The notes under the pieces were generated by a model. The model was not told the DNA's origin, ran no database searches, and saw only the letters and a program-made list of their open reading frames with translations. This document shows, in pieces, positions 1 through 64,000 of a stretch of DNA of 64,000 bases. Both the position numbers and the translations under genes were made by a program. Each line of letters begins with the position of its first letter. Position 1 is the stretch's first letter. The DNA comes from Candidatus Nitrospira neomarina (GTDB lineage Bacteria; Nitrospirota; Nitrospiria; Nitrospirales; UBA8639): positions 1,736,001 to 1,800,000 of the forward strand of contig NZ_CP116968.1 of assembly GCF_032051675.1 (NCBI RefSeq). The letters run 5' to 3'.

Positions 1-1273
1 CAACAGGACAAGAAAGTCCCGGAGGTGCACACACACGAGGACGACACTCTCCCAGAGGTCGGACCGCTTTCTCTTGCACATCTGAAGGAACTCGCACGGA
101 AACATAATCCTACATTGATCCAAGCCTGGTCGTTGGTTGAAGTTGAGCGGGCCAAAGCGCTTCAGGCGGGTCTCTATCCAAATCCTATCGGCGGGTATAT
201 AGGTGATCAGGTGAATGTGAGAAAAACCATTGGCGAGTTTCAAGGGGGATTCATTCAGCAGGAATTTGTCACGGCGGGAAAATTGGAATTGAGCCGGCAA
301 AAATATCTGGCGCGCGCGTCCGCCTCGGAATATCAGGCCCTGGCCCAGGAATACCGGGTAATAAATGCGATTGTCATTCAATATTATCGCCTTCTGGGAT
401 CTCAGGAACGCGTGGCGATTCACAAGGAACTTCTGAAAAGCTGGCAGGATGAATTGGTCACAATGGAAGAACGATTAAATGTCGGCCAAGCCAATAAAGC
501 TGATATCCATCGAGCCAGGGTCCAAGTTCAACGGCAGCAGTTGAGTCTGATGATGGCCAACAACGATCTGCAGTTGGAACGGGAACGACTGCTCGCTCTT
601 GTGGGAACGTCGCTTCCCTCCAAACCGGTCGCAGGTAAATTGGCAGAAGAGTTGCCCCCCCTGACATTTGATGCATCGCTTCGGCGATTGATCCAGGAGA
701 GTCCGGAGTTGGGTTTGGCCCGGGCCAATGTGCGATCGGCAAATCATGGTCCAACGGGAAAAAATGGAACCGATACCGAATATCAAGATTCGGGGTTCAG
801 CCGGGCGAAACTATGTGGAAACCCAGACCGTTTATGGCGTGATGGCCTTTATTGAAGTTCCGATCTTCGACTGGAATCAAGGCACGATTCAGCAGGCTCG
901 GGCCGACCTTCGTCGGCAGGAGTCCCAAGTCACCCTCATCGAACTCCGGCTTCGTCGGAGCCTGGCCGAACAATTTCAGCGCTATCTGACAGCCCTCCAG
1001 CACATCATCGGGTATCGGGATGAAATCCTCCCGGAATCAGAGGCGCGGTATCGCACCCAATTACTCAGCTATCAAGCGGACCGCGAAGCCTGGCCGGCGG
1101 TCTTGGAAGCGCAACGGGATTTCTTCATGTTCCGACTGGAATACATTGATCAATTAATTGCCTGGCGAACCGCCAGAGTGGCCATTGAAGGACTTTTACT
1201 CGTGGACGGCCTCCAGGCTCCGCAGGGTGTGACGCCGCCAGGCCATATCGATGCGAATCCTAAACCCCGATAG
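1..1273 (+). pseudogene. TolC/CusC-type outer membrane efflux protein, frameshifted and 5'-partial
   Basis: The family forms the outer-membrane channel of RND-type metal or drug efflux pumps. The reading frame is open from base 1, so the true start is probably outside the window; a GTG at 25 is the first internal option. Frame 1 encodes long amphipathic helices typical of the OEP domain and runs to about base 740. There the homologous frame switches by one base: the text 'LARANVRSA' continues as 'IMVQREKMEP' in frame 2 and stops at 1273. Loss of two bases or gain of one near 736-742 explains it. The second half contains the family-like 'EVPIFDWNQGTI' segment and a C-terminal helical hairpin. 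The next gene is a multicopper oxidase, which suggests copper efflux. A sequencing or assembly error is an alternative to real inactivation. Confidence 0.8.
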
Positions 1274-1336
1274 AAGGATGCCCGGCAAGTCTAATTTTTG
1301 CCAGACATGAAAGTTATGGCAGATGGAGGATAGAGG

Positions 1337-2788
1337 ATGAATGAGGGTATAACACGACGGCAGGTTTTACTCACCGGTGCGGCCGCCGCGGCGGGTTCTC
1401 TCTCGACCCGAGCGAGTCGTAGCGAACAAACACAGGCATCGGAATCATCGGACCGTCCACCCCAGGATGCAGAAAAATCCTCGAATAATCCCAATGCCAA
1501 ATTTTCTCGGTATTCACGCTATCATCCCAGCTTCGGCGGACCTCCGGATTCCGATGAGTATTTAGGAAAACTCGTCCCCGGTTTTCGGCCTTCAGGCCGG
1601 GAACCTGTCCCTTTTGTCGCTCCGGATCTGGAAAAATTGTCCTGGAAGATGGTCAATGGCGTGAAAGAATTTGAATTGCGTTGTACACCGGTCAAACAGG
1701 AATTTCTTCCCGGAAAGTATATGAACGTCTGGGGGTATAACGACAGTATGCCCGGTCCGACCATGGAGGCCGTTCAAGGGGATCGAGTCCGAATCATTGT
1801 TCATAACGAACTACCGGAACCGACGTCAGTACATTGGCACGGACTGGAACTTCCGGTGGAATTTGACGGGGTCCCGGGTGTCACCCAACATTTGATCCCT
1901 CCCGGCGGAACGTATGTCTATGAATACGACCTGCATCAGACGGGAACATTTTTTTATCACAGCCATGTGGCCATGCAGGAAGCGTTCGGCATGGTCGGAT
2001 TTTTTATCATTCATCCTCACGTGGCCTATGATCCCCCCGTGGATCGGGACTTTGGCCTCATCTTTCAGAATTTTTTCATTTCTCCCAATACCAGCACCCC
2101 GGATTCGATGAGAGAATTTGGATGGAACTGGCAGACGATCAACGGGCGTAGCGGCCCCTTTACCACTCCCCTGGTGTGCAAACACGGCGAACGCGTCCGT
2201 ATACGGATTATGGACTTCAGCCCCATGCAACATCATCCGATTCATATCCACGGCCATACGTTCTGGTTGACTGGTACCGAAGGCGGACGTATTCCGTCCA
2301 GTGCCTGGATTCCCCGGAACACGACGCTGATCGGCGTGGCTATGGCGCACGATTTTGAATTTGTGGCGTTTAATCCCGGCGATTGGACCTTTCATTGCCA
2401 CATGGTGCACCACATGATGAACCATATGGTGCGGCAGGTGGGTCCGCGCATACGCGAGGAAGAGAACGTGTCAACATATCTGAATGCTCTGCCCAACCGT
2501 CCTCCGGCTGATCCCGCCTTCGCGAATCCGGCGTTCGGCGTGCCCGGCTACCCGCAGAAAATGCAAAGTCAGGAAATGAGCGATGAGGCCATGCAGAAAA
2601 TCAACGGCAGGCGGGAAACTCGCGGTATGCGAAAAAAATGGCACGAAGGGATTAAAGGATTAATGACGGTTATGCGGGTCCTTCCGGAAGAATTCTATGA
2701 TCTGGTGATGCATAGTGATGAACACATTCCTCCTGGGGCCATCTTTGAAGCCATCGCCAAAGGCAAATATCGCACCCATCGTTCCTAA
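1337..2788 (+). CDS. Tat-exported multicopper oxidase
   Basis: This 483-residue periplasmic enzyme probably oxidises a reduced substrate, possibly Cu(I), with reduction of O2. The N-terminus has a twin-arginine motif (TRRQVLL, residues 7-13) followed by an Ala-rich segment. All four copper-ligand blocks are visible: HWHG at 166-169, HSH at 208-210, HHPIHIHGH at 299-307, and HCH-x3-H-x4-M at 353-364, the last giving the type-1 site with Met as axial ligand. The C-terminal 100 residues are a charged extension without recognised motifs. An AGATGGAGG-type ribosome site precedes the ATG. It follows the broken TolC-type gene by 63 bp, so it belongs to a copper-resistance group. The substrate cannot be told from sequence; CopA/CueO-like copper detoxification is the most likely role. 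Confidence 0.92.
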   Translation: MNEGITRRQVLLTGAAAAAGSLSTRASRSEQTQASESSDRPPQDAEKSSNNPNAKFSRYSRYHPSFGGPPDSDEYLGKLVPGFRPSGREPVPFVAPDLEKLSWKMVNGVKEFELRCTPVKQEFLPGKYMNVWGYNDSMPGPTMEAVQGDRVRIIVHNELPEPTSVHWHGLELPVEFDGVPGVTQHLIPPGGTYVYEYDLHQTGTFFYHSHVAMQEAFGMVGFFIIHPHVAYDPPVDRDFGLIFQNFFISPNTSTPDSMREFGWNWQTINGRSGPFTTPLVCKHGERVRIRIMDFSPMQHHPIHIHGHTFWLTGTEGGRIPSSAWIPRNTTLIGVAMAHDFEFVAFNPGDWTFHCHMVHHMMNHMVRQVGPRIREEENVSTYLNALPNRPPADPAFANPAFGVPGYPQKMQSQEMSDEAMQKINGRRETRGMRKKWHEGIKGLMTVMRVLPEEFYDLVMHSDEHIPPGAIFEAIAKGKYRTHRS

Positions 2789-2839
2789 ATTTTTGTACCT
2801 TCGCATGATGTTCTCATCCCTCTGTAGATCAAAATCCTT

Positions 2840-5800
2840 TTACTTTAAATCCACCTCAACGTAGTGATCCCGGCGGTCGTCCACCAGGTGGATCCTGCCT
2901 TGCGGTCGCCCTGTCTCATCTACGCCGACTCCATTGATCTCGACACCGTCCATCATTAAACGGCTCACATGTTCCGGCTTTTCACCAACACGCTTGAGGG
3001 TGATGTGATAGACGGTCTCGCGAAAGCGATAGTGGATGTTGTATGACTCCCAATGGGCCGGGATACACGGGGCAATGCACAGATGGTCCACCTCCAGGTG
3101 CAGGCCCAGGAGTGTTTCCACGGTGAGCCGGTACATCCAGCCTGCCGCTCCGGTGTACCATGTCCACCCGCCCCGGCTGGTGTGTGGCGGCGCACCGTAA
3201 ATATCCGCGCACATGACGTAGGGCTCGACCTTATAGCGTTCAATTTCATCCGGGAGACTCCCGTGATTGATGGGATTGAGCAGAGCGAACAATTCCCACG
3301 CTCGTTCCCTGTCACCCAACATGGCAAAGGCCATCGTCGTCCAAATGGCGGCGTGAGTGTATTGGCCACCATTTTCGCGAACGCCGGGCACATAGCCTTT
3401 AATATAACCGGGTTCAAGGTCTGAGGTGTCGAATGGCGGAGTGAGCAGTTGAATGAGCTGAGCCTCGCGTCGCACCAGACGTGTGTCCACCGCCGCCATC
3501 GCCTGGCGGGCTCGATTGCGATCGCCGCCGCCCGAAATGACCGCCCAACTCTGGCTGATCGAATCAATCCGGCATTCGGCATTCTCGGACGAACCCAAGG
3601 GTGTGCCATCATCGAAATACGCCCGCCGATACCATTCGCCATCCCAGGCGTGGGCTTCAATATTGTCGCGCAGCAACGAAGCTTGCCCAGTGCACACGTC
3701 TGCAAACGGCTCGTCGCCTCGACGACGGGCCAGGCCGGCAAACAGCTGAAGGTTTTCATACAGAAACCAGGCCAGCCACACACTCTCACCCTTGCCATCA
3801 CGACCGACGAGATTCATCCCGTCGTTCCAATCGCCGCACCCCATGAGGGGTAATTGATGTTCACCGAAACGTAATCCGTGTGTGATTGACCGCACGCAAT
3901 GTTCATAGAGACTGGCCACTTCAGTCGAACGTTGCGGCTGGTCGTAGTATGCCTCCTCTTCCGGATTCAACTCACGGCCCTCGAGGAAATGGACGGACTC
4001 GTCGAGGACTCCCGTATCGCCGGTGGCCAGAACATACCGACAGGCGGCATACGGAAGCCACAGATAATCATCGGAGAAATGCGTGCGTACGCCTTGTCCA
4101 TTGGGCGGATGCCACCAATGTTGTACGTCCCCCTTACGGAACTGACGCTCGGCACAACGAAGCAACTGCTCACGGGCGAGCCATGGGGTGGCATGAATGA
4201 GCGCCATGGTGTCTTGCAATTGATCGCGAAACCCGTAAGCCCCACCGGACTGATAATACCCGCTACGGCCCCAGAGCCTGCAGGACAACGTCTGGTAGAC
4301 CAACCAACCGTTGGCCAACACGTCCAACGCTTGATCCGGCGTCTCCACATGCACCGCGCCCAACGTCCGGTTCCAGTGGTTCCACACCGCTTCCAACGCC
4401 CAACGTGCCCCAGCCGGCCCACCGAATCGTTCGATAAAATAGTGCGCCTCATCGGTGTTGCGGGCTGCGCCGAAGATGAACACGATCTCACGTTCCTGCC
4501 CCTCGACCAGTTCGATCGGGGTCTGTATGGCCGCGCATGGATCCAGGCCCGCACCGGTTTTGCCGGATAAACGCTTGAGGCGCATCGCAGCCGGGCTGGC
4601 CAGGGAGCCATTGCGGCCAATGAACTCTGTACGGTTTCCGGTCACCGTGCGCTCGCGCTCGCTAACCTGCACAAAAACCGTTCGATTGGCACATTCACGG
4701 CCATACGGATTGCGCGCAAACAGGGCCCCGCTGTGCGGATCGGTTTCGGTCACAATGTGCATCATATTGGTGTGGCGCCATTCACCGAGCACCAACTCCC
4801 AATACCCGGTCAGCGACAATCGGCGCGGCCCCTTCGAGTGGTTCCGCAGCTTGATCACCACAAACTTTACCGGCGCGTCCATGGCGACATAGGTGAACAG
4901 TTCCGAGGCGATGCCGGCTTCGTGATGCTCAAACACGCTGTACCCGAACCCGTGCCGACACACATAGCCGGACCGACCGGATGCGGGCAATGGCGTCGGG
5001 GACCAGAACGCACCGGTTTCCTCGTCCCGAATGTAGAGCGCCTCGCCGCTACTGTCGCTCAGCGAATCATTATGCCAGGTGGTCAGGCGGAACTCGTGCG
5101 CGTTTTCCACCCAGGTATACGCGCTCCCGCTCTCGCTGAGGACCGTGCCAATGTGCGGGCTGGCGATGACATTCGCCCAGGGCGCCGGCGTGTGTTGACC
5201 AGGTTCGAGGGTGACGACATATTCGCGCCCATCGGGCGTGAAGCCACCCAGACCGTTACAGAAAATTCGATCACGGGCCGCCAAGGGTTGGGCCGGTAAC
5301 ACTGCCGGTAGCCGCAATGACTCCAATCGGTCCGGCACACGCACGACCGGGACGAGGCGCTCCACCTGCTCAAGTAAGGTTTCGGCGGTATCGGTCAGCA
5401 CGACCCGGGCGACCGTCTGGAACAAGACCCGATCCTCCTCCGACAGTTCTTCGGCACGTCGCACGAAGACCCCACCCGGTCTGTCAAGAATTTGCGCTTC
5501 GGGACCCGCATTGATCAGCCCCATGATCTGGTCTTGCAGAACCGCGCGATAGCCCGAGAAATCCTCGTTCACGATGACTAAATCAACAGTCAACCCCTTC
5601 ATGCGCCAATAGGCATGGGCTTGCAGCACTTGCTTGACCAGGTCAATGCGGTTCCGGTCGCCAATACGGAGCAGCACGATCGGAAGATCGCCCGAGACGA
5701 CAAAGCGCCAAAGCCCTGACTGGCCCAGCTGGTTGCGGGCAATAACACTCGACGCGGCACGGCGCAAGCCATTGGCGAAAATGACCGAGGTGGCCAGGCG

Positions 5801-8800
5801 GCCATAAACCTGAGCCTCCGCTTCAGTGGCGTTGAGATGACGCAGCACCTCCTGACTTTGGAACCAGGCCATTTCAAAGGCACGCTCAACGAAGTGCCGG
5901 TCACAATACTTCTCAAGCAGTACCAATGCGGCCTCGCGGGTTTCTGCGACACCGGAGATGATCTGCACGGTGGCCGATTCATCGGATGATAAGGAGAGGG
6001 TGCGGCGGATGGCCACGATAGGATCGAGCACCGAACCATCCGTATTCGACAATGGCGACGAACGATCATCGCTTTCCAATATCTCAGGGTTGGCTGCCGT
6101 TCGGCCCCGCCCGATGAATTTTGAGCGATCCGTCTCGTATGACGGCTCGTCGGCCACCGCCCCTGGCGCGGCCAACAGGTGAAACATCCACGGCGTTGCC
6201 TCCCCCGGTGTGCGGGCACGCCGCCGGCAGAGGATCGCCTGACGGTCCGGCAGGATTTCAGTTTGTACGAACAGGTTACTGAACGATCGATGGGCCAGGT
6301 CGGCATTCAGGGGGGCTAACACGACCTCCGCGTAACTGGTGACCTCGATATGACGGATACGAGTCGACAAGTTGGTGAGCGTGACGCGTCGGATTTCAAC
6401 ATCGTCTTCAGGTGATACGCTGACTTCGGTGTGCACTTCAATCCCCTGGTCCCGCCGCCGGTATTCGGCGCGCCCCTGCACAAAAATTGCTTCATAGTGA
6501 TCGGCCTGGCGTAATGTCGGTTGATACGCGGTGGACCAATATCGTCCCGAGTCGCGATCGCGCAAGTAGATGAATGTGCCCCAAGAATCGCACGTGACGT
6601 CCTCGCGCCAACGGGTGACAGCCAGGTCACGCCAGCGACTATATCCGCCACCGGCATTGGTCGCCATGACGTGATACCTTCCGTTGGATAACAGATGCAC
6701 TTCAGGTATCGGTGTGTTCGGGTCGATAAATACACGCATGATGGCGCCGCCTTCCGTAGCGGCAGGTCGCGCGGCGGCACTTACTTCAGCCGCGTGCGGA
6801 TGCAACGTCGCTCCCTTCTTCGGCACACGCTCCTGCAGCAACAATTCCGTCGCCCGTACGTGAGGGGCAGACATGAAACGGCGCTGCATCGGCCGATTGA
6901 GCAGAACATGCGCAAAGGCCAACAGGCTCATACCTTGATGATGCGCCATGAATGTGCGCACGATGGCGTGATTCTTCCCTCGAGGCACGCGTGAGGGCGT
7001 GTAATCCACCGCTTCGTAGAATCCGTAGATGCCACAGAATCCATTGGTAGCCATAGTCTGTAAGTTATGACAGGCTTCTTGCGGCATCACGGTAAGCGCC
7101 AGCGCGCTGGCGTAAGGCGCGATGACCAGGTCGTCTCCCAGCCCACGCTTAAAGCCCAGCCCGGGGACGCCAAACGCCCGGTATTGATAGACGTGGTGCA
7201 TATCGGTGGCGTTATAGCAGGACTCGGAAATACCCCAGGGCACCGCACGCTGTCGTCCGTATTCAATCTGGCGCGACACGACAGCCTTGCAGGTCTGTTC
7301 CAACAAGGTATTCTGGTAACTCGGCATGATCAGTTGCGGCATGAGATACTCGAACATCGAGCCGCTCCACGAAATCAAACTTACGGCGCCGCCATAACTG
7401 GTCAACTGGCGACCGAGTGAAAACCAATGCTTTTGCGGGAGCTGTCCCTGCGCGATAAGGAGAAAACTTGCCAGGCGTGCTTCTGATGCCAGCAGATCGT
7501 AACAGGACGGATCACGGCGCCGTTCCCCCACATCGTATCCGATGGTCAGCAAACCACAGGACGCATCATAGAGAAATTCAAAATCCATCACCGCCAACTC
7601 GCGACAACGATTCACCAAATCGTCGATGATTCTGATCCGCTCCACCGCACCCGTATGCGGGGATACGCCCATACCGGCGGACGATAGCCCTTCCGTGCCC
7701 ACAGTTCTCTCTCTGGCCAAGACCGCCAATGTCGGAGTGTTGGTAAAATGCCGTGGCTCGGGCACCAACCATCTCAGGTCATCCCGCAGTGCGCAGGATT
7801 GCTGATCGAATGCCTGCGCCCACTGATACAGTTCGCCATCGATATCGCTATCCGCCGGGAGCCAGGCCACCAGTTCCTCCGCGGTGCGGTGAATTTCTCC
7901 CAGCAGATGATCGGCAGCCGCTAATGTCTGTGGCTCCCCGTTCAGAGTGAGTGTGTCCAGTTTGTCTTGAAGAACCTTGATTTTTTTCGCAAGGTCCGGG
8001 GCTGGTATCGAAGGCACATGTTCGGCAAGCACCTGCAGGGTGTCCTGCAGCCCCCGAAATAGGCACGAGGACAGCACCGGCTGATCTTTCAACTCGGCCA
8101 ATCCCGCTTGCAAGGTGAGCAAGCTGCCAGCCAGGTTTCCGCTGTCCACCGACGAGACGTAGAGGGGACGAAGCGGTTTCAGCGTGCGTGTGTCGTACCA
8201 GTTATAGAAATGGCCGCGGTAGCGTTCCAGCTTTTCCATCGTCGCCAAGGTGTGATCCGTACGCCGCAGAAATTCTCCGGCGGAAATGTATCCGAAATCA
8301 TACGCAGACAAGTTCGCCAGGAGCGCCATGCCGATGTTTGTCGGCGAGGTGCGGGAGGCGATGCCCGAAGCAGGATGTTCCTGAAAATTATCGGGTGGCA
8401 GCCAATTGTCCTCAGGACTGACAAACTTCGCGAAGAAACGCCAGGTTCGCCGAGCCGAGCCACGAAGGAAGGCCCGTTGCTCAATGGTCAAGTCCGGTAC
8501 GGGGCCCATAAGGGGCAGACTGATCCACCAGCCGACGATTGGCGATCCCAGCCAAAGCAACAAAACGGGAACACAGAAAAGCCACTCCTCCGGCCGGCTG
8601 ATCCCTAATGCGAAGGTCAGCATGACCGCAAGAGCAGGCCCGATCCACATCTCCATAAAAAAATCAACCAGTGTCCGGCGCGCATTGCGACTGACATAGG
8701 ATCGCATATGCCAGAGTAACAATCCGCGTCTCGTGAACAGCATCCGCACACCCGAGCGCAGAATCGCATTCAGGCTAATCAACGTCTCGTAGGGCAACAA

Positions 8801-11590
8801 GACTACCGTGAGCACCGCGAGCATAAACGGGTGGCCTGTAGATTTGCTTTTGAGGATGAGGTGCACCAGCCAATCCCGTTCTTCAGGTTTTCGGATGAGA
8901 TCGATCACGGCTCCGAGCACGATGGGCAAAAACACCACTCCTCCGACCAGCAGGGTCCAGACCCATGCCGATCCCGGACCAAAAAACCATCCACCTATCA
9001 GCAAGGCCAGCAGTGACGGGGACACGAGGCTGCGTCGAAGGTTGTCAAATATTTTCCACACCGACAAGGCTGTAAGCGGATTGGGTGGCCGCTGCGCCTT
9101 CGATCCATTTGATCCTGGCGGTCCGAGGACATGCGGGAGAAGCCAGCCGGCAAGCTGCCAGTCCCCGCGTATCCACCGATGTCGCCGGCTCGCCTCTATG
9201 GCATAACTGGCCGGATGCTCTTCAATGATATCAACATCGGTGACCAGTGCTGAACGTGCATACCCGCTTTCCAGCAAGTCGTGACTGAGAATGAGGTTCT
9301 CAGGAAAGCGTCCATCGACAGCCTGACGAAACGCATCCACATCGTAAATGCCTTTGCCGATGAACGACCCCTCCCCGAAAATATCCTGATACACATCCGA
9401 GACCTCACGCGTATAGGGATCGACTCCTGATTCACCTGCGAACAGTTTCGTAAACCGTGACTGCCCGGCACTGATCAGGCTGATTGACGTGCGTGGTTGA
9501 AGAATGGCGTAACCCTCCACGATACGCCCCTTGTCCGGATCGTATACCGGCCGATTGAGAGGATGAGCCATGTTGCCGATCAACGTGCGTGCCGTGTCAC
9601 GGGGTAGTTGCGTATCGGTATCCAAGGTGATGACATACTTGATTGAACTGAGGAGGGATGGATCACCGACAATATCCGAGAATGCCGTTTGCGCCTCTCC
9701 CCGCAGCACGGCATTGAACTGCTCCAGCTTGCCACGTTTGCGCTCATATCCCATCCACACCTGTTCGTATGAATTCCACATCCGAGGCCGGTGAAACAGA
9801 TAGAAGATGCAGGGGCGGTCCTCGCGGTAGGTCTCATTGAGCGCCTGGACACCTGCGCGGGCGCGGGCGAGCAACGCGTCATCATCCGGCAGCGTGCGCT
9901 CAGGCGCGTCACGAAAATCCGTCAACAAGGCAAAGAACAGATGGGGATCGCGATTCCCCAGATACCGGATTTCTAGGGCTTCGAGAAGCTCATCAATCTC
10001 TTGCGACCGGCTCAGCAAGGTGGGAACCACGACCATCGTGCGGTGAGCGTGTGGAATACCCCTTGAGAAATCCAAGCGTGGTAACGCCCGAGGCGCCAAG
10101 GTCAGCGTGACCACCAGATTCACCACCGAGACGGCCAGCGCCGAGACACCCATCATTCCGGTTATGCCCAAAAACCAGAACCGCCAATCACCCGGCCCGA
10201 ACCCCTCGAAAGAGAACAGCACCGCCGATGTCGCAAGGGCCGTGAGCAACAGGATGGGTCCGAGATACAGGATCAGGCGGAAAGGCCGACTGGCCCGGCT
10301 GACACGCAACTTCCACGACACCCGGCAATTCACCCCACGCTCCAGTAGGTCGCGTCCGTGATCGATCAGATAGTATCCGATATGGGAAGCACGGTCGTTA
10401 GAACCCATCCGCGCTGCAGCCGTTTGCGCAAGCACAATGGCTTGGCGTGCGACACCCCATTCACTGCACGAACTGCCTCTCGCCACATCTTCGATAACAT
10501 GCCGATACCGGTCGCGGGTGGCGAAATCCTGGTTGGTGTACATTCCCGTCGGGTCTTCACACAAGGTCTGTTCGACAACACTGAGCGACTCGACGTAATT
10601 CTTCCAATCCGTTGCGCCGATGAAACGCAGACTACCGATACTGTTGGCAATGGAGATCTGATTGGTCGCGGCCGTTCGACCTGCCGCCTCCGACAACTGC
10701 GTGGCCGTCACTCCTTGTTCAAGGAGTTTGTGTTCGACCCAGGTTTGAATGAACGCCATCGCTGGCCCCTGAGCCTGAAGTCTTGCGTAAAATTCCTCTA
10801 CAAAGGGTGCGGTCAACGGCACATCGGCATTGGCGAACTCGGCGAGCAACTGAACAAGCTGTTTCGGTTTTTCTTCGGCCGTCACGTGCATGCGGTCTGC
10901 CCAACTGATAGCCGCGTCGCGCTCCTCGCGCCGACGGGCAATACGCAACCCCACGCGACGAAGGTTTTCCAATAGCGCCAACTGCAGCATAATCGGGAAT
11001 GCCCACAATTCGCCCAGTCTTAACGGTTCAATGGTCTGGTAGGCGGCGACAAAATGGGTGGCATTGTCGCTGTCGACACGACCGTCCATATGAGAGATCA
11101 ACTCCAGCGCCAGGTCATAGATTCTGGGAAAACCGGCTGACGGGCCATCAGCCAGTCGCGGCAACTGCCGGCTGTATCCTCGCGGCAGATGCCGACGTGC
11201 CAGAACGATCTGCTGCTCAATGAGATAAAAATTATCAAGCAACCATGCCTCTGCCGGGACGATCCGTTGTCCGGGCGTCACGGCGGCGGTCACCAGATCA
11301 TACGCCGCCAGCAGCACACGCTCATTGTCCCCCAGCCGTGGTAATAACCTGTCCGGCCCAGGGTGCGGATCGAGTGTATGCTGTCCAGCGAGCGTGACCG
11401 CATGACGTTTTAATTGCTCGATGCTGAACAGCTCCGAGCGCAGCAACTCTGTATCCCCTGCGTCACGCAACACATTCCGTGCAGGTAATAACAATCCGAA
11501 TTTTTTGCCGAAAATGGTAATGATGATGACATTCTCCTCGCTCGAATTGGGTCGTCCGAGCAGTACTGGTCTTAGACCTGGGTTTGGCAA
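2840..11590 (-). CDS. ndvB: Cyclic beta-1,2-glucan synthase (NdvB/Cgs type)
   Basis: A single 2916-residue inner-membrane protein, close to the usual 2800-2900 residues of rhizobial/Brucella Cgs. It should polymerise UDP-glucose into beta-1,2-glucan, trim it and cyclise it for export to the periplasm. Visible order: an N-terminal soluble region; membrane segments near residue 440; a GT84 glycosyltransferase with DTDTQLPRD near 657 and RHRWIRGDW near 805; further membrane segments at about 850-1020; a glycoamylase-like region near 1360; and two GH94-like (cellobiose/chitobiose phosphorylase) blocks, starting near 1630 and 2130 and including GDWNDGMN near 2591. The longest frame starts at a TTG (11588-11590) just after an in-frame stop and has no clear ribosome site, so the real start may be slightly downstream. 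It converges on the multicopper oxidase, 51 bp between stops. Confidence 0.93.
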   Translation of the reverse strand: MPNPGLRPVLLGRPNSSEENVIIITIFGKKFGLLLPARNVLRDAGDTELLRSELFSIEQLKRHAVTLAGQHTLDPHPGPDRLLPRLGDNERVLLAAYDLVTAAVTPGQRIVPAEAWLLDNFYLIEQQIVLARRHLPRGYSRQLPRLADGPSAGFPRIYDLALELISHMDGRVDSDNATHFVAAYQTIEPLRLGELWAFPIMLQLALLENLRRVGLRIARRREERDAAISWADRMHVTAEEKPKQLVQLLAEFANADVPLTAPFVEEFYARLQAQGPAMAFIQTWVEHKLLEQGVTATQLSEAAGRTAATNQISIANSIGSLRFIGATDWKNYVESLSVVEQTLCEDPTGMYTNQDFATRDRYRHVIEDVARGSSCSEWGVARQAIVLAQTAAARMGSNDRASHIGYYLIDHGRDLLERGVNCRVSWKLRVSRASRPFRLILYLGPILLLTALATSAVLFSFEGFGPGDWRFWFLGITGMMGVSALAVSVVNLVVTLTLAPRALPRLDFSRGIPHAHRTMVVVPTLLSRSQEIDELLEALEIRYLGNRDPHLFFALLTDFRDAPERTLPDDDALLARARAGVQALNETYREDRPCIFYLFHRPRMWNSYEQVWMGYERKRGKLEQFNAVLRGEAQTAFSDIVGDPSLLSSIKYVITLDTDTQLPRDTARTLIGNMAHPLNRPVYDPDKGRIVEGYAILQPRTSISLISAGQSRFTKLFAGESGVDPYTREVSDVYQDIFGEGSFIGKGIYDVDAFRQAVDGRFPENLILSHDLLESGYARSALVTDVDIIEEHPASYAIEASRRHRWIRGDWQLAGWLLPHVLGPPGSNGSKAQRPPNPLTALSVWKIFDNLRRSLVSPSLLALLIGGWFFGPGSAWVWTLLVGGVVFLPIVLGAVIDLIRKPEERDWLVHLILKSKSTGHPFMLAVLTVVLLPYETLISLNAILRSGVRMLFTRRGLLLWHMRSYVSRNARRTLVDFFMEMWIGPALAVMLTFALGISRPEEWLFCVPVLLLWLGSPIVGWWISLPLMGPVPDLTIEQRAFLRGSARRTWRFFAKFVSPEDNWLPPDNFQEHPASGIASRTSPTNIGMALLANLSAYDFGYISAGEFLRRTDHTLATMEKLERYRGHFYNWYDTRTLKPLRPLYVSSVDSGNLAGSLLTLQAGLAELKDQPVLSSCLFRGLQDTLQVLAEHVPSIPAPDLAKKIKVLQDKLDTLTLNGEPQTLAAADHLLGEIHRTAEELVAWLPADSDIDGELYQWAQAFDQQSCALRDDLRWLVPEPRHFTNTPTLAVLARERTVGTEGLSSAGMGVSPHTGAVERIRIIDDLVNRCRELAVMDFEFLYDASCGLLTIGYDVGERRRDPSCYDLLASEARLASFLLIAQGQLPQKHWFSLGRQLTSYGGAVSLISWSGSMFEYLMPQLIMPSYQNTLLEQTCKAVVSRQIEYGRQRAVPWGISESCYNATDMHHVYQYRAFGVPGLGFKRGLGDDLVIAPYASALALTVMPQEACHNLQTMATNGFCGIYGFYEAVDYTPSRVPRGKNHAIVRTFMAHHQGMSLLAFAHVLLNRPMQRRFMSAPHVRATELLLQERVPKKGATLHPHAAEVSAAARPAATEGGAIMRVFIDPNTPIPEVHLLSNGRYHVMATNAGGGYSRWRDLAVTRWREDVTCDSWGTFIYLRDRDSGRYWSTAYQPTLRQADHYEAIFVQGRAEYRRRDQGIEVHTEVSVSPEDDVEIRRVTLTNLSTRIRHIEVTSYAEVVLAPLNADLAHRSFSNLFVQTEILPDRQAILCRRRARTPGEATPWMFHLLAAPGAVADEPSYETDRSKFIGRGRTAANPEILESDDRSSPLSNTDGSVLDPIVAIRRTLSLSSDESATVQIISGVAETREAALVLLEKYCDRHFVERAFEMAWFQSQEVLRHLNATEAEAQVYGRLATSVIFANGLRRAASSVIARNQLGQSGLWRFVVSGDLPIVLLRIGDRNRIDLVKQVLQAHAYWRMKGLTVDLVIVNEDFSGYRAVLQDQIMGLINAGPEAQILDRPGGVFVRRAEELSEEDRVLFQTVARVVLTDTAETLLEQVERLVPVVRVPDRLESLRLPAVLPAQPLAARDRIFCNGLGGFTPDGREYVVTLEPGQHTPAPWANVIASPHIGTVLSESGSAYTWVENAHEFRLTTWHNDSLSDSSGEALYIRDEETGAFWSPTPLPASGRSGYVCRHGFGYSVFEHHEAGIASELFTYVAMDAPVKFVVIKLRNHSKGPRRLSLTGYWELVLGEWRHTNMMHIVTETDPHSGALFARNPYGRECANRTVFVQVSERERTVTGNRTEFIGRNGSLASPAAMRLKRLSGKTGAGLDPCAAIQTPIELVEGQEREIVFIFGAARNTDEAHYFIERFGGPAGARWALEAVWNHWNRTLGAVHVETPDQALDVLANGWLVYQTLSCRLWGRSGYYQSGGAYGFRDQLQDTMALIHATPWLAREQLLRCAERQFRKGDVQHWWHPPNGQGVRTHFSDDYLWLPYAACRYVLATGDTGVLDESVHFLEGRELNPEEEAYYDQPQRSTEVASLYEHCVRSITHGLRFGEHQLPLMGCGDWNDGMNLVGRDGKGESVWLAWFLYENLQLFAGLARRRGDEPFADVCTGQASLLRDNIEAHAWDGEWYRRAYFDDGTPLGSSENAECRIDSISQSWAVISGGGDRNRARQAMAAVDTRLVRREAQLIQLLTPPFDTSDLEPGYIKGYVPGVRENGGQYTHAAIWTTMAFAMLGDRERAWELFALLNPINHGSLPDEIERYKVEPYVMCADIYGAPPHTSRGGWTWYTGAAGWMYRLTVETLLGLHLEVDHLCIAPCIPAHWESYNIHYRFRETVYHITLKRVGEKPEHVSRLMMDGVEINGVGVDETGRPQGRIHLVDDRRDHYVEVDLK

Positions 11591-12084
11591 AATGTCATGC
11601 TACGTGCTTTCCGCACGTCAGCCAGTGACCTGTCGATGGCTAATTTTTACATTGTCTTGGCTGGGATTGAGATTAACAGGGTTATAACGGACAGTGCGTA
11701 AGTACAGCTTTTTGCTGGTAAGGCCAAAGGTTTGGAGCTTGCTCAAAGTTGATTAAGCCCCGCACAGGCCTCAAGCCGTTCGACTGCGGATTGCTAAAGC
11801 TTTCGACTCACGCGCCTGTCAGCCTAAGCCATGGTAACACTATACTCATGTATGGATATAGGTACCGTGATGGCACTGGAGCGAGTGGAATAAATGTGGC
11901 CTCTTTCTGTGACGCGGAATTCGGGCTCACTTCCCCAGGACAAAGGTATTTACTATACTGAATCGACAGGTTCCTTTTTGAGCGCCGACTGAACCGAAGG
12001 GCCTGATCTTATGCCACTGAGAATTTTCAACTCGAACCCGGATGACCTTCTTACTTTCTTCTGTTGATTACAAGGACAATAACG
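11591..12084. other. Divergent intergenic region between glucan synthase and copA
   Basis: About 490 bases between two divergently transcribed genes, expected to hold both promoters. I looked for a CueR/MerR-type dyad (ACCTTCC...GGAAGGT-like) upstream of copA and did not find a convincing one. A short open frame at 11749-11961 has no ribosome site or recognisable product and is not called. Confidence 0.5.
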
Positions 12085-14577
12085 ATGGAACAAGAATCTT
12101 CTACCCCCAAAAATAAGCCCCGGCGACGGGAACTGAGCATGGCCAAGGTTGAACAGGTCAAAGACCCGGTCTGTGGGATGATGGTGGATCCGCTCACCGC
12201 TGCAGGGAAATTTGAGCATGCCGGCACCATGTACTACTTCTGCAATCCCCGCTGTCTGGACCGGTTTAGCCATGATCCGGAAGGCTATCTGACCGGGAAA
12301 CATGAGCAGTCGATGGAAGCGGAGCCCGCCAAACCCGGGACGAAATACATCTGCCCGATGTGTCCGGGTGTGGAATCGTCCACACCGGCGGCTTGCCCGA
12401 AATGTGGCATGGCGCTGGAGCCGGATATCGCAGCCGCCCCGGCCACTAAAACAGAATATGTCTGTCCCATGCATCCTGAAGTAGTACAGGACCAGCCGGG
12501 CTCCTGTCCCAAATGCGGGATGGCTCTCGAACCGCGGGAAATCACACTTGAGGAAGAAGCGAATCCCGAACTCAAAGACATGACGCGTCGGTTCTGGATC
12601 GGTCTCGTGTTGGCCTTTCCGGTCTTTTTCCTGGCCATGTCCGAAATGATTCCCGGCAATCCCATTCAGGAAATCCTGCCACCTTCGGTGATGTCATGGG
12701 TACAGTGGGCATTAGCCACGCCCGTGGTCTTATGGTGTGGATGGCCGTTCTTTCAGCGCGCGTGGGCTTCCCTCGTGAACCGCAGCCTCAACATGTTTAC
12801 GTTGATTGCGTTGGGAACCGGCACAGCCTATGTCTATAGCACCGTGGCCACGCTTGCGCCTCAATTATTTCCTGCCTCCTTCAGAGGAGAGGGCGGTGAG
12901 GTCGCCGTGTATTTTGAGGCTGCCGCCGTGATCACCGTCCTCGTGCTATTGGGCCAGGTCCTGGAATTGCGGGCTCGCAGCCAGACAGGCAGCGCCATTA
13001 AAGCCTTGCTGGGCCTGGCCCCAAAAACTGCCCGCCGAATTCGCGAGAATGGCGAGGAAGAAGACGTCCCCGTAGATTCCGTGCATCCAGGAGACAAGCT
13101 TCGGATCCGGCCGGGAGAAAAAATTCCAATCGACGGAGTCATCCTTGAGGGTCAAAGTGCCGTGGATGAATCGATGATTACCGGAGAATCGATCCCGGTG
13201 GAAAAAGAGGCAGAGGCTCAGGTCACCGGGGGAACCGTCAATGGCACGGGGACGTTGGTGATGCGAGTTGAACGAGTGGGTCGGGATACCGTCCTGGCGC
13301 AAATAGTTCGCATGGTCAGCGAAGCCCAACGCAGTCGTGCGCCCATTCAACGGATGGCCGATCTGGTAGCCGCCTATTTTGTCCCGATTGTCGTCGGGGT
13401 GGCATTTCTGACCTTCTTGATCTGGGCGATGTTCGGCCCAGAGCCTCGTATGGCTCACGCGCTCGTCAACGCGGTGGCGGTCCTCATTATCGCCTGTCCA
13501 TGCGCGTTGGGTTTGGCCACTCCTATGTCGATTATGGTGGGGACCGGACGAGGAGCCACAGCCGGCGTTCTAATGAAACATGCGGAAGCCCTGGAGCAAT
13601 TGGAGAAAGTGGATACTCTCGTCGTTGATAAAACGGGAACTCTCACAGAAGGCAAACCCAAGCTGATGTCAGTCGTGTCCCTTTCCGATATGCCGGAAGA
13701 GGACCTGCTGCGATTGGTCGCCAGCCTGGAACGCAACAGCGAACATCCTCTGGCCTCCGCCATTGTGAACGGGGCGAAAGACAAAGGGCTGGAGTTAGGG
13801 AAGGCTCAGGACTTTCAGTCGAAAACCGGCAAAGGCGTGACCGGAACCGTCAAGGGACACAGCATGGCACTCGGCACACGGAAGTTTTTGGAGGAAGAGC
13901 ATAACGTAAAGCCCGAGTCCTTCGGGCCATTGACGGACAAGGCAGAGGACCTGCGCCGGGACGGCCAAACCGTCATGTTTGTGGCCATCGCAAATCAAAT
14001 CGCCGGACTCATCGGCGTCGCCGACCCGATTAAACCATCAACGTCGGAAGCCATTCGCCTGTTGCATGAAGAAGGGATTCACGTAGTCATGGTGTCCGGC
14101 GATCATCAACAGACTGCACAGGCGGTCGGACAGAAGCTCGGCATCGATGAGGTGAAAGCGGAAGTGTTGCCCGAGGAGAAAAGCCGGATCATCCAACAAC
14201 TTCAGGCACAAGGAAAAATCGTGGCCATGGCCGGAGACGGCATCAATGACGCACCCGCCCTCGCTCAAGCCCAGGTCGGCATTGCCATGGGGACCGGTAC
14301 GGATGTGGCCATGGAAAGTGCGGGGATCACGTTGGTCAAAGGGGATCTTCGAGGCATTGCCCGTGCCCGCCGGCTCAGCCAGGCGACCATGCGCAACATT
14401 CGTCAAAATCTCTTCTTTGCTTTTTTCTACAACGCCATTGGAGTGCCGATTGCGGCCGGTATTCTCTATCCGGCATTCGGCATACTTTTAAGTCCGATGA
14501 TTGCGGCAGCCGCCATGACGTTCAGCTCGGTTTCGGTCATTACCAATGCCCTCCGATTACGAACCATCAAGCTCTAA
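12085..14577 (+). CDS. copA: Copper-translocating P1B-type ATPase with YHS and two HMBD domains
   Basis: An 830-residue cation pump for Cu(I) (or Ag(I)) export across the inner membrane. N-terminal order: a YHS domain (DPVCGM near residue 25, CNPRC near 54), then two heavy-metal-binding modules of the CPMxP...CPKCGM type, then the P-ATPase core. The core shows the CPC membrane motif (ACPCALG, near 470), the phosphorylation site DKTGT (D515) and GDGIND (from G717). The usual ferredoxin-like GMxCxxC domain is not seen; YHS and HMBD replace it. In the first HMBD the family CPMHP reads CPMCP. The ATG at 12085 was chosen because AAGGAC lies about 9 bases upstream; an upstream TTG in frame is less likely. 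It belongs functionally with the oxidase and efflux gene at 1-2.8 kb although the glucan synthase separates them. Confidence 0.95.
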
Positions 14578-15142
14578 CAGAATGTTGAAAACGTATGCCC
14601 TGAGTCCGGCCGAAGGGGAAACCGTGCCGGCGCCTGAATTCCCGGCCTTTGGAGCCGAAGCGACATCGGCGAATAGGCTTGGCAGGCAAGGCGACGGTTA
14701 TTTGAGCCAATGAAAAGGAGGAGAGATGGATCCCCGTTACCAACTTGTGGGGATGACGACTGGTATAGTTTCCGCCTTTACCCGACCCGTTCTATATCCT
14801 CAATGGCATGCCATGTCGTTCCGGTGGGATATCTCAATTGGCTGACGGTTCTGTATGTCTACTCCCCGTCGCTCATCCTAAGAGAAAACTAAAATCCCTT
14901 TGCGTGAGGGTGCCCCCGCCATGCTGGGTGGCCCCTTCAAGAACGGATCCCGGTTTCCTGTTATCAACGGCGGCCGTTTGAGTCGGGCTGTTGCGGGTGA
15001 GAACACAGCCTTGGGCGTAAGGGCCGCGTGCAAGCACACCAAGGCGAGGATCTAGGTTACTGCGGCATAACCTGATGCCGCTGATCTGACTTGGACATTC
15101 TGGTACAATGCTCTTATGTCCCCATTCGGAGCTTAAACATTC
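14578..15142. other. Intergenic region with decayed sequence
   Basis: About 565 bases with no intact gene. Just after copA the sequence TGTTGAAAA followed by GCCCTGAGTCCGGCCGAAGG resembles parts of the dispersed repeat at 44.2 kb, but the rest does not match. At 14873-14950 on the minus strand lies a helicase tail remnant, listed separately. The promoter of the secreted-protein gene should be near the right end. Confidence 0.5.
14873..14950 (-). pseudogene. Remnant of SNF2-helicase C-terminus
   Basis: The minus strand encodes VLEGATQHGGG, then TLTQRDFSFLLG and a stop. This closely matches the last residues of the intact SNF2 helicase at 16270-19806 (VLEGATPHGGG, SLSQKDFDFLLE). Upstream of this short stretch the frame no longer resembles a helicase. 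It is best read as the surviving 3' tail of a second, deleted helicase copy, or a small duplicated fragment. Confidence 0.7.
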
Positions 15143-15610
15143 ATGAGATCCATGAGCAGATACCTTCTCTCTATTGTGGCGGTTATTGGGCTGGGGGGCG
15201 CCCTCACAGCGGGTCAACTACTGGCCCAGCCTGGCGAAATTGACATTTTCAATCAACAGGACACCAGAGTATTCAAGGCGGCGGCCTGTACAAAAGATCG
15301 CCGGCCGGTTGAAGCGCTGTACTACATCGTGGCCAGCCAGTCCGATCTGGCTAATGGAAAATCGTCTCCATCATCGCACCTGATGAAAGAAGCAGTGGAT
15401 GGTAACTGGCGACAGATTGCCTCCCGGTTGACGATGGAGCAAGTGACGGAAGAACGCTTTGCCGATACCTATAACGCTCTCTTGAGCGAAATGATCCCAC
15501 TTTTGCAGCAGGCAGTTGAGGAGAAGAGTGGCGTGTCCATCTCCGTCTCTGAAGTCAACAGCAGATCGATGGACCAGACCAAGGATCAGGACGTTCCAGC
15601 TTGCGGTTAG
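15143..15610 (+). CDS. Small secreted protein of unknown function
   Basis: A 155-residue protein with a classic signal peptide: short basic start (MRSMSR), hydrophobic stretch, and a likely cleavage after LLAQ or nearby at about residue 29. The mature part is hydrophilic, partly helical, with two cysteines (one near residue 49 and one near the C-terminal end). I do not recognise a family. Two possible starts lie three codons apart; GGAG about 13 bases upstream fits the second (15152) better. It stands alone between the helicase remnant and a convergent K+ channel-like gene. Confidence 0.7.
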   Translation: MRSMSRYLLSIVAVIGLGGALTAGQLLAQPGEIDIFNQQDTRVFKAAACTKDRRPVEALYYIVASQSDLANGKSSPSSHLMKEAVDGNWRQIASRLTMEQVTEERFADTYNALLSEMIPLLQQAVEEKSGVSISVSEVNSRSMDQTKDQDVPACG

Positions 15611-15808
15611 GGACACAGTGCCTTCCATCTAACTCCACGGAAATTCGGTGCGGCCATGAGGAGCTGGGAAAAAGGGTCATCGTAAACAGCTAACACAGCG
15701 TGACCAGGAACGTGTGGTTAAGCCCCACGTCTGATATCACTTTGGTTCACCTAGGAAAGACCATATCAGCAGCATAAATGGGTCCCCAGTGGTGGAACTT
15801 CAAGCATT

Positions 15809-16246
15809 TCACCCTGACTGAGAATTCTTGCGGTGAAGGGTTTCCATTTGGAGGTAGATGCAGGACGCCGTCCAGGTAATCAGAACCAACCCGGTCAGTG
15901 ATTCTATTCCAGTGAGAAAGCGAAGCGGGCCGGTTGGAATAAGATCGCCAAAACCTAAAGTCGTATAGGTGACAAAAGAGTAATAGACACAATCTTCAAA
16001 CCCAGGGGCCAACGCCCCCACGAACGTCCCATATTCTTTGGCGGAAATTAGCCCATAGTATCCCGCCGCAAAAATCAAAATTTCTGTTATATGCGCGATC
16101 AACGCCAATAAGATGCCCCAGATGACGCCTAATCTTGGTCGTTTGGATCGAGCGGGCATGAAAATGAAAATTCGGTAGACGACTTCATAATGAACCATGA
16201 CAGACAAGGCGACGAGTAGCATGGTGACAAATAAGGTCAAAAACAT
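15809..16246 (-). CDS. Two-pore-helix-type K+ channel domain protein
   Basis: A 145-residue membrane protein with about four hydrophobic stretches (1-20, 41-64, 86-100 pore region, 112-130). The pore carries TTLGFGD at 95-101, a recognisable potassium selectivity filter variant (TxGFGD) of the Ion_trans_2 family. No cytoplasmic RCK/TrkA-N domain is attached, so gating is unknown. It starts 23 bp after the SNF2 helicase gene on the same strand, so the two are probably co-transcribed, although no functional link is obvious. Confidence 0.85.
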   Translation of the reverse strand: MFLTLFVTMLLVALSVMVHYEVVYRIFIFMPARSKRPRLGVIWGILLALIAHITEILIFAAGYYGLISAKEYGTFVGALAPGFEDCVYYSFVTYTTLGFGDLIPTGPLRFLTGIESLTGLVLITWTASCIYLQMETLHRKNSQSG

Positions 16247-16269
16247 GTAGGCCCCTGGTCAACGACGGT

Positions 16270-19200
16270 TCATTCCAAAAGAAAATCAAAATCTTTTTGT
16301 GAGAGAGACGCTCCGCCGCCATGAGGGGTGGCCCCTTCCAGGACGGCGTGATAAAGATCCAATTTCTTCTGCTTCAATTCCATCATTTTCTCTTCGATGG
16401 TATGTCGCATGAGTAACCGCATGATAGACACCTTCTGGGTTTGTCCGATGCGATGCGCGCGGTCAGACGCTTGGTTTTCCACAGCGGGATTCCACCAGGG
16501 GTCGAGGTGAAAGACATAAGACGCTTTGGTGAGATTCAGCCCTTGCCCGCCGGCTTTAAGACTCAATAAAAAGATAGACGGGCTCGCGCCCTCCTGGAAT
16601 TTCTGAACCAGTTTTTTTCGGGTGGGCGTCGGTGTGGAGCCATCCAATCGAACATGAGGAATCTCATGCGCATCGAAGGCCTGTTCGACGATATCCAGAA
16701 ACGACGTAAATTGGGAGAAGACCAGCGCACTATGCCCTTCATCCAGAAGTTCCTTGAGGCGATCAAGGAGACATTCAAGTTTCGGGGAAAGTTCCGTATG
16801 CCCGGGACCGAGCAATTGCGGTGACAAGCAGATCTGTCGGAGTTTGAGAATCGCCGTCAGCGCGATGATCCGGGCCTGCGCGGGTGTTTGACTTCGATAG
16901 GCGGCCGCAATGGTCGAACGAATTTTGGTGACCGTCTGCTGATATAAATTCTTTTGGCGATCTGTCAATTCCAGATACAGATCCGTTTCAATTTTCGGTG
17001 GCAGTTCTTTGAGGATTTGACTTTTGGTCCGGCGCAACACAAACGGTCTGCTCCGCTGCATGATGGTCTCTAACAACGCCGGTGAAGGGGCTTTCATTTT
17101 CCCCCTGATCTCTTCATAGTCTCCTAGCAGACCCGGCACGCACAAATCCATCAGGGCGTAATATTCCCCCACATGATTTTCCAAAGGTGTTCCGGTCATC
17201 ACGCATTTAAAATATCCCTTGAGACGCCTTGCGGCACCGGTGGTTCTGGCGACAATGTTTTTGACCGCCTGGGCTTCATCGAACAGAATGACATTGAATG
17301 GGATCTTTTCGAGGATGGCAATGTCCCGTCGGATCAGGCCGTAGGTCGTGAGGACCACATCGGCTCCCGCAAATGAAGACGTGCGTTCCTTCCCGGTATA
17401 CGACTGTATAGTCAGTGAGGGATAAAATCTGGAAATTTCATGCTCCCAATTAAATAAGAGGCTGGGAGGAAGCACCACGAGGTGTGGGCCTTGAATCGGT
17501 TCCGGTGCTGTGATGAGGCCTTCTTTAATCCCGGCGAATAAACAAATGGCTTGCAGCGTCTTCCCCAATCCCATGTCATCGGCCAGGCACGCACCCAGGC
17601 GATGTTGATAGAGAAACCCCAGCCATCGATACCCCTCTTGTTGATACGGACGGACCGTCGCATCCACGACTTGAGGAAGGGGAATAGGCTCAATCTGCTC
17701 AAAATGCAGCAACCGGTTGATCAAGGCTTCATCCGCCGGAGGGAGAATGACGGTCACTCCCCGTTTTCTCAAGGCCACCCAATCCAGAATTTGCAGTTTC
17801 GGGACACGCACGACAGCTTTTTGTTCCCGGTGTTCCATATTGGGCTTATTGGAGAGGAAGGCAAACGCGCGCAAAATGGCCTGGGTGTTCTGGTCCACAA
17901 TCCGGATGATGCCGTCCTCCTCCATCATTCCACCACGTTCAAGAATTTTTTCGATATCTTTCGCTTCGATTCGCACCCCGTCACACAACAATTCCGGTCG
18001 AAGTTCAAACCAATCAATGCTTGACGCCCGTCGCGCATCGATCGAGCAATCCCACTGCGACGTGGTAATGGGTTGGTCTTGATAGAAGAACCCGATGCCG
18101 ACTTCATGCAATTTTGCATGAAGCTCGGGAAGCAGGGGATAGAGGTTGGAAAGCGGCAGACTCATTTCATCATGCTCCACCATTCCCTCAAAAAGCGAAG
18201 GTCCCCACAGCGTATACGGAATGGCATAGAGCAAGGCTTCTTTCGCCCAATCGTTCATCACCACACACCAGTGCCCGTCGTGGACCACCAGCCGCACACT
18301 GGGCTCTAGTGCGGGGGAGGAAAATCGCTGAAGGATCTGTTCGGCCTCAGCCTTCAGTTTGAATGGACGGAATTCATCCTGGGCAATGCAGGCCTTTATC
18401 AGTTTCCTGGCATCCGTTGGCTTCTGATGACCGATCAATTGGAAAAAGGTGTTATAGAGGAGTGCACGGCGTTTTTTCGCCTTCAATCCGTTCGAGACGG
18501 TTTTGGCTCGTTCAAGAAATGGGAATATCCGGAAAATAGGCACACTGGGTCTCCCCTGACTGTCCCCGACCCAACATTCCGCGCGGAGGACCCCTGTCCT
18601 CAAATCCAATACCGAGGCATCTAATGGAATGGCCTCCGGGATGAACGTGAGGCGGTACTGGTAGGTCGGTGCCTTTCCGGAATGGCCATGATCAGTGAGT
18701 GCAACCTCCTGCCCGGCACACTTGAGCAACACCGACCGCAGGATCCGGTCTTGTTCATGAAGGGGGATATCCAGTTGTAAGGTGATAAATTGTTCGACCG
18801 GAATGGAAAACGTGGGTCTTGCCATTCCAGTGGGACGTTCCGACGAAAGCCGACCCTCGCGATGTTGGGGTGTCGCTGGCAGGGCCAACGGTCGGCTAAG
18901 CGGGTCCGCGGGTTCAATGACCTGTTCCCGTTGACTGTTCTCATATAGCAGATCGTAGACGGCCCATCCACCTTCATGTTCGAGTGGCCCAAGCTTTTTG
19001 GCATTCAAATCCGCCGCAAATCCCAGACAGGCGTATGAGTTCGGTTGCACCTCTCCGTAGCGTAAACAACACGCGGCAATCGAAACATGTGACCCGAGAA
19101 TGTCCAGTTCGGTCTTGGTGGTATACAGCGCATCCGGTGCCCATTCCAATGGAAATCGTCCGTCCGCATCCTCGTAAAACAAGGCATGATGCTGGCCGTG

Positions 19201-19806
19201 ATGTTTCAGGAAATCCCGTAACCCTTCCTGGACGGACCATGCGGGATCCTGTGTGGCCCGCAGCAGCACGGCTAACTCGGTTGGCATCCCTGCAAAGGAT
19301 TGGCAAATGTTTCCATGGTTGGTAATGCGAATGGATGACACGCCATGGTGGTTGCAGAGAGTAATCTCAAACCGTGGAGGAGTGGCTGGCGTGGAGGGTT
19401 TCGAGGCCAAAGGGCTCCCGGCGCGTTCCATAAGTTGTCGCAGGAGGAGGGCCCGTTGAGTGGAATTGGATGAGGGCATCCGGAAGGTATCGGGAAGCAG
19501 GAGATTGACTGTGGTCAGGAGAGCACAAATGACATGCTTACAATGCGACTCCGGCGTCCACACCGGACAGGTACAGGAAAAGGTCAGCTGCCCGTTGTGC
19601 ACCATGAACCGAACCAGATATTGGGTCGCCCCTCGCACCGTAGCCGACAAGATAGACTGCGTCCGGTCCCAGCTATAAGACTCGAGCCTTCCTTGGGCAT
19701 AATACTCATATCCGCGAAGAACAAAGGCCTTGGAAGCCAGGAAGTAGACATGATTCGGAGAGAGGACTTTCAGGTGTTCCAGGACACCAAAGGGTTCTAC
19801 AGACAT
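16270..19806 (-). CDS. SWIM zinc-finger SNF2-family helicase
   Basis: An 1178-residue DNA-dependent ATPase of the Swi2/Snf2 class. An N-terminal SWIM finger (CTCP...HCKH, about 76-92) is followed by a long family-specific middle region and then the two RecA-like lobes: DDMGLGKT near 740 (Walker A), DEAQ near 840 (Walker B), LVFSQFTSFLD, and SDRAHRIGQ near 1115. Length and order fit the bacterial SWIM-SNF2 group related to RapA/HepA-type remodelers. An AGGAG sits about 4 bases before the ATG at 19806. Its partner and target are unknown. A short copy of its C-terminus survives at 14873-14950. Confidence 0.93.
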   Translation of the reverse strand: MSVEPFGVLEHLKVLSPNHVYFLASKAFVLRGYEYYAQGRLESYSWDRTQSILSATVRGATQYLVRFMVHNGQLTFSCTCPVWTPESHCKHVICALLTTVNLLLPDTFRMPSSNSTQRALLLRQLMERAGSPLASKPSTPATPPRFEITLCNHHGVSSIRITNHGNICQSFAGMPTELAVLLRATQDPAWSVQEGLRDFLKHHGQHHALFYEDADGRFPLEWAPDALYTTKTELDILGSHVSIAACCLRYGEVQPNSYACLGFAADLNAKKLGPLEHEGGWAVYDLLYENSQREQVIEPADPLSRPLALPATPQHREGRLSSERPTGMARPTFSIPVEQFITLQLDIPLHEQDRILRSVLLKCAGQEVALTDHGHSGKAPTYQYRLTFIPEAIPLDASVLDLRTGVLRAECWVGDSQGRPSVPIFRIFPFLERAKTVSNGLKAKKRRALLYNTFFQLIGHQKPTDARKLIKACIAQDEFRPFKLKAEAEQILQRFSSPALEPSVRLVVHDGHWCVVMNDWAKEALLYAIPYTLWGPSLFEGMVEHDEMSLPLSNLYPLLPELHAKLHEVGIGFFYQDQPITTSQWDCSIDARRASSIDWFELRPELLCDGVRIEAKDIEKILERGGMMEEDGIIRIVDQNTQAILRAFAFLSNKPNMEHREQKAVVRVPKLQILDWVALRKRGVTVILPPADEALINRLLHFEQIEPIPLPQVVDATVRPYQQEGYRWLGFLYQHRLGACLADDMGLGKTLQAICLFAGIKEGLITAPEPIQGPHLVVLPPSLLFNWEHEISRFYPSLTIQSYTGKERTSSFAGADVVLTTYGLIRRDIAILEKIPFNVILFDEAQAVKNIVARTTGAARRLKGYFKCVMTGTPLENHVGEYYALMDLCVPGLLGDYEEIRGKMKAPSPALLETIMQRSRPFVLRRTKSQILKELPPKIETDLYLELTDRQKNLYQQTVTKIRSTIAAAYRSQTPAQARIIALTAILKLRQICLSPQLLGPGHTELSPKLECLLDRLKELLDEGHSALVFSQFTSFLDIVEQAFDAHEIPHVRLDGSTPTPTRKKLVQKFQEGASPSIFLLSLKAGGQGLNLTKASYVFHLDPWWNPAVENQASDRAHRIGQTQKVSIMRLLMRHTIEEKMMELKQKKLDLYHAVLEGATPHGGGASLSQKDFDFLLE

Positions 19807-20363
19807 CGTTCTCCTATCATGGTATCGGACCCTGAGCGCTCAACAAACAGGTACGATCTCTGGTACCAGGGCATATCCGGTCGTGATGAACTAGGCATCA
19901 CTCGATGAACTTGGTAGCGGTACTGATGAGACATATGGGTGTTCTGCAAAGCCAAAATACGTATCGACCAGACATCGCGGGTTGAACACCTTTACGGGTT
20001 TTTCCATTCCAGGTGCCGATCGGCAAAGCTTCAATTATACACCACTCATCTTCTGATGTATGCCGTCTGAACCGAGCCAATATCAAATATCGCCAGACCG
20101 GCTCAAAACGCGTGATGAGAAGGCCATGACCCGCTCATTATAAAGGTTTCACGTCTCTGTTAGCCCGGAACCTCAATACGTTGAAGAAAAACCATCGCTC
20201 AGCGCAAAATGCCGAAAAATCAACGCTGACCTCTAACGTAATTTTATGCACCCGTGCCATGAGTCATCTGTGACATCATCGGCCCGTAGAAAAAACTTTT
20301 TTTTCATCGAACGGGATGAAGGGCCGGCTTTCTTTCATGCAGGCATGTAGGCAGGAGGGTTGG
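19807..20363. other. Gene-free interval upstream of SNF2 helicase
   Basis: About 555 bases between the helicase start and the stop of the cupredoxin gene. Short open frames are present but none has a ribosome site or a recognisable product. A poly-A/T stretch lies near 20290-20312. The helicase promoter should lie near the left end. Confidence 0.45.
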
Positions 20364-21149
20364 TTAAGGGATCGGTAGAGAGTTTTTAACAATGACGGTG
20401 CCCTGCATCGATCCTAAATGAAGGTCGCAATGGTAGGGAAATGTACCGGGATGCTTGAACACATGCTCGAACCGCTGTCCGGGTTTATTCAGGTTTAATC
20501 CACTGTTGAACTGCTGTCCACCACCAGAGCAATCGTTTATCCGACAACCACCACTTGTCACACTGTGGGGTTCTTGCGCGCCATCGGCATAAATCCAGAT
20601 GACCTTGTGGCCCGGCATCACGGTCGCATCGTGAGGCAAATAAAATGTTGTGGCCCGGAACAGCACCACCACTGCGCCAATGGGGGCGTTGGCCCAACCC
20701 TTTTCGGAAGGGACAGGAGCCCGGGGAGCCCTGGCTATCACCAAAAACTCATCGTGGGACGGGAGAATTTCACACCGATGGCCTTTCTGAGCGGTGACCA
20801 CCACTTCGTCTACCTGTTGAAAGACTGCATGGGAAACAACTCCGTTAAATAAGCCGTCATCCACGACGAGTGTGGTGGAAGGTGGGCCATCCCCCTCAGA
20901 GGTTTGTACATGCAAACGACAATGTTGCAAATTAAGTTTCCAGGTCAGTTCAACAAAAAAGGGTTCTCCGACTTCAACTTTATCGACCAAGACCGTACGG
21001 TCTCCGGATTCCAGATTCAGCCCGAAATCCAGCACCATATCCCCCGTTTCCCAGCCGACCGTGGGAAATGCAGGCAGCGGAAGGCCCAACAACCACACGC
21101 CATTCACCAACCCCACAAGCATGCCATACATCCAGAATTTGTTCATCAT
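20364..21149 (-). CDS. Exported cupredoxin (plastocyanin-like) protein
   Basis: A periplasmic blue-copper-type protein of 261 residues. The C-terminal 100 residues form a cupredoxin with candidate type-1 ligands H195 (EPHSV), C241, H244 and M248 (CDLHLGSM). The middle part is an extra beta-rich domain without a clear family. The start at 21149 (MMNKFW...) is chosen because it opens a proper signal peptide ending near FPTVG and has GGCGGAAA just upstream; a longer in-frame start at 21224 would bury the signal. It may carry electrons or handle copper. It is transcribed divergently from the ammonium-sensor kinase, about 510 bp apart. Confidence 0.85.
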   Translation of the reverse strand: MMNKFWMYGMLVGLVNGVWLLGLPLPAFPTVGWETGDMVLDFGLNLESGDRTVLVDKVEVGEPFFVELTWKLNLQHCRLHVQTSEGDGPPSTTLVVDDGLFNGVVSHAVFQQVDEVVVTAQKGHRCEILPSHDEFLVIARAPRAPVPSEKGWANAPIGAVVVLFRATTFYLPHDATVMPGHKVIWIYADGAQEPHSVTSGGCRINDCSGGGQQFNSGLNLNKPGQRFEHVFKHPGTFPYHCDLHLGSMQGTVIVKNSLPIP

Positions 21150-21659
21150 TGCATTTCCGCCTGGGTTGAATATGCTCTGGCTGAAATCGTTTCGACCACT
21201 CCAAACCCTCTGTCCCATCACCAATCTTTGGTAGTTATTGATGGCATCTTCCCTTCGCCCGTCAAATTTTTGAAAGAATGCTCTGACCGACCTACCCTCC
21301 TACTCCCAAAGATTTTTCTATCATGCCAAAGTATAGGAGCCTGTCCCTCTGCGAGTAAATGAATAATTTTCACTCAGTTGAAGGGGGGATTTCTGGGAAA
21401 TTCCTTCATTTCAAACCATGAAATGCCGAAAAAATGATTGGCAACCTTTCGCAACGCCCAGGCATGCCCTTTTTATATCAGTCAAACTCCCCCGGCACAC
21501 CGGGAGCATCTTTAAATGGGATATCTCACATGTGCGCATTCCTTCGGTCAGGAATTTGAGGGTTGTCCTGCACGGTTTATATGAAACCATACCAACCCTC
21601 CTGCACGACTTTTTTCACCATCGTCACCGGATTGTCCTCATAAGGGGTTAGCCAACCAT
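21150..21659. other. Divergent promoter region, cupredoxin / Amt-kinase
   Basis: About 510 bases with no gene. It must hold the promoters of both flanking genes. A sigma-54-like TTGGCAACCTTTCGCA (21438-21453) was checked: the GG-to-GC spacing is one base short of the canonical distance, so it is not called. Confidence 0.45.
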
Positions 21660-24600
21660 ATGTCTGGCAATGCTTCAAACATTGATGTTTTATGGCTGCT
21701 GATCTGTGCAGCCCTTGTCATGCTCATGCAAGGGGGATTTACCTGTTTGGAAACAGGTCGTGTGCGAGCCAAAAATAGCATCAACGTCGCCATCAAAAAC
21801 CTGGTTGACTTTTGTACCTCTTCACTCGCCTTTTGGGTGGCCGGATTTGCCTTCATGCATGGACCAACGGCAGCAGGCCTTATCGGCACAGAGGGGTTTC
21901 TTTTTGATGCCCACGAGCAGGGATGGTTGTGGGCGTTTTTTTTCTTTCAGATGGTATTTTGTGGGACCGCCACAACCCTCGTCTCAGGTGCGGTTGCCGA
22001 GCGGATGCGATTTACAGGGTATTTGGTCACCAGCCTCATTGTGTCTCTTCTTATCTATCCCATTGTTGGCCATTGGATGTGGGGAGGATTAGCCGAAGGG
22101 CAGAACACCGGATGGTTGAACCACCTCGGATTTATAGACTTTGCCGGCTCAACCGTCGTCCATTCGACGGGAGGGTGGGTGGCGTTGGCGGCCGTTATGG
22201 TCATCGGCCCCCGCCATGGTCGCTTTTCCGACAAGACCGTGCCTATCCAGGGACAGAATCTGCCATTAGCCACGCTTGGAGTCCTGCTGCTGTGGTTCGG
22301 ATGGTACGGTTTTAATGGAGGGAGTAGTCTCGAATTTACCCAGAAAGCCTCACAGATTCTGGTGAATACAACCCTTGCCGGAGCCACCGGTGCGCTGGCG
22401 GCTCTTGCATTAAGCTGGTATCACTTGAAACGGCCGGATGTCGGTCATGCCCTTAACGGTGTTCTGGCCGGTCTGGTCAGTATTTCCGCTTCCGCCAATA
22501 TCATGTCGCCTGGAGGCACGGTTCTCATCGGCGTCGGAGCCGGAATTATCTGTGTCGGCGCAACCATCCTTCTTGAACGTTTGCACATTGACGACGCAAT
22601 CGGCGTCGTACCCGTTCATGCCTGCGTAGGGGTGTGGGGCACCGTTGTCTTTCCTTTCTTGAGTACTCCGGACTCCTGGGGCACAGGGCTCACCATCTGG
22701 GAACAAGTGGGCATTCAAATCCTAGGAAGTACCGTTTGTTTCTTTTGGGCATTTGGCGTGGGCTTCGCCACTCTCTGGCTGATCAATCAATGGGTTCCCC
22801 TGCGTGTCACAGCCGAGGAGGAACGAATCGGGCTCAACATGGCAGAACATGGCGCCGGCACCGCCATTCTGGATCTCCTTGTCCAAATGGAAGAACAACG
22901 AAACAATCATGACTTTACCCGTCAGGTCCTCTCCGAGCCTCATACGGAGGTTGGCCAGATCGCGGAAGAATATAACCGGGTATTAGACACGATCAATACG
23001 GAGCAACGACGACGCCAAGAAATGGATGCCGCCCTGGCCTATGGGGCCAGACTTGATACTCTCTTTCAGGAGATCGCAAAGGTCACAAACGAATCCTCGA
23101 CAATTGAAGACGCGATGCAACTCACTATGGATTTGATCTGTCAGAATACCGGGTGGCCTGTCGGACACTTGTATCTCCTCTCTGAAGAGAAAGACCACTC
23201 ACTCATTCCTACCGCCATCTGGTATTTGGAACACCCCGAACGCTTTGAGACCTTTCGTTCCATTACCGAACACACCGATTTTCAACCAGGGGAAAGTCTG
23301 CCCGGTCGGGTATTGGCCAGTGGAAGGCCCAGTTGGATTCGGGATGTGAGTCAAGATCCCAATTTTCTCAGACTCCAACAGGCAAAAGATATTGGCGTAA
23401 AGGCTGGATTTGGATTTCCAATTATCATCGGGGAACAGGTGGTAGGCGTGTTGGAGTTTTTTTCGACGGAAACGATGGAGCCGGATGCCAAATTATTACA
23501 AGTTATGGGGTATGTCGGAGCACAGCTTGGCCGCGTGGTGGAACGCAAACGAGGAGAAGCCATCTTGATTCATGCCAAAGCTGAAGCCGAGGCCGCGACA
23601 AAAACGAAAGCCGATTTCCTGGCCATGATGAGTCATGAAATCCGGACGCCGTTGAATGGCATCATCGGCATATCGGATATTTTACTCGGCACGCCTCTCA
23701 GCGAGGACCAGCAAGACTGTCTGCTCACGATCAAGGATTCGGGTGATGCGCTTCTCACGATCATCAATGACATTCTCGATTTCTCAAAAATTGAAGCGGG
23801 CAAACTGACACTTGAGACGATAGATTTTGACTTTCGAGAGACGGTGGATGCCGTGGTTGATCTGTTAGGCCTTAAGGCTCAGGAAAAGGGGATAGAATTG
23901 ATTAGCGTGATCAATCCGGACATTTCCACCACCGTCCAAGGTGATCCCGTACGACTTGGCCAGATCTTGATGAACCTCATTGGCAATGCCATTAAATTTA
24001 CCGCTCAGGGTGAAATTGTGGTGCAGGTTGTACCCGAAGAGGAAATTTCCGGAACAGGCCTTTTACGATTCATGATTACCGACACGGGCATTGGGATAAC
24101 CCCTAAAGGCCAGGCTCGACTGTTTCAGGCCTTTAGCCAGGAAGACAGCTCCACAACCCGGAAATACGGGGGAACAGGGTTAGGCCTCTCCATATCCAAA
24201 ATGCTGGCTGAACTCATGGGAGGAACGATCGGAGTCCACAGCGAATTGGGCCAAGGGAGCTGCTTCTGGTTCACCATCCGATTAGGCAGCCCACAGTCTC
24301 AACAGATACTCGATAAGGTTTTGCCTCGCGAACTTGAGGGTGTGCATATTGATCTCATCGATGATAACGCCACAAATCGAATGCTGCTTCAACAATATAC
24401 AAGCTATTGGGGCATGCAAAGTATCCAAGCGGAAAATGGCGAAAAGGCCCTGGCCTCACTCCGGGAACGCGCCTTGAAGGGAGAACCCTGTCATCTTGCT
24501 CTCATCGATAGGAACATGCCTGGTATGGATGGTCTGGAACTGGCAAAAGCGATTAAAGCTGATCCGCAGTTGGCGTCCATGCGTTTAATCCTGCTCAATC

Positions 24601-25613
24601 CTTTGGTTAACCGGGTCGAAAATACCCACAGCCTCACGCAAAGGCACTTTGCCGCCTTTGTCAACAAACCGGTTCGCTACAAGCAATTGCATCAATGTGT
24701 ATTAAATGTCATGAGAAGGTCTGACGTGGCCCTTTCGCCTCCCACGATTCACTTGCCCGCGAGAGACATGAGCAAAGGTTCAGAGCAACGACTCCTCCTG
24801 GTCGATGATAATCTCGTCAACCAAAAAGTCGGCGTTCGCATGCTGAACACACTCGGATATCAGGTGGATGTTGCCGCAAATGGACGTGAAGCGGTTGAAG
24901 CCATCACACGGACCGCCTATGCCGGTGTGCTCATGGACTGTCAAATGCCGGAGATGGACGGATTTGAGGCTACGAGGGAAATACGAAAACGAGAACGTAC
25001 CATTCCACAACTGCCTATCATTGCCATGACGGCCACCGCCATAGCCGGTGATCGGGAAAAATGTTTGGAAGCCGGCATGAATGATTTTTTATCCAAACCG
25101 GTGAAATTAGAAGATCTGAGGAGTGTCTTGGAGAAATGGCTCTTCCAGGCTTCTTCAACGAGAAACCATGAGGGTGAAACAGAATCTCATCAACTAGACA
25201 ATCAGGAGGCTTCACCCCGACCCGGAGCATCCGCACCGGACCTTTCGCCACCCCTGGATCCGGCGACCCTCGCAGACCTCCGCCGATTGGGAGGAGATGA
25301 GGATCCTGCATTTTTCATTTCCGTTATCGAGCAATATTGTCAAGATTCGGTTCCACACATGAATGGAATCAATCTGGCAATTCAGGAAAACAAGGGTGAT
25401 TCCCTCAGTAAGGTGGCGCATGCGTTCAAGGGTTGCTCACGAACCATTGGCGCCAAGCCACTTGCCGAATTAGCCTTCCAACTTGAACAAATAGGACAGA
25501 CCCAAAATCTTGAAAAAGCTCAAGCCATCTTCATGGCACTGCAATCTGAATTCGAGCGGGTGCAAGACGCTCTGCAAGATGAATTAAAGCAGTCCTCTGC
25601 GACACTTCCATAA
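21660..25613 (+). CDS. Ammonium transporter-hybrid histidine kinase fusion (Amt-GAF-HK-REC-REC-HPt)
   Basis: A 1317-residue membrane sensor. Residues about 5-395 are a full Amt/Rh module with the key positions of E. coli AmtB: D160, first pore histidine H168 (VVHSTGG), second pore histidine H320 (VVPVHACVG), the gate phenylalanines in FFQMVF and WYGFN, and the AERM signature. Then come a short HAMP-like/coiled segment (about 400-440), a GAF domain (450-620), HisKA with H659 (MMSHEIRTP), HATPase_c (NAIKFT near 773), a first receiver (D950), a second receiver (D1093) and a C-terminal HPt with H1254 (AHAFKG). All phosphorelay residues are present. By analogy with the known Amt-sensor kinases (Kuenenia Amt5), it probably reads external ammonium and starts a phosphorelay. 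AAGGGG lies about 12 bases before the ATG. No output regulator is adjacent; a lone receiver lies at 28.9 kb. Confidence 0.95.
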   Translation: MSGNASNIDVLWLLICAALVMLMQGGFTCLETGRVRAKNSINVAIKNLVDFCTSSLAFWVAGFAFMHGPTAAGLIGTEGFLFDAHEQGWLWAFFFFQMVFCGTATTLVSGAVAERMRFTGYLVTSLIVSLLIYPIVGHWMWGGLAEGQNTGWLNHLGFIDFAGSTVVHSTGGWVALAAVMVIGPRHGRFSDKTVPIQGQNLPLATLGVLLLWFGWYGFNGGSSLEFTQKASQILVNTTLAGATGALAALALSWYHLKRPDVGHALNGVLAGLVSISASANIMSPGGTVLIGVGAGIICVGATILLERLHIDDAIGVVPVHACVGVWGTVVFPFLSTPDSWGTGLTIWEQVGIQILGSTVCFFWAFGVGFATLWLINQWVPLRVTAEEERIGLNMAEHGAGTAILDLLVQMEEQRNNHDFTRQVLSEPHTEVGQIAEEYNRVLDTINTEQRRRQEMDAALAYGARLDTLFQEIAKVTNESSTIEDAMQLTMDLICQNTGWPVGHLYLLSEEKDHSLIPTAIWYLEHPERFETFRSITEHTDFQPGESLPGRVLASGRPSWIRDVSQDPNFLRLQQAKDIGVKAGFGFPIIIGEQVVGVLEFFSTETMEPDAKLLQVMGYVGAQLGRVVERKRGEAILIHAKAEAEAATKTKADFLAMMSHEIRTPLNGIIGISDILLGTPLSEDQQDCLLTIKDSGDALLTIINDILDFSKIEAGKLTLETIDFDFRETVDAVVDLLGLKAQEKGIELISVINPDISTTVQGDPVRLGQILMNLIGNAIKFTAQGEIVVQVVPEEEISGTGLLRFMITDTGIGITPKGQARLFQAFSQEDSSTTRKYGGTGLGLSISKMLAELMGGTIGVHSELGQGSCFWFTIRLGSPQSQQILDKVLPRELEGVHIDLIDDNATNRMLLQQYTSYWGMQSIQAENGEKALASLRERALKGEPCHLALIDRNMPGMDGLELAKAIKADPQLASMRLILLNPLVNRVENTHSLTQRHFAAFVNKPVRYKQLHQCVLNVMRRSDVALSPPTIHLPARDMSKGSEQRLLLVDDNLVNQKVGVRMLNTLGYQVDVAANGREAVEAITRTAYAGVLMDCQMPEMDGFEATREIRKRERTIPQLPIIAMTATAIAGDREKCLEAGMNDFLSKPVKLEDLRSVLEKWLFQASSTRNHEGETESHQLDNQEASPRPGASAPDLSPPLDPATLADLRRLGGDEDPAFFISVIEQYCQDSVPHMNGINLAIQENKGDSLSKVAHAFKGCSRTIGAKPLAELAFQLEQIGQTQNLEKAQAIFMALQSEFERVQDALQDELKQSSATLP

Positions 25614-25843
25614 TGGAAATATGGGAAAAGCAATCCCTCTGAGTCCTGCCGAAAAATGAGTCCATCCAGACGGGACTTTAAGAACAAGTACTGGTCCCAA
25701 GCCTGATCTACCATGATCAAACAACATCCTTCTCGCCTGATTATTTTTCAAGTGGGCTTCCGCGTCTTTTGCTTCACGGTCCAACAGGTTCATATGCCTT
25801 CTTGAAGTGAGCCTTACACCCTCTCCATCCAGACAGACTTTTT

Positions 25844-26500
25844 CTATTCTTCAGATGAAATGGCATCTGATTGGTTGGATTGAACCTGAAAAAAATCTCC
25901 GCCTTTATGCCATTCGTCGTCCGTTCCCCAATGCAGTTCCTTCTCAACTTTTTTCATCAGAGGAACATGCTTGGAACAGTGAATATAGGCTTCATCGACT
26001 TCTACCATCACCCAACATTCGGGATGTTGTCCCCCTTTCATGTGCGAAGCGTCAACCAGGGCCTGGGGAATTTCCGGCATGGCAACCACTTCTTCATTAG
26101 TCATCACACGTGCCTGTCCATTCACATGCAGACCGACGGTACTTTGTAAAAAATCGATGAACAGCAGGCCGATCTTGGGATTTTCAAGAATGTTGCCCAC
26201 ACTCGCCATGACCCCGTTCCCGCGATATTCGGGATAAGCCAACATTTTAGCATTGAGCACTTTGACGAACCCGGCAGTCCCTGCTCGATACGAGCAATCA
26301 CATTCGCCGTGAGCATTGGCGGTCGAAAGAAAAACCATCTCTTGTCTGGCAATAAACGACTGCATTTTGTCGTTTAATTCGTTCGTCATCTGATTCCGAT
26401 AAAAAGCCGTGGCTCGTCTGGCTGTTCCAAACATGCCTTGTGCTCGACCCTCACCCTCGGAATTTACATACGGTGTCAATTCTTCCTGTTCGTTGTTCAT
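25844..26500 (-). CDS. PPOX-fold (pyridoxamine 5'-phosphate oxidase-like) flavoprotein
   Basis: A 218-residue soluble protein of the pyridoxamine 5'-phosphate oxidase-related FMN-binding family. Recognisable parts are the strand region FLSTANAHGECDCSYR, YRGNGV, and GLHVNGQARV, which form the split-barrel flavin site. Such proteins act as FMN- or F420-dependent reductases or heme-binding proteins; the substrate is unknown. The ATG at 26500 was preferred over an in-frame TTG at 26530 because GAAGGCGTGAG precedes it. It is a single gene with no obvious partner. Confidence 0.85.
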   Translation of the reverse strand: MNNEQEELTPYVNSEGEGRAQGMFGTARRATAFYRNQMTNELNDKMQSFIARQEMVFLSTANAHGECDCSYRAGTAGFVKVLNAKMLAYPEYRGNGVMASVGNILENPKIGLLFIDFLQSTVGLHVNGQARVMTNEEVVAMPEIPQALVDASHMKGGQHPECWVMVEVDEAYIHCSKHVPLMKKVEKELHWGTDDEWHKGGDFFQVQSNQSDAISSEE

Positions 26501-26812
26501 CTCACGCCTTCGTTTTTTGGCAAATGCCAAGCCTGCCTTGCCGCCGTAAATTATTGAAACCCTCCGGATGGAGATTCAGTCGATATCTTAGACGCACAGA
26601 CGTGCCTAAGGAAAGAACCACATACCCCATCACACCTCAGGATGTGAAGGAAGTGACACCTTTAATTATTGTATGGGAAAGCGAAAGATGGTGCGGAGAA
26701 GTGGGAGAGAAACCCTGAATAACTTGGAGTCCTCGTATGAGGATTCATCCCCAAACGCCCAGCCGAATGCGTGATGAGAAACCAAAGCGATGACGGAAAG
26801 AGCGAATCGACA

Positions 26813-27376
26813 TTAAAAGCCGATATCCACCCCTACCCCGCCACCGACCCGGCCTCCGGTGCTGCCACCACCAAAGATGCTGTACCAGGGACCAGATCTG
26901 CTTTCCTGAATCACAGCCGGATCTTTCCACACATATAAGTACCTGATCACCACGGCGGGAAACTGATAGTCCATTTCATCAAGCTTGGCGGAAACAGTCT
27001 CCGTCACCTCCCCCACGAGAGTGACCTGAGTATTCGCCGGGAACATGGCCGGGTCAAGAAAGGCTTTCTCTATGGCAATAAACCGGCCTTGTGAGTCGGT
27101 GCGAGTTGCCACGGGTCGTTGGTATTCATCCAAGGGTAATTGCAACACCTCAAGCCGGGTACCTTCCGCAAGACGCCTGGCCGACAGAACCTCCCCTCCA
27201 AGCACGAGTATCTTTCCTTGATAGGCCCCAGGATGTTGAATCACATCCGAAAACGTGAGCGTGGGATCAATCTGACTCTGAAGAATTTCGGGTATCTTCA
27301 CGGGCGAGGACGCGCATCCCGCCGCACTCCCTAGAGCTAACACCAAAGACCATATGAGATGTTTCAGTTTCATCAT
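26813..27376 (-). CDS. Slp-family outer membrane lipoprotein
   Basis: A 187-residue lipoprotein with signal peptide and lipobox AAGC (Cys21). The body (PGAYQGKILVLGGEV..., then YVWKDP) fits the Slp/YeaY starvation-induced lipoprotein family, in which an OB-like barrel sits at the inner face of the outer membrane. The C-terminus ends in a Gly-rich tail (GGGSTGGRVGGG) common in such proteins. The function of the family is not well defined. The first two codons are both ATG. An 8-bp hairpin with one G-T pair lies at 26727-26746, downstream of the stop, but it has no T run. Confidence 0.88.
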   Translation of the reverse strand: MMKLKHLIWSLVLALGSAAGCASSPVKIPEILQSQIDPTLTFSDVIQHPGAYQGKILVLGGEVLSARRLAEGTRLEVLQLPLDEYQRPVATRTDSQGRFIAIEKAFLDPAMFPANTQVTLVGEVTETVSAKLDEMDYQFPAVVIRYLYVWKDPAVIQESRSGPWYSIFGGGSTGGRVGGGVGVDIGF

Positions 27377-27719
27377 CCTATTCTATCATAAGCCGATTGA
27401 TCAATTTGGGTGCGGGAACTGACCGGCGCCCCATCATGCCCGATGAACCTGATCAAGAAACCTTTCGAATCATGGCAGCCCGGGAATCATGGCAGTCCGG
27501 CAGAAGAATCCGGCGCACCTGAGACCTCTTTTTTATTTCTACCCTCAAGAAGGATTCCCGATAAACTTCATAAAGCTGTATGGCCGGAACCACGGTTCGA
27601 CTTGATCCGGCTTAACTCTCTTTTCCATTTCTAAGAGACAAGAGCGGTTACATTGCCTATGGAATGCGATATCATATTCCGGCTGTCTTGTTCTCATTTA
27701 TCCAGGAGCGCGACACCCC
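27377..27719. other. Divergent intergenic region
   Basis: About 340 bases between the divergent lipoprotein and DUF211 genes. No gene or clear regulatory motif was seen; near 27710 the sequence CCAGGAGCG can serve as the ribosome site of the next gene. Confidence 0.4.
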
Positions 27720-27989
27720 ATGGTTCATATCAAACGCATTGTCCTTGATGTCCTCAAACCCCATAACCCTAATGCCCTTGACTTTACCACGGCTATCGCA
27801 GAAAAAGTGCCTGGATGTCGAATCAAATTAACAGTCTCGGCGATGGATGAAAAAACAGAAACAGTCTTACTGATAATTGAGGGAAAAAATGTGCCTTTCA
27901 GTGCCATCACTGAAGCCATTAGTTCTCTGGGAGGATCGATCCACAGTATCGACGAAGTCGATGTGGAGAATGGACCGGTCGATACCTAA
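27720..27989 (+). CDS. DUF211 family protein
   Basis: An 89-residue ferredoxin-like-fold protein. It matches DUF211 over its whole length: IVLDVLKPH at the start, a central IEG, and IHSIDEVDVE at the end. The family is small, common in archaea and often next to a VIT1/CCC1-type transporter, exactly as here (11 bp gap to the next gene). It is probably a regulatory or metal-sensing partner of that transporter, but no function is proven. AGGAG lies about 10 bases before the ATG. Confidence 0.88.
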   Translation: MVHIKRIVLDVLKPHNPNALDFTTAIAEKVPGCRIKLTVSAMDEKTETVLLIIEGKNVPFSAITEAISSLGGSIHSIDEVDVENGPVDT

Positions 27990-28000
27990 CCCGCTTAACC

Positions 28001-28588
28001 ATGGCGTCCCTGATTGCAGAGCTTACCTGGCTTCTCACACTCACACGTTCCCATCTCATCGCACGCCGGTACTTTGTCGTCAATGGATTCGACGGCGCAC
28101 TCACAATGCTGGGTTTGTTAGTGGGATTCTATGTGAGCGACGAAGTCCAATTGCCTGTGGTCATCAGTGCCTGTCTCGGGGTAGCCATCGCCCTGGGTAT
28201 GAGCGGCATCAGCAGCGCCTATATTAGCGAGGCTGCGGAAAAGCGCAGGGAACTCAGGGAGCTTGAAAAAGCCATGGTGACCGATTTGAGGCAATCGGCC
28301 CATGGACGAGCCGCTCGGCTCCTGCCGGTCGTCATTGCCCTGGTAAATGGGATCGCTCCCCTGGCCATTTCACTGGTGATTCTGCTGCCCTTGTGGGCGG
28401 CTCCACTGTTAAAGCCACACGCTCTTCCTCCGCTGGAATCGGCGTTTGTCCTGGCCTTGATGATCATTTTTCTGCTTGGCGTATACCTGGGACGAATCAG
28501 TCACACGTTCTGGCTTTGGGCTGGTCTTCGAACCCTCTTGATAGCCGCGGCCACCACCGCATTCATTTTCGCCTTAAGTCCGGAATAA
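28001..28588 (+). CDS. VIT1/CCC1-family (TIGR00267-like) membrane transporter
   Basis: A 195-residue integral membrane protein with about five hydrophobic helices. FVVNGFDGALTMLG and the following helix match the first helices of the VIT1/CCC1 family of Fe/Mn transporters, and GMSGISSAYISE matches the next. The central charged loop (EAAEKRRELRELEKAM) corresponds to the cytoplasmic metal-binding linker but is shorter than in Fe-transporting VIT1. Substrate is probably a divalent metal. It follows the DUF211 gene by 11 bp and forms a two-gene operon with it. Confidence 0.85.
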   Translation: MASLIAELTWLLTLTRSHLIARRYFVVNGFDGALTMLGLLVGFYVSDEVQLPVVISACLGVAIALGMSGISSAYISEAAEKRRELRELEKAMVTDLRQSAHGRAARLLPVVIALVNGIAPLAISLVILLPLWAAPLLKPHALPPLESAFVLALMIIFLLGVYLGRISHTFWLWAGLRTLLIAAATTAFIFALSPE

Positions 28589-28854
28589 TCGTCATTGAAT
28601 CCCCCATGTTCTCCAGGCTTTCACTTCATCTGAATCCAACCTTTTGTTCTTTCTATGATCAATGAAGCTGATCCTCTACTTCACCGTGAGTTTGCTACCG
28701 GCCGGTGGACCCGATGTTTTCCACTTCACATTCCTGAAAATTTTCCCCTTCTATTTTTGGTCATCCGCGTAGAGCGAAACGACCCTTATGCTGACATATG
28801 AAAATAGCCACCGGTCCTAACGGGAATACTGACGTTAGGAAGCCGTTCTTGCCT

Positions 28855-29235
28855 TCAAGGGTCAGAATCTGAAATGGCCTGACGAACGATAACGAGCAGA
28901 TCTTGTAAATCGTAGGGTTTTTGGAGAACCGCATAGACCCCTAAGGCACGGACCTGTTGTTCTAATTCCGTAGTCAGCTGACCAGAGTATAGGATCAAGG
29001 GATGGGTGGAGATATAAGATTGCTGTGCCAGTCGTTGGACGAATTCCAGCCCCGTCATCACGGGCATTTGATTATCGGAAATCACAAGATCGAAAGATCT
29101 CCCTTGCTGGATCAGGGCCAACCCGACCGCCCCGTTTTCCGCTTCTTCAATGCTATACCCCTGAGCCTCAAGGACTTGTTTTAAGGCTTCTCGGGCCATC
29201 TGATGGTCATCGACCAGGAGAATACGTTTCATCAC
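28855..29235 (-). CDS. Stand-alone response regulator receiver
   Basis: A 126-residue CheY-like protein with no output domain. Acidic pocket D9-D10, phosphoacceptor D54 (VISDNQMP) and conserved K106 (LQKPYD) are present; the Thr/Ser position is S84 (YSG). It is likely a phosphate shuttle or a protein-interaction switch. Two ATGs lie in tandem (29235 and 29232); GGAAG fits the second a little better. No cognate kinase is adjacent. The Amt-kinase ending 3.2 kb away has an HPt domain and would be a testable partner. Confidence 0.92.
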   Translation of the reverse strand: MMKRILLVDDHQMAREALKQVLEAQGYSIEEAENGAVGLALIQQGRSFDLVISDNQMPVMTGLEFVQRLAQQSYISTHPLILYSGQLTTELEQQVRALGVYAVLQKPYDLQDLLVIVRQAISDSDP

Positions 29236-29485
29236 TTCCAGCGTCCCTGCCCTCTTATGTCCTGAGGGGGTAAAGGTTATCGTTGTGTATCACATGAAAC
29301 CCTGCCAAATCTTGGGGATCAATGATTTTTCCGTGTTATGTTAATCATATCAGCTACGTCAAGGATTCGATGCTGATGAGAATCACGCCACATCATGTGC
29401 AATACCGGAGACCATCCGGTCAGTGGCCACCAGCCCGGCTCTCCCGCTCATCCGTCGCCACGGGTGCCACCACAGAAGGCTATTG

Positions 29486-30598
29486 TTATTCACTGGACCG
29501 GAAGGTCATCGCTTTCAGGACTCGTTCCCGGGACAGATCCATGGCTGCCCTGCGCGGTTCCATTTTTTTCTTCAGACTGCGCATGAGCACTTGTTCCGTA
29601 TTGCGTCGGATTTTTTCTGAAATGGCCTGAAACGCTTGAGCCTCATTCCCACCCTGGTATTCCACAGAGGCACAGATCACACCTCCGGCATTGGCGATAA
29701 AATCAGGAATATTAAGGATACCCCGTTGCTGCAGTCGGGTCTCGGCCTCAGGCGTGGCCGGAATATTGGCTCCCTGCAAAATCAACTTGGCTTGAATGAA
29801 ATCGACATTGTTGAGGTGAATGCAATCCGGACGGGCGGCAGGAATAAGAATATCGCAGGGCAAACCAAAAATTTCCTCTTGACCCAGCTTCCTGCCTCCC
29901 GCATACCCCAGAACGCTACCCGATTCCGCTTTGGCTTGGAGCAGGTCGGCAACAGAGATACCTCTGGGATCATACATCGTTCCACGACTATCACTGGCGG
30001 CGACGAGTGTGGCGCCTTTGTCTTGCAAGAAGGTGGCGGCATGCTTCCCGACGTTGCCAAAACCTTCGATGGCCACAGTTGCGCCTTTAAGCGTGAGGCC
30101 ACATGAGGCTGCCGCCACCTCGGCGCATTCGGCAAGCCCGAACCCCGTAGCCCCGATCTCATCAAGTGGAATGCCGCCGAGCACCCGCGGAAGACCCACG
30201 GCCCGTTTAATTTTGTCATGAATCCAGCCCATGCAGGTCTCGTCTGTTCCCATATCCGGCCCGGGAATATACTCCACAAGATCGCGAATCGCGTGCGCAA
30301 AGGCGCGAATCAAGCGGGCCTTTTCGGAAGTGCGAGGATCGGCCAGGATTCCGGCCTTGCCCCCGCCATGAGGTAGCCCGGCGGCGGCATTTTTAAACGT
30401 CATCGCTCTCGCCAGACGAAAGACTTCCCGCGTGGACACATCCGCAGCCATACGCACCCCGCCGATCGCAGGACCACAGGCGATATTGTCGATCGCCACG
30501 ATTCCCCGCAAACCACTGGCTGGATCATAGAGATGCACGATTTTCGCCGGTCCCAGGTCGTCACAGTATTCTTCAAAACTCCAACAGGCTTCTTTCAT
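29486..30598 (-). CDS. Glu/Leu/Phe/Val-type amino-acid dehydrogenase
   Basis: A 370-residue NAD(P)-dependent oxidative deaminase. Visible: GPAIGGVRM at 42-50, K69 (MTFKN), catalytic K81 (GLPHGGGKAG), GPDMGTDE, and the Rossmann GFGNVG in the middle. Length and the GGVRM/GGGK pattern fit the leucine/phenylalanine/valine dehydrogenase branch better than hexameric glutamate dehydrogenase. The substrate cannot be settled by eye. It lies downstream of tdh, kbl and a broken AMP-ligase on the same strand, suggesting amino-acid catabolism. ATG at 30598 has GGAGTG upstream. Confidence 0.9.
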   Translation of the reverse strand: MKEACWSFEEYCDDLGPAKIVHLYDPASGLRGIVAIDNIACGPAIGGVRMAADVSTREVFRLARAMTFKNAAAGLPHGGGKAGILADPRTSEKARLIRAFAHAIRDLVEYIPGPDMGTDETCMGWIHDKIKRAVGLPRVLGGIPLDEIGATGFGLAECAEVAAASCGLTLKGATVAIEGFGNVGKHAATFLQDKGATLVAASDSRGTMYDPRGISVADLLQAKAESGSVLGYAGGRKLGQEEIFGLPCDILIPAARPDCIHLNNVDFIQAKLILQGANIPATPEAETRLQQRGILNIPDFIANAGGVICASVEYQGGNEAQAFQAISEKIRRNTEQVLMRSLKKKMEPRRAAMDLSRERVLKAMTFRSSE

Positions 30599-30662
30599 GC
30601 GGGCACTCCTTTTCTACGCATCATCATCATTTCCACATATGGGACATAGTCGGACGTTCAGG

Positions 30663-30995
30663 TCATGGAATCCATGCCCTCCGTCCTTTTGATCTGGTCC
30701 CCATAATGAGGGCCTTGGCCGTTTGGAGAAACACCCATTCAAGATTATTGGTGGACCGGATGCCGATACGGTCTCCACGCCCGACGTTCAGCGCCATCAA
30801 TCCTTTTGCCGGTTTCGTGGCCTCCTGATGAAACCCGGCATAGGTGAACCGCCGGTCCTGTGGAATGGAAACGAGGGCTTCCGCTTGCGGACAGGTCTTG
30901 ACGGTGTGTTCGAAAAAACTCCAGATTGTCGACCCAAGCAGAGGCGTTTCTCCTCCCCGATGAACATAGGAACATTGTCGATAGTTGGCAGTCAT
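30663..30995 (-). pseudogene. Truncated AMP-binding acyl-CoA synthetase fragment
   Basis: A 110-residue frame that resembles only the first 95 residues of fatty-acyl-CoA synthases: QAEALVSIPQDRRFTYAGF, GLMALNVGRGDRIGI, STNNLEWV. After the point where the family continues into its AMP-binding core, the frame drifts to basic residues and stops. Neither the P-loop-like STGTTG motif nor the catalytic Lys is present. It starts 11 bp after kbl. It is most likely the remnant of a deleted ligase gene of this operon. Confidence 0.8.
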
Positions 30996-31006
30996 ACCGT
31001 CATGGG

Positions 31007-32197
31007 TTATGGAATGACATTCAGTTCCCGTCCTACGGTCTCAAAGGCCAGAAGAGCCCGTTCTAACTGTTCCCGGGTGTGGGCGGCTGACATTTGCACC
31101 CGAATGCGGGCTTGCCCCTTGGGCACTACCGGAAAACTGAATCCGATGACATAGATACCCTCTTCAAGCAACCGCTCGGCCATACGTGTGGCTAATTCCG
31201 CGTCTCCTAACATGACAGGAATAATGGGATGGTGCCCCGGAACCAGACGAAAGCCCAAAGCCTCCAGATGGCTTCGGAACCCCTTCGCATGCTTGTTTAG
31301 CGTGGTCCGCAAGCTCTCTCCTTCCCTCACGATGTCCAATGCCTTGAGGGCCGCAGCCGTAATAACGGGAGGCAAGGCATTGGAGAACAGATAAGGCCGC
31401 GAACGTTGCCGCAGAAGTGCGATGATCTCACGCCGACCGGAGGTGAAGCCCCCGGCGCCTCCACCCAGGGCCTTTCCCAGCGTGCTGGTAAGAATGTCCA
31501 CACGATCAGCCACACCAAAATGTTCCGGAGTGCCTTTCCCATTTCTACCCAAGACTCCTGTGGCATGGCTGTCATCAACCAGCACAACGGCATCATACCG
31601 CTCAGCCAGTTCAGTAATGCGATCGAGCTTCGCCAAATCCCCATCCATGGAGAAGACCCCATCGGTGGCAATCAGACGAACCCGTGAGCCGACAGCCTTC
31701 TGCAGGGCTATTTCCAATTCCTGCATGTCGGAATGGGTATACCGGAACCGCTTGGCCTTACAGAGACGAATGCCATCGATCAGGCTCGCATGATTTAATG
31801 CATCACTGATAATGGCATCCTCCTCATTCAAAATCGTTTCAAATAGGCCGGTATTGGCATCGAAGCAGGAGGTGTACAGGATGGTGTCATCAGTACCCAA
31901 AAACCGACTGATACCTTCTTCCAATTGTTTGTGCTGATCCTGTGTCCCGCAAATAAACCGCACGGAGGCCATGCCAAAACCATAATGGCGAAGCCCTTCT
32001 CCCGCCGCCTGAATGACCTGAGGATGGTTGGCCAACCCGAGATAGTTGTTGGCACACAGGTTGATAACCTCACCCTGCGCTACACGGATATTGGCTCCCT
32101 GTGGTCCAAGGATTTCCCTTTCGCCTTTGAACAAACCGGCGGAGCGTATTTCTTCCAGTTGGGCTTGGAGGAGTTGTTGGAAGGAATGGTAGGCCAT
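31007..32197 (-). CDS. kbl: 2-amino-3-ketobutyrate CoA ligase (glycine C-acetyltransferase)
   Basis: A 396-residue PLP enzyme of the alpha-oxoamine synthase family. It cleaves 2-amino-3-oxobutyrate with CoA into glycine and acetyl-CoA. Full-length match to Kbl: [12 protein letters not shown] near the N-terminus, [17 protein letters not shown] (PLP-binding Asp and His), and the PLP-lysine K242 in [10 protein letters not shown]. Length equals E. coli Kbl (398). It lies 62 bp downstream of tdh, whose product it consumes, so the two form the threonine-to-glycine operon. Confidence 0.96.
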
Positions 32198-32259
32198 ACG
32201 TATTTGTGACCTTTGAACATGTGGGGAAACTCATCATGTGATGAATTTCCTTTTTGGCG

Positions 32260-33294
32260 TTAAGGCACCATCACAACCTTGCCGCATTGGCCTGCATTGA
32301 CGAGATCAAACCCTTTGGCAAAGTCAGCCATCGGAATGGTATGGGTCACGACGGGTCGAATGTTCAGCCCGGCCTTAAACAACCCGGCCAACCGATACCA
32401 CGTCCCGAACAACCGGCGGCCCGTCACACCATAGACCCGTATGCCTTTGAAAATAATTTCATTGGGCAAATCAAAGCACACTTGTCCCCTGGGGATGCCA
32501 AACAAGGTCACGCGCCCCCCGTTTTTCACGGTCTGAAACGCTAGATGCAAGGCTACCGGATCACCCGACATTTCCAACGCGGCATCCACTCCCTCCCCTC
32601 CTAAGAGATCGGACAAGGAGACACTCAAGGCCTCGGAAGATCCCGTGTTGGCATTGAGCACATGGTCGGCACCAAGCTGCTTCGCTAATTGCAGCCGGTA
32701 GTCACTGATATCGGTCGCGATGATACGTGCGGCTCCCGCAAGGCGGGAGACGGCAATCGCAAACAATCCGGTTGGGCCACAACCAGTCACAAGAACCGTG
32801 TGCCCGGTTAGATCTTCCGCCAAGGCGGCATCGACCGCATTGCCTAATGGTTCATGCAGACAACCCAACTCCGGTGGGATATCACGTGCTGTTTTCCATA
32901 AGACCCGTTCGGGAAGAGAGACGAATTCAGAATAGGAACCATCGAAATCAATGCCTAAAATGCGATAATTTTGACAAACATGCGCCTGGCAGGTTCGGCA
33001 TTGAAAGCACACACCACAAGTCAGATGAGATTCCGCAGCCACCCGATCCCCGACTTTGACCGAGGACACCTCACGCCCCACCTCCACCACTTCCCCGAAC
33101 ATTTCATGCCCGATAATCCTGGGAAGATGAATACGGTGGCTCGCCCATTCATCCCAGTTATAAATATGTGCATCCGTTCCACACAAGGAAGTTGCCTGCA
33201 CACGCACCAGAACTTCAGAAGGACCTGGTCGGGGATCCGGGCAGTCCATGAGAGTGAACCCTTTTTCCGGTTTTGTTTTCAGAAGGGCCATCAT
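32260..33294 (-). CDS. tdh: L-threonine 3-dehydrogenase
   Basis: A 344-residue zinc alcohol-dehydrogenase-family enzyme. It oxidises L-threonine with NAD+ to 2-amino-3-oxobutyrate. Catalytic zinc ligands C38 and H63-E64 (GHE) are present; the structural zinc site C93-x2-C96-x2-C99-x7-C107 is intact. The Tdh-specific HIYNWDEWA follows C38. The Rossmann motif appears as TGCGPTGL. First two codons are ATG ATG, with no strong ribosome site. It is first in the operon tdh-kbl. Confidence 0.96.
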   Translation of the reverse strand: MMALLKTKPEKGFTLMDCPDPRPGPSEVLVRVQATSLCGTDAHIYNWDEWASHRIHLPRIIGHEMFGEVVEVGREVSSVKVGDRVAAESHLTCGVCFQCRTCQAHVCQNYRILGIDFDGSYSEFVSLPERVLWKTARDIPPELGCLHEPLGNAVDAALAEDLTGHTVLVTGCGPTGLFAIAVSRLAGAARIIATDISDYRLQLAKQLGADHVLNANTGSSEALSVSLSDLLGGEGVDAALEMSGDPVALHLAFQTVKNGGRVTLFGIPRGQVCFDLPNEIIFKGIRVYGVTGRRLFGTWYRLAGLFKAGLNIRPVVTHTIPMADFAKGFDLVNAGQCGKVVMVP

Positions 33295-34344
33295 ACGAAT
33301 TTTGAGAATCTTTCTCGTTAAGGAAAGTCGCGGTTTGCTCCAAGGAAATTTTTTTAACTAACGATTGAAATGCATTCTATGTAGAGGACAGAGAGACCTC
33401 CTCGTTCTCCACAGTCCGTGCTTTTCTTTTGACTTTGGCCACAGTCTCAAATTCGTTCTTTATGGCACGTCATTACTACCTGCACGGCCTGTTGGGGGTA
33501 GAGCAAGCGCTTCTTCCTCTTTTTTTGATCTTTTCCAAAAGAGGCCCTCTATGATCTATCCCTCTCACCATCTGGGAATTTTCCACGCTTTCTTACACTC
33601 ACCGCTGATCTGACCCTCAGCTGCTCCCTTAATGATCCTCAATGCCAAACATTCGAAATTAAGACCCCCTTCATTTTCATTGTCTCACAAGAGACACAGC
33701 AAAGGTCATGCCTCTTCAATGAGAGTCTGTGTTTTTATCAGAAGGAAGAAATATGTTGAAGATGATCCACTCCTTTTGCCTTTAAAATTAAGGATAACCT
33801 CCATAATTTTTTTGCTTACTCTCTGCTCATCATTTTCAATTCTGCCAATTTAAGTGATTGAATGGGTTCTTACTCTCAAATCTCTGATGCATTTTGCCCC
33901 ACCTCATTGGGCTGTAAATTCAACCCCTCCCCACTCTCCCTCATTCCCGGTTGTTCCTTCGTATCCCCAACTCAGTGAAAAATATAATAAGAGCCCATCC
34001 TGATCCGAAAGAGATGGAGATCCCCCTGGCTTCATTCACAGAAAAAAGGGCCGCCACTATTTTGAATTTTCCTTCTGCTGCTGCGGGCTCGGTGGCGTAA
34101 GTGAAGGAAATCCTCATTTCCGTATTGCCTGTTTTCACAGTCTCTCCCCTGAAAGGAGAATAAACGACGGGAGTTTACGCCACCACAGTTCAGTATGATG
34201 GCGCTCCGGCCCCACTGGGCCATCGCCGGTATCATAGATTCCCCGGAATAGGCGTAGGTACCGAACCAGCATCCTCATGACTCAGCAAAGCCGTACCTAC
34301 CAGGATGTGCGGAAGGGTTTTCAGCAGTCTCGGACGATTTCGTC
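33295..34344. other. AT-richer gene-free region
   Basis: About 1 kb upstream of tdh with several A/T-rich stretches (33350-34000 looks lower in GC than its neighbours by eye). Short open frames have no ribosome site and no recognisable product. Between 34000 and 34345 GC content rises again towards the kinase remnant; it may contain more decayed kinase sequence that I cannot recognise. Promoter signals of tdh should lie near the left end. Confidence 0.45.
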
Positions 34345-34991
34345 AGGTTACTCAACCTTCTGAGCAATGCCGTCAAATTTACCGAACATGGTGAGATTGA
34401 AGTATTGATCCTGCGTTTGGAAGGCGAGCACGATATCGATATTCGGGTTCAGCTTTCCGATACCTGGGTGGGAAACTCCCCGGAAACTCAAAAGAAGATA
34501 TTTGAATCCTTTAGCCACGCCGATAGCTCAACTACCAGGAAATACGGGGAAACAGGACTGGGACTGGCTATTTGTAAAGGCATTGTGGAGTTATCCGGCG
34601 GTACGATAGGAGTGGAGAGTCAATTAGGACAAGGAAGTGTCTACTGGTTTACGCTCCGTCTCCCAAAATACTGGCAAGGCTTATCGTCTTACTTTGATAC
34701 TGATCAACACATTCTGGAAGGGCTTCGAGTATGTTGCGTGGATGACAATGATACCAACCGCGGCTGTCACGACAGAAAATTGGGAAGGTTTGACGTGAGC
34801 GGCCCATGGGCTCAGGGAAATCTGCCGAAAACGTCGGAGTGCAAAAATTGGCCGAGTTGTCTTTGGCATTGGAGCAACACGATCGTCATGAATCGTTTGA
34901 GACGGTTCGTCTCAAATTATTTGCTCTCCAGCAAGAGTTGGCTCGAGTACAATATTGCCCGGAGCATGAAGTGGCCCAACACTCTACGTAA
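34345..34991 (+). pseudogene. Decayed hybrid histidine kinase
   Basis: Pieces of one hybrid kinase in two frames. From about 34345 a HATPase_c domain is readable ([43 protein letters not shown]), but the G1 motif is changed (LSDTWVGNS instead of a DTGIGI-type text). A receiver begins (LRVCCVDDNDTNR, near 34725-34760) and is cut off at once. Around 34806, in another frame, an HPt tail follows (SAENVGVQKLAELSLALEQ) and ends at 34991. No HisKA or sensor domain is visible upstream. An internal deletion and a frameshift therefore destroyed the gene. The domain order matches that of the Amt-kinase C-terminus, but it derives from a different kinase. Confidence 0.82.
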
Positions 34992-35252
34992 ACTTCAGAT
35001 CGTGCATACTGCCCTCAGATTGACGGGAACAGGAGGTACGGACAATGCGGCCGTCCCATAGAGATAGCCTGGAAGAATTCCTGCTCTTCTTCGCGTTCCT
35101 TGCAGCCAGAATCCGGGTCAAGGGGTCCTGTTTGGGAATGAGCCACCTACTAATAGTGACGACCTTGACAGAACAGGCTTGGATTGGGAAAAGCACCCCA
35201 AGAAGAAAACCGGTATTTGTACCAAACGGTTAGTAAGAAATTGCAGGGCTCA

Positions 35253-35441
35253 CTAGTATTGCGGTGGTTGCGGGCCTGGCCGGATCCCAACTAAGTCGGG
35301 ATCTTCCCCATCAAGCACTCGAGGAGGTTCTTCGCTTTCCGATTTGCGTTGCTCACGTCGGGCTTCCTTATCCTGTTGCTTCATTCTTTTGACCATCTCA
35401 CGATTTCGTTTGGCCTGAGTCACTTTTGTCGGTCGTCCCAT
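35253..35441 (-). CDS. Small highly charged protein
   Basis: A 62-residue protein starting MGRPTKVTQAKRNREM, with a Lys/Arg/Glu-rich helical first half and a proline-rich acidic tail (DGEDPDLVGIRPGPQPPQY). A strong AAGGAGG stands about 8 bases before the ATG, which supports a real gene. I recall similar short proteins near single genes in Nitrospira genomes, but this is from memory. Function unknown; the basic helix could bind nucleic acid or ribosomes. Confidence 0.72.
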   Translation of the reverse strand: MGRPTKVTQAKRNREMVKRMKQQDKEARREQRKSESEEPPRVLDGEDPDLVGIRPGPQPPQY

Positions 35442-35606
35442 TTATCTTCCTCCTTTCGAATAGGGTATCACGCCTCCGGCTCCATCATTTGATGAGCTGG
35501 AAAGCTTTCCTAGGCTCTGCCTCTTTGCCAGACTATCTTGTTTGAGGCAGCGGTCCTCACGGGTCTCCAGGTGCCGATTCTCATCCGGCCAAGCAACATA
35601 CCTGCG

Positions 35607-35876
35607 TTACGTGGACTCCCTGCGCGCCTTGGACGGCTTTCCTGAGGTCGAGGAACGGGAAACTTTTTGAGGCACCACATCAAGGCGAGTCGCGCTATCC
35701 TGATCGAATCCAGGACTCGACATCATCAGAACTTGTCGACGGACTTCATCAATCGGCATGGGAACTTTTTCTTTAGAAGGATCAGCGAGGCCAAGGAGAT
35801 CCCAACGAATTTTCGGCTCAGGTTTGAATGTTTTTCTATTTCTCACCTTGCCACCCCACTTCATTGTCAGCTTCAT
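35607..35876 (-). CDS. Small basic hypothetical protein
   Basis: An 89-residue soluble protein, rich in Lys and Arg, beginning MKLTMKWGGKVRNRK and ending in a Ser/Arg-rich tail. No family recognised. AAGGAGG lies about 7 bases before the ATG, an excellent ribosome site, so translation is likely. It is transcribed in the same direction as the small charged gene at 35253 with a 165 bp gap. Confidence 0.65.
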   Translation of the reverse strand: MKLTMKWGGKVRNRKTFKPEPKIRWDLLGLADPSKEKVPMPIDEVRRQVLMMSSPGFDQDSATRLDVVPQKVSRSSTSGKPSKARREST

Positions 35877-36245
35877 AAGAAGCCTCCTTCTGTCTAAAGA
35901 ACCATGCGAATCATGACAAAGAACACAAAACCGCCCTTTTCGGACGGTACGGAAAGCGAGGAGGAATGAAGGTCCTACATCCTCACGAAAGGATCGTCGA
36001 GATCAATCCTCCTAGGAATGAAAAGGCAGGAAAGGCAGGAGAACCACCATCGCTTGTACCGTGAGTCAGGGTAGCACTCCACTGGGAGGGAGTCAAATAC
36101 AGTTGAGATTGTCGTCGCGGAATTACTACGTAACCTCCCAATCACATCACGTCCTCCAGAGTCCTTGCTTCTCAACGACCGGCATTACTCACGTCATAAG
36201 CAAGGGGAGAAAACTCATCTCAATACTGAGACGTGGGACAGGTAT
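35877..36245. other. Intergenic region
   Basis: About 370 bases downstream of the Sel1-repeat gene. It holds the candidate terminator at 35927-35948 and the promoter region of the small gene at 35607. No further gene seen. Confidence 0.4.
35927..35948 (-). terminator. Candidate intrinsic terminator
   Basis: On the minus strand ACCGTCC, a GAAAA loop and GGGCGGT form a 7-bp stem with one G-U pair, followed by TTTTG. It lies about 300 bases downstream of the Sel1-repeat gene, so it may end that transcript. The T run is short. Confidence 0.4.
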
Positions 36246-36848
36246 CTAAAGGGCAACCTCTTCACCTTTGGGTTTCCATTTCCGTGCAAGATCTGTTGCC
36301 TCGGCGATCTGATCCGCGGTCATCTCCTGCGAGAGTAGATCTAATGCCTGGATCGACGGATCTATGCCCTGCTGTGCAGCCAGATATGCCCACATATAGG
36401 CTTGCACCAGGTCCTGGCGGACCCCTTCTCCTTTATAGTACATGAGGCCAACATGATTTTGGGCACCACCATTGCCCTGTTCGGCAGCCCGTAGAAACCA
36501 TCGAAAGGCTTCTTGAAAGTCCTGCGGGACCCCCAAACCCTGGCGGTACATCGCCCCAAGGTTGTTTTGAGCCCTGGCATTCCCAAGATCGGCTGCCCGA
36601 CGGTACCACAGTCGCGCCTGCTCAAAATCCTGCGGCACTCCCTGCCCGTACCGGTACATATAGCCCAACATGTTCTGTGCCTCGGTATTTCCCTCTTCCG
36701 CCAAGGGTCGCCATTCAGACAGAGCGGCTGGAAAATTCTCCTGCAGGTATGCCTCCTCTCCTTCCTCATACCCGGCCCACCCTACTCCCACCCAACAGAG
36801 CAAGAAAATTAGGCTGAGTCTCAGGGTGAAAACCGACAGGATCATCAT
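36246..36848 (-). CDS. Exported Sel1-like repeat protein
   Basis: A 200-residue protein with an N-terminal signal peptide (hydrophobic to about residue 25, WAGYEE after) and four Sel1/TPR-like repeats of about 36 residues: the sequence A-x-N-x-LG-x-MY-x-GxGVPQDF-x-A-x-x-W is repeated with small changes. Such solenoids act as protein-interaction scaffolds in the periplasm. The last repeat diverges (MWAYLAAQQG). No partner is adjacent; the ABC-F gene upstream on the same strand is unrelated. Confidence 0.88.
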   Translation of the reverse strand: MMILSVFTLRLSLIFLLCWVGVGWAGYEEGEEAYLQENFPAALSEWRPLAEEGNTEAQNMLGYMYRYGQGVPQDFEQARLWYRRAADLGNARAQNNLGAMYRQGLGVPQDFQEAFRWFLRAAEQGNGGAQNHVGLMYYKGEGVRQDLVQAYMWAYLAAQQGIDPSIQALDLLSQEMTADQIAEATDLARKWKPKGEEVAL

Positions 36849-36937
36849 GTCATGACTCCCTTTGCCTCACGACAGGGTCAACTCACCATCGGGTAAAGAC
36901 AGACAGGCGCGCATATATCCCATATATCCATTGTACT

Positions 36938-38746
36938 CTATGCCTGTTGCTTGGCCTCAAGTTCCGCCCATCGGGTATACAAACGTTCCACTTCCTGTTC
37001 GGCGGCCTTGAGATTTTCATAGGCTTCTTGAAGCTTGTGATGATTCGCTGCAATTTTGGGATTTTCTGTTTCAGTACGGCATAATTCGAGTACCGCCTCG
37101 GCATCAAGGACCCGTTTTTCTATCGTGTCATACTCCTGCTGGTCACGAAACGACAGTTTTTTTGCTTTTGGCCGTTCAGCCGTGGCACGGACACTCTTCG
37201 ATTGAGTGCCGGTCTGGTCTTTGCCTGACCGTTGCCGGCGAAGCCAGGATTCCCATTGTCCGTAATCCGCAAATTGCCCGTATGCTCCCTGCCCGTCCAA
37301 TCCTACAAAATCCGTACACACTTCCTCCATCATGTACCGATCATGGGTCACCAGGATCAAGGCTCCGGGAAATTCTTTTAAACTTTCTTCCAACACTTCT
37401 CTTGTCGGAATATCCAAGTCGTTCGTAGGCTCATCCACAATCAACACGTCGGCGGACTGCAGCATTAACCGGGCAATGACTGCACGGGCTTGTTCGCCAC
37501 CGGAAAGCAACTCAATAGGGAGATCCAATTGTTCAGGCTGAAACTGAAACCGTTTGGCCCATCCAGCCAGATGCACGGTCTGGCCCCGGTACATGACGGT
37601 ATGTCCCGAATCCGACAACGTCCGCCGCAGGGTCATCTTTGGATCGAGTTGATCACGATTTTGGTCAAAATATACGACTTGCAATTTATCCGCATACGTT
37701 ACGCTTCCCTGATCAGGCTCCAATTCCTTGGCAAGTAATTTCAACAGGGTGGACTTCCCCGAACCATTATGACCTAAGACCCCTGTGGCGGTTCCCGGTG
37801 AGATGACCCAGTCCAATTTTTGGATAATGGTTCGCGGGCCGAACGTCTTTCGAAGCTGATGGACAACTATTAACTGTTTTGTGCGACGACCCGAGCCGAC
37901 AAAATCGATCGAGGTTTCCTCTTGTCGCAAACGCACCTGGGTCTCAGCTAATTCAGCCTGCAACGCATGGGCTGAATCTATGCGCGATTTCGCTTTAGTG
38001 GATCGAGCCTTGGGCCCTCGACGAAGCCACTCTTCTTCCCTACGAACCTTTCCCGCCAATGCCTGAGCCTGTTGAGTTTGGCTATTCAGAAATTCTTCCC
38101 GCTTAACCAGAAACTCTTCATAGCTTCCCGGAACAAGAAAAATCCCATCCGGATATCTCCGATTGATTTCAGCAATCTTATTGGTGGCATGCCCAAGAAA
38201 CCATCGATCATGGCTCACCATGACCCACGGCCATGGAGCCTGGGACATCACCTGCTCCAACCAACGCATCCCTTCCAGATCGAGATGGTTCGTCGGCTCA
38301 TCCACCAGCATGACATCCGGCGCCTGAACAAACCCACAGGCAATGGCGAGCCGCTTTTTCCATCCGCCTGAAAGAGGGCCCACGGGCTGATCGCCTTGAC
38401 CAAACCCCATGCGTCCCAATGTCTCCTGCACCCGAGCCACACAGTCATGCGCGTGGAGGCCGGATGCCAAGGCTGCTCGTTCGATTTCCTCGGCGACCGT
38501 AGACTCCGAATCGAAATCAGCCTGTTGGGGAATATAGGCAATGCGAAGATGCTGCCGTCGAGTGACTCTTCCCTCATCCGGCTGTTCAAGCCCGGCAAAA
38601 ATTCGAAGGAGGGTACTTTTCCCCGATCCATTCGGCCCGATAATTCCGATCCGGTCTTTTTCTGAAATGCCTAGGGTCAGTTCCTGGAAGAGACGCTTGG
38701 TCCCATAGGCTTTGGTAAGCTTCTGTCCATAAATCAGCGCTGACAT
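36938..38746 (-). CDS. uup: ABC-F ATPase, Uup type
   Basis: A 602-residue soluble protein with two ABC cassettes and no membrane part. First Walker A GPNGSGKST at 37-45 and second GHNGSGKST; signature motifs (LSGGWKKR, LSGGEQAR); Walker B motifs VDEPTNHLD and VDEPTNDLD. A linker rich in Arg/Glu lies between them and a C-terminal coiled coil (after about 530) gives the Uup type. ABC-F proteins work on the ribosome or on branched DNA. The ATG at 38746 is chosen because AAGGAG lies 10 bases upstream; a GTG three codons earlier is too close to that site. Confidence 0.93.
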   Translation of the reverse strand: MSALIYGQKLTKAYGTKRLFQELTLGISEKDRIGIIGPNGSGKSTLLRIFAGLEQPDEGRVTRRQHLRIAYIPQQADFDSESTVAEEIERAALASGLHAHDCVARVQETLGRMGFGQGDQPVGPLSGGWKKRLAIACGFVQAPDVMLVDEPTNHLDLEGMRWLEQVMSQAPWPWVMVSHDRWFLGHATNKIAEINRRYPDGIFLVPGSYEEFLVKREEFLNSQTQQAQALAGKVRREEEWLRRGPKARSTKAKSRIDSAHALQAELAETQVRLRQEETSIDFVGSGRRTKQLIVVHQLRKTFGPRTIIQKLDWVISPGTATGVLGHNGSGKSTLLKLLAKELEPDQGSVTYADKLQVVYFDQNRDQLDPKMTLRRTLSDSGHTVMYRGQTVHLAGWAKRFQFQPEQLDLPIELLSGGEQARAVIARLMLQSADVLIVDEPTNDLDIPTREVLEESLKEFPGALILVTHDRYMMEEVCTDFVGLDGQGAYGQFADYGQWESWLRRQRSGKDQTGTQSKSVRATAERPKAKKLSFRDQQEYDTIEKRVLDAEAVLELCRTETENPKIAANHHKLQEAYENLKAAEQEVERLYTRWAELEAKQQA

Positions 38747-39016
38747 ACGTATCACACTCCTTCAAAGTCCGACCTTCATAAACCGGACATAAATATTATC
38801 CCTTCCCACCTGGGGAACGCCCCCATTCCTGCCAGACCGGACTCACGCAAGAAATACCCCCCTTTCAACATACCTGTCTCCAGAGGCAGAAACCAAGCTA
38901 CGGGATCTGTTTGCTAAAAGACGACCTCACGCACGCTTCTATGTAAATTTCATGAATGCCGAATGGCATTAGTCGGTGCCAACCTTGAGCACCATTATCC
39001 CAACCACAGACCATTA

Positions 39017-40255
39017 TCACTCTCTGTCCTCTCCACCATTCTCACACCTCCCTGGCCATGAACACATAAATGGACGTTTCAGTCGTTGGAGAATTTTGGC
39101 CCAAAGCGTCTGATACGTTTCATGTCCCTGTAAGAGTTCACAATAGCGCCCAAGCACCCGTTGATAGGCGTCGGGAAACGTCCGGCCGGCCCACCAATGG
39201 CAGGATCGAGGTAATCCATAAATGATGGCTCCTAATCGAGAAGCCACTCGAAATTCCAATCCGAATTCAGCTTCCGCATTCCTTTCATATTCCTCCAACC
39301 GATGCCGTGGATCCCTAATACTGGAAGCCACACTGACTGCCGCCAATTGTCCGGATCGGACAGCATAATAAATTCCTTCTCCCAGTAACGGATCAACCAA
39401 ATGACCGGCATCGCCAACCAACACGGCTCGAGACCGCACCAAGCTTCCAGTCCATCGATGTCCTGGGCGATACGCCGGATGATGGGCAATTGGGAGGGGG
39501 TGTCCTAAGGGAGAAGGAATCGAAAGCCCGGCCAAAGCAGATTCATGACTAATAAATTCCTCAAAACTACGTTTAGGACGATTTCTGCCACGAATAAATT
39601 CACCCACACCCAGCGAGAGGCCTTGTTCCTTCGGAAAGACCCAGCCGTATCCTTTTTTTGCTGCGCGTAAACTGATTAATACTGTTTGTGAGCACTGAAA
39701 CGCATGAGGTGTGTCTCCATGGTATTCACTTTCCAACGCAGGAATATTGACGACCTCCCGCCCGGGGAAACATTGTTGAGCCACCACACTCGTCGCTCCA
39801 TCGGCTCCGATGACGATCCGGCCGCGATACCGTCCCTTCCCAGTGGTCACTTCGACCCCATTCTCTAATTCCTGAATGGCGACGACGGACTCCTCTTCCC
39901 GGATTTCTACTCCAACCTGCCGGGCTTTCTCGACCAACCATTGATCGAAGGTCTTACGCATGACCATGTAGGCCACCGGACGCGGAGATTCGACAATAAA
40001 GAAATCCGTTCCCCCATATATAAATTGCACACGATACACCGTCCCCTCAATAATCGTTTTGAAATCGGCCGGAAGAATTTTCTCAATTCTGGCGGAGAGC
40101 CCTCCGCCACAGACTTTGTACCTGGGATGAACCTGCTTATCAAACGCCATCACGGACATCCCCAATCGGCTCAACTCATATGCGGTCGAAGCCCCCGCCG
40201 GCCCCATGCCCACGACAATCACATCGTACTGAAAGGAATGAAGAGGAGGAGTCAC
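39017..40255 (-). CDS. Geranylgeranyl reductase-family FAD oxidoreductase
   Basis: A 412-residue flavoprotein. The N-terminal Rossmann GMGPAGASTAYEL, the central VIGADG, and GDAGHLVDPLLGEGI fit the GGR/ChlP group of the p-hydroxybenzoate hydroxylase superfamily. Members reduce isoprenoid chains of lipids, quinones or chlorophyll; which of these applies here is unknown. A Cys-rich PRYKVCGGGL motif, typical of GGR proteins, follows the first glycine motif. The start at 40255 is a GTG without a clear ribosome site, so it is uncertain, but it sits only 10 residues before the FAD strand, as expected. Confidence 0.88.
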   Translation of the reverse strand: MTPPLHSFQYDVIVVGMGPAGASTAYELSRLGMSVMAFDKQVHPRYKVCGGGLSARIEKILPADFKTIIEGTVYRVQFIYGGTDFFIVESPRPVAYMVMRKTFDQWLVEKARQVGVEIREEESVVAIQELENGVEVTTGKGRYRGRIVIGADGATSVVAQQCFPGREVVNIPALESEYHGDTPHAFQCSQTVLISLRAAKKGYGWVFPKEQGLSLGVGEFIRGRNRPKRSFEEFISHESALAGLSIPSPLGHPLPIAHHPAYRPGHRWTGSLVRSRAVLVGDAGHLVDPLLGEGIYYAVRSGQLAAVSVASSIRDPRHRLEEYERNAEAEFGLEFRVASRLGAIIYGLPRSCHWWAGRTFPDAYQRVLGRYCELLQGHETYQTLWAKILQRLKRPFMCSWPGRCENGGEDRE

Positions 40256-40598
40256 AGGTCAGAGATGAACCGTCGTGAATGAACTTGCGAGACAAACCTG
40301 AACAGGTTAGAAAGTAGGAGGCTATCCGGTTACGAAAAACTGTGTTCTCTTTTGAAAATCTGTTCCTACTGTACTGGAATTCTCCCTACGTTGACTACCC
40401 CTTCACCGCTCTCAATAAAAGACCCAAATGCCCACAGTGGAGCGTGATAGCCCGGGAATAGAGAATGATTCACCACATTGTCCCTCAAGAGCTGAAAGAG
40501 GTCAGGGAAGATAGGTGGCTGACCCGTCAAAGAATCCCAAAGGATCCCTTACCAAAACAGACAACCGGGAAAGGAAGAAGAAGGGAGAGATAGGAAAG
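40256..40598. other. Gene-free interval
   Basis: About 340 bases between the STAS gene stop and the flavoprotein start. No gene, hairpin with T run, or repeat recognised. Confidence 0.4.
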
Positions 40599-40937
40599 CT
40601 AGAGCTCAGAAAATGTCGAAAATTCGGAATCCGTTGTATACATGGGAATGATTCTCTCCATATGCATTTCGGATAAAAGGGTCTTCACCGGATCCTGAGG
40701 GTTTACAATAATCATCCGCCCTTTGAGTTTCATGAAGGTCTTGGCAAGGAGCACCAAAGCCCCTAACCCCACACTATCCAAAAAGGTCACTCCTTGAAAA
40801 TCCAGGATAAGCCCTTTTGAATTCGGGTCTGTATATTTTTCTGCGGTCTCCTTAAAGGCATTTTTTGAAAATATATCCAATTTTCCTGAAAGACTTACGA
40901 CCGGCAAGCCATTCATGTTTCGTTCTTTAATAATCAT
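40599..40937 (-). CDS. STAS-domain anti-sigma factor antagonist
   Basis: A 112-residue single STAS domain of the SpoIIAA/RsbV type. The phosphorylatable serine S55 lies in FLDSVGLGA. Such proteins are dephosphorylated under stress and release a sigma factor by binding its anti-sigma kinase. No kinase (RsbW) or phosphatase (RsbU) gene is adjacent, so its partners are encoded elsewhere. An AGGAGG lies upstream but rather far (about 17 bases) from the ATG. Confidence 0.9.
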   Translation of the reverse strand: MIIKERNMNGLPVVSLSGKLDIFSKNAFKETAEKYTDPNSKGLILDFQGVTFLDSVGLGALVLLAKTFMKLKGRMIIVNPQDPVKTLLSEMHMERIIPMYTTDSEFSTFSEL

Positions 40938-41309
40938 GGCTGGGCATTGCTCCTCCTCTTTCCATGATCCGCTCGCACGTAGATTGCCCCCTGTTTTTTG
41001 GCTTTGGTGGATCTATCGGATCATTTAGAGGGAATCTTGAGGGTTACGGCCTGATTTATGAACGTTCAACAGCGTTACGTACTATCTTGAGCCTCTTCCC
41101 GGGTTGAGAAATGCACGCTCAAAAATGAGTGAAAAAGTCAGCAGAAAGGAAAAAGAATGGGTTGAGGAATATCTGCCAGGGAAGACGAACCATACTCCCC
41201 TGTGCCTAGCGGCCCGTCATGGAACCCAAGGGAACCTCACAAAGAGAGGCAAGCTCTTTGCCGGAAGCCAAACACACGGAGCTCCTTTATTTTCAAACTG
41301 AATGTTCTC
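40938..41309. other. Gene-free interval
   Basis: About 370 bases between the STAS gene and the protease stop. A short plus-strand open frame at 41104-41301 has no ribosome site and no recognisable product. Nothing else seen. Confidence 0.4.
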
Positions 41310-42323
41310 TCAGGATCGACCCAACGTAACCGAGAGCAGCTCCTGAGCATCTCCACGCTGAACCCTGAGCTCGACAACCTGGCCGGGTTCCGTTCGCTCA
41401 ATCAGATAATTTTTCAATTGTGCCGGTGTGGTAATCAGGACATCATTAATGGCCATCAACACATCGCCTTTTTTAAATCCCGCATGGCGTGAGGGACCGG
41501 TGGCTTTGGCCACGACCAGCGCCCAACGACTTCCCATCCTCAGTGTTTGGAGCTGAATCCCCAGCACCGAAAACCCCGGCACCCTATCAGCCAAAACGGC
41601 CGTCACCACCCGTTGAACCAACGGTCCCGGGAGCGCAAAAGCCAATCGGGCACACCGTCGATCATCATGCGGTGTTTCCGTTTGAATGATGGCATGCATA
41701 AGCCCTACCAGTTGTCCATGTTGATTCAACAGCCCCCCGCCAGAATTGCCGCTACACACGGACATATCGACCTGCATTAATCGACTGTTCACCGTCGGCA
41801 AAAACGTATTGGGATTTCCAGTCGTACCAAAGTTAATCGCCGGCCCCCAACCCAGTGGATACCCGACCGTAAAGACCTGATCACCATATGTCACATCTTC
41901 TTTGGCGAACGTGACATGCGCTTGGGGCCAATCCGATTCGGAACCCTGGAGTTGATACACGGCCACATCCAGGTATGCATTGGCTCCCTGGCGAGCAGCC
42001 GGCAATTCAAAAAGGGTGTCCGTCACCACATGAATGGTGTCCGGGATTATGACTTTTCCTCCCTCGGTTCGCTCTACCGCATGCCGTGCCGTCACAATCA
42101 CTCCCCGGCCAATATGGATGCCCGATCCGCGAATGCTGACCGGTAGCCCATAGTTATTGTCTGAAATCTCAGATTGATCAGCCGGGAGGATCCCGACTGT
42201 CGCCACCTTCGCCTGTTCAATGGCCTGGGAAATCGGAATGGCCGAAGCCTCTCCCAACCCAACGAAGTACCCAAGCCCTACAACAAAAACAAGTCCAATG
42301 AAAATCGACCTGTCAGCACTCAT
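41310..42323 (-). CDS. Exported trypsin-like serine protease with PDZ domain
   Basis: A 337-residue periplasmic HtrA/Deg-like protease. Signal segment at 5-28; catalytic triad H81 (TARHAVE), D119 (YLDVAV) and S194 (SGNSGGG); a PDZ domain from about 245 on (ALVVAKATGPSRHAG, GDVLMAIND). One PDZ only, as in DegS. It should cut misfolded envelope proteins or act in stress signalling. The start at 42323 is favoured over 42374 because GGAGGG lies about 6 bases upstream and it opens directly with a signal peptide. Confidence 0.9.
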   Translation of the reverse strand: MSADRSIFIGLVFVVGLGYFVGLGEASAIPISQAIEQAKVATVGILPADQSEISDNNYGLPVSIRGSGIHIGRGVIVTARHAVERTEGGKVIIPDTIHVVTDTLFELPAARQGANAYLDVAVYQLQGSESDWPQAHVTFAKEDVTYGDQVFTVGYPLGWGPAINFGTTGNPNTFLPTVNSRLMQVDMSVCSGNSGGGLLNQHGQLVGLMHAIIQTETPHDDRRCARLAFALPGPLVQRVVTAVLADRVPGFSVLGIQLQTLRMGSRWALVVAKATGPSRHAGFKKGDVLMAINDVLITTPAQLKNYLIERTEPGQVVELRVQRGDAQELLSVTLGRS

Positions 42324-42528
42324 CCGTACCCTCCGCGTTTCAGAATGGCTTGCATAGCGCGTAACAATACTCATCCTTCGAACCGACTCCCTCTCTCAAT
42401 GATATTCAACAATAAAACAGGTAAATAAGACTTATCTCTGAACACCTCATCCGCGAGTTCAACGTGCTTTTCTCTGCCGGATGCGAACGACTGGTTTGTG
42501 TCGGCAACTGACCCGCCATGCCTGCGGC

Positions 42529-43092
42529 TCATGCAGGTTGGCCCCAATCCTTCAACCCACCGAACAACGCTTTCATATGCTGATAGGAATAATGGGCATT
42601 TCTCCCACTCGGATTCGGCAACACACAAACAGGAGCATCCCCAAGGGTAAGAGATTGCAGGCCAACCTGAATAGGGTGTTCAGACAACCGTTGGACAGCC
42701 GTGGGCGCCTCCTTGGACGAGAGAAGCATGCGAGCCATACTGACTCCTAACAAAGCCACAAGTCGAGGTTGATATTTCGTGATTTTGGTCACTAATGCCT
42801 GATGTCCTTCCAGAAAATCCCGTTTTTCCAAATCCTGAACACCGGCGGTCGGCCGGGCAATCAGATTGGTCAGTCCATATCCGAATTCGGGCAATTGCCA
42901 ATCATCCTGATAGGTCATGGGAAAGGGGATCAGCCTGGCGTCAAACAGTAATTTCCAAAACCGGTTGGAAGGCCCGGCAAAATGATGCCCGACCTCTGCA
43001 GAACGCAGACCCGGGTTAATTCCAACAAAGAGAATGGATAAGCCGGGGACCAGATAATCGGGAAGACCTGAATGCGGATAACTTGTGTCCAT
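42529..43092 (-). CDS. mug: Mismatch-specific uracil-DNA glycosylase (Mug/TDG type)
   Basis: A 187-residue base-excision repair enzyme. It removes U or T from G mismatches in double-stranded DNA. The catalytic-site motif GINPGLRSAEVGHHFAGPSN and the downstream WQLPEFGYGLTNL and NPSGRNAHY motifs are those of the Mug family (Mug itself has NPSGLS-type text). ATG at 43092 is preferred because GAGG precedes it and the protein then starts close to the first core strand; ATG at 43131 would add 13 residues. Confidence 0.92.
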   Translation of the reverse strand: MDTSYPHSGLPDYLVPGLSILFVGINPGLRSAEVGHHFAGPSNRFWKLLFDARLIPFPMTYQDDWQLPEFGYGLTNLIARPTAGVQDLEKRDFLEGHQALVTKITKYQPRLVALLGVSMARMLLSSKEAPTAVQRLSEHPIQVGLQSLTLGDAPVCVLPNPSGRNAHYSYQHMKALFGGLKDWGQPA

Positions 43093-43286
43093 TCGTCCTC
43101 GATCGTTGGATACACCCTCACGCGTCTTCATGTCTCAAATATAGGAAGCCGGGAATTGTGCTGTGTAGCCTTTAGCACGACTGCGACTATGGATCGGAGA
43201 ATACGAGGAGATTGTGGAGAATAAACCGGAAATGCTTGAAGAAGAATTTCATCCAACCGGCCACCGGGCCAACAACGGATCGTGAT

Positions 43287-43937
43287 TTACTTGGAAGCCA
43301 GTTTCGTCTGAATTTCTGAAAATGTTTTCTCAGCCTCAGGGAGAAGATCATCCCGGTTTCCCGCCCTGGCAAGCTCGAGTGCCTTTTTCGCTAAATCAAA
43401 AGCCTCTTGATCCTCTCCCCGCTCGGCACACGAACGCGCAACGACCATGCGAGCATTAATGGATTGAGGTTCCTGCTGAATCACCTGCCGCAGCATCGCT
43501 TCGCCTTTTTCGGAGTCTCCTCCAAATAACCCGGGGACTTCGATGAGGATCGTCCCTTTGGAAGAAAGGGCATCCATATGATTAGGATTGAGCAACAGGG
43601 TCTTGTCCAGAGCTTCCATCATCCGTCCATATTCAAACACCGAGAAAAGCACTTCTCCGTTGGCGCGCATGCGCTCGCCGATATTACAGAACAGAGCAAA
43701 ATGCGCATCGGCTGAACGTTCGTCCAGCCCCACCGCCCTTTCAGCCAACTTTCGCCCCCGCTCAAAATGATCAACCCGAACCGTTTCCTCCTTCGCCCGT
43801 CTCCCTTCATGGCATTCATCCATCGCCTGTTTTGTCAGAACCTGAGAAGATTCTTCAGCCCAGACTCCGGGAATCACCCACCAGGAAAGCAGCAAAGTGG
43901 CCAATAAGATATAAAGCATTCGATGAGTAACGGTCAT
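43287..43937 (-). CDS. Periplasmic TPR-repeat protein
   Basis: A 216-residue exported protein with an N-terminal signal peptide (cleavage near VWAEE, residue ~28) and a helical TPR-like body: alternating Ala/Leu helices, LNPNHMDALSSKGTIL, PGLFGGDSEKGEAML and QEPQSINARMVVARSC. It resembles TatT-like/TPR lipoprotein-type scaffolds found with TRAP transporters, but no transporter gene is adjacent. The ATG at 43937 is used (AAGGA 10 bases upstream); a TTG three codons earlier is less likely. Confidence 0.8.
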   Translation of the reverse strand: MTVTHRMLYILLATLLLSWWVIPGVWAEESSQVLTKQAMDECHEGRRAKEETVRVDHFERGRKLAERAVGLDERSADAHFALFCNIGERMRANGEVLFSVFEYGRMMEALDKTLLLNPNHMDALSSKGTILIEVPGLFGGDSEKGEAMLRQVIQQEPQSINARMVVARSCAERGEDQEAFDLAKKALELARAGNRDDLLPEAEKTFSEIQTKLASK

Positions 43938-44165
43938 CTTGTACAAGTCCTTCGTGCGTTACACCGGTGACTTCCAGCCAATGAAAGTGCAGACAAAAAC
44001 AATTAAATATTTTAAACCAAGTCAACCGCTTATGCCAACGCCCAGGATTAGAATTTTCCCCTTACGATTACACAGGGGAGAGACATTTAGGGAGTGTTGA
44101 ATAATAAGGATGTTCAAGGGCAAATTTTCCCAGGATTAGATTACTCATCAAAGGCTCCTGGTCGG

Positions 44166-44300
44166 TTCAAAAAAGCATGCCCTGAGTCTTTCCGAAGGGT
44201 CCGTCCAGCAAGGCCGCAGCCGTTTTTACGCGCGGAGCGTACGCGTAGTACGTGAGCACGGAAAAATGGCGAGAACGCCGCTGGCGGCTTTTTTCAACAG
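44166..44300 (-). repeat. Dispersed repeat copy A (MITE/REP-like)
   Basis: Inverted copy of the element at 49473-49586. Read on the minus strand it begins TGTTGAAAAAAGCCGCCAGC, passes CGTGCTCACGTAC and GCGGCCTTGCTGGAC, and ends in GCTTTTTTGAACC. The ends form an imperfect terminal inverted repeat of about 12 bp. Compared with copy B it has an extra GGAAAGACTCAGGGCATG segment near one end. It carries no gene. Confidence 0.85.
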
Positions 44301-44367
44301 ACCCATTTACTGTTGGGACAACGAGAAAGAGTCTATGAGCAGAGCTCATGCTGTGAATGAGCGGTTG

Positions 44368-45612
44368 TCAGAACGTTCCCAAAGTGGTGCTCCGCGTCTT
44401 TTGGAGCCATCGTGCAGCCCCAACACCCGCAGCATGGCCACTGGCAAAACAGGCAGTTAGAAGATAGCCACCGGTTGGGGCTTCCCAATCCAGCATTTCT
44501 CCCGCACAAAAGACTCCGGGCACGGTACGGATCATCAGTCGCTGGTCCAAGGCTTCGAAGGCCACTCCGCCGGCCGTACTAATCGCTTCCTCTAACGGAC
44601 GGGGCGCGACAAGACGCACGGGCAGCGATTTGATGGCCGACCCGAGCAGCACGGGGTCGGCAAAATCTTGCTTTGCCACACATTCCCTTAGAAGGCCGGC
44701 CTTTACCCCTGAAATACCAACCCGGCGCTGTAGGTGGCTAGCCATCGAGCGTGAACCACGCGGCCGTGATAGTTCTGAAATGAGCCGCGACACATCACGA
44801 TCGGGCGCCAGATCCAATCGAAGAAGGGCCGTGCCTGTTTTCACGATCTCGTCGCGTAACCATGCCGAAATCGCATAAATCACTCCCCCTTCAAGGCCGG
44901 TCTCCGTCAGAACGAATTCACCCTGTTGCCGGAACTCAACGCCCTCGTGAGTGGTTCCCGCAACGGCAACCGGCTTCACGGGATGGCCGGCATAGCGTCC
45001 GCGGAGGTGCGGACTCCAAGCCACATCAAACCCACAATTCGCAGGCTTTAGTGGTTCAATGGGAACACCCCGCCCGGCGAGCAACGGCACCCACGCCCCA
45101 TCGGAGCCGAACCGGGACCAACTGCCACCACCTAATGCCAACACCACTGCATCAGCAGAAACGTAACGATCCCCTTGCGGCGTGGCAAACCGCAGGGATC
45201 CGGTCTCGGCCCAGCCACTCCAGCGATGCCGCACATGAATCGCCAAACCGAGCTGGCGCAACCGGCGCAGCCACGCGCGCAAAAGAGGTGCCGACTTGAG
45301 GTCTGTGGGAAACACCCGTCCGGATGTTCCGATAAACGTCTCAACACCCAGTTCATGAGCCCACTCGCGTAACGCATCAGGGCCAAATCCTGCGAGCAAC
45401 GATTGGAACTGTCCCTGCCGGGAGCCATATCGTGCAAGAAATCTCTTTAATGGTTCGGAATGCGTCAGGTTGAGCCCACCCTTCCCCGCTAGCAGAAATT
45501 TTCGACCGACGGACGCCATTGCGTCATACAGATCCACGCATGCGCCCTCCGAAATCGCCGCCTCGGCAGCCATCAGACCAGCCGGCCCCCCGCCAATCAC
45601 CGCAATTTTCAT
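44368..45612 (-). CDS. BaiN/HI0933-like (TIGR03862-type) flavoprotein
   Basis: A 414-residue FAD-binding protein. The N-terminal IGGGPAGLMAAEA binds the adenine nucleotide; GRKFLLAGKGGLNLTHSE is the family signature. C-terminal VPGVFCAGEMLDWEAPTGGYLL also fits. Members are putative NAD(P)H-dependent oxidoreductases; BaiN works on bile acids but most homologues have no known role. The start at 45612 (MKIAVIGGG) puts the Rossmann strand directly at the N-terminus and has AGGGA upstream, so it is preferred over 45633. Confidence 0.88.
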   Translation of the reverse strand: MKIAVIGGGPAGLMAAEAAISEGACVDLYDAMASVGRKFLLAGKGGLNLTHSEPLKRFLARYGSRQGQFQSLLAGFGPDALREWAHELGVETFIGTSGRVFPTDLKSAPLLRAWLRRLRQLGLAIHVRHRWSGWAETGSLRFATPQGDRYVSADAVVLALGGGSWSRFGSDGAWVPLLAGRGVPIEPLKPANCGFDVAWSPHLRGRYAGHPVKPVAVAGTTHEGVEFRQQGEFVLTETGLEGGVIYAISAWLRDEIVKTGTALLRLDLAPDRDVSRLISELSRPRGSRSMASHLQRRVGISGVKAGLLRECVAKQDFADPVLLGSAIKSLPVRLVAPRPLEEAISTAGGVAFEALDQRLMIRTVPGVFCAGEMLDWEAPTGGYLLTACFASGHAAGVGAARWLQKTRSTTLGTF

Positions 45613-45882
45613 AGTTCCCTGCTTCAACATCATGTCAGACCGGCACCAGGGTGAAAGTCAAAAGGCTTTCTCAGGTGACAATTGTCGGTTGACGTCCCTG
45701 AGCGTGCATTTCGAATTCCAGCCTAATCCATAGTCCCCTCAGAGAAAATTTACCGCACCAATTTTCTTTCATTCATAAAGTGAATTGCCCGAAGAGAACG
45801 GTTTTATTTAAGATAGAGTCAGTGCATACATCAGGATCACTTCTTCCCCTAGTAGACTTCACAAGACAGGAGGCCGGAATTC

Positions 45883-46050
45883 ATGGAGCAGGAAGAAATT
45901 CGACAATTGTGGGCCGACGGTGAGGATTGGATCATCAAACGCCAACACAATCAATACTTCCATCGTCCAGATGGAAAATACGGAGACTGGAAGCCCGGAC
46001 TTCCTCCCGGCGTGGTAAAGCCGGACGTCGACACCCTTTTTGATGTTTGA
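45883..46050 (+). CDS. Small conserved-looking protein of unknown function
   Basis: A 55-residue protein reading MEQEEIRQLWADGEDWIIKR and onward to VDTLFDV. Aromatic and charged residues alternate (W10, W16, Y25, F26, W36) and a PDGKYGDWKPGLPPG turn region lies in the middle. A strong AGGAGG stands 9 bases before the ATG at 45883, which is the main support. The stop overlaps a possible TTG start of the next gene (46047), so both may be translated together. Function unknown. Confidence 0.72.
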   Translation: MEQEEIRQLWADGEDWIIKRQHNQYFHRPDGKYGDWKPGLPPGVVKPDVDTLFDV

Positions 46051-46145
46051 ACGATGGACTCTCCGTCATCATCATCGGAACTCCTATATCTCAAAAACAT
46101 TCTTCACCTGATCAACCATTCCAGAAAGAATCCCCCACGACGCCT

Positions 46146-46541
46146 ATGCGAATTTCCGGACGTATCATTGGTCTGCTCAAGGAATATATGCATGACTTAG
46201 TCGAACAGGCCAAACAAGAGGAAGCCGCACATGCCAGCTTCGGATTTGCTTCCCAACCCTATCGGGCTGACGAGGCGATCTCAGATCTCCTGGCTATTTT
46301 GGATGACCGTATCGAATCAGAAGGCGTCCAGGTTGGCCTTCCCATCGAGTTTCTTCATCAGATGTGGACACTGTGCAATAAGGCAACCACGCACATTTCG
46401 GAAACCGTCTGGTTGAGAAAAAATCTGGATCAGGGCACCGGGTCGAAAGCGGAAGTCCGGCAACTCACCTACCAAGCCCTCATTACATTCCTGGAGGCTC
46501 AGCCCGAAGATGACGAGTCGGGAGACGCGACTCCAAACTGA
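46146..46541 (+). CDS. Hypothetical helical protein
   Basis: A 131-residue soluble, mostly helical, acidic protein (MRISGRIIGLLKEYMHDL...). No family recognised. The ATG at 46146 is chosen; an in-frame TTG at 46047 would add 33 unconserved-looking residues and overlap the preceding small gene. Its 3' end overlaps the 3' end of prmA by 43 bases on the other strand. Probably co-transcribed with the 55-residue gene. Confidence 0.6.
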   Translation: MRISGRIIGLLKEYMHDLVEQAKQEEAAHASFGFASQPYRADEAISDLLAILDDRIESEGVQVGLPIEFLHQMWTLCNKATTHISETVWLRKNLDQGTGSKAEVRQLTYQALITFLEAQPEDDESGDATPN

Positions 46542-47368
46542 ATGGCTAACCAGCCATCCCACTCCCTGACATGGCGTTGACGCCATCCGCACTCTGTACA
46601 CTGCCGGACAATCTCAAATTCATCTTCCTCCAGCAGCCCGGATACCACCAACTGTGTTTGCGGACCCCGCATCCTCGCAAATTGATCGATCACGTGAAGG
46701 ATCGTTCTGCGATCCAGGTTGGCAAGAATGACATCAAATGATTGGGCCGGAAGCGTGGCCAACGGGCAAGAGGACAGTGTCAATGCTTCTTGAATGTTGT
46801 TCACCACCGCGTATTCCCTGGCACAGTCGAGCGCCGTGGTATCCACATCAATTCCCAGCGCACTGGTCGCTCCCAGGCGCAATGCCGCCATCGCAAGAAT
46901 CCCGCTCCCCGTCCCCACATCCAGCACCCTCATGCCTGGAAGCCACGTGACCCCTTCCAACCATTCAAGAATCATTTGGGTCGTGGCATGATGACCGGTC
47001 CCAAACGCCTGCTTGGGATCAATAATCAATTCCACTCCATCCTCGGGCATCTCCATGGTGGCCCAACTCGGGCGAATGCCAATTCGACGGCCAATGCGAA
47101 TGGGCTGAACAGACGCGGCCCATGTGGCATTCCAATCCTGAGCCTTCACCGGATGAAACCGAAGAGCCCCTTCCGGAAGAGCCACACCCAATACGCTGAT
47201 CGCTGACCGGACCTGCTGAAGAATCTCTGCTCCATTCTTACTCCAATACAGCACGGTGGATCCCTCCGCGTCCCATGCTCCAAGAAATTCCTGGCAATCG
47301 AGAATCCCCGCTAACTCAGCGGCATCCACGGAAATGGGAATAGTAATTTCAAAGGCAGCCGCATCCAT
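46499..47368 (-). CDS. prmA: Ribosomal protein L11 methyltransferase
   Basis: A 289-residue SAM-dependent enzyme that methylates lysines and the N-terminus of ribosomal protein L11. N-terminal half: ferredoxin-like substrate-recognition domain (ITIPISVDAAEL...). C-terminal half: methyltransferase fold with PKQAFGTGHHATT, the SAM loop VLDVGTGSGILA, and ILANLDRRTI (the NPP-like N-L-D-R variant). ATG at 47368 fits the domain start; a longer frame to 47440 seems unlikely. It lies 5 bp after a short open frame on the same strand. Convergent with the helical hypothetical gene, overlapping 43 bp at the ends. Confidence 0.9.
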   Translation of the reverse strand: MDAAAFEITIPISVDAAELAGILDCQEFLGAWDAEGSTVLYWSKNGAEILQQVRSAISVLGVALPEGALRFHPVKAQDWNATWAASVQPIRIGRRIGIRPSWATMEMPEDGVELIIDPKQAFGTGHHATTQMILEWLEGVTWLPGMRVLDVGTGSGILAMAALRLGATSALGIDVDTTALDCAREYAVVNNIQEALTLSSCPLATLPAQSFDVILANLDRRTILHVIDQFARMRGPQTQLVVSGLLEEDEFEIVRQCTECGWRQRHVREWDGWLAIQFGVASPDSSSSG

Positions 47369-47373
47369 AGGAG

Positions 47374-47556
47374 CTATTCCATCGGTAAAGGTTTCCAAAA
47401 GTACGCGACTCCTGCCACCCAATCCTTGGCGGAAAGGCACAGAAGGCTCTCTTCAAATAGGCGCCAGCCATAAGGAGAAAAGGGGTTCATTAAGGGCTCT
47501 GTGCCATGAGAACGCGCCTGTCTGGTTGGTTCAATAGGCACCTCACGATATTCCAC
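47374..47556 (-). CDS. Candidate small gene upstream of prmA
   Basis: A 60-codon frame (GTG start at 47556, or ATG at 47490 giving 38 residues) whose stop codon TAG lies 5 bp before the prmA ATG, so translational coupling is possible. The C-terminal part NPFSPYGWRLFEESLLCL and AKDWVAGVAYFWKPLPME looks protein-like (aromatic, amphipathic helix). Neither start has a good ribosome site. Function unknown; this could also be untranslated leader. Confidence 0.4.
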   Translation of the reverse strand: MEYREVPIEPTRQARSHGTEPLMNPFSPYGWRLFEESLLCLSAKDWVAGVAYFWKPLPME

Positions 47557-47585
47557 GTTATTGACGGGATCACGCAGAGCGGCTA

Positions 47586-49478
47586 ATGTCCGCAGGCCCT
47601 ATGAAATGTACCACCACTGACAGACGAGAACAGGCGATTCTTCGCCTTATTCACCGCACCGAGCGGATGCAGGCGAAAGGCACCATCGCCAGCCGGCAAT
47701 TCAGCCGATGGAGAATGGGAACATTCCTAGCGGGAGCCGCTATCACGATCGGAGTGTATCAACAAGCGTGGTTTCATACCGGCAATGGTCTCCTGATTCT
47801 CTTCCTCATTGGATTTCTCACTATATCCTGGTTTCACCAGCGATTGAAATCCCGATTGCATCGATTACAGCTCTGGCTGGACATCAAAAAAGACAGCCTG
47901 GCGCGACTGCAACTTGATTGGCCACACATAGCCGCCTACGAACACCGGGCCCCTGAGCGACATCCATTCGCCATAGACCTCGACCTCACAGGTCCGCATT
48001 CTTTATTGAGCTTGATCGACACCACCTTTTCCTCCATAGGTCAACACCGCGTCGCCACCTGGCTTTTCCAGTCCAATCTTCCTGAACCGGACGGTCTCTC
48101 ATGGACAACCAGGCAGACCTTGGTGAAAGAACTCACTCCACTCACCCGTTTGAGGGATCGCTGTCTTTTAGCCAACCGGCTCATTAGCTCCGATCGGCTG
48201 AATGGAACCCGCATTCTTTCCTTGCTCGAAGCACCCGTCTCCATCAGGCATTTGCCGCTGATTATCTTCGCAGCATGTGCACTGACGAGTCTCACCATCG
48301 TCTTAGGACTCTGGACGCTCCTCGCGGGGACCCCGAATTTCTGGCTGCTTCCCCTGACCCTTTATATCGGAACCTATTTTCTCCTCTCGGGATCCATCCA
48401 CCCGCTTTTCGGCCGGGTGCTCACCCTTCATGAAGAACTGGAAAAACTTGTCAGCCTGATTACCGAACTTGAACAATCAACCTTCCTGCATCAACCAACA
48501 ATGCGACAGGTCTGCCAGCCTATTTTGACTCAACAGAATCGTCCGACTCAGAGCTTGAAACAGCTCAGCCGGATCTGTCAGGGGCTCAGCGTTAAAGCTC
48601 ATCCACTCGTGCATTTAGGCCTCAATGCTCTGGTGCCCTGGGACCTGTGGTTTGTCGGAAAACTCAATCGCCTCATCTCGCGCCTTCGCACGACACTTCC
48701 CGACTGGCTGGATACCATTGGGACAGTGGATGCCGCCGGTGCCCTTGCGCGTTATGCCTACTTGAATCCCGATTACCTCTGGCCACAACTCGAAACCACA
48801 AATACCACCCCGGACACTCAAGGACTGACCGCAGGCAGTCTCGGCCACCCGCTTATTGCCCGTGCGCATCGCGTGACCAATGATTTGGAGTTACGAGGGG
48901 AAGGCCATCTCCTTCTGGTGACCGGTTCAAACATGTCTGGAAAAAGCACCTTTCTACGAACGGTCGGCATCAATGTGTGCCTGGCTCAGGCAGGTGGTCC
49001 GGTGTGCGCCGTTATTTTTTCCTGGACCTGGTTGCGTCTCTATTGTTGCATACGAGTCACGGATGCCCTGGATGAAGGCTTGTCGTATTTTTACGCCGAA
49101 GTCAAACGCCTGAAAGTTATTCTGGAGGCGGTGGAAAGCACCAATCCTCACCCGGTCCTCTTTCTCATTGATGAAATCTATCGGGGCACCAATAACCGGG
49201 AACGCCTGGCCGGAAGCGAAGCCTTTGTGCAGGCCCTGCAACAAAGCCGTGGAATGGGAATGATTTCAACCCATGATTTGGAACTCACAGGATTGGCCAG
49301 TGGAAACGGGCATATTCAAAATGCCCACTTTCAGGAAACCGTTGAAGCAGGCACGTTGCATTTCGATTATCGACTGCGACCAGGCCCTTGCCCGACCACC
49401 AATGCACTCCGGATCATGGCCCAGGAAGGTCTTCCCGTCCCTCCCGATCATTCCACAAATCCACATAAGGGGTGTTGA
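47586..49478 (+). CDS. Membrane-anchored MutS-like ATPase
   Basis: A 630-residue protein with a C-terminal MutS domain V ATPase: Walker A GSNMSGKST near 446-454 and Walker B VLFLIDEIYRGTNN near 525, followed by the STHDLEL-type switch. The N-terminal half differs from classical MutS: two hydrophobic segments near 44-90 and two more near 220-270 suggest inner-membrane anchoring. There is no mismatch-binding domain I, so a role in mismatch repair is not implied. The last two codons before the stop and the stop itself come from the adjoining repeat element B. Divergent from prmA. Confidence 0.88.
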   Translation: MSAGPMKCTTTDRREQAILRLIHRTERMQAKGTIASRQFSRWRMGTFLAGAAITIGVYQQAWFHTGNGLLILFLIGFLTISWFHQRLKSRLHRLQLWLDIKKDSLARLQLDWPHIAAYEHRAPERHPFAIDLDLTGPHSLLSLIDTTFSSIGQHRVATWLFQSNLPEPDGLSWTTRQTLVKELTPLTRLRDRCLLANRLISSDRLNGTRILSLLEAPVSIRHLPLIIFAACALTSLTIVLGLWTLLAGTPNFWLLPLTLYIGTYFLLSGSIHPLFGRVLTLHEELEKLVSLITELEQSTFLHQPTMRQVCQPILTQQNRPTQSLKQLSRICQGLSVKAHPLVHLGLNALVPWDLWFVGKLNRLISRLRTTLPDWLDTIGTVDAAGALARYAYLNPDYLWPQLETTNTTPDTQGLTAGSLGHPLIARAHRVTNDLELRGEGHLLLVTGSNMSGKSTFLRTVGINVCLAQAGGPVCAVIFSWTWLRLYCCIRVTDALDEGLSYFYAEVKRLKVILEAVESTNPHPVLFLIDEIYRGTNNRERLAGSEAFVQALQQSRGMGMISTHDLELTGLASGNGHIQNAHFQETVEAGTLHFDYRLRPGPCPTTNALRIMAQEGLPVPPDHSTNPHKGC

Positions 49479-49586
49479 AAAAGGCCGCCAGCCGCGTTCT
49501 CACCCCTTGGCCGTGCTCACGTACTCATCCGTACGCTCCGCTCGTCCAAGCGGCTGCGGCCTTGCTGGACGAGCCTTTTTGAACAC
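49473..49586 (+). repeat. Dispersed repeat copy B (MITE/REP-like)
   Basis: Element of about 114 bp bounded by TGTTGAAAAAGGC and GCCTTTTTGAACA, which are inverted repeats with one mismatch. The interior shares CGTGCTCACGTACT, CGTACGCTCCGC and CGGCTGCGGCCTTGCTGGAC with copy A (44166-44300), which lies in opposite orientation. It begins inside the last codons of the MutS-like gene and supplies its stop codon. No coding capacity. Confidence 0.85.
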
Positions 49587-50038
49587 TCCACTATTTTTCT
49601 TTTGTGGACCTCGGTCACGCATCGGTTCATGAAAAGGCCACATATCTAAAATATTCAACAGCCTCACAAGCAGAATAATAGAAGGCGCCAACTCCCCGTC
49701 ATGCCTGCCGCCGGCTGCCCAAAAATTCACCCATCTGGTCATTCCCGACATTGCTTATCGGGAATCCATCTGAGACTTTTTCTGATGGATCCCCGCTGAC
49801 TAAATGCGGAAAAAACAGATGCAGGGTCATCACATTTTTCATTGGGAATCAATCTTGGCGTAATTCTGTCGAATTTGGCTCTCCTCTTAGTACTTGCGGG
49901 GCCACCTGATTGCACATTGTCATTCTGAGCCCACGGCGAAGAATCTGTGCCCAGGTCGAAACGCCTCGAGGCCCAGCCAGATCCAAAGGACGGAGCCGTA
50001 GCACAAAAAACCTCCGTCAAAAACGATGCAACCGGAAT
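49479..50038. other. Intergenic region with repeat and hairpin
   Basis: About 560 bases; the left part is repeat copy B, then an 8-bp hairpin at 49741-49765, then unremarkable sequence up to the zinc-ribbon gene. No gene recognised. Confidence 0.45.
49741..49765. repeat. Perfect 8-bp inverted repeat
   Basis: ATTCCCGA, a 9-base loop, and TCGGGAAT. No T run follows on either strand, so it is not a typical terminator. The GTCATTCCCGACATTG-like wording is frequent in dispersed intergenic repeats of many bacteria, so it may belong to a second repeat family. Confidence 0.6.
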
Positions 50039-50314
50039 TTAAGGAGTGATGAGGCGAACTTCGCTTTGAGCCTGATCGGTTTTAGAACCGGTGGAAGTCC
50101 CGCAATGGGCACAAAGGTATTCATAGAGACTTCCGGTAGGGAGCACTAAAAGAAGACGTTCACGGGCTGGCGTCGCGGTCTGACATTTTGGACAAAACAG
50201 CAACGACGCTCGAAGCGATTCGAATTGCTTGGGTGAGCCTGGAGGAGCCGGTGGACGAGCCCCACCCATCCGTGACGTTGGTCGGGGACCCGTAGGAAAT
50301 GGTGGTCTAGGCAT
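50039..50314 (-). CDS. Small zinc-ribbon protein
   Basis: A 91-residue protein. A proline-rich, flexible N-terminus (MPRPPFPTGPRP...) leads to a domain with two CxxC pairs: CPKC near 41-44 and CAHC near 68-71, a zinc-ribbon spacing. Between them ATPARERLLLVLPTGS forms strands. Function unknown; such ribbons usually bind nucleic acid or another protein. No clear ribosome site at the ATG 50314; M16 would be a shorter alternative. Confidence 0.68.
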   Translation of the reverse strand: MPRPPFPTGPRPTSRMGGARPPAPPGSPKQFESLRASLLFCPKCQTATPARERLLLVLPTGSLYEYLCAHCGTSTGSKTDQAQSEVRLITP

Positions 50315-50448
50315 ACGCAGATCTTAGCGAAGGGCCCTAGTCCGGTCAAGATTGCTTCATAGCATTAATAAAACCATATTGCATGACTCAACATTTCAAG
50401 CCACATCACTCATCTTTCACACCAACCCGCAGAATCTCCCGCTGAATC

Positions 50449-50928
50449 TTATCTCTGTGGATCCACTCCTCGCCTCTTGGCGATTTCTTGCGCGATAATA
50501 GCCTGCCAGCCTTGATTAAATAAGTCCCGGGTGGCCTGTATCGTGGGAATCGGAAGGGGCCCCGCTTCATGGGCTAACCGGAGTTGCTCAAAATTATCCA
50601 TCATGAGCGTCAACTGCTTGGCCGTAAACTCATTCGCAAGATCACTCTGTGCCCGCAGTCGCAGTGAGCGAAGCTCGACCAGATAGTCCTGATAAAAGAC
50701 CTGATCCCACGAATAATGAGCCTGCGATTCCCCGGCATGGGTTTCGAGTCTGGTTAAAAAAGCATCCATTTTTTTTTGGAGCGAGGTTGCCGTCCGATCC
50801 ATTTCCGGATCATAAGAAGAAATTAACGTGACGTGGCAACCAACCAACCCCAGTTGCAAACAAGCCAAAACCCAGAGAACCCATCGAACAGCAAAAGCGG
50901 AGGGAAATGTCATTATGTCAGATACCAT
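50449..50928 (-). CDS. Hypothetical lipoprotein
   Basis: A 159-residue exported protein: hydrophobic signal (residues 11-28) with lipobox LVGC (Cys31) followed by a helical mature part (SLQKKMDAFLTRLETH...). No family recognised. AAGGTG about 9 bases before the ATG at 50928 supports this start; the alternative ATG at 50913 would also keep the signal. Single gene. Confidence 0.75.
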   Translation of the reverse strand: MVSDIMTFPSAFAVRWVLWVLACLQLGLVGCHVTLISSYDPEMDRTATSLQKKMDAFLTRLETHAGESQAHYSWDQVFYQDYLVELRSLRLRAQSDLANEFTAKQLTLMMDNFEQLRLAHEAGPLPIPTIQATRDLFNQGWQAIIAQEIAKRRGVDPQR

Positions 50929-51239
50929 TGATAATTCACCTTCTGTTGAGATTCCAGATGGGAATCGCCCGCCGAACAGATTTTTTTGGGCCCCGGTCCG
51001 TTCCTCTCAGATTCACGACCTTGTCAGGCCATGAACCAGTTGGATCTGAATCTATTGTACCCACATGTGTCCATTTGTCTAGCAGGCTCCGATGACAAAA
51101 CCGACCCTCACTTAACTCTCGTCAACGACAACCCAGGGTTGGCGTGTTCGAGGCCACCGCAAATGCTATACATGATTCTGTCAATGATTGAGTGCTCTCC
51201 ATGGCCCCGAATGGCTCCCTCCCCTTCGCACTGGCGACT
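50929..51239. other. Gene-free interval
   Basis: About 310 bases between the VanZ-type gene and the lipoprotein gene. Nothing recognisable; the promoter of the lipoprotein should lie at its left edge. Confidence 0.4.
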
Positions 51240-52211
51240 CTATTCGAGTCGGATATTATCCACGTACAGGGAAAATTTTTCCGGTGGGCGTATGGCAAAA
51301 AGCATCACATTCTTGATCGCGCCGAGATTCAATTCCCGTCCAAGCGGGGCGTGGCGTATGTCATCCAAGAGGATATGAATATGGTTGAGGCCTGGCGAAA
51401 TGAGGACGGCCCGATTAAACCGATCCGCATATTCGTGATTATGGTGAGCATCATGAATTCGAATGGTCAGCGATTGTGCGACGGGCAATTCGGAATACAC
51501 CTCAACGCGGAAATGCGAAAACCCTCGCCAATCCGGATAGGGTTCGTCAATTCGAATGCCAGGATATTTCTCCGGGTAAAACATGACATGGCCCACTGTA
51601 TCGTTCCGGGATTTGTCCCAGCCTACCGGCGGAGGAACAATCCGGAGTTCACTATCCGTCGCCTGAACGAACATCATTTCCCACACGGAAGAAAATTGAC
51701 AGAGCGATGGGAAGCGCGCGGTTCGGTCCCAATACGCATAAGACCACGTGAACACAGGACTCAAGGCGATCACGATGAGCAACCCGACTCCGGCGTAGAC
51801 CAGGTGTTTTCGTGGAGCCTGCTGCCACACGACCCATTTTCCAACGAGATGGCGATCGAGCGTGAGAAAAACCCCCAGCGCACACACGGCCCCCACCACA
51901 TCACGAAGAAAATCCGCCAATTCTGAATGCCGACTCGGCATCCATGCTTGGATGCCTTCGCTCACCACACCCAGCAGCACCACTCCTATAACAGCGATGG
52001 TATATTGGCTGACCAGAGACCACCCCCGTGGTTCACCAAATTGCCGTGCAAGAAACAATAAGATGATAGCCACGCCGCCATACAGTGGAACATGGCCAAA
52101 GTCATTGAGGGCTTTCCAAAGACGAGTATCGGAGGGTACGGGAATCCAAGGGAGAGCCAGCAGTCCCAAGAGGACCAATACCAGACCCGGGACCAGGAAC
52201 CGGGATACCAT
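51240..52211 (-). CDS. VanZ-like membrane protein with C-terminal beta-sandwich domain
   Basis: A membrane protein of 323 residues (341 if started at the TTG 52265, which overlaps the Lhr stop as TTGA). The N-terminal half has four hydrophobic helices with FGHVPLYG and SEGIQAW...R.SELADFLRD, the motifs of VanZ-family proteins. After a fifth helix a soluble domain follows (FSHFRVEVYSE, LTIRIHDAHHNHEY, FSLYVDNIRLE) that resembles galactose-binding/CBM-like beta-sandwiches. ATG 52211 is used here because AGGGATCC stands just upstream. The combination hints at a cell-envelope or polysaccharide role. It is downstream of and probably co-transcribed with lhr. Confidence 0.8.
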   Translation of the reverse strand: MVSRFLVPGLVLVLLGLLALPWIPVPSDTRLWKALNDFGHVPLYGGVAIILLFLARQFGEPRGWSLVSQYTIAVIGVVLLGVVSEGIQAWMPSRHSELADFLRDVVGAVCALGVFLTLDRHLVGKWVVWQQAPRKHLVYAGVGLLIVIALSPVFTWSYAYWDRTARFPSLCQFSSVWEMMFVQATDSELRIVPPPVGWDKSRNDTVGHVMFYPEKYPGIRIDEPYPDWRGFSHFRVEVYSELPVAQSLTIRIHDAHHNHEYADRFNRAVLISPGLNHIHILLDDIRHAPLGRELNLGAIKNVMLFAIRPPEKFSLYVDNIRLE

Positions 52212-52261
52212 GGATCCCTGATTGAATTTCTGGTCTGTCTGGTCTGTCACAACACGCTCGA

Positions 52262-55200
52262 TCAAGCCAGACTCACGACGGAGACGATATCGGCAGACGG
52301 CACACCGTTGCGGAAAACAATCGGTTTCGAGGTGTGGGCAGAGATTCGTTCGCCCGGCAAAATGATGCCGACCAGATTTAACGGATCGGCGGCCGATAGA
52401 CGAATCTCTTGCGCCCCGGCTTGAATATCACGGCGTACCGCCCGCAACGATTCTACCGCCTCCGGCAATGCGAACTGTTCCCCCGTAAAACCATTGACAA
52501 ACCGGCCACCCCGCATCTCACCCCGCCATTCCAGCTTTCGGTATTGGACTAACAGTTCCCGCCAGGTCACCGGCAATGATTCCCGTTTGAGCAGATCACG
52601 AAAGACCACGCCATAACGATGTGCCAATTGCCTGGCCCACTGCTCATGTGGATGAGGACGAACCTGCGGTTCCTCATCATGTGCCCCGGGATCGCCCTGG
52701 AACAGATCCCAACGCCCGACACTGTGCCCCGGCCGTCGCGCGCGATCCTTGCCCTCGGCCCGCCGACGTCGAGGATCAAGCAGAGCCCGCATGGGATCAA
52801 ACCCGTCAGCGGTTACCAACCCTGTTGCCACAAGTTCCCACAGGGCCTGCTCCACTTCCGCGGCCAGGTGTCCCGTCCGACCGGTCAGATCCGCAAAAAA
52901 ACACGCGCCACGACGATCCAGACAATCCCAAACGGCTTGTGCCACACCACTCAGATGCACCCCCCCTCCAAGCGCCCCTGCAGATGTTCCAGGTTTGGCC
53001 ACACCCAAAATCCAACTTACATCCTGCCGTCGCAAAAAACTAATGGGAGCCAGTCTGGTCGGAGTCAGTGGCCGGAATGCCGGAACAGCCGCACCAGCAT
53101 CTAGGGCCGAGGTGTCTGTTCCCTGTCGTGTCTCTATCACAGGTAAGAGGGGGCCCTTGCTTTCCGGAGGGGTCAGGCGTCCCCAGGCCACTTCCCCCCG
53201 CAGACACAAATGATCCAGCCATTCGGGTTTGTAGTGAGCCAGGCGGGTTGTGAAAAGTGAAGATTCCCACGTTGAAGCCGGCGCTTCAAATCCTGCCAAC
53301 TGGTGAATCACTTCACGTAACCCGGCTTCTCCGTGCAATTGTGTTCCAGGAGCCCGATGCTGCCATCGAAAGAGAAACCGCATAAAATCCGATGCGGCGA
53401 CCGGCTCGATTTCCCGGCGCAAAGACGTGACCGTACGCCGATGAATACGAGCCAGAAGACTGCGATCACACCATTCTTCTTCGACGACATGGTTACCAAT
53501 CCTCTGCTCTTCTCTCGTCGAGGAGCCGGCCAAAGAATCCATCCGGGAGGAAGAACGAAAATGACCTCGAAGAACCTGACCTTCTCCTTCCAATTGCAAG
53601 AGAGCTTGCTGCACGAGTAGCGCAGGCACATTCAATTTCCTGGACAATTCATCAGCAGTCACCGGACCGACGTGCGGCATCCAGCCTTGCACGATATCAC
53701 GTGCAGCAGATGCCGACGTGGCCGATTCCTCTCCCACAGATAAGGCACGTGAATCCATGAGACCCGCCACCACCTTTGCCTCCGGAAACAAGGCCTGAAG
53801 ACGCGTCAGATGTTCTTTGGTGGTCCAACCCTCAACGGCTACCGTTTCTGGAAGTCCCTCAACCGGCACCCGCAACACCAGGAGACGGCCACACGACAGT
53901 AACGCATCCCCCATCTCATGCCACGACTCACCCATGGCGAATGGCAACCATCCCAGAACCTGAAGCACGTCGAACAGTTCATCGGCATCACGAACCAACG
54001 GCCAGGCTTCCTCAACCACCGCATCAATCGCTGCCGCATCCAATGTCCCGATATTCCCGTCAAAGGCAGAGGGCGAGGTCCGCCGAAGATTCACGGCACG
54101 CGCACGTCGTTCTTCCAGGGGCGCATCATCCAGGAATGCATAGGGATTGGCATTCAAAATCTCATGGGCGAACAACGAAGGCACAGGTGATTCCACCACC
54201 CGCACCTGGATCTCCTGATTCTCGATCCGCTCAAGCACCTGACGCAGGCCCGCCAGATCCATGGCCTCCGTCAAACAATCATGCAGCGTTTCCTGGACCA
54301 ACTGATGATCCGGCACCGGAATATCCCCAACATGGTTATCGCCACAGGCGGCCGCCATCGGAAACGCGGCCGCCAATAAATCTTCCGCCCGCATACGTTG
54401 AAGATGCACCGGCACACGTTTGCCCTGTTGAAATCGCAACAGAGCCAACGCACGGGTCACATTCCATCGCCAGCGTGTGAGAAAAAGCGGAGTCGCCAGC
54501 GTGGCTTGGATGAGCACTTCCCGCACCGTGTTGGGATGCACAAATCCAAAAATGGCCTCCAGAGGAAAACTATGCTGCTCACCAAGCGACAGCACCAACC
54601 CGTCATCGGTAGCCGCCGCCTGCAATTCAAAATCAAAATTCACACAAAATCGTTTGCGTAATGCCAGCCCCCATGCTCGGTTGAGTCTGCCACCAAACGG
54701 CGCATGCAGCACCAGTTGCATCCCTCCGGCTTCATCAAAGAACCGTTCCGCAATCACACAGGTCTGCGTCGGGACACCTCCAAGAATCTGTGTCCCTCCG
54801 GCTACATAGGCCAGCAATTGATCGGCACCCGCCGCATCAACTCCGCATGCTTCATACAACCAAAGGCGCGCGTTCTCATCTCCGGGAGCGGCACCCTGTT
54901 TAAGTAACTGAAAGATCTGCTCTCGCACGTCGGCCACGGCCTGAGATAACTCCAGCGATCGGGACGGCGCTTCCCCTCGCCAGAAAGGAATGTTGGGCGG
55001 AGCACCATGGGCATCTTCCACACGAACCTTCCCCGTTTCAATTCCACGAATACGCCAGGAGGTCGTACCCAGCAGCATGATATCTCCAGCCAGACTCTCA
55101 ATCGCGAAGTCTTCGTCTACCGTCCCCACCACGGTTCCATCAGGTTCTGCCACGACCTGATAGGTCGCCGTTTCCGGTATCGCTCCACCGGAGGTTAACG

Positions 55201-56707
55201 CAGCCAACCGGCCTCCACGTTTCGGCCTGAGCCGGCCTTCATGACGGTCATAGCTCATTAACGCATACAGCCGTCTGCGCCCCGGCACAAATCCTTCGGC
55301 CACCAACTGCAACAAGGACTCAAAGTTCTCCCACGTTAACTCCCGATACGGATAGGCCGACCGGCACAATGCAAAAAGATCACGTGCATCCCATTCCTGC
55401 GCCGCGACTTCCGCGATAATCTGTTGAATCAAAATATCCAGGGGGGCGAAAGGAATCTCAATGGTTTCCAATTGCCCCTGCCGGATCGCCCGGACCACCG
55501 CCGCACATTCGACTAATTCATCACGGGTCGTACAAAACAGTCGTCCCTGGGGAACCGCCCCCACCTGATGCCCTGCCCGCCCCACCCGCTGAAGACAGGT
55601 GGCAATCGCGCGAGGCGAGCCAATCTGGCACACCACATCAATACAACCGATATCGATCCCCAACTCTAAGGACGCGGTCGCCACCATCACCTTAATCCGA
55701 CCCGTCTTTAATCGCTCCTCCACATCCAAACGGAGCTTGCGTGACAAACTGCCATGATGGGACGCGACCTGATTCTCGCCTAAACGTTCTTCCAGATGAT
55801 GCGCGACACGTTCTGCCATCCGGCGCGTATTCACAAACACCAGGGTCGAACGATGCGGGCGGGCGATGTCGGCAATCCGATCATAGATCTCCGACCAAAT
55901 GGCATTCGTGGCAATCGCACCCAATTCATCTTTCGGGACTTCCACTTGCAGATCCAACGTCCGACGATGGCCGATATCCACAATGTGGCAATGGGAGGAG
56001 TCAAAGAGAGAAGGTTGCTGAGCCTTCGCGCGATGCGCGGGTTCACCCAATAGAAATTGTGCCACGGTGTCCAATGGTCTCTGCGTAGCGGACAGGCCGA
56101 TGCGCACCAACCGCCGGGAGGTCACGGCATCCAACCGCTCAAGAGACAACGTCAGATGCGCGCCGCGTTTATTGGGGGCGAGGGCATGGATTTCATCAAC
56201 AATCACCGTATGCACGCCGGTCAACAGTTCGCGACTCCGCTTGGCCGTCACCAGGAGAAACAACGACTCCGGCGTGGTCACCAAAATGTGAGGCGGGTGC
56301 TTAAGCTGTTGCTGGCGTTGCGCGGGAGGCGTATCTCCGGTTCGGACCTCTACCCGAATCCTCGGCCCCAAAAATCCGGCAGAGAGAGCCAACTCGCTAA
56401 TCTCAGCCAATGGCAGTTCTAAATTTTTGTGAATGTCATGACTCAGTGCCCGCAGGGGGGAAACATAGACGACCTGGATGCCGTCCTCCAATTCTCCGCC
56501 AATCGCCTGCCGCAGTAAATGGTCGATGCATGTGAGAAAGGCCGCCAGCGTTTTCCCGGAGCCGGTGGGTGCGGAAATCAACGCATGCTGTCCGGAATGA
56601 ATGGCGGGCCAGCTGGCCCGTTGCACATCGGTCGGTGCCCCGAGCTTCGTCGTAAACCATTCTTGTACAACCGGATGAAAAGCCTTCAGCGGCATAGAGT
56701 CACCCAT
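52262..56707 (-). CDS. lhr: Lhr-type long DEAD/DEAH-box helicase
   Basis: A 1481-residue superfamily 2 helicase with the length of the large bacterial Lhr proteins (about 1500). Helicase core: SAPTGSGKT near 41-49, DEIHALAPNKRG near 171, and QRVGRAGHQ in the second lobe; then the Lhr-specific winged-helix and beta-barrel core, and a long C-terminal extension typical of bacterial Lhr. Lhr is a 3'-5' DNA translocase linked to repair. ATG 56707 is very close to AAGGAC, so ATG 56695 is an alternative start. Confidence 0.95.
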   Translation of the reverse strand: MGDSMPLKAFHPVVQEWFTTKLGAPTDVQRASWPAIHSGQHALISAPTGSGKTLAAFLTCIDHLLRQAIGGELEDGIQVVYVSPLRALSHDIHKNLELPLAEISELALSAGFLGPRIRVEVRTGDTPPAQRQQQLKHPPHILVTTPESLFLLVTAKRSRELLTGVHTVIVDEIHALAPNKRGAHLTLSLERLDAVTSRRLVRIGLSATQRPLDTVAQFLLGEPAHRAKAQQPSLFDSSHCHIVDIGHRRTLDLQVEVPKDELGAIATNAIWSEIYDRIADIARPHRSTLVFVNTRRMAERVAHHLEERLGENQVASHHGSLSRKLRLDVEERLKTGRIKVMVATASLELGIDIGCIDVVCQIGSPRAIATCLQRVGRAGHQVGAVPQGRLFCTTRDELVECAAVVRAIRQGQLETIEIPFAPLDILIQQIIAEVAAQEWDARDLFALCRSAYPYRELTWENFESLLQLVAEGFVPGRRRLYALMSYDRHEGRLRPKRGGRLAALTSGGAIPETATYQVVAEPDGTVVGTVDEDFAIESLAGDIMLLGTTSWRIRGIETGKVRVEDAHGAPPNIPFWRGEAPSRSLELSQAVADVREQIFQLLKQGAAPGDENARLWLYEACGVDAAGADQLLAYVAGGTQILGGVPTQTCVIAERFFDEAGGMQLVLHAPFGGRLNRAWGLALRKRFCVNFDFELQAAATDDGLVLSLGEQHSFPLEAIFGFVHPNTVREVLIQATLATPLFLTRWRWNVTRALALLRFQQGKRVPVHLQRMRAEDLLAAAFPMAAACGDNHVGDIPVPDHQLVQETLHDCLTEAMDLAGLRQVLERIENQEIQVRVVESPVPSLFAHEILNANPYAFLDDAPLEERRARAVNLRRTSPSAFDGNIGTLDAAAIDAVVEEAWPLVRDADELFDVLQVLGWLPFAMGESWHEMGDALLSCGRLLVLRVPVEGLPETVAVEGWTTKEHLTRLQALFPEAKVVAGLMDSRALSVGEESATSASAARDIVQGWMPHVGPVTADELSRKLNVPALLVQQALLQLEGEGQVLRGHFRSSSRMDSLAGSSTREEQRIGNHVVEEEWCDRSLLARIHRRTVTSLRREIEPVAASDFMRFLFRWQHRAPGTQLHGEAGLREVIHQLAGFEAPASTWESSLFTTRLAHYKPEWLDHLCLRGEVAWGRLTPPESKGPLLPVIETRQGTDTSALDAGAAVPAFRPLTPTRLAPISFLRRQDVSWILGVAKPGTSAGALGGGVHLSGVAQAVWDCLDRRGACFFADLTGRTGHLAAEVEQALWELVATGLVTADGFDPMRALLDPRRRRAEGKDRARRPGHSVGRWDLFQGDPGAHDEEPQVRPHPHEQWARQLAHRYGVVFRDLLKRESLPVTWRELLVQYRKLEWRGEMRGGRFVNGFTGEQFALPEAVESLRAVRRDIQAGAQEIRLSAADPLNLVGIILPGERISAHTSKPIVFRNGVPSADIVSVVSLA

Positions 56708-57537
56708 GTCCTTAAGCGGTGGACTTCACAGATTGAGTAGAAGGGAAAAGCATATTGTATCTAGGCATTTCCAGCAAGAACAAACATAAGCCGGGATGAC
56801 GGAAGGCATAGGTGAGACGGGACCACGAAGCACATTATGTCACGTGCTAAACCTTCTTCCAAGGCGCAGTACGAAGGATCTCTCTCCCGCATTGGACACC
56901 CCAAGCTGAGCGAGATCCTTCGTTACTTTCAGAATGGCAAAGATTCGTAACGGGCAGGCATGTCGGAGATCGTTATCATCCGAAATTGCAATGATTACGG
57001 GTGCTCGGTCGATCCGGCCCACCCTCTCACATGAAGAATACTTGCATGAAAGAGGTTTTCATACGCTGTTTCGTACACCCAGGGAAGTCACCGATAGACA
57101 ATCATCGGAGCAATGACAGTCTGGGTGCACAATCCACTCACCATCTATATGGGTAGTGAACCATCATCAAAGGGGTGAGCTGTGGTTCTGGAAATAATCA
57201 TTTCAAGTCTGCGGCAAATGGGGATCATCCAGCTTCTGACCCAGGTGAGTCCTTTTTTATCAGGAAGGCGAACCCATCAGCCGTCAGGCTTGGAATATGG
57301 TTCCAAGACCGACTCCTTCGCGATTACACGGAACCATCTCGACGACGACAACCTTATGACATTTTCACACGTGCTTCATTTCCCCCCAAAAAGCCTGGAA
57401 AGCATTCAATCGCCCAGGTTCCGACTTGGTCTAGGCGTTACTCGCCGACGATATGGGGATTGGACATTTTCTCATGGTGTTTTGAGGAATACTCTTTATA
57501 ATAAGGTAGATGGAAGTCCGGAAACATCAATGAAATA
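56708..57537. other. Gene-free interval
   Basis: About 830 bases between lhr and the SGNH-type gene, containing only short frames without ribosome sites (including overlapping ones at 57175-57538). The promoters of the two divergent genes should lie at its ends. Nothing recognised. Confidence 0.4.
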
Positions 57538-58821
57538 ATGATCAAACAAAAATCTGTATTGCTATACATCCTTTTAGCATGTTTGGTGTATGGCAGCATT
57601 GAAGGCATTTCCTACATCGGCTTGTGGCTCCTCCAAGGCAAGGGAGTGAGCTATCAACCCCTAGCTTCCCGTCTTTCTCAGGAACAAAAGCAACTTATTC
57701 AACGACGCCTTGAGGACAACGTCCCTCTCAGTGGGCACCACCCCGTTTTGGGCTGGGCACCCAAACCGCATTCTCACTCGAAGGACGTCAGAATTAACTC
57801 CCAAGGCCTCAGAGCAGATCACGATTTTGCTCATGTTATTCGTCCGGGAGTCGTCAGAGCATCGGCATTCGGCGACTCCTTCACCTTCGGAGAGGAAGTC
57901 GCGAACGAGGATACATGGGAGCATCAATTAGAAGAGCAGGATCCTCGCATTGAGGTCCTGAATTTCGGCGTCGGCGCGTATGGGTTGGATCAGGCGTATA
58001 TGCGGTATATGCAGGACGGAATCTCGTTTAATTCTGATATCGTCTTCATTGGGTTTATGTCTGAAAACATCTATCGCAATTTGAATGTGTTTCGTCCCTT
58101 CTACCATTCATCCTATGCGTCGAATTTCTATACCAAACCACGATTCATCCTTGCGAACGATAGCCTTGTACTTCTCGACAATCCCTTAATGACCACCAGC
58201 GATTATTGGCGCTTTGTCAGAAACGATGAGGCCGTGCTCCGAGAAATCGGGAACCATGATTATTTTTATCAAATAAAATATACGGCGGGACCAATGGATC
58301 TGCTGCCCTCCATACGCCTTCTAAAGATTGCCACACGGAGTGTGAAGGAAAAGCTCAACCCGGTGGTGACACCGGAAGGGTCTTACGCCGTCAATTCAGA
58401 AGGCTTTCGCCTCACCACAAGACTACTTGAGGAGTTTTATTGTGCGGCGCTCCAGCATGAATCCTTACCTATGATTATCATCTTTCCCGACCTGGGCGAT
58501 TTCAGTCGGCATCGCAGCCACCGTGCGAAACGGTATGAACCACTGTTGGAGCAATTACACAGAAAAGGATTTCGTGTTCTAGACATCTTAGATGCATTGG
58601 TTGCCTTTGACTCTGCGCTGCCCACAGATCGACTCACGGTTGGAAAGTGGGGACACTTCTCCCGCCTCGGGAATTCGATTGTCGCCACCTCCATTAGAAA
58701 TTATATGAACAATGAGGAAATAGTAAAAAGAAACCAGGTCAAGTCTCTCGTTCGCGCAGCCTGCACCACAAACCATTGCTGTCTGCACTCCGCTCCACGA
58801 AAATTCACTACAGCCGATTGA
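57538..58821 (+). CDS. Membrane-anchored SGNH-type hydrolase-like protein
   Basis: A 427-residue protein with one N-terminal membrane helix (residues 8-33) and a periplasmic SGNH fold: block I FGDSFTFGEE (G112-D113-S114), block II NFGVGAYGLDQ, block III GFMSENIYRN and block V WGHFSRLGN with the catalytic His. Such proteins deacetylate or acetylate polysaccharides, or cleave lipid esters; which applies is unknown. The last 40 residues are basic and Cys-rich and do not look like part of the fold. No strong ribosome site. Confidence 0.8.
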   Translation: MIKQKSVLLYILLACLVYGSIEGISYIGLWLLQGKGVSYQPLASRLSQEQKQLIQRRLEDNVPLSGHHPVLGWAPKPHSHSKDVRINSQGLRADHDFAHVIRPGVVRASAFGDSFTFGEEVANEDTWEHQLEEQDPRIEVLNFGVGAYGLDQAYMRYMQDGISFNSDIVFIGFMSENIYRNLNVFRPFYHSSYASNFYTKPRFILANDSLVLLDNPLMTTSDYWRFVRNDEAVLREIGNHDYFYQIKYTAGPMDLLPSIRLLKIATRSVKEKLNPVVTPEGSYAVNSEGFRLTTRLLEEFYCAALQHESLPMIIIFPDLGDFSRHRSHRAKRYEPLLEQLHRKGFRVLDILDALVAFDSALPTDRLTVGKWGHFSRLGNSIVATSIRNYMNNEEIVKRNQVKSLVRAACTTNHCCLHSAPRKFTTAD

Positions 58822-58859
58822 CCAGCTTCTGAAACATCTACCAGTCTGATCTTGATAGG

Positions 58860-58874
58860 TCCGCTAAAAGCGGA
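58860..58874 (+). terminator. Candidate weak terminator hairpin
   Basis: Perfect 6-bp stem TCCGCT/AGCGGA with a 3-base loop, 39 bases after the SGNH gene stop, followed by TTCATGTTTT. The T run is interrupted, so its strength is doubtful. Confidence 0.3.
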
Positions 58875-58974
58875 TTCATGTTTTGCAAATGTGACCCTTC
58901 TAGCCGGATAAAAACAAAAAAATATTCTCAAAGAGTCCTGTCGGCCGAAACAAGCCAAACATTCCTGGTGAACG

Positions 58975-60408
58975 TCATTTCGATCGCTGCGCTTCGCGGG
59001 CGATACCTCTTATCATTCCGCGAAAGACCAGTTCATGCACCGGCCAAATCCCATACCAATACAACAACCCGCTCAATCCAATGGGATCGAAACTGGCTGT
59101 TTGCGTAATTTTTGAGCCGGCGCCATGAGGTTCCACGAGAAATTCGAGCCAGGCACGTCCCGGCAACTTCATTTCGGCGAAGAGCCGGAGACGCACTCCC
59201 GGCTCAATGGCTTCCACCCGCCACCAATCCACCACATCGCCTACGCGCAACTCTTCCGGGTTACGCCGGCCACGACGAAGGCCTACCCCTCCTACCACTA
59301 GATCCAACCAGCCCCGGAGTGTCCACAGCCAATCGGCAAAGTACCAGCCGGTCCGCCCGCCGATCCGTTGAATCGGGCGAAACGCGTCAGGGGTGGAGAC
59401 AGGCACCTGCACCGTACGCACATCATGCAGCCGATTGCCGAATCGCACCCCCCCATACTGCCGCACGTCCCCGGACGCGGAAAGCGCATCCGACCAACGC
59501 GATTCCGCAAGCTCCCGTTCTTCATTGCGTAACGCGTGCGCGATGGCCTCACGCACACTGATGGGTTCGATCGCAAACAAACGTCTCGCAGAAGGGTCGC
59601 GGACCACAGTAGGGTATTTGATGCTTTGGATGAGCTTACGCCCGACACGCGCATACAACGGTGTCACTAGGCCAAGCCATAGGCTCGACAGTCGCGGCGT
59701 GAGAACAGGCACCGGAATCATGATCCGCCGCAATGCACGCTGGCGAGCATACTCCCGCATCAAATCCCCATACGACACAATATCGTCCCCACCGATTTCT
59801 ACAATCAGGCTTTCCATCAGCGGTACATCAAGAGAGGCGATCAGATAGGCCAGCACATCATCGATCGCGATGGGTTGGGCGGGAACATGAACCCAGCGAG
59901 GCGTCAGCATCACCGGCAACCGCTCAACCAGGGCGCGAATCATTTCAAATGACAAACTGCCGGAGCCGATCACGATCGACGCACGCAATTCGACCACAGG
60001 CACACCGGATTGACGAAGGATTTCCCCTACCTCATGCCGGCTCCGCAGATGAGGAGACAACGGTTCACTGTCGTCCCCAAGCCCCCCAAGATAAAGCAGG
60101 CGCTTCAGGCCGGCGGACCAAGCGGCTTCGCCGAAATTCCGCGCGGCGATACGGTCAGTTTCCTCGAAACCTCCGGACGCTCCCATGGAATGCACGAGGT
60201 AATAGGCCGCTTCCACGTCACTCATAGCGGTCGCTAAGCTGGCCGGGTCAAGCAGATCACCGGCAATGACCTCCGTGCCGGGACCGACCCCTTCTTTCAA
60301 AAACTCGGGCCGTCGCGCAAGGCACCGTACGTGCCGGCCATGCCGCTCCAGCTGACCTAGCAGTCTCCCGCCCACATACCCTGTCGCTCCTGTTAGAAGA
60401 ATTTTCAT
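58975..60408 (-). CDS. SDR-family protein with DUF2867 domain
   Basis: A 477-residue protein: an extended short-chain dehydrogenase fold with TGATGYVGGRLL at the N-terminus and YLVHSMG in the middle (the active-site Tyr is not in the classical YxxxK form), then a C-terminal DUF2867 module (GRTGWYFADWLWTLRGWLD, PGVRLRLFAEMKLPGRAWLEF). This combination is a known family of NAD(P)-binding proteins of unknown substrate. The start at 60408 is chosen because GGGGGAAA lies upstream; 60435 would add 9 residues. Single gene, divergent from fdhD. Confidence 0.88.
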   Translation of the reverse strand: MKILLTGATGYVGGRLLGQLERHGRHVRCLARRPEFLKEGVGPGTEVIAGDLLDPASLATAMSDVEAAYYLVHSMGASGGFEETDRIAARNFGEAAWSAGLKRLLYLGGLGDDSEPLSPHLRSRHEVGEILRQSGVPVVELRASIVIGSGSLSFEMIRALVERLPVMLTPRWVHVPAQPIAIDDVLAYLIASLDVPLMESLIVEIGGDDIVSYGDLMREYARQRALRRIMIPVPVLTPRLSSLWLGLVTPLYARVGRKLIQSIKYPTVVRDPSARRLFAIEPISVREAIAHALRNEERELAESRWSDALSASGDVRQYGGVRFGNRLHDVRTVQVPVSTPDAFRPIQRIGGRTGWYFADWLWTLRGWLDLVVGGVGLRRGRRNPEELRVGDVVDWWRVEAIEPGVRLRLFAEMKLPGRAWLEFLVEPHGAGSKITQTASFDPIGLSGLLYWYGIWPVHELVFRGMIRGIAREAQRSK

Positions 60409-60737
60409 TTTCCCCCGTTGAGCAGTCACTCTCATATCAGAAAATATGACATCTCATGATAAGAAGAATAAGGCACCAGCACAATCCTGCCATTAAAAGC
60501 ATAAAACTGAGGTGAGGGGCGATCAAGAACAAGATGCTCTTCATGGCACGGCGAAAACCTTCGCTTCTCACATGGTCACAAAGCCGAGGATAAATCCTTG
60601 TCTACTATGGGACACGTCAGACCTTCTTCGACCGAAAAAGAATTCCGCCGTGCATAGGAGGAAGAAGCGAGCTATAATAGGAATATTCCACTGAGACAAA
60701 TGGCACTTGGCCATTCAACGATAAAGAGGTTTGGAAC
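60409..60737. other. Divergent intergenic region before fdhD
   Basis: About 330 bases holding the promoters of the SDR gene and of fdhD. The only motif noticed is the TATAAT listed below; no operator recognised. Confidence 0.4.
60673..60678 (+). promoter_or_regulatory. Candidate -10 box of fdhD
   Basis: A perfect TATAAT 60 bases before the fdhD ATG. No good -35 hexamer stands at 16-18 bases upstream, so only the -10 is proposed. Confidence 0.35.
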
Positions 60738-61715
60738 ATGGCAACCAAACTCTATTCGACGCAGGACACGATCTTTTCCCCCCATTCCGCCCGCCCGGTT
60801 GTGCACACCAAACCAGATCAGTTAGCGATCGAAGAACCGCTTGAAATTCGACTGGAGTATTGGGTCAACGAGCAGCCTCATCGGAAAAGTGTTTCGATAA
60901 CCATGCGGACTCCCGGACAGGATAGGGAACTGGCCGCGGGATTTCTGTTTACCGAAGGGATTATTGCCGGATGGGACGACATTAAAGAAATTCGCCCATG
61001 TGGACCAATCGTCGAAGGGCAGAATTTTCACAATATTGTGCGAGTGAAGCTGCACCCTCACGTGTCGGTGAAGACCGCCACGATGGACCGGAATTTTTAT
61101 ACCACTTCCAGTTGCGGGATCTGCGGCAAAACGTCCATCGAGGCCCTTAAAATCAACAACCAATTCGGCCAAACGATTAAACATCTTGCCTCCCCTTCCG
61201 TCACCCAAGACATGTTATTCTGTCTGCCGGAACGCATGGCCGCCGAGCAACAACTCTTTCAGAAAACCGGGGGCTGTCATGCCTCAGGCCTGTTTGATGA
61301 AAGGGGCGCTCTGCTCTGTGTGCGGGAAGATGTCGGACGGCACAATGCGTTGGATAAAGTCTTGGGATGGGCCCTGATCAATAACCACCTTCCTCTGGAT
61401 CATCATGTGGTGCTCGTCAGCGGTCGGGCCAGCTTCGAACTCATGCAGAAAGCCTCTATGGGCGGTATCCCGTTTGTTGCCGCCGTGGGCGCACCCTCCA
61501 CACTCGCGGTGCAAATGGCACAAGAATTCAACATCACCCTGGTGGGGTTTTTAGACCATCAACGCATGACGGTCTATCACGACTCCGGACGAATTCAAGC
61601 TCACCAGGCTCAACAACTAGAGGACACAGGTGGACGAACAACGCGACATACCGGAAGCCCCGTCAACACCGACGTGGGAAATCCCGATCGAAGATTCTCA
61701 CGACCTTCATCTTGA
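60738..61715 (+). CDS. fdhD: Formate dehydrogenase accessory sulfurtransferase
   Basis: A 325-residue protein that passes sulfur to the molybdenum cofactor of formate dehydrogenases. The redox-active CxxC is C126-C129 (SSCGICGK); GGCHASGLF, REDVGRHNALDKV and the C-terminal SGRASFELMQKA motif are also conserved. AAAGAGG stands about 12 bases before the ATG. The last 86 bases overlap the start of the molybdopterin oxidoreductase in another frame, so the two are translated together. The C-terminal 40 residues beyond the core look variable. Confidence 0.96.
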   Translation: MATKLYSTQDTIFSPHSARPVVHTKPDQLAIEEPLEIRLEYWVNEQPHRKSVSITMRTPGQDRELAAGFLFTEGIIAGWDDIKEIRPCGPIVEGQNFHNIVRVKLHPHVSVKTATMDRNFYTTSSCGICGKTSIEALKINNQFGQTIKHLASPSVTQDMLFCLPERMAAEQQLFQKTGGCHASGLFDERGALLCVREDVGRHNALDKVLGWALINNHLPLDHHVVLVSGRASFELMQKASMGGIPFVAAVGAPSTLAVQMAQEFNITLVGFLDHQRMTVYHDSGRIQAHQAQQLEDTGGRTTRHTGSPVNTDVGNPDRRFSRPSS

Positions 61716-63987
61716 CGCGCCCTCCAGGAGCGCCGGTGGCATTCCCGCCATTCTCACTTCCCTCAAACACACCACGCACGAACCCGGCATTCTGCGAGGT
61801 GGCCAGGCCCTTCTCACGGTCAATCAAAAGCAAGGGTTTGATTGCCCAGGGTGTGGCTGGCCTGATCCCGATGGCACGCGCGCCATCACTGAGTTTTGTG
61901 AAAACGGCGTCAAAGCTGTCGCCCATGAAGCCACCACCAACATCATCACCAAAGAATTCTTTCAACGCTATTCCCTGGAGCAACTGGGCAGACAATCGGA
62001 TTTCTGGCTAGGACAGCAGGGACGCCTTATCCGGCCGATGATCAAGCGGAGCGAGGATACGCATTATCATCCCATTTCATGGGTCAAAGCCTTTGAAACC
62101 ATCGCCGGTCACCTGAATGACCTCAACGATCCCAACGAAGCCATCTTCTATACATCCGGGCGCACCAGCAACGAAGCCGCCTTCCTCTATCAACTCTTCG
62201 CGCGACTCTACGGCACCAACAATCTGCCCGATTCCTCCAACATGTGCCACGAGTCCAGCAGCGTGGCGTTAAAAGAAGTCATTGGCATCGGCAAAGCCAC
62301 CGTTACGCTCGACGATTTCGATAAGGCCGACGCCATCTTCATTCTGGGACAAAATCCGGGCACCAACCATCCGCGTATGCTCGCCACTCTTCAGCAGGCC
62401 GCACGGCGAGGCTGTCAAATTGTCAGCATTAATCCACTTCCGGAAGCCGGGACCACCCGGTTCATTCATCCCCGGGAAGTCACCACCTGGTTGGGCAAGG
62501 GGACCCCGATCGCCACGTTGTTTCTCCCAATCAAAATCAACGGCGACGTGGCCCTGCTCAAAGGCATTATGAAGGAACTGCTCATGCGGGAAGCCAGGCA
62601 GCCGGGCTCCATCCTCGACCTGCCGTTCATTCAACAATACACCGAAGGGTTCGACCACTTCGCCACCGTCCTCCTGAATATGTCATGGGAGAAAATTGAG
62701 GAAGGCAGCGGCATTTCCCGCGAAGACATTCAAAAAGCCGCGGATATTGCTGAACAAGCCAAAAGTATCATCTGTACCTGGGCCATGGGCATGACCCAAC
62801 ATAAAAACGCCGTGGCCAACATGCAGGAAATCATCAATTTCCTCCTGCTGCGGGGCAACATCGGAAAACCAGGCGCAGGCCCCTGCCCCGTCCGTGGGCA
62901 TAGCAATGTGCAGGGCGATCGCACCATGGGCATCACCGAAAACCCCTCTCCTGAATTTCTGGATCGCCTCGAAAAGGTCTGCCACTTTCAGCCACCCACC
63001 AAAAGAGGTCATGACGCGGTGCGAGGCATCAAGGCCATGCATGCAGGAAAGGCGAAGGTCTTCATCGCCCTCGGCGGCAATTTCCTCTCGGCCACGCCGG
63101 ATACAGCCTATACCGCGCAGGCGCTTTCCCGCTGCCGCCTCACCGTCCACATCTCCACCAAACTCAACCGGGCCCACCTTGTCACCGGAACCGAGGCCTT
63201 GATCCTGCCCGCGCTTGGACGCACCGACAAGGATCTTCAAGATGATATCCCCCAATATGTCACCACGGAAAACACCATGGGCGTCGTCCAGACCTCGCAG
63301 GGACGACTCGAGCCGGTATCTGAATTGCTCAAAAGTGAAGTCGATATTATCGCCAGCCTGGCGAAGGCCACCTTCGAGAATAAAGATGGGCCAGGGAATC
63401 ACATCAACTGGGACGTACTTATTCACGATTACGACGAGATTCGTCATCTCATCAGCCAGGTCGTCCCCGGGCACGAAAACTATACAACACGGGTCAACAA
63501 ACCGGGCGGCTTCTATCTCGCCAATCCGATCCGCGATGCCCGGCAATTTCCTACTCCGTCGGGTAAAGCGCGGTTCACCGTCCACCCGATGCCGGACATA
63601 CACCTAGGACCGGATCAATTGCTCATGATGACCATTCGCAGTCACGATCAATACAATACGACCATCTATGGATTGAATGACCGCTACCGGGGCATTCAAG
63701 CCGGACGGCGGGTGGTGTTCATGAATGAGCGTGATATGGAGGAGCGTCACTTAGCGAAAGGCGACCTGGTGGATATCGTCAGTCACCACAAAGGTCAGAC
63801 CCGAACAGCACCACAATTTGTCGTGGTCCCCTACCCCATTCCCCGAACCTGCACGGCGACCTATTTCCCCGAAGCCAATGTCCTCATCCCCATCGACAGC
63901 GTGGCAGACAAAAGCAACACGCCGACCTCCAAATCCATCGTCGTCACCATCCATCCCACCAGGCTCACTCCTCCTCCCCACACGTAA
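61630..63987 (+). CDS. YdeP/FdhF-like molybdopterin oxidoreductase (formate dehydrogenase type)
   Basis: A 785-residue molybdopterin enzyme of the FdhF/YdeP group (TIGR01701-like). A CPGCGWPDP motif lies near 75-80; the classical N-terminal 4Fe-4S pattern with four cysteines is not seen. The likely Mo ligand is C206 (NMCHESSSVAL), which stands where selenocysteine or cysteine stands in other formate dehydrogenases. LGGNFLSATPD-type and RSHDQYNTTIYG motifs close the dinucleotide sites. Start is GTG 61630, with GAGG upstream, inside fdhD. It may oxidise formate, but homologues are also oxidoreductases of unknown substrate. Nearly complete: the window ends 13 bp after its stop. Confidence 0.9.
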   Translation: MDEQRDIPEAPSTPTWEIPIEDSHDLHLDAPSRSAGGIPAILTSLKHTTHEPGILRGGQALLTVNQKQGFDCPGCGWPDPDGTRAITEFCENGVKAVAHEATTNIITKEFFQRYSLEQLGRQSDFWLGQQGRLIRPMIKRSEDTHYHPISWVKAFETIAGHLNDLNDPNEAIFYTSGRTSNEAAFLYQLFARLYGTNNLPDSSNMCHESSSVALKEVIGIGKATVTLDDFDKADAIFILGQNPGTNHPRMLATLQQAARRGCQIVSINPLPEAGTTRFIHPREVTTWLGKGTPIATLFLPIKINGDVALLKGIMKELLMREARQPGSILDLPFIQQYTEGFDHFATVLLNMSWEKIEEGSGISREDIQKAADIAEQAKSIICTWAMGMTQHKNAVANMQEIINFLLLRGNIGKPGAGPCPVRGHSNVQGDRTMGITENPSPEFLDRLEKVCHFQPPTKRGHDAVRGIKAMHAGKAKVFIALGGNFLSATPDTAYTAQALSRCRLTVHISTKLNRAHLVTGTEALILPALGRTDKDLQDDIPQYVTTENTMGVVQTSQGRLEPVSELLKSEVDIIASLAKATFENKDGPGNHINWDVLIHDYDEIRHLISQVVPGHENYTTRVNKPGGFYLANPIRDARQFPTPSGKARFTVHPMPDIHLGPDQLLMMTIRSHDQYNTTIYGLNDRYRGIQAGRRVVFMNERDMEERHLAKGDLVDIVSHHKGQTRTAPQFVVVPYPIPRTCTATYFPEANVLIPIDSVADKSNTPTSKSIVVTIHPTRLTPPPHT

Positions 63988-64000
63988 ACGGTTAAATAAA

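Follow-up and report, generated by a model that had tools for sequence, protein, structure and literature searches.

The stop codon of a MutS-like gene in Candidatus Nitrospira neomarina lies inside a mobile repeat unit placed on the end of the gene. We consider the following account probable as a whole: the unit inserted as mobile DNA and supplies the stop, it would have been imported into this genome on a tract of about 300 bp, its hairpin would act as a two-way terminator, and in a sister family (f3) more than a third of the units sampled, with the same hairpin, lie exactly on native stop codons. The stretch of DNA analysed, called the window here, is 64,000 nucleotides long; positions refer to it unless a genome or a locus is named, and the features are collected in Table 1. 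Taken alone, the change at the end of the MutS-like gene is small and probably neutral.

Table 1. Features of the MutS-like gene end and of the two repeat copies in the window.
Feature	Position	Strand	Description
MutS-like gene	47586..49478	+	Open reading frame, 630 aa; MutS domain V at residues 444-617 is the sole domain recognised
Stop codon TGA from the element	49476..49478	+	TGT TGA within TGTTGAA
Left flank at the expected target duplication, ACATA	49463..49467	+	CACA (49462-49465) recurs at the right flank
Whole non-autonomous unit, subfamily B, 198 bp	49468..49665	+	Ends AGGGGTGTTGAA...TTCAACAGCCTC; from a 30-copy alignment and five empty sites
Long hairpin (copy B)	49473..49586	+	Branched consensus fold; 5' arm with an A-run, 3' arm with a T-run
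Target duplication, right copy (ACAAG)	49666..49670	+	Located by aligning the five empty sites
Small ORF, convergent with the MutS-like gene	50039..50314	-	No Pfam match; conserved in seven relatives
Copy A, whole subfamily A unit	44090..44304	-	Exact 5-bp duplication TAAAT; foreign insert of about 25 bp in the hairpin; locus L159

A profile search matched residues 444-617 of the MutS-like protein to MutS_V (PF00488, E 8.7e-26); against NCBIfam no model exceeded its cut-off, the best being MutS with 114.4 bits for a cut-off of 480. The end of the gene reads CCA CAT AAG GGG TGT TGA AAA AAG, and the protein ends with H-K-G-C at residue 630. The six bases TGT TGA open the repeat (TGTTGAAAAAGG...), and the final cysteine codon (49473-49475) lies inside it. 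The original prediction, that copy B gives the gene its stop and that the last cysteine codon and the TGA derive from the element, is thus borne out. It had taken copy B to be the 114 bp of 49473-49586; this is a real repeat but only the hairpin half of a unit of 198 bp.

The site is empty in five relatives (G018, G016, G011, G002 and G015; loci L032, L033, L034, L037 and L038), where the junction reads AATCCACA/AGCCCCAAAATAG or close variants. In the window, the element sits between bases that are adjacent in these five genomes, four codons ahead of their native stop, a TAG located about 10 bases 3' of the junction. To the right of ACAAG, remains of the old gene end (CAGAATAATAG) are still present and now non-coding. 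The relatives end with Q-A-P-K (G018, G016, G015), Q-A-Q-K (G011) or Q-A-K-K (G002, whose alignment begins at residue 2), and all five stop, like the window, at residue 630 of the same register. The suspected alteration of the C-terminus is thus supported, but the truncation that had been offered beside it is not. The original prediction turned on where element-free relatives stop: the codon number is equal, but the sequence and the origin of the stop differ. The element is read in the only one of three frames in which TGTTGAA yields a stop, so that 630 residues are kept and the last four are replaced. Insertion exchanged the last four codons and the stop and left the length of the protein unchanged. 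Residues 627-630 fall beyond the MutS_V match, in a stretch that is variable among relatives, and the effect of the HKGC end on the MutS-like gene is probably negligible.

More distant relatives show other arrangements of the same gene end. G026, from another genus, carries a unit of its own at the MutS-like gene, with the stop TAG directly before it (AGC TAG/CAGGG...). G031, which belongs to the genus of G026 and has no element at this gene, stops at the same residue (CTAG), as does G034 (TGA). In G005 a hairpin of opposite orientation lies slightly downstream of the gene. The region of the small convergent ORF (50086-50285) is 88-96% identical across seven relatives. More repeat-like sequence (TCATTCCCGACATT...GGGAATCCATC) is found 3' of the unit, at 49730-49830, and occupies the same place in some relatives.

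The unit belongs to a dispersed family. BLAST gave 41 matches to the repeat in the genome (scoring 40 of 92 first-look candidates), and the copy number is at least 64, a covariance model having matched 64/64 scored candidates from 2022 first-look candidates. When 30 genomic copies were aligned with their flanks, their similarity extended beyond the hairpin as far as a third motif of the TGTTGAA type. The unit has no coding capacity and measures 189-199 bp in 25/30 copies with both ends recognised, about 191 bp in subfamily A (19/30 copies) and about 198 bp in subfamily B, which includes the window copy. Short, imperfect terminal inverted repeats of the GGGnnTGTTGAA type are found on both sides. 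The exact end pattern GGGNNTGTTGAANAA matched the genome 87 times, against 0 for a backward-read control, and it placed the ends of copy A at genome positions 1780090 and 1780304; copies A and B lie in the window as an inverted pair, their arms being 87% and 83% complementary. Target duplications were scored as the five bases outside TGTTGAA and TTCAACA, which was possible in 25/30 copies (unscorable: L007, L008, L009, L011 and L019). An exact 5-bp duplication was present in 17 of these 25, compared with 0/600 mismatched flank pairs; subfamily A accounted for 16 (of 19) and the remaining copies for one (of six). The window copy's own duplication, ACATA/ACAAG, is decayed (3/5 bases match), and its exact boundary thus rests on the family. 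By its short non-coding unit, inverted ends, target duplications and empty sites, the family is a MITE, a non-autonomous DDE-type element. An 87-bp hairpin-less derivative (L160:135-221) has retained both ends and a 5-bp duplication, ACAAG.

A profile search of the window genome (G000) for the transposase family DDE_Tnp_1 (PF01609) gave no match. When the exact-end pattern was used to find inward-facing end pairs less than 3 kb apart and larger than the plain unit in this genome, only L158 was recovered. There (L158:1022-2452, genome 1893521-1894951), a repeat copy encloses a gene for an IS110 transposase (333 aa; PF01548, E 1.3e-25); this gene, with hairpin remains around it, is probably a nested insertion and not a driver. 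The window unit also lacks the marks of an IS5-derived MITE: it has no YTAR duplication, the 5-bp duplications of subfamily A are without YTAR, and the profile search of the genome gave no DDE_Tnp_1-type driver.

The sister family f3 is another family of the same order, sampled in 10 genomes, where 78 loci yielded 79 units having a left end; both ends were present in 37, of which two have doubtful right ends (lengths 273 and 277). Identical 4-bp flanks were present in 24/37 units (CTAG 13, TTAG 6, CTAA 3, GTAG 1, ATAG 1), and YTAR duplications in 22/37; mismatched f3 flank pairs were identical in 265/1332 cases, a figure that is high because the target itself is fixed. The ends of f3 units match those of an IS5-family insertion sequence in G053, an f3 genome (L137:852-2167, ends CAGGCTGCGGAAAAAC, TTAG duplication), whose transposase belongs to the IS5 family (NF033581, E 4.5e-83). 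Judged by its ends, this insertion sequence is a candidate driver of the f3 units. Driver-like ends were seen in this one of 25 DDE_Tnp_1 loci, drawn from 6/7 genomes; the other 24 loci had no matching end pair within the flanks examined. YTAR is indeed the target motif published for IS5 (PMC10359306, in excerpt).

Because YTAR is a pyrimidine followed by TAA or TAG, we tested the f3 duplications as stop codons. TAA or TAG was present at 79 duplication sites (51 left, 28 right). An open frame of 100 codons or more terminates at 30 of these, compared with 59 among 498 further YTAR sites in the flanking sequence. With codon-model gene calls, 28/77 duplication sites fell on stops versus 24/246 controls; stop-sited duplications made up 22/51 of left and 6/28 of right sites (p 0.08). 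Stratification by tetranucleotide gave an odds ratio of 5.4 (p 4e-8), in statistics that include related genomes and possibly orthologous insertions, count both flanks as two sites and use our own gene calls. In f3, then, the same hairpin is carried on IS5-type ends, and the target duplication preserves the stop at the native site. IS5-type targets may in this way provide a built-in safe harbour at stops, used by 28 of the 79 f3 units sampled, all on TAA or TAG.

This placement may also be a product of selection, purifying against insertions within genes or positive for copies at gene ends, with no preference beyond YTAR. The copies were sampled after selection, and insertions in coding sequence are near-absent (2/79 duplication sites by codon-model gene calls), as such an explanation would have it. 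However, stops exceed other non-coding sites 5.4-fold after stratification by tetranucleotide, and exclusion from coding sequence alone is thus insufficient. Selection favouring gene ends in f3 is possible, and we regard selection without any further preference as a serious contender that falls somewhat short of an even chance.

The hairpin itself is strongly structured. Copy B folds with -47.8 kcal/mol (z -4.45), and its other strand with -53.7 (z -3.96). A covariance model applied to 72/96 hairpin loci aligned 76 matches (74 distinct, three antisense to the near-palindrome), in which 92.8% of cells pair and 24/36 pairs changed on both sides. The covariation score was 0.237, compared with 0.099 in shuffled and 0.021-0.100 in slid alignments, a comparison favoured by the fitting of the alignment to the structure. 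Sense-strand copies mostly have the A-run (66/73) and the T-run (64/73). The model matches 57/59 genomes of the order, the window genome included, with no match in G025 and G035. In a sample of the phylum, 31/118 genomes match, 25 of them being the window genome or members of its order and six lying elsewhere in the phylum; 67 matchless genomes of this sample are not listed by kinship. A search of window positions 43500-51000 against Rfam (E up to 5) gave two sub-threshold hits, none on a repeat copy. Similar foreign inserts of about 25 bp (CCCTTCGG...CAGGGCA type) interrupt the hairpins of L159, L162, L166, L175 and others at one or two fixed places; a smaller repeat seems to target the hairpin.

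In the window genome, a well-scored coding frame terminates no more than 8 bases from one of the unit ends in 7/11 non-A copies, at the left end in L001 (the window copy), L002, L005, L006, L009 and L011 and at the right end in L004. This was so in 0/19 copies of subfamily A, which has no stop-codon bias; the placement was judged by codon scores, with right ends set at fixed length. Placement at gene ends thus belongs to the non-A copies. Among these the window copy stands apart: it lies four codons before the native stop and its stop comes from within the element, unlike the stop-sited units of f3. Convergent gene pairs are not enriched among the 30 copies (5 convergent, 15 tandem, 6 divergent, 4 unclassified), compared with 6 convergent, 21 tandem and 6 divergent pairs in the window, where the crude caller missed the ORF at 50039-50314. 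A terminator scan restricted to loops of 3-8 detected a site in copy A and none in copy B (9 in total versus 7.1 +/- 2.9 in shuffled sequence). With its A-run and T-run, the hairpin could halt transcription in both directions between the MutS-like gene and the convergent gene, and given such predicted bidirectional termination the loss of the old gene end would cost little. If the hairpin does terminate transcription, it would offer a simple route for mobile DNA to become punctuation between genes.

Two broader readings of the hairpin follow, and we hold both only tentatively. In one, the family is a terminator that is mobile and adapted to the ends of genes. A covarying hairpin, found across the order, would prefer TAA/TAG stops, keep the stop through the duplication and add a bidirectional terminator, and no fewer than two different transposition systems would have carried it (4-bp YTAR in f3, 5-bp in the window's genus). 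In the other, which appears to us possible but doubtful, the hairpin serves chiefly as a functional structured RNA or DNA, a terminator or a processing site, that selection keeps at gene ends, mobility being secondary. The strong covariation, the conserved A- and T-runs and the stop-codon placement in f3 all fit such a function, but mobility is evident from the empty sites and the fresh duplications, and the subfamily A copies lie away from gene ends. Moreover, covariation in a palindrome may also come from arm-to-arm templated repair, and the alignment was fitted to the structure.

How the element reached this gene was addressed by comparison with the two relatives that share the junction of the window: G013, whose unit is complete and contains an insert of 24 bp, and G003, which has a remnant with most of the unit deleted. 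The gene tree groups the window with G018 and G016 (supports 1.0), G018 being without the element, and G003 with G013 and G011 (supports 1.0 and 0.997); a tree built from the gene's last 240 nt was poorly resolved (supports 0.30-0.92). Inside the element, the window matches G013 at 116/119 and 76/79 positions, and 3' of it at 103/115 in the next 115 bases and 40/95 afterwards, versus 184/292 fourfold third positions of the gene. Because the window copy is near-identical to that of a more distant relative, this contrast in identity suggests that it was imported by homologous recombination and was not inserted in its own lineage. On the simplest reading, the first insertion would have taken place in a different lineage, and a stretch of about 300 bp with the element would then have been imported here. 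Alternatively, the element could be ancestral to the whole group and have been precisely lost from G018, G016, G002, G011 and G015. The junction common to the window, G013 and G003 agrees with this, but several precise losses would be needed, each restoring an uninterrupted gene end, and the agreement of the element against that of the fourfold sites would stay unexplained; we find this history improbable.

Exact target duplications and inverted ends are not expected from single-strand HUH transposition. A repeat of the REP/REPIN type, mobilised by a RAYT (Y1 HUH) transposase, might be suggested by the many dispersed palindromic copies, but was already disfavoured and is very improbable here, given the exact 5-bp or 4-bp duplications, the inverted ends and a unit of about 190-200 bp versus 20-40 bp for REPs (PMC3733652, in excerpt).

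Compared with MITEAba12, the present family is longer (about 190-200 bp) and differs by its conserved covarying hairpin, its 5-bp (window genus) or 4-bp YTAR (f3) duplications and the bias for native stop codons in f3. ISAba12, to which MITEAba12 is related, belongs to IS5. The two cases are alike in having a short protein-free unit with inverted ends resembling those of an insertion sequence of the same strain, target duplications and one copy that lies at a gene's 3' end and creates a new stop there (PMC6382973, in excerpt). MITEAba12 is 111-114 bp long with 9-bp duplications and, in the excerpted part of that account, no predicted terminator; its 3'-end copy cut the protein by 398 residues (PMC6382973), whereas the length of the MutS-like protein is unchanged. 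As in IS5 (PMC10359306, in excerpt), the duplications of the f3 units and of the insertion sequence in L137 are CTAG, TTAG or CTAA, unlike those of the window's subfamily A (5 bp, without YTAR) and subfamily B (decayed).

Other resemblances are by description. ERIC is likewise a dispersed non-autonomous element found across bacterial families and sometimes at the 3' ends of genes (PMC10969869, in excerpt); in the present family, insertion sites, duplications and one candidate driver insertion sequence are visible. Two repeats from other organisms, treated in the same excerpt, are SPRITE of Streptococcus pneumoniae, a terminator-like mobile repeat, and QMITE2 of Coxiella, mostly located in 3' untranslated regions; the terminator role of the present hairpin is a predicted one. 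MITEs derived from insertion sequences, MITEs at 3' ends and terminator-like repeats are thus already known (PMC10969869, PMC6382973, both in excerpt), and among open-licence PMC papers, judged by their titles and the start of their abstracts, we found no account of this Nitrospira repeat family or of stop-codon-sited or YTAR MITEs. Elsewhere in the window, the minus strand at 2840-11590 holds one open frame of 2916 aa, with a TTG start as listed.
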